A DNA stretch of 16,390 bases from the NCBI GenBank assembly GCA_016932965.1, contig JAFGBW010000169.1, positions 1 through 16,390 on the forward strand, read 5' to 3'. The position numbers and the translations under genes were made by a program. Below, one piece after another: positions 1-16,390 of this stretch. This DNA is from Candidatus Auribacterota bacterium. GTDB lineage: Bacteria > Auribacterota > JAFGBW01. Within the stretch, counting starts at the first letter, position 1. Every line of letters begins with the position of its first letter. A model generated the notes under the pieces. The model ran no database searches, was not told the origin of the DNA, and saw only the letters and a list, made by a program, of their open reading frames with translations.

Positions 1-1206
1 AGCCCTTTCTGGATTTGTTTTTCCCCTTAACTTGGCTGCCTGAGCTCTCAATACTTGAGCAATAATCAGCTGCGTATCTCGAGTGGCAGGAGCAGCCTGC
101 GCCGCCGGGGCAGTCTTCACAGCTTTAGATTCGATATAACGGGCCAGAGCTTCGATAATTCTTGCTGCCTTGGCATCAACCGATTCTGCATCAACTGCAG
201 AGATGGCTGTGAGCCTGCCATCCGTTCTTTTTTCTTTCGCAAAAGGAATCCCCAGGACCGAGACAACAGTTTCTCCGGATGAATTAGGCTTGGACCGGCT
301 GACTAACTCAGTTAGGTTAGACACTATGAGAAGAGGATTGGTTCTTGAAACATCAAGAATTATTCCAATTAAAGTTTTAGACATCGGATTTTCTTGGGCA
401 GAAGATGCAGAATTAACTGCCTGCAAAGTTTGCCTTAATTTATTAATAGCCTCGGGCCTGTATGGATTAGACGGGGATGCATCTCTCAATTTTCTCGCAG
501 TATCGGTACAGATCCTTTCTCCAACAGCAGCTATGACTCCTTCCTGTATTCTTCTCTCCATCTGATCAGCCAGCGTAGTAACAAGTCTCAACGCGTTTTC
601 TCTCGAAAGAGTTGGAATGTAATCACCTCCTGCTCTTTGTCTGGCAAATTCAATGTCAAAAATAGATAATATTCGCTCTCCACCTGCATTATGATCTGTA
701 ATAAATAGCCCTGCTGTCTTGCGTCCTGTTTGCGAATCCCATGCTAAAGGCATCCCATGAGTCATTGCATTCAAAATCGGACCAAATATTGTAGGCGGAT
801 AGGTATCGCCTTTGTATTGGGTTATCCCCATCAGTTGATCGGCAAAGATGTTTATATTTGATCTCAGATCTTGAATTACATGCCTACTCAGCTCTAATAA
901 ATCTTGCGCTACTTTGCTTGTTGCCTGAGCCGTAGCGCGTGCAGTTCGCCCCTGTGCTTGCTGACGTCTGGCTTCCAGACGTCTCAGCTCAGTAACAATT
1001 TGCTGATCAAGACGTTTGCCTCCTTGCCTGGAAGCCATGAATTCAGCCAGTTCTATCAAGGCATTAAACTTTTTTCCCTGCAAAGAACTTTGAGGCGCCA
1101 GGCTGGGATAAAGTAAGGCATGATCTTTTTGTGTTGCGGCTGGAACTTCAGAAATAATAAAAGCGGTGGCTATGAATAAAAGTATGAACCGGTCTTTCCT
1201 TCTCAT
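1..1206 (-). CDS. Secreted protein of unknown function, C-terminus beyond left edge
   Basis: An uninterrupted minus-strand frame runs from an ATG at 1206 to base 1, giving 402 residues with no stop, so the gene continues outside the window. The start is supported by AAGGAG about 7 bases upstream. Residues 1-24 form a signal peptide: basic MRRKDR, a hydrophobic core, then a VPAA cleavage region. A Leu-Ala-Pro motif lies at 36-38. The stretch at about 60-110 is rich in Arg, Gln and Ala and looks helical (possible coiled coil). A compact middle part (about 130-340) mixes helices and strands, and an Ala/Pro-rich linker lies near 370-385. I do not recognise a catalytic domain. It diverges from the large secreted protein at 1721, which shares the signal peptide plus LAP layout. 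The secreted location is well supported; the function is unknown. Confidence 0.8.
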   Translation of the reverse strand, partial: MRRKDRFILLFIATAFIISEVPAATQKDHALLYPSLAPQSSLQGKKFNALIELAEFMASRQGGKRLDQQIVTELRRLEARRQQAQGRTARATAQATSKVAQDLLELSRHVIQDLRSNINIFADQLMGITQYKGDTYPPTIFGPILNAMTHGMPLAWDSQTGRKTAGLFITDHNAGGERILSIFDIEFARQRAGGDYIPTLSRENALRLVTTLADQMERRIQEGVIAAVGERICTDTARKLRDASPSNPYRPEAINKLRQTLQAVNSASSAQENPMSKTLIGIILDVSRTNPLLIVSNLTELVSRSKPNSSGETVVSVLGIPFAKEKRTDGRLTAISAVDAESVDAKAARIIEALARYIESKAVKTAPAAQAAPATRDTQLIIAQVLRAQAAKLRGKTNPERA

Positions 1207-1227
1207 GGGACTTCTCCTTATTATGCT

Positions 1228-1257
1228 TATATATACCTGATCCGCAGAAAAAAACAA
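1228..1257 (-). promoter_or_regulatory. Possible sigma-70 promoter for the gene starting at 1206
   Basis: On the minus strand TTGTTT (1257-1252) lies 16 bases before TATATA (1235-1230); an 18-base spacing to the overlapping TATATA at 1233-1228 is also possible. The predicted leader would be only about 15-20 bases but still includes the AAGGAG ribosome-binding site. This is a sequence match only. Confidence 0.35.
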
Positions 1258-1330
1258 GGGGTAGAATTTTTTTTTCAAAATAGAGCCCATTGCACATTAA
1301 GAGGATCAGCAAATAAATCTCTCTTTGTCA

Positions 1331-1485
1331 TGAGACTGTCCAAGAACCGCCAAAACTGTCATTCTGAGAAAGCAAAAGCGACCGAAGAATCTGACACTTG
1401 AAGTGTCATCCTGAACAAAGTGAAGGAACTAAGATCCCTTACATTCGTACGGGATGACAGAATTATTAGTTCTTGGACAGCCTCA
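1331..1485. repeat. MITE-like element with 17-bp terminal inverted repeats
   Basis: The left end at 1331-1347 (TGAGACTGTCCAAGAAC) is the inverse complement of 1469-1485 with one mismatch. Inside, CTGTCAT (1356-1362) pairs with ATGACAG (1454-1460). A perfect 8-bp hairpin, TGACACTT-G-AAGTGTCA, sits at 1392-1408. The interior contains two GTCATTCTGAG / GTCATCCTGAAC-type units common as dispersed repeats in many bacterial genomes. No target-site duplication is evident and there is no coding capacity. Confidence 0.65.
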
Positions 1486-1509
1486 ATCCAGATTTTATGA
1501 ATTTCCTGG

Positions 1510-1529
1510 ATTGCCGGAAGTCCGGCAAT
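1510..1529. repeat. Perfect 9-bp hairpin in the divergent spacer
   Basis: ATTGCCGGA and TCCGGCAAT are perfect inverted repeats separated by two bases. No T-run follows on either strand, so this is not a typical intrinsic terminator. It is more likely part of the local dispersed-repeat cluster. Confidence 0.6.
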
Positions 1530-1674
1530 GACATTAATTGCAATATATTATTGATAGACCGGGGTAATAACACTCGTCCATGTCATAAGAAAAGATCCCT
1601 CGTTTCAGCCGGAATGACCTCTTGCGGGATTTTGAAATTATTTAGAAAAAAGTGAATCGTTACTTATCCGGAAT

Positions 1675-1703
1675 TTGACAAGTTATGTTATATAGTGTAA
1701 ATA
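1675..1703 (+). promoter_or_regulatory. Possible promoter for the 1252-residue secreted protein
   Basis: A perfect TTGACA (1675-1680) is followed 17 bases later by a poor TAAATA (1698-1703). A better -10 match, TATAGT (1691-1696), is only 10 bases away and so cannot pair with it. The 17-base choice would start transcription near 1710, leaving an unusually short leader before the TTG start at 1721. Confidence 0.35.
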
Positions 1704-1720
1704 AATAGGAATAGCCATAT

Positions 1721-4700
1721 TTGGAAATCCTGTTGAAAAATATTGCATACAGAATATTTCTCTTTCTGCTCAGCATCCAGATGATCCTGTTTCAGCCGCG
1801 CATCTGCGCGCAGGCCTCTGTATTTAAGACGCAAAATCTGGCTCCTAAAACCGAAATCAGCCTTGATGATCCTGACATATTGTTGAATCTCCTCAGAGAG
1901 ATATTCACCAATCAAGACTTCCAGCCTCCTGAAGGGTTCACTTATCAGAGAACCCGTTCAAGAACCGCCATTGATGTGTTTTCGTTTAATTTTAAAGGTA
2001 AGACAGGGTTTGCTTATCATGGAGACAGGGATGACCTGATAAAAATCTCAAAAAGATATTCACCTGAAAACGTCCTCATGCATGCCAATCAGACGATGAT
2101 GGCGGTGTTCACTTCGACTGCTGAAAATGAACAGGTAAAAGAGGTTCTTGCTTCCAGTGATCTCGGTTATGTCATCGCACAGGCAAAACAGTTTTATAAA
2201 AATGAGAATCTGGAAAATGCGGAAAAATGTTTCCTGCGGGCGCTGGAAATTGATCCTCGTAATACTGAAGCCATGAACGGAATGGGCAATGTTTTGGTTG
2301 ACCAGGACATATGCAGTGAAGCTGAAGAGTGGTTTGACAGGGTGCTGGAGGTGGATCATTACAATTCAGAAGCCTATAAGGGAAAAGCCGCAGTGGAGCT
2401 GGTGAGGGGATATTATAACTCATTCTGGTCCCATTGCTGTTCTGTATTTTTCATCGATGCTGATAACAAGGCTGTCACAGAGATATTGCTCAGACGCCAG
2501 AAAATCGACACGAGGGATGAGTTCTTAAAAAAAATTGAGTTGCTGGGCAAACACATATACTCCCACTGCAGTTATAATTACAAGGATTTATATCCCGTCA
2601 TAGATGCTTTTGCGGACTTGCTTAAACATCCTGAAACTCCGGAAGAGGTGTGTGTCAGGCTCGAAGAGTATCTGCGGGAAAAAGCCATTGAGTTTGTAAA
2701 AATCAGGTTCGGATGGTGGAGTACAAATACATACGGAAAATTTGCGAATCATATGGCTTCTGCTTTTGAAGAAGTGCTCAGACATGCCAGGGAGAGGCGG
2801 ATCTCAAAAGGCCTATGCCTGAGACTGGTGGAAGATTTGCAGGAAATGCATGCGGCCAAGTCTGTAGAAATCAGCCTGGATATTTCAGCAGGGCTCATAA
2901 AAATTCCAAAAGAACATCATGACAGGCTGGCTGAACTGATCCTGGCAGGGCATTATGACATTGTTCATACCGGACTGATCACATTGATTGAAGATGAAGA
3001 ATCCTTCCTGCGGCTCAGCACCGCCTTAAGCAGGTGGAGCGGCAGGGAACGAAAACTGCAGACCTTATGGGAACTGCTTGACACGGAAAAAAACATCAAA
3101 TGGGCACTGACAGCGATAACTGACAGCAATTTTTCGTATGAAGATGCGAAACTAATTGCCTTAAGAATACTTGAAAGCGGTGTGACAACCTATATTAACA
3201 CGCTGAAAAATCTGCTGGCAAAAGAGATAGCAGAAGATCCAAAATACGAAGTATTTCGCAAATTTTTTACCAATAATGCCAGGGACCTGGAAGTAAGAAT
3301 GAGGGCTGCTGAAGACTACATTGAAATGATGATCTTTCATGAAATGACAGAAGAAAACAAAGAAGCCTATGAAGGCATAGCGGCAGCATTTGAAAGCGCG
3401 CTTAAAGAAATGGACGCTTACGCCGAGGAAATGATGGAGGGTGAACCAACAATATCCCAGGAGCGAACGGCTGAAGAAAAGATGCGCAAATCTTTAAACA
3501 GGGTGCGCGGGGAATTCTTAAGGAAGCTTCTGGAAGTGGATGAGCTGGAAGATTTTGAACTGGAATTACTGGGTGACCCGCAGATATTAAAACAGATGAT
3601 GACCCTGTTGAGTGTATTGCTGACACTGGAATTGTCCTATGATTTTCAGGAAGGGGATCTGGCCCGGGAAATCATGAAAAGAGCCCTGACCGTATTTTTT
3701 GAAGGTTATGAAAACAGGGACCTCTCACAGGCAAAACAGGCTTTGAATGAATTCGTCATTAATCTCGGCAACGAAGAACTGAATGAAATACTTGAAGACC
3801 TGGGACTGGAACCCCTGGATCAGACACACAAATGCAATAAAGAAATAATCGAGGAACTGACCCAAGCCGGTTATAAAAAAGCGCTTTTTACTGACGGGAT
3901 AACCAAAACCGTTCATTTGCCCACAAGCATAAGCGCTGAAGATAAAAAGGATTCGATAAGGAAATCAGCCGAAGAGATAGTAGAGCTGGCGATCACACTC
4001 GGTATAACGACGCTCGGCAAAAGGACTTTGACACCTGCAATAGCAACTGAACTGGGCAGCTCAGAAAAAATCCTCCAGTTCTGGAGGCAGATTGAAACAG
4101 CCTACGTTAAAGACAAAAAGACCAGGAGTCTTTTTGAGGTCCATGAAAAACTGGTTGCAAAAAGGATGGAATACGTCCGGAAGATCGAAGCCCTGCCTGT
4201 GGGCGCCTCACAGGCGCAGGATTTCAGGATAACAATCAAGAAGGATCTGATTGAAGAGGCCTGCGTGGGAATGGGTGATTTCAATTTGTGCTACAGTCCT
4301 GACGGGGTTCACCGGGCAACACCCATCGTGCACGGTCTTGAGGCCAATTCATTTGTACTGCAGGTATTCAACCAGAAGGGCCAGCAGGTTGCGAATGCGG
4401 TTTTGATATTGGGAACAAAAGGGGTATATGTCTATACAGGGTATTCTGCCGACGGAATGGATGCTGATCATTTATTTGCCGAAGGACTGGCTGAACTGGC
4501 GAAATATGTACCTGGAATTTTCCTGTCAAAGAATTCGGCAGGCTATAAAACTTTTTCGCCCTATGGTGTCACCCGCGAAGGCAGGATGGAAATCATAAAA
4601 AAAGCAGCCATCTTTGATTATCAGTATGTGGATGATTTTCTTGAAACAAGAGGGGACATCATCATGCCTCTTGAAAATCCGCTTGAAATTACAGAAGAAG

Positions 4701-5479
4701 TGCTAAAGGCAAAAGGCTTTTATGACACTCTCTTTCAAACAGAGTCAGAACCAGCCAAAGCGCCTGACACTTACAGGGATGTGGACTGGACAGGATTGTT
4801 TCAAATGCTCAAATCCGGGTATTCGAATGCCTATCTGTTTTTGATTGGGGCTCTCAAAGCAAGAGCCGTGAAGGAAGGATTCAGTGACGATGAAGAATTT
4901 TTACGGGGCTGGCTGGAAGAGGTATTGACTGAACGGAGCAGGAAGATCAAGGAAATCGACCCTGCTGAAGCTCAAAAACTGGCGGCAATGATACATGATT
5001 TTTTGAAAAAACCGACTATTAAAGAAAAAAAAGCCCCTGCCAGAAAGGCGCCTGTCCCCTCATCAAGGCCACTCAGGGTCACATTCAATACAAGGCGGTT
5101 TTTAAATCCTGTTATCGAAGTCAATGACATGAAAAGGCCTCTTCTCTTGAGGACAGACGCCCCTGGATTTATTCATGCAGGTGTGGAAGATGAACACGGC
5201 AACTGGACAGCTGAATACGACGTGGAATTAGTCAAAACCGCTTTTGGAAAATACGAGGCCCTGCTGGAAGATCCCAGGATCAACAGATTGACCTTTTTCT
5301 GGTATGATGATGAAGGAGGACACTGGCAGGGCGAGGAAGAGTTTGAAAAAGTAAAAATGTTTGAAGTGAGGCGCAGAAACAATCCGCGTGATTTAAGAAG
5401 ACCTGACCAGGAATTACTGAGTGTGCCGGAGGAACCTCCGGGATTAGCTGTCACTCAGGCGGAACTGGTCAGCGCCTGA
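1721..5479 (+). CDS. Giant secreted TPR protein (1252 residues), TTG start
   Basis: A stop at 1712-1714 closes the frame upstream, and the first usable start is TTG at 1721, with AGGA 10 bases before it (a second TTG lies at 1733). The first ATG codon falls inside the hydrophobic segment, so a non-ATG start is needed to keep the signal peptide (about 1-31). A Leu-Ala-Pro motif follows at 40-42. Two or more TPR units occupy about 146-230, with the typical A-x-x-x-F-x-x-A-L-x-x-D-P spacing. A long acidic helical region follows to about 840, then a mixed domain at about 850-1030. A basic Pro/Lys/Ala linker lies near 1097-1118, and a probable beta-rich C-terminal domain at about 1119-1235 includes LTFFWYDDEGGHW, somewhat like a carbohydrate-binding fold (weak impression). 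The function is unknown. I infer an envelope or exported scaffold or adhesion role. Confidence 0.85.
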   Translation: MEILLKNIAYRIFLFLLSIQMILFQPRICAQASVFKTQNLAPKTEISLDDPDILLNLLREIFTNQDFQPPEGFTYQRTRSRTAIDVFSFNFKGKTGFAYHGDRDDLIKISKRYSPENVLMHANQTMMAVFTSTAENEQVKEVLASSDLGYVIAQAKQFYKNENLENAEKCFLRALEIDPRNTEAMNGMGNVLVDQDICSEAEEWFDRVLEVDHYNSEAYKGKAAVELVRGYYNSFWSHCCSVFFIDADNKAVTEILLRRQKIDTRDEFLKKIELLGKHIYSHCSYNYKDLYPVIDAFADLLKHPETPEEVCVRLEEYLREKAIEFVKIRFGWWSTNTYGKFANHMASAFEEVLRHARERRISKGLCLRLVEDLQEMHAAKSVEISLDISAGLIKIPKEHHDRLAELILAGHYDIVHTGLITLIEDEESFLRLSTALSRWSGRERKLQTLWELLDTEKNIKWALTAITDSNFSYEDAKLIALRILESGVTTYINTLKNLLAKEIAEDPKYEVFRKFFTNNARDLEVRMRAAEDYIEMMIFHEMTEENKEAYEGIAAAFESALKEMDAYAEEMMEGEPTISQERTAEEKMRKSLNRVRGEFLRKLLEVDELEDFELELLGDPQILKQMMTLLSVLLTLELSYDFQEGDLAREIMKRALTVFFEGYENRDLSQAKQALNEFVINLGNEELNEILEDLGLEPLDQTHKCNKEIIEELTQAGYKKALFTDGITKTVHLPTSISAEDKKDSIRKSAEEIVELAITLGITTLGKRTLTPAIATELGSSEKILQFWRQIETAYVKDKKTRSLFEVHEKLVAKRMEYVRKIEALPVGASQAQDFRITIKKDLIEEACVGMGDFNLCYSPDGVHRATPIVHGLEANSFVLQVFNQKGQQVANAVLILGTKGVYVYTGYSADGMDADHLFAEGLAELAKYVPGIFLSKNSAGYKTFSPYGVTREGRMEIIKKAAIFDYQYVDDFLETRGDIIMPLENPLEITEEVLKAKGFYDTLFQTESEPAKAPDTYRDVDWTGLFQMLKSGYSNAYLFLIGALKARAVKEGFSDDEEFLRGWLEEVLTERSRKIKEIDPAEAQKLAAMIHDFLKKPTIKEKKAPARKAPVPSSRPLRVTFNTRRFLNPVIEVNDMKRPLLLRTDAPGFIHAGVEDEHGNWTAEYDVELVKTAFGKYEALLEDPRINRLTFFWYDDEGGHWQGEEEFEKVKMFEVRRRNNPRDLRRPDQELLSVPEEPPGLAVTQAELVSA

Positions 5480-5790
5480 ATTTTAATGAGGCTTGTTAAT
5501 CCATATTACTCACAGATTTTCAAAGACCTCTGCATGAATGTCATTCCGGCGAAAACGAAAATCCAAATCCCGCTTTCTTCTTGAGAAGTCTCTTCAAGGT
5601 GTCATTCCGCGTAAGCGGAGATCCAGTTTCCCTTGAATCCCATCTCATTCCTCATTCCCGTGAAACTGGAAGCCAGAATCCTTGAAAATACTGGAGAGGC
5701 AGACCAAGGAGACCGGGACTTTTGTCATTCCGAACGGATGCGAGGAATCTTTCCAGCCTCCTGACACAAGAATGAATTTTTCCGGGTTAA
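5480..5790. other. Intergenic region with three GTCATTCC-type repeats
   Basis: This gap lies between two convergently oriented genes (stops at 5479 plus and 5791 minus). It holds three related units beginning TGTCATTCCG at 5539, 5600 and 5723, each ending in a GGAGATCC- or GAGGAATC-like tail. It also holds an inverted pair, CCAGTTTC (about 5623-5630) and GAAACTGG (about 5663-5670). No T-rich intrinsic terminator and no gene are visible. Confidence 0.7.
5539..5750 (+). repeat. Cluster of three dispersed GTCATTCC repeat units
   Basis: The units at 5539-5564, 5600-5624 and 5723-5750 share the TGTCATTCCG head, a variable middle and an ATCC/ATCT tail. The same family appears at 1356-1440 and, inverted, at about 1593-1618. 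These resemble widely distributed short extragenic repeats. They are noncoding here. Confidence 0.65.
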
Positions 5791-6762
5791 TCAGGTTTTC
5801 CTGGAAAGTTTGGTATTTCCGCTGATGGGATAGATTCTTCTATAAGTGATATTTTTATTTCTCTTAACGATCTCGTCCCACAATTTTTCCTTTTTTCTTC
5901 TTTCATGCGTTTTCAGAAATTGTTTTTCCTCTTCAATTTTTCTCTTTTCCTCGATCAATTGGGTATAAGATTTTTCCTTCAGGAAGGCGTTTCTTCTTTC
6001 TTCGAACATGACATTCTCATCCAAGGCCATCGCCTGTTCCTCTGCTTCCACGGCTTTTTTCCACTGCTTCAATTCAGAGCAGATACATCCCAGGGTATCG
6101 TAATACGCGGCTGATTTTTCCTGCACAAGGGCGCGTTCAATGTAACTGAGGGCGTACTCGGGATTATAGATCTCAGGGTCCCGGGATGAAACCAAAATGC
6201 AAGCCAGTTGATTCATGGCCCAGGCATAACCTGGGTCCAGTTCAACGGCTTTTCGATAATCCGAAACAGCTCCTCCAATATCACCGGTATCTTTTTTCAT
6301 GTATCCTCTCCATGCCCATAACTTAGGCTGATTGGGACTGATCTTCAATGCCTGGTTAAGGTCTTTCATGGCGTTGGATTTTTCTCCGACTTTTCTATAA
6401 GCCTGGCTCCGGTAGAAAAGAACAGCCACATGGTTGGGTTTGTATATCAATGCCTTGGTGAAATCCTCGATAGCTCGGCGCATATCCCCTTTCCGTGACA
6501 TGATTTTTCCTCTGAAATAATAAGAAAGGTCATCTGTGGGTTCCAGTCTGATTGCCTGGGAAAAATCATCAATGGCCTTGTCGAAATCCTCTTTGACAAA
6601 ATAGATATAACCTCTGCTGAAATAGCTGTCAGCATCCCTTGGATCAATCTGGATAGCATACGATAAATCATCTATCAAGGCGGCATGAGAATAAGGGAAA
6701 AGGCTCCCGTTAACAAACAGGAAAAAAGTAACAATAATCATGTTTAAGAAGGTGAATTTCAT
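5791..6762 (-). CDS. Secreted TPR-repeat protein
   Basis: This is a 323-residue protein with a start at ATG 6762 and a G-rich SD-like stretch (GGGGGGTG) about 8 bases upstream. Residues 1-27 are a signal peptide (hydrophobic core, SHA cleavage region). About five or six TPR units span roughly 28-245, with repeated Y-F-x-R-G, A-I-x-D-F and A-L-x-x-x-P positions. A charged Glu/Lys/Arg helix (about 255-300) is probably a coiled coil. The tail is basic. It should be a periplasmic protein-protein interaction scaffold; partners are unknown. It follows mlaA on the same strand after 353 bp, so it may have its own promoter. Confidence 0.85.
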   Translation of the reverse strand: MKFTFLNMIIVTFFLFVNGSLFPYSHAALIDDLSYAIQIDPRDADSYFSRGYIYFVKEDFDKAIDDFSQAIRLEPTDDLSYYFRGKIMSRKGDMRRAIEDFTKALIYKPNHVAVLFYRSQAYRKVGEKSNAMKDLNQALKISPNQPKLWAWRGYMKKDTGDIGGAVSDYRKAVELDPGYAWAMNQLACILVSSRDPEIYNPEYALSYIERALVQEKSAAYYDTLGCICSELKQWKKAVEAEEQAMALDENVMFEERRNAFLKEKSYTQLIEEKRKIEEEKQFLKTHERRKKEKLWDEIVKRNKNITYRRIYPISGNTKLSRKT

Positions 6763-7115
6763 GTTTTAGACACCCCCCTCATATAATGCAAAATCCATGC
6801 CTGCTAATAATTAGAACTTATCTGTTTTTTTCGTCCCTCAAGTCAGGAAGAGTTTACCATATAATGGCTGAGAAGTCAAGGAATTTATTTGTTGGATTTT
6901 TTCAGAAAAAATAATCCGTTCAGCGTTTATATATCAGACAGGAAAGACAATAAACAAGACGTATAAATTGAGAATTAAAAATTGAGAATTATGAATTGTA
7001 TATGAGAGATGACGAAATAAATACCTGTGATCTGTCTACAATACTTTTCTTTTTTCGTGTGATTCGTGGTTAGAATTATTTCCCAATACAAAATTCTTAA
7101 TTCTCAATTAAACCC
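6763..7115. other. Intergenic region with inverted AT-rich repeats
   Basis: This 353-bp gap holds two inverted copies of the AATTGAGAATT repeat (6966-6996 and 7091-7110). They bracket about 94 bases that include an ACGAATCACACGAA-type stretch on the minus strand, another common intergenic repeat. There is no open frame with a supportable start, and no intrinsic terminator after mlaA is clear. Confidence 0.6.
6966..7110. repeat. Inverted pair of AATTGAGAATT repeats after mlaA
   Basis: The copy at 6966-6996 reads ATTGAGAATT twice on the plus strand. The copy at 7091-7110 is its inverse and lies 5 bases downstream (in transcription order) of the mlaA stop codon at 7118-7116. The two could fold into one long AT-rich stem. 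Confidence 0.6.
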
Positions 7116-7922
7116 CTATCTCTTCACCTTGTTTTCACGATATTGGACATAGATATCCCGAAAGGACCGATAGGGATCCAGCGAAGACTTCTTCAAACCC
7201 TCATAATCACCCAGTTTCAGGGAAGTTTGGTTGAGTGTTTTGTAAGCGGTGATAGAAACGCTTGGTTCCAACGGAAGATAATAGACCGGGTTTAAAAACC
7301 CGTCTCCGACCATGCCGATACCGTCACGGAGAGAAGACGGCCCGAAAAAGGGCAGGACCAGATAAAAACCATGCCCCAGGCCGTATACTCCCAAAGTCTG
7401 GCCGGTATCTTCATCCTGCATGCTCAGCTTCCATACTTTTTTTGCCGGATCAAAAAATCCCAGGACGCCGAACGCGGTGTTGAGACAAAACCTGGCCGCT
7501 TCCGTGCCTCCGGATCTTAATTTCCCCTGCAAAAGACAGTTAAAAAACCGCACCGGGGTCAGCAGGTTTTCGAAAAAATTTCTGATTGAAATACGGCCCA
7601 TTTCCGGCAAGAGCCTGTTATAAACGCGGGAGGTTGGCCTCAACACCCAGAAATACAGCCTGTCATTGATCTGAAACATGGCTTTATTCCACCAGATAAA
7701 AGGATCCGGGATTCGCGGAAAATCATCCTCCTCGTCCTCTTCGAATTCATCGTCTTCTTCGGCTGTGCTCACAGGAGCTCCGGAAACATTTTGTTGAGAA
7801 GACTGGGCATAAGAAAAATCCGCCCGGGCTGCAAAAAAAATAAATGACCATGCTAAAAATATAAAAACCGCGGAAAAACTCTTGATCCTAATAATACCGG
7901 AATCAGGTCTCAAGTTTTTCAT
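7116..7922 (-). CDS. mlaA: MlaA (VacJ) outer-membrane lipid asymmetry protein
   Basis: This is a 268-residue MlaA/VacJ-family protein. MlaA sits in the outer membrane, extracts mislocalised phospholipids from the outer leaflet and hands them to MlaC. Residues 1-40 are a signal peptide ending SYAQ. There is no lipobox cysteine, unlike the E. coli lipoprotein. A very acidic stretch (about 55-68) precedes the domain, which spans about 70-260 with family features such as DPF-x-x-x-NKAMFQINDRLY, RNFFENLLTP, the FFDPA region and the Gly-rich LGVYGLGHGFYLVLPFFGPSSLRDG. The ATG start at 7922 overlaps the end of mlaC by 20 bp, implying translational coupling. An AATTGAGAATT repeat follows the stop directly. 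Confidence 0.93.
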   Translation of the reverse strand: MKNLRPDSGIIRIKSFSAVFIFLAWSFIFFAARADFSYAQSSQQNVSGAPVSTAEEDDEFEEDEEDDFPRIPDPFIWWNKAMFQINDRLYFWVLRPTSRVYNRLLPEMGRISIRNFFENLLTPVRFFNCLLQGKLRSGGTEAARFCLNTAFGVLGFFDPAKKVWKLSMQDEDTGQTLGVYGLGHGFYLVLPFFGPSSLRDGIGMVGDGFLNPVYYLPLEPSVSITAYKTLNQTSLKLGDYEGLKKSSLDPYRSFRDIYVQYRENKVKR

Positions 7923-8505
7923 TTTTTTCTTTCAATTTATTCATCAGGTCATCAAAAGATCCCTTTTCCATGATCTCTCTGAACTGGTTCCGGTAATTTT
8001 TTAAAAGTCCCACTCCCTCAATCGTGACATCATAGATCTTCCATTCCTCACCAACCAGATGCATATTGTAATCAATAGGAATATCCCCCTTCTCAGAGAC
8101 AAGAACCGTCTGGACCACCGCTTTACCCTCATCCAGGCTGATTTCTTTGGAATAGGTGACTTTTTCATTGGTATAGGCTTCAATTCTTGAGATGTAGGTT
8201 CTTTTCAACAGCTCCTTGAAGACGTTCGTAAACTCCTTCTGCTTGTCTTCCTGAAGATTCTTCCACTCTTTTGCGAGTGTTTTTCTGCTCATTTCCTCGT
8301 AATTAAAACGCGACTCCAGAAGATCCCCCAGTTTATTGTCCCGCTCTGTCTTTTTATCTTCCCCTTTTAATACAGGGTTTTCCAATAGGTCCATGATTTC
8401 GGTGACTGTTTTTTCCAATTGCTGCATGGCCTCTCCTGCTTTCAGAAAAAGCGGGAAAAAAACAACGGCCAGCATGAACAAGACGTTTCTCATTAGCGTT
8501 TTCAT
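7903..8505 (-). CDS. mlaC: MlaC periplasmic phospholipid-binding protein
   Basis: This is a 200-residue protein of the MlaC (Ttg2D/Tol_Tol_Ttg2) family, close to the usual length of about 210. MlaC shuttles phospholipid across the periplasm between MlaA and the MlaFEDB complex. Residues 1-23 form a signal peptide. The mature domain (about 28-190) shows the family layout: helical N-terminus, the RFNYEEMSRKTL segment, FKELLKRTYISRIEAY, and C-terminal strands ending in EEWKIYDVTIEGVGLLKNYRNQF. The ATG at 8505 has AAGGAG 5 bases upstream. The gene lies 140 bp after mlaD and overlaps mlaA by 20 bp. Confidence 0.93.
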   Translation of the reverse strand: MKTLMRNVLFMLAVVFFPLFLKAGEAMQQLEKTVTEIMDLLENPVLKGEDKKTERDNKLGDLLESRFNYEEMSRKTLAKEWKNLQEDKQKEFTNVFKELLKRTYISRIEAYTNEKVTYSKEISLDEGKAVVQTVLVSEKGDIPIDYNMHLVGEEWKIYDVTIEGVGLLKNYRNQFREIMEKGSFDDLMNKLKEKNEKLET

Positions 8506-8625
8506 GAATGCTCCTTATATTGGGAGTGATACAAATATATTAATTAATCATCCTTATTCATGTTTAACAGATCTCATGACCTGGGTCTGCTGCTGAATCA
8601 ACCAACAACTTACAACCATTGACCA

Positions 8626-8645
8626 TTCTCAATTCTTAATTCTCA
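8626..8645 (-). repeat. AATTGAGAATT repeat abutting the mlaD stop
   Basis: On the minus strand TGAGAATTAAGAATTGAGAA begins at the base immediately after the mlaD TAG codon. It lies in the 140-bp mlaD-mlaC gap. Confidence 0.55.
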
Positions 8646-9092
8646 CTACACTTTTCCAAAAACAAACTTGCTGATCAGTTCCTCGATATCAACACCGGAT
8701 TCAGTATCCGTGATCATGTCTCCATCTTTCAGATGCTGATCCGCTCCTCCCAGGGTCAGCTTGATGTACTTATCTCCGATGATACCGCTGGTTTTAATGG
8801 AGGCAATGACATCGGTGTCGATTTTGATATCTTTCTTTATCATCATTTCCACCATAGCCACTTCGGTTTTCGGGTCCAGGTAATAATCCCCCACTTTTCC
8901 GACCGGAATGCCGGAAATTTCAACGCGCGCGCCCTTTTTCAGACCGGAAACAGAAGTGAAGCGGGCCTTCAGGACATATTCCCTTGAGCTGAAGATATCA
9001 AGCTTACCCAGCCGGATACTCATGTATCCGATGCAAAAAATGCCGATCATGACAAATAAACCCACCGTTATTTCCAAATACTCTCTTTTCAT
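8646..9092 (-). CDS. mlaD: MlaD MCE-domain protein of the lipid transporter
   Basis: This is a 148-residue single-MCE protein, anchored in the inner membrane. It forms a hexameric ring that passes lipid between MlaC and the MlaFE transporter. One N-terminal TM helix (about 8-28) follows MKREYLE. The MCE domain covers about 38-117, with the hallmark GLKKGARVEISGIPVGKV and TSGIIGDKYIKLTLG segments. It is a little shorter than E. coli MlaD (183) because the C-terminal tail is short. The ATG at 9092 has GAGAGG about 4 bases upstream. The gap to mlaF is 66 bp and contains an AATTGAGAATT repeat. Confidence 0.93.
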   Translation of the reverse strand: MKREYLEITVGLFVMIGIFCIGYMSIRLGKLDIFSSREYVLKARFTSVSGLKKGARVEISGIPVGKVGDYYLDPKTEVAMVEMMIKKDIKIDTDVIASIKTSGIIGDKYIKLTLGGADQHLKDGDMITDTESGVDIEELISKFVFGKV

Positions 9093-9138
9093 ATAGCCTC
9101 TCTATTCAAATCCATCCGATCTTATATACTTTAACCGG

Positions 9139-9152
9139 AAATTCTCAATTCC
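9139..9152 (-). repeat. AATTGAGAATT repeat after the mlaF stop
   Basis: On the minus strand GGAATTGAGAATTT lies 6 bases after the mlaF TGA, in the mlaF-mlaD gap. It is a shorter copy of the repeat seen after mlaD and mlaA. Confidence 0.45.
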
Positions 9153-9158
9153 TTTTCA

Positions 9159-10367
9159 TCAACTCAGGTGAAACCGTCCTATCACCTTCATGGTTTTCTC
9201 GGTCTCATCAACAACGTGATCGATATGAGTCATGTCTCCGGACTCAGCCACTCCTGCGCTGATGGTATAACTCATGGCCTGAAATCCTTCCGGAGGCAGC
9301 GGAGGATAATTCTTCAACGCTTCACCCAGTTTTCTTAACAGCAAATCGGCCATCATTTTCTTGATATTGGGTAAAATCGTCAGAATCTGATTGTCGCTGT
9401 AACGCGAATGCTCGCAGGAAACACGGAGAAAACTCTCAATGAATGCCGCAAGGTGTTTGAGGACTTTCTGTCCGGTAATGAAACCCAAAGTCTCATTGAT
9501 TTTATCCAGCCCGTCAATTCTGAATAAGATAACGGAGAAAAAGCTCTCAGCGGGGATGGCTCTGTTGATGGTGAATTTCTGGGTGATCTGGCTTTTGGTA
9601 TGGAGTCCTGTCAATTCGTCTTTTAGGTTTTCAACTCCCTTGATGAATTCCTTCACGACGGAATTGTCCACAAAGGGGATCTCCTCGGGCAGGCAGTCGG
9701 CGATGATCTCTCCCTTGTCCAGCATGGCAACCCTCTGGGAAACATAAAACACATCCGGAATGTCATGGCTCACGATCACCGCGGTGAAACCGAATTTGCG
9801 CTGCATATGGGATATCATGCTGTGGACGGCATTTCTCCGTATGGGATCCAATCCGGTTGTCGGTTCGTCAATCAAGATGATTTCAGGGTCCACGACAAGC
9901 GCTCTGGCCAGGCCGACGCGTTTTTTCATGCCGCCGGAAATTTCGGACGGATATTTTTCTACGATATCCGTGATTTCCAGTTTTTCCAGCTTATCCATGA
10001 CTCTTCTCCTGATCTCTTTCTCATTGAGTCTGGTGGTTTCCCGCAGCGGAAGCGCCACATTATCATAGATATTGATGGAATCAAACAAAGCGCCGTTTTG
10101 AAACATATAACTGAATTTGGACCTGGCGCGCTGCCTTTCCTCAGGGCGCAGCTTGGCCATATTTTTCCCCTCGAAAAAAATGTCGCCGGAAGTGGGTTCC
10201 AAAAGTCCGATCATATGTTTCAGAAGAACGGTTTTCCCCGTTCCGCTTTTACCGATGATGGCGGTCACTTTTCCCCGGAAAATTTTCAGGTTGATCCGGT
10301 TGAGGATCACCTGCGATCCAAAGGATTTCGTCACGTTATTGAATTCAATCACGACATCCGTATCCAT
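9159..10367 (-). CDS. mlaF: MlaF ATPase fused to a degenerate GGDEF domain
   Basis: This 402-residue protein is about 130 longer than E. coli MlaF (269). Residues 1-245 are a full ABC ATPase of the Mla type: Walker A GKSGTGKT (39-46), signature SGGMKKR (144-150), Walker B ILIDEP (164-169) and H-loop His201. It should power phospholipid transport through MlaE and MlaD. Residues about 248-398 match a GGDEF domain in layout: DELTGLHTK at 250-258, RIDGLDKINETLG near 283-295, then GQKVL, and SAGVAE near 370-375. The GGDEF pentad is replaced by SDNQI (324-328). The first metal-binding Asp is Arg, and the RxxD inhibitory site reads RVSC (315-318). Diguanylate cyclase activity is therefore not expected; a regulatory or nucleotide-sensing role is inferred. 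The ATG at 10367 is 4 bases after the mlaE stop and lacks a clear SD, so coupling is likely. Confidence 0.92.
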   Translation of the reverse strand: MDTDVVIEFNNVTKSFGSQVILNRINLKIFRGKVTAIIGKSGTGKTVLLKHMIGLLEPTSGDIFFEGKNMAKLRPEERQRARSKFSYMFQNGALFDSINIYDNVALPLRETTRLNEKEIRRRVMDKLEKLEITDIVEKYPSEISGGMKKRVGLARALVVDPEIILIDEPTTGLDPIRRNAVHSMISHMQRKFGFTAVIVSHDIPDVFYVSQRVAMLDKGEIIADCLPEEIPFVDNSVVKEFIKGVENLKDELTGLHTKSQITQKFTINRAIPAESFFSVILFRIDGLDKINETLGFITGQKVLKHLAAFIESFLRVSCEHSRYSDNQILTILPNIKKMMADLLLRKLGEALKNYPPLPPEGFQAMSYTISAGVAESGDMTHIDHVVDETEKTMKVIGRFHLS

Positions 10368-10371
10368 GGCA

Positions 10372-11169
10372 TCACATCAAAAAGGCGGTTAAAATATAGT
10401 CTGATATTAAAATAGTGACACTGGAAATCACGACGGAACTCGTTGTGGCAGTACTGACCGCTTCAGACCCTTTGCCTCCGGTGCGCAGCGAATCGCAGAA
10501 AAAACCGCGATAAGAACTGATGGCGGCCAGGACATAACCGAAAAAGACGGGTTTAATGAGGCCGTTGACAACGTCGCTCATGTCGGTTGAGGAAATCATG
10601 TTGTTGATGAAAACGCCGGAATTCAAATCCAGCATGACTACGCCTGTGATATAGCCGCCAAATATTCCGACCATATCTCCGATGGCGGTCAACAGGGGAA
10701 CAGCCAGGACAGCGGCGATGATTTTCGGGCTGACCAGATACTTGATCGGATTGATGTTCATGGTATAGAGCGCGTCAATCTGTTCTGAGATGCGCATGCT
10801 TCCCAGTTCGGATGAAATGAAGGACCCTGCTCTTCCAGTGACCATGAGGGCGGTCAATACCGGCCCCAGTTCCCGGATGAGCGTCAATGCGACGGCTCCT
10901 CCCAGGAGTCCTTCTGAACCAAAACGGCTGAGCGTATAATATCCCTGGAGTCCGAGGACCATCCCGGTAAAAAAAGCGGTGAGACAGACAACAAAGACGG
11001 ACTTGACCCCGATATGAAACATTTCCTCCACAATACGCTTCCATTTAAAGGGCGCATGAAAGCAAAGCATGGTGGCGTCCATAACAAAAAGGGACAATTT
11101 CCCCAGGGCTCTTAAAGAAGACAGGGTCTGGGCTCCATGAGATCTGATTTGTTCCAGAATAAGCTCCAT
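10372..11169 (-). CDS. mlaE: MlaE permease of the lipid transporter
   Basis: This is a 265-residue MlaE/YrbE-family inner-membrane permease, the membrane subunit that pairs with MlaF. I chose ATG 11169, which has AGGA 8 bases upstream and falls 4 bases after the preceding stop. A longer frame from 11253 would overlap the upstream gene by 80 bp and add 28 non-family residues. Features are an amphipathic N-terminus, several TM segments from about 53 onward, and the family-defining RELGPVLTALMVTGRAGS segment (99-116) followed by SELGSMRISEQIDAL. The C-terminal half has the usual KPVFFGYVLA and GFFCDSLRTGGKGSEAVS motifs. It is tightly linked to mlaF. Confidence 0.94.
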   Translation of the reverse strand: MELILEQIRSHGAQTLSSLRALGKLSLFVMDATMLCFHAPFKWKRIVEEMFHIGVKSVFVVCLTAFFTGMVLGLQGYYTLSRFGSEGLLGGAVALTLIRELGPVLTALMVTGRAGSFISSELGSMRISEQIDALYTMNINPIKYLVSPKIIAAVLAVPLLTAIGDMVGIFGGYITGVVMLDLNSGVFINNMISSTDMSDVVNGLIKPVFFGYVLAAISSYRGFFCDSLRTGGKGSEAVSTATTSSVVISSVTILISDYILTAFLM

Positions 11170-11173
11170 GTTT

Positions 11174-11512
11174 TCAGTCCTGATTTCCTGGTTTAAGATC
11201 CTGCAGCGGCAAAGTGGGAACTTGATGCTGGAGAGGGAGAGTCTCCGCGTCATGGGCCGAGGGATAAGGTTTCCACCATCTGGTCTTGTACTTCAGTCCG
11301 TGTCTGAATTTGGACCGGTAAAAGGAAATCACGTTCGCAATCAGATTCACCAGATTGATGAGAAAGCACAACACGGCTATTGTCAGAATCAGAAGAGATC
11401 CCTGCGAAAAAGGGGGCTGTTCATAGGCAAGAAAAACTAGCGATACTGCTAACACAATTCCGCAATTGAAGAACAACACACTGTATTTGAATATGAAAAA
11501 GACAAGATTCAC
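11174..11512 (-). CDS. Small two-TM membrane protein of unknown function
   Basis: This is a 112-residue protein with two hydrophobic segments (about 3-29 and 38-65), followed by a basic, Trp/Pro/His-containing cytoplasmic or periplasmic tail. The start is GTG at 11512, overlapping the previous stop as GTGA (4 bases), which points to coupled translation. No in-frame ATG exists before or within the TM segments. It ends 4 bases before the mlaE start, so it belongs to the same transcription unit. I do not recognise a family. It could be an accessory subunit of the transporter or of the PilP-like protein. Confidence 0.75.
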   Translation of the reverse strand: MNLVFFIFKYSVLFFNCGIVLAVSLVFLAYEQPPFSQGSLLILTIAVLCFLINLVNLIANVISFYRSKFRHGLKYKTRWWKPYPSAHDAETLPLQHQVPTLPLQDLKPGNQD

Positions 11513-11895
11513 TGGATGGTCACTTCGACCAATTCTCCATCCACTTCAAAAACCACGTACTCTTTTTCAACGGTCCGGATGACAGCGATTCCCTTCACCC
11601 TGTCTCCAATCCCGTAAATATTATCATCGCCGTCAACAAGGATAGCGGGCCTTTTCATGTCCCACACGATGGTATTCAATTTGATCCCTGCTTTCTCGAG
11701 TTTTTGCCGGCCGGTCAATTCATCCAGGGACGGTTCCGGGACTTTAGGACCGGTATCTTCCGAGACGGCAAAGAAAGGGTCCCTTTTGCCTTTGCTGTCG
11801 TAAACAAAATTTTCCTTTTTGGAAACAGTTGATTCGCCGCACAAAAGGGGAAACAACATCACGCTAAATAAAAAACATAGAACATATTTATTCAT
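11509..11895 (-). CDS. PilP/GspC-like small periplasmic protein
   Basis: This 128-residue protein has a signal peptide (about 1-20), though the cysteine in PLLCG does not fit a good lipobox. A KRDPFF motif at about 37-42 is typical of PilP-type proteins. The C-terminal beta domain (about 70-128) reads like the PilP/GspC homology region: a G-x-x-L-x-x-I-V-W start, AILVDGDDNIYGIGDRV, then alternating strands ending VDGELVEVTIQ. PilP and GspC normally link inner-membrane pilus or secretion parts to the secretin, but no such partners are in the window. Its place here, just before the Mla genes, suggests a different envelope role. The ATG at 11895 has GAGGA 9 bases upstream. It lies 91 bp after the kinase gene. 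Confidence 0.7.
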   Translation of the reverse strand: MNKYVLCFLFSVMLFPLLCGESTVSKKENFVYDSKGKRDPFFAVSEDTGPKVPEPSLDELTGRQKLEKAGIKLNTIVWDMKRPAILVDGDDNIYGIGDRVKGIAVIRTVEKEYVVFEVDGELVEVTIQ

Positions 11896-11986
11896 GAATG
11901 AATTCCTCGATTTCTTAAACTGACTTATGATTTTGTATTTTTCAACAAAACAGGGAAAAAATCAATTTCTTTTTCTCTGAATTTTA

Positions 11987-13471
11987 TTATAGGCAGGTTA
12001 GAGGCAGGCGGATCTGCACCTCCGTTCCTCCAGATGCGCGGCTTTGGATGACAAGCGTACCCCAGTGATTTTGAATGATCTCCCTGGAAATGAACAGCCC
12101 CAAACCTGTCCCCGGAACCTGGCTTTTCCCATAATCCCCCTTGGTTGTAAAAAAGGGTTCAAAGATTCTTTCCATATCCGAGTCAAGAATACCTGTTCCT
12201 GTGTCTTTGAATAAAAGCAGGGCATAGCCGTTTTCCTTGCTTACTGAAACATCAAGAAAGCCGCTGTTTCTCATGGCGTCCCTGGCATTGGTCAGAATAT
12301 TCAAAAAAACCTGCTGAATCTGCTGTGCATCCATGTTGCAGAACAAATCTGTATTTCCTGAAACCGAAATCCGTATCCCGAAATGCATCAATTCCTGGCG
12401 GATCAGACTCACACTTTTCATGAGCACATCATGAATATTTGCCGATGCAAAGGCCGGAGGGGACGGCCTGGCATAATTCAGCAGATTTTTTGTGATAGCC
12501 ATGCCGGATTGGACGGCATCCATGATATTTTGCATAGATTCCCTGGAGTATCGGCCGTCGTTCATCTCAAGCGAGGCTTCCACATCCATTGAGATGGCTG
12601 AAAGGATGTTATTGAATTCATGAGCCAAACCGCCCGCGAGTTTCCCGATGGAGGCGATCTTTTCCACAGCCAGAACCTGCTCCTTCAGGACATTTTTTTC
12701 CCTGATGTGCAGGATCATCTGATGAAAAGAGTCGGAGAGAAGGCCGATTTCATTGGCGGTTTTTGGGGGAAGTTCCACATCCAGATTTCCGGAGGAAATT
12801 TTCCTCGTGGCTTTAACCAGCATCAAAACAGGCTGGACAATGCCGTTTGAGAAATACGTTCCCAGGATGGAAAAAATCAGGAAAAGAACCACGCTGAGAA
12901 TGAGCGCGTCTTTTTTCGACCTTGCCAGTTCCTTTTCCATTCCATCCAGGGAAAAAAGCACATTGGCATATCCCAGGTCCCGGGATTCTTCCTGCAGCGA
13001 AGGCTCCTCATAAAGAGGGGTATAAACAGCCGTTTTATTCTGGATCTGAATTTTACTTTTAAAATAGAGGAATTTTCTGTTTTCATATAAAAACAATCCT
13101 CCTTTTTCTGAAGGATGTCTTCCCTCCTGACAAAGCCCGACTATCGGGGCCATATCAGTCTCTTCCTGAAATCTTCCGCTGGAGGCAAGGATATCTCCTT
13201 TATTATTTTCAATGAAAACCAGAAATACATCCTGATCCGTCATGATCCCTTTCAGGTAGTTTTGCAGGTCATTTCTGTCATCAGCCCAGACTCCGTACTG
13301 GCTGTCCACCGCAAGGTTTCTGCACAGGGTAACGCCGTTTTTTTCAAGTGCGGAAAGAAAAATAATTTTTTGCTTATGGATATAAAGGACCGTGGTGAGA
13401 AGCACGGACAGGCTTGTGATGGATAGGATAAGGAGATTGATCTTAAGGCTGAGGGTCTTACGATACTGCAT
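11987..13471 (-). CDS. Membrane sensor histidine kinase (HAMP-HisKA-HATPase)
   Basis: This is a 494-residue histidine kinase. TM1 is about 9-31, a periplasmic sensor region spans about 32-185, TM2 about 187-208, and HAMP about 209-262. The dimerisation/phosphoacceptor domain contains GGLAHEFNNILSAI with the phosphoacceptor His284; the HEFNN form is typical of the NtrB/PAS-type HisKA group. The ATPase domain has the N-box NILTNARDAM (391-400), G1 DTGTGI (423-428) and G2 GTGLGL (454-459), so it should be active. It overlaps the upstream binding-protein gene by 14 bp, making that protein a likely periplasmic ligand presenter. The probable partner regulator is the first gene of the cluster (15055). 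No receiver is fused to it. Confidence 0.93.
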   Translation of the reverse strand: MQYRKTLSLKINLLILSITSLSVLLTTVLYIHKQKIIFLSALEKNGVTLCRNLAVDSQYGVWADDRNDLQNYLKGIMTDQDVFLVFIENNKGDILASSGRFQEETDMAPIVGLCQEGRHPSEKGGLFLYENRKFLYFKSKIQIQNKTAVYTPLYEEPSLQEESRDLGYANVLFSLDGMEKELARSKKDALILSVVLFLIFSILGTYFSNGIVQPVLMLVKATRKISSGNLDVELPPKTANEIGLLSDSFHQMILHIREKNVLKEQVLAVEKIASIGKLAGGLAHEFNNILSAISMDVEASLEMNDGRYSRESMQNIMDAVQSGMAITKNLLNYARPSPPAFASANIHDVLMKSVSLIRQELMHFGIRISVSGNTDLFCNMDAQQIQQVFLNILTNARDAMRNSGFLDVSVSKENGYALLLFKDTGTGILDSDMERIFEPFFTTKGDYGKSQVPGTGLGLFISREIIQNHWGTLVIQSRASGGTEVQIRLPLTCL

Positions 13472-14459
13472 ACTCTGCCTTTATTTTTTTAAAGGAAACG
13501 CTCTTCATCCTTATTCCGTCAGGAATGCTCAATTCAAACGCCTTCACCATGTTTTCATTCAAAATCAGTTCATATTCCCTGCATTGCAATGACGGCTGAG
13601 TTTGCTTTTCCTTCTCGCGGCCTGCGATTCCCAAAGCGCTCATCATCAATGCAGTTGTTTTCTGTACTACCTCATCTGTTTTAAAGGAAAAAGAGGCCAG
13701 CGCGCCGTTTTCGAGAAGCTTATAATATTCAGAAAAGACATAAAAATTCCGGGTCATGCTGAGGAGCATTATTTTTTTCATGGCGGACCGTCTTAAAAGG
13801 ATTGGATCAGGCAGAAAATAAAAGGCCTGAATGTTATAACGGAAGATCAGTGATTCAAGCGCCCCGGGGAGACTGGTCTCATTGTCAATGGGACGAGCGA
13901 TCAGTTCCAGCCCGGAATTAAAAGCGCTTTCTTTTAAACCTGGAACAATCCGGCTGAAAAAACGGCGGGAATAGATCAGGCCTATTTTTTTCAAAGACGG
14001 TGAAATTGTCTTTAAACAGGAAAAAGGGGACTGCATGTCCAGATTGATATAAACCCCTCTCATCAGCGGGGTTTCTTCCATGATCTGATCCATGAGATCA
14101 ATGTGATAAACCATGGTAAAAACGATGGGGATATTTTTGAAATTCTGTGCCATGAATTCCGTCTGCCAGGGGCCGATGGTAACGATCAGGTCAGGAGAAA
14201 CATTTTTAATATCCGCGATGAAATCTTCACTCTTTTCGCCTGCATCCAGAGTATAACTATACTCTTTGAGGGAGATTTTTTCTTTTTTCAAAGATGTTAT
14301 GATTTCCCTGCTGACCGGCAGATAATAAGGATTGCTTTTACCTGCCACCATGCAGATGGAGTATTCTTCGGCATGGGAGAAAAAACACGAAAAGAAAAGA
14401 AGAATACAAGAATTGAGAATTGAAAATTGAGAGTTGAGAATTTTGAATTGTGGATGCAA
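13458..14459 (-). CDS. ABC_sub_bind-family periplasmic binding protein, TTG start
   Basis: This is a 333-residue protein of the ABC_sub_bind (TrpX-like) type: two alternating alpha/beta lobes with segments such as SPDLIVTIGPWQTEFM, IPIVFTMVYH, LKKIGLIYSRRF and a terminal ALGI region. The only reasonable start is TTG at 14459. No ATG precedes the mature domain, and the signal peptide (about 1-30, ending SHA) needs it. The first part of the signal peptide is encoded by the AATTCTCAATT repeat. No ABC permease or ATPase for uptake adjoins it. The 3' end overlaps the histidine kinase by 14 bp, so a ligand-sensing role for the kinase is inferred. The ligand is unknown; family members bind amino acids or other small molecules. 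Confidence 0.85.
   Translation of the reverse strand: MHPQFKILNSQFSILNSCILLFFSCFFSHAEEYSICMVAGKSNPYYLPVSREIITSLKKEKISLKEYSYTLDAGEKSEDFIADIKNVSPDLIVTIGPWQTEFMAQNFKNIPIVFTMVYHIDLMDQIMEETPLMRGVYINLDMQSPFSCLKTISPSLKKIGLIYSRRFFSRIVPGLKESAFNSGLELIARPIDNETSLPGALESLIFRYNIQAFYFLPDPILLRRSAMKKIMLLSMTRNFYVFSEYYKLLENGALASFSFKTDEVVQKTTALMMSALGIAGREKEKQTQPSLQCREYELILNENMVKAFELSIPDGIRMKSVSFKKIKAEYAVS
14409..14450. repeat. AATTGAGAATT repeat overlapping a signal-peptide coding region
   Basis: Four imperfect units of about 9-11 bases (ATTGAGAATT, TTGAAAATT, GAGTTGAGAATT, TTGAATTG) run in tandem. On the minus strand they encode roughly residues 4-17 of the binding protein (QFKILNSQFSILNS), a visible internal peptide repeat, KILNSQF/SILNS. 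Confidence 0.65.
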
Positions 14460-14473
14460 AATAAACAGTTCTT

Positions 14474-15055
14474 TTAAATCATTAACGGAATTTCCAGCAG
14501 TTCTTCCACCTTATGCATCAGATCAGACAATTTGAAGGGTTTGGCGAGATAATCATCGAAACCGGAAGAAAGAAGGGTCTTAATTTCATCATCCTTAACA
14601 AAGCCGGAAATGGCAATGACCTTGGTTGCTTTTTGTTCAGGGTGCTTGCGGATTGTCTTGATGACCTCATAACCGTTGATGTCGCCAAGCATGATATCCA
14701 AAATTACGAGATGAGGTTTAAAGGATTCCATCAGCACGCCGGCCCTGAATCCGGAAGAAGCCGTCTCCACCTCGTAAACAGATTTGGTCTTGAAATAACG
14801 CAATAGGGACCGCATGACCCGTTCATCATCATCCACAAGAAGGATCTTCTTTTTAGAAGAGATAGATGAGGGGATCGGTATATGATTTACGGTCATGAAC
14901 CGGAGCAGTTCATTTCGTTCGATTCGGAAGGTTCTGCCGCCGCCTGCGCGAAAACAAAACAATTTCCCCTCTTTAATGCGGCGATGAATGGTCCAGACAG
15001 TGGTCTGGCAGAACCGGGCTGCTTCTTCTATATTATAGGATGTCTGGAGGATCAT
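14474..15055 (-). CDS. Response regulator with N-terminal excisionase-type HTH and C-terminal receiver
   Basis: This is a 193-residue protein. Residues about 6-56 form a MerR/excisionase-like helix-turn-helix (NIEEAARFCQTTVWTIHRRIKEG, then a wing with RTFRIERNEL). Residues about 69-190 form a receiver with the acidic pocket DDD at 75-77, phosphoacceptor Asp120 in LVILD, Ser150 in place of the usual Thr/Ser, and Lys172 in AKPF. All key residues are present, so phosphorylation is expected. The order is the reverse of common regulators, which carry the receiver first. It is probably the partner of the kinase at 11987-13471 and may regulate this cluster. The ATG at 15055 has only a weak SD (AGGGA, about 10 bases upstream). 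Confidence 0.9.
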   Translation of the reverse strand: MILQTSYNIEEAARFCQTTVWTIHRRIKEGKLFCFRAGGGRTFRIERNELLRFMTVNHIPIPSSISSKKKILLVDDDERVMRSLLRYFKTKSVYEVETASSGFRAGVLMESFKPHLVILDIMLGDINGYEVIKTIRKHPEQKATKVIAISGFVKDDEIKTLLSSGFDDYLAKPFKLSDLMHKVEELLEIPLMI

Positions 15056-15099
15056 GAGCTGTTTTCCCTACTGCTATCTGATTTTTTAGGATATACAAT

Positions 15100-15128
15100 A
15101 TTATATACATAAGGAACAACAGGAAAAA
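15100..15128 (-). promoter_or_regulatory. Possible promoter for the regulator and downstream cluster
   Basis: A perfect TATAAT lies on the minus strand at 15105-15100, giving a leader of about 40 bases to the ATG at 15055. The -35 position (about 15123-15128) is only TTTTTC. The weak -35 is compatible with an activated promoter, but this is a sequence match only. Confidence 0.35.
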
Positions 15129-15168
15129 ACTCAGTCCTCCGGTCCTTTGTTGCCAATTACAGTTCCTT

Positions 15169-15795
15169 TAGCAATTATAGTATTATTTACTTAATTGAAA
15201 AATGATTTTTTAGAATAAAAAACAATGTGAGGCATGAAACTCCACCAAAATTGAGTAAAGGTCCCTAATAAGCTTTTGCGAATCTCACTTCATTAGGACG
15301 GGTTGTAGTTTTTTTGGCTTTTCTCCCAATGCAAGCAAAGGGTATCTAACGACGGATTCATGAAAATCCGCTCCAAATGGGATTCCAACGGCATGGAAGT
15401 AAAAAGCGGATATCAGCAACTCCCGGAAAACCGAAAGCCGTTTTTTCACAAGAATAAATTCCGGTTTTCTCTAAAAACATCACAGCCCGTTTATCCGCAA
15501 GAAACACCATTCCACTTTTACTTTGGATTTAAGAGCTTATTTTACAGCCCCCCTTTTTTGTTAACAATTATAGCGTCTATAGTAATTGTAGTTTTTTTTT
15601 CTTGCTCGAAAAATGATTTTTTGAAATAAATACCCATTACCCTTATCATGACGGGTCCATGAAATTCCTCTCCATATAGGATTCCAATGGCATGAAAGCA
15701 AAAAGTGGATATCGGCCATTCCTGAAAAATCGGAAACCACTTTCTCATAAGAAAAAATTCCGCGTTTCTATAAAAAATCGCCACCCATTAACAGA
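15169..15795 (+). repeat. Two diverged direct copies of one sequence unit
   Basis: Copy 1 is about 15169-15490 and copy 2 about 15563-15795. GAAAAATGATTTTTT occurs at about 15197 and about 15608. Both copies have an ATG followed by GATTCCAAYGGCATG, a GGATATC, then a stretch coding KSGY...NRKP..HK.KFR.S in the same frame. Copy 2 lacks about 54 bases that in copy 1 lie between GACGGGT (15297) and GACGGAT (about 15351), as expected from deletion between short direct repeats. Confidence 0.65.
15563..15600 (+). terminator. AT-rich hairpin plus T-run, terminator-like
   Basis: TATAG-CGT-CTATA forms a small inner stem with flanking ACAAT/ATTGT pairing (about 15564-15588), followed by a run of Ts at 15592-15600. 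The stem has few GC pairs, and no complete plus-strand gene ends just upstream, so its role is uncertain. Confidence 0.3.
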
Positions 15796-16297
15796 GAGAA
15801 AAGAAAGATACCTTTTGGCTTCGGATACGGCCTGGAATTCTGTTGTAGAAGAAATCAAAGAGGTCTGCCGCTTGTATTGCCTTAGAAATCATGATTTCCA
15901 AACTGAAAAAAACATACAAACCGGGGAAGAATTCCTTATCATCTCCTTTTATCACGTAAAAAAAATGGTTTCCCCTGAGACCCTGGAAATCCTCAATGCA
16001 GATACGATCCGCAGGCTCGAACAGCTCGGTTATACAAACAATCGAAGCTACTACAAGGGATTTTCCTTTATCATCGAAGTGGAGGGAAAAACGACAGCGG
16101 AACAAAAAGATAAAAAATCCCTGGCAGAAGACACCCCGCTTGGGATACAATCACAGGAATCAGAAGAGATGACTCCTGGTGAATTAAAAGAAATGAATAT
16201 CCGGGACCGGTTCTCTTTATGGAGACAAAGAATAATGTCTATCTTTAAAGGGATCCCGATTCTTCACTTTAAAAATACGGATCCAATTCTTCAATAA
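15692..16297 (+). CDS. Hypothetical protein, 201 residues
   Basis: This is an open frame from ATG 15692 (AGGA about 10 bases upstream) to TAA 16297. Residues 1 to about 35 are strongly basic, come from the second copy of the local duplicated unit, and may not be part of the original protein; a later non-ATG start near 15813 is possible. Residues about 42-130 look like a compact alpha/beta domain, with ASDTAWNSVVEEIKEVCRLYCLRNHDF followed by EEFLIISFYHVKK and a YYKGFSFIIEVEG strand. A polar Glu/Lys-rich stretch follows, and the C-terminus is basic-hydrophobic (about 171-201). There is no signal peptide and no family I recognise. It is followed at once by AAGGAGGTGA and then the next gene at 16373. 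Confidence 0.6.
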   Translation: MKAKSGYRPFLKNRKPLSHKKKFRVSIKNRHPLTERKERYLLASDTAWNSVVEEIKEVCRLYCLRNHDFQTEKNIQTGEEFLIISFYHVKKMVSPETLEILNADTIRRLEQLGYTNNRSYYKGFSFIIEVEGKTTAEQKDKKSLAEDTPLGIQSQESEEMTPGELKEMNIRDRFSLWRQRIMSIFKGIPILHFKNTDPILQ

Positions 16298-16360
16298 GGA
16301 GGTGAACCGCGCACAATCAATCTATTACAAACACTGGTGAAACAGAAAAACTAAATATTC

Positions 16361-16370
16361 AAGGAGAAGG
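16361..16370 (+). promoter_or_regulatory. Ribosome-binding site for the gene at 16373
   Basis: AAGGAGAAGG lies just before the ATG at 16373, which fixes the start of the gene running off the right edge. Confidence 0.6.
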
Positions 16371-16372
16371 AA

Positions 16373-16390
16373 ATGAAAAAAATGAAATGG
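16373..16390 (+). CDS. Start of a gene truncated at the right edge
   Basis: Only six codons (MKKMKW) are visible, after a strong SD. The basic start would fit a signal peptide or a TM segment, but nothing can be said about the product. It lies 75 bp after the 201-residue ORF on the same strand. Confidence 0.55.

Follow-up and report, generated by a model that had tools for sequence, protein, structure and literature searches.

Among the described systems closest to the locus studied here is E. coli MlaFEDB (PDB 6xgy, 6xbd), in which the ATPase MlaF has MlaB as a partner and ends in a C-terminal 'handshake' extension (CTE) of about 25 aa. According to a previous study, the CTE (residues 247-269) is essential and is needed to hold MlaF on MlaE; when it is missing, MlaF no longer stays in the complex, and function comes back substantially once a GCN4 dimeriser is fused in its place (PMC7367683). 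GGDEF domains, in turn, are known from active diguanylate cyclases, such as PleD, DgcR, and DgcB, where a sensor lies upstream, and the DxLT turn was described as the hinge between the input domain and the GGDEF core in DgcR (PMC8041772) and DgcB (PMC6733907). Non-catalytic GGDEF domains occur as well, in PopA, CdgG, and similar degenerate signalling proteins. No published description of an MlaF-GGDEF or ABC_tran-GGDEF protein, or of Mla together with c-di-GMP, was found in the open-licence literature.

The window, which is the whole stretch of 16,390 nucleotides that was analysed (contig JAFGBW010000169.1 of a Candidatus Auribacterota bacterium), carries a gene in which an MlaF-type ATPase runs into a degenerate GGDEF domain. 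The original prediction had placed this fusion at 9159-10367 without giving a strand; the coordinates are correct, the coding strand is the minus strand, and the plus strand has stops in that frame. The features of the locus are as follows:

9159 to 10367, minus strand: mlaF-GGDEF fusion gene, a single open frame from ATG to stop, 402 aa, with full-length homologues at 44-49% identity
9636 to 10367, minus strand: MlaF ABC ATPase part, residues 1-244 (Pfam ABC_tran; Walker A GKSGTGKT, signature SGGMKKR)
9159 to 9635, minus strand: degenerate GGDEF domain, residues 245-402 and the stop codon (Pfam GGDEF profile match at 249-394)
9606 to 9620, minus strand: DELTG, residues 250-254, entry motif of the domain (the 'wide turn', DxLT), located where E. 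coli MlaF has its CTE
9522 to 9524, minus strand: Arg282 instead of the catalytic metal Asp, which is kept in none of 107 fusions
9411 to 9422, minus strand: RVSC, residues 315-318, instead of the I-site RxxD, from alignment with intact GGDEF domains and the 106 other fusions
9384 to 9398, minus strand: SDNQI, residues 324-328, instead of GG[DE]EF, from alignment with intact GGDEF domains
10372 to 11253, minus strand: mlaE permease (Pfam MlaE, E 3e-75), the sole MlaE of the genome
8646 to 9092, minus strand: mlaD, a short MCE protein (Pfam MlaD, E 2.6e-20)
7903 to 8505, minus strand: mlaC (Pfam MlaC, E 7.5e-46)
7116 to 7922, minus strand: mlaA (Pfam MlaA, E 3e-64), sharing 20 bases with the end of mlaC

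Since mlaE, mlaD, mlaC, and mlaA all lie beside mlaF on the minus strand, in the order mlaE-F-D-C-A as assigned by Pfam, the operon is an Mla-type phospholipid transport operon, and it holds the one MlaE found in the source genome (92.6% complete). The ATPase part matches Pfam ABC_tran at residues 22-171 (E=2e-33) and has the Walker A motif GKSGTGKT, the Walker B motif IILIDEPTTGLD, and an SGGM signature with Met (SGGMKKR). Similar to E. coli MlaF, with which its ATPase is 36% identical in a structural alignment, it combines SGGM with an MlaE partner and an operon with mlaD and mlaC, and E. coli MlaF (6xgy) was the best PDB match of the full-length model (E 1e-27). The MlaF equivalog was its best NCBIfam match, yet with 208 bits against a cut-off of 441 bits, so the protein is filed as MlaF-type and not as an equivalog. 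Unlike E. coli MlaF, it possesses neither the handshake extension nor an MlaB partner; a GGDEF domain of about 155 aa stands at the same point, and no MlaB/STAS gene was found in the operon.

The full-length model had a pTM of 0.56, with weak segments at residues 244-249 and 257-270. MetN, which belongs to the MetNI methionine ABC transporter, likewise carries a regulatory domain of ferredoxin-like type on the C-terminal side of its ATPase, in that case a different, methionine-binding domain. The full-length fold search matched MetN (3tui) as well; however, the alignment over both domains had a large rmsd of about 12-13 Å.

The tail belongs to the GGDEF family by both profile and fold. The Pfam GGDEF profile (PF00990) matches residues 249-394 of the full protein with E=3.3e-15 and the tail alone with 3.7e-16, both matches scoring far above the cut-off (56.7 bits against 23.8). 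A profile built from the tail and seven homologues retrieved solved diguanylate cyclases from the PDB at up to 6e-19, and the solved Amt-GGDEF chain 8qj3 was also among the rows. The tail was also modelled by itself with AlphaFold (mean pLDDT 71, with the first 22 residues poor); it is predicted to adopt the GGDEF fold, and all of the best 50 rows listed are GGDEF structures (Z 10.5-13.1), with diguanylate cyclases up to Z 13.1. Like PleD, DgcR, and DgcB, the fusion tails have the GGDEF fold, the DxLT hinge, and an Arg before the pentad; unlike them, they lack the metal Asp, the guanine-contacting Asp, and GG[DE]EF, and an ATPase instead of a sensor lies upstream. In the window copy, the metal Asp is replaced by Arg, the guanine-contacting Asp by Gln, and the pentad by SDNQI, so that everything by which a diguanylate cyclase is recognized here is missing. 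RVSC stands at the place of RxxD, which marks an I-site receptor when found five residues before the pentad. All of the motifs listed in the original prediction were found (DELTGL, IN..LG, GQKVL, RYSDNQI..ILP, SAGVAE, Arg at the first metal Asp, and RVSC), and the layout which it had described stood, but the alignment is not gapless as it had stated, because the window copy is two residues short near 266 relative to its homologues.

The same architecture is widespread. A tail-only scan of 84,980 genomes found no relative, and the family was found instead by a whole-protein scan of named genomes, which returned seven full-length homologues (44-49% identity) in Desulfobacterales and 'Deltaproteobacteria' MAGs. 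With a profile of the eight fusions, full-length fusions were detected in many genomes of the same order and in further genomes of that phylum. Altogether 107 full-length MlaF-GGDEF fusions from 98 genomes were read, the window included, and nearly all of them are Desulfobacterota-type. A frameshift or assembly artefact as the source of the fusion was rejected, since the uninterrupted architecture recurs in about a hundred other genomes. None of the 107 fusions has a GG[DE]EF pentad or the metal Asp, the latter being Thr in 57 and Ser in 25; the guanine-contacting Asp is kept in one only, GD having become GQ (Gln) in 86. These counts suggest that catalysis was lost a single time, most likely before the family spread, and that the dead site is ancestral.

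Visual inspection of motifs and of the tree divided a first set of 67 fusions into two branches. The window-like branch, which has 43 members in addition to the window, typically shows a G-[LM]-[ND]-K-I pentad, and it keeps the Asp of RxxD in 43/43 and the whole RxxD in 34/43 of these others, so in this branch only the window copy has lost the I-site Asp. The second branch (23 members of the 67) reads GGFS.RQTINE[FY] or similar in the pentad region, has AVGG or similar at the I-site, and lacks RxxD. Eight genomes (G046, G049, G050, G102, G135, G197, G235, and G563) contain mlaF-GGDEF in two or three paralogous copies, which often belong to different branches. Of the 107 fusions, 87, from both branches, have a Cys among their last 25 residues, often as the final one (L024, L026, and L067 end in FKVC or similar, and L089-L108 have RFxC near the end); the window copy ends in Ser. 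At four loci (L025, L027, L028, and L029), an RsbW-like kinase/anti-sigma gene is present between mlaF-GGDEF and mlaE (e.g., L027:5220-5648, plus strand), and the same sub-branch has a STAS gene after mlaA in opposite orientation (L027 8101-8527, minus strand). Together, these two genes might form a partner-switching module next to the lipid transport genes.

Purifying selection maintains the tail: across 34 pairs that share more than 80% identity in the ATPase part, its dN/dS was mostly 0.04-0.3, and higher values (0.47-0.68) were obtained for pairs among L077, L080, and L081, where dS is small. The original prediction of a catalytically dead GGDEF scaffold kept by selection is thus borne out by both the residue counts and these ratios. 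The tail is more variable than the ATPase part, with a mean entropy of 2.40 bits vs. 1.23 bits, and its best-conserved positions are R322 (103/107), G372, T253, A389, G295, and G254. The highest conservation, therefore, falls on the DxLTG/Arg joint and on core glycines and alanines, not on the catalytic pocket. L, T, and G of the entry turn are conserved in 93, 99, and 98 of 107, respectively, and an acidic residue at 250 occurs together with Arg at 322, its putative salt-bridge partner, in 90/107 fusions.

Most plain MlaF proteins of the phylum of the window end in FI.G...GP[IV], where the CTE starts. The fusions run straight into D.LTG at this very point, and the GGDEF domain thus begins at the position of the CTE. 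Because of this start and because GCN4 rescues the loss of the CTE in E. coli, the domain was taken as a natural replacement of the handshake extension, acting as a non-catalytic clamp or regulator of the MlaF dimer, a reading that we consider about evenly balanced between right and wrong. Control of the Mla ATPase dimer, one of the roles offered in the original prediction, was rated the most plausible on the same grounds, i.e., by analogy with the rescued CTE deletion (PMC7367683). The laboratory construct MlaFΔCTE-GCN4 is similar in that MlaF regains much of its function through a dimerizing module fused at this site (PMC7367683), while it differs in being an artificial coiled coil instead of a natural and conserved GGDEF scaffold. 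As about a hundred genomes, most of them from relatives of sulfate-reducing bacteria, keep the dead domain at the same place, it is probably a clamp or a regulatory handle and not an enzyme.

By analogy, the domains would be expected to pair, to contact the ATPase, and to affect transport. Two GGDEF domains, one per MlaF, would sit below the ATPase dimer and would hold or adjust the MlaF-MlaF interface, like the E. coli CTE and the C-terminal domains of MetN and ModC. The conserved DxLTG turn and the conserved Arg before the pentad could transmit movement between the ATPase and the GGDEF core; alternatively, the Arg and LTG may simply stabilize the fold. Five Desulfobacterota members (L030 and L117-L120) carry neither the GGDEF domain nor a recognizable GP-type CTE, and neither of the two is, therefore, always needed. 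At one of these loci (L117:880-1657, plus strand), the gene encodes a plain MlaF, and the roughly 60 bases past it hold, after the stop, an apparent remnant of the GGDEF end (RQNTLYEFRVC), in which LYEFRVC resembles the last residues of the domain. This remnant suggests that the domain loss at L117 is probably secondary.

The strongest alternative is that the dead cyclase serves as a c-di-GMP receptor, which binds the messenger at its I-site and gates lipid transport, in the window-like branch only. Like part of the fusion family, PopA is a dead GGDEF protein with an I-site, at which it binds c-di-GMP (PMC3359988), although PopA and CdgG are signalling proteins and the domain described here is in a transporter ATPase, whose window copy lacks RxxD. 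The retention of RxxD and of its Asp in the window-like branch fits such a role, in which c-di-GMP would cross-link the GGDEF domains and tune transport. In addition, nine strong GGDEF matches (E<=3e-30) occur in the genome of the window, and the three that were read have intact pentads, so this genome probably makes c-di-GMP. However, the window copy has RVSC, the second branch has AVGG or similar, and GGDEF domains in general often have the Asp of RxxD, which may be structural. Judged from these residues, c-di-GMP control is a real but minor possibility in the RxxD-keeping branch and unlikely in the window copy, which, having lost the I-site Asp, would more probably be a structural clamp only. 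Slightly more tentative still is the broader proposal of a widespread Mla class in which the pseudo-GGDEF domain of the RxxD branch senses c-di-GMP and opens or closes the MlaF dimer, the window copy being a derived, ligand-free version.

It was also proposed in the original prediction that the domain replaces MlaB, taking over the job of the STAS subunit in stabilizing MlaF and its docking to MlaE. The absence of an MlaB gene on which this was based holds: the operon lacks mlaB, nothing over cut-off was found for STAS or STAS_2 in the genome of the window, and the fusion loci read, which are short and were searched with few STAS models, showed no same-strand STAS gene among their mla genes. 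However, two genomes of the same order (G016 and G017, loci L008 and L010) have the same operon with a plain MlaF of 253-255 aa, ending in G.LDGPIKEDYF, and likewise without mlaB, and mlaB is not in the operons of the GGDEF-less members L117-L120 and L030 either. As mlaB is also missing beside plain MlaF, its absence does not track the presence of the domain. Moreover, the domain joins MlaF at the CTE. With MlaB only sparsely distributed in diderms (PMC10665443), replacement of MlaB was rejected as the main reading, and we regard it as improbable.

Equally doubtful is the idea of a decaying passenger with little function, which has been drifting since catalysis was lost. The faster evolution of the tail relative to the ATPase part, the apparent domain losses (one of them, L117, with its C-terminal remnant past the stop), and the missing I-site Asp and two residues of the window copy would agree with it, but the low dN/dS over many pairs speaks against drift, as does the fact that nearly all full-length rows listed, from many genera, are free of internal stops. 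Finally, it is highly improbable that the domain is a nucleotide cyclase, active or of an unusual kind, that uses other metal ligands. This reading was rejected on the counts of the metal Asp (0/107) and guanine-contacting Asp (1/107), even though the fold is intact, some cyclases with degenerate pentads, for example one with AGDEF, are active (PMC3974145), and one fusion (L148) has GADEF, itself without the metal Asp.

The preferred clamp or regulator reading concerns a family to which the window copy appears to be a newcomer. In the tree of the ATPase part, the window lies inside the fusion-bearing group, where its exact place is unsure, and a branch with 100/99 support splits off the MlaF of its own phylum. 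When compared with both Desulfobacterota and the same-order genomes G016 and G017, MlaF and MlaD are nearer to the Desulfobacterota proteins, as is MlaE, though less clearly, and MlaC and MlaA do not discriminate. The fusion was not found at E<=1e-60 in any other of 44 genomes of the phylum, and with the plain MlaF of its own order separate on the tree, an origin of the fusion within the phylum was rejected. Since the operon is nested in a Desulfobacterota-type fusion family, horizontal transfer of at least mlaEFD into the lineage of the window probably took place. A mis-binned contig is disfavoured, though not disproved, by composition: the tetranucleotide correlation of the window with its own genome is 0.70 (other contigs 0.66-0.82) and its GC is 0.436 vs. 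0.439, so the contig probably belongs to the source genome.

Several other genes of the window were also recorded. Just upstream of the mla operon, on the minus strand (11987-15055), lie helix-turn-helix/receiver-like, ABC_sub_bind periplasmic (PF04392), and histidine-kinase-like genes, which may form a sensory system. A small secreted-looking protein at 11509-11895 (minus strand) is weakly GspC-like (type II secretion; Pfam E 0.0014, below the cut-off). A TPR-containing protein of 1252 aa is encoded at 1721-5479 (plus strand); a search of the phylum's 42 other genomes covered gave no match at E<=1e-10.

What the original prediction had missed is that the architecture belongs to a widespread family and that the window copy looks acquired by transfer. 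Even for E. coli, the cue to which MlaF and MlaB respond was described as not known (PMC7367683). With a dead signalling domain standing in for the handshake tail in about a hundred genomes, Mla regulation becomes open to direct testing. If the clamp reading is true, a cyclase scaffold has been kept for mechanical coupling after its chemistry was lost. A c-di-GMP-sensing MlaF, if true, would put outer-membrane lipid balance directly under second-messenger control.
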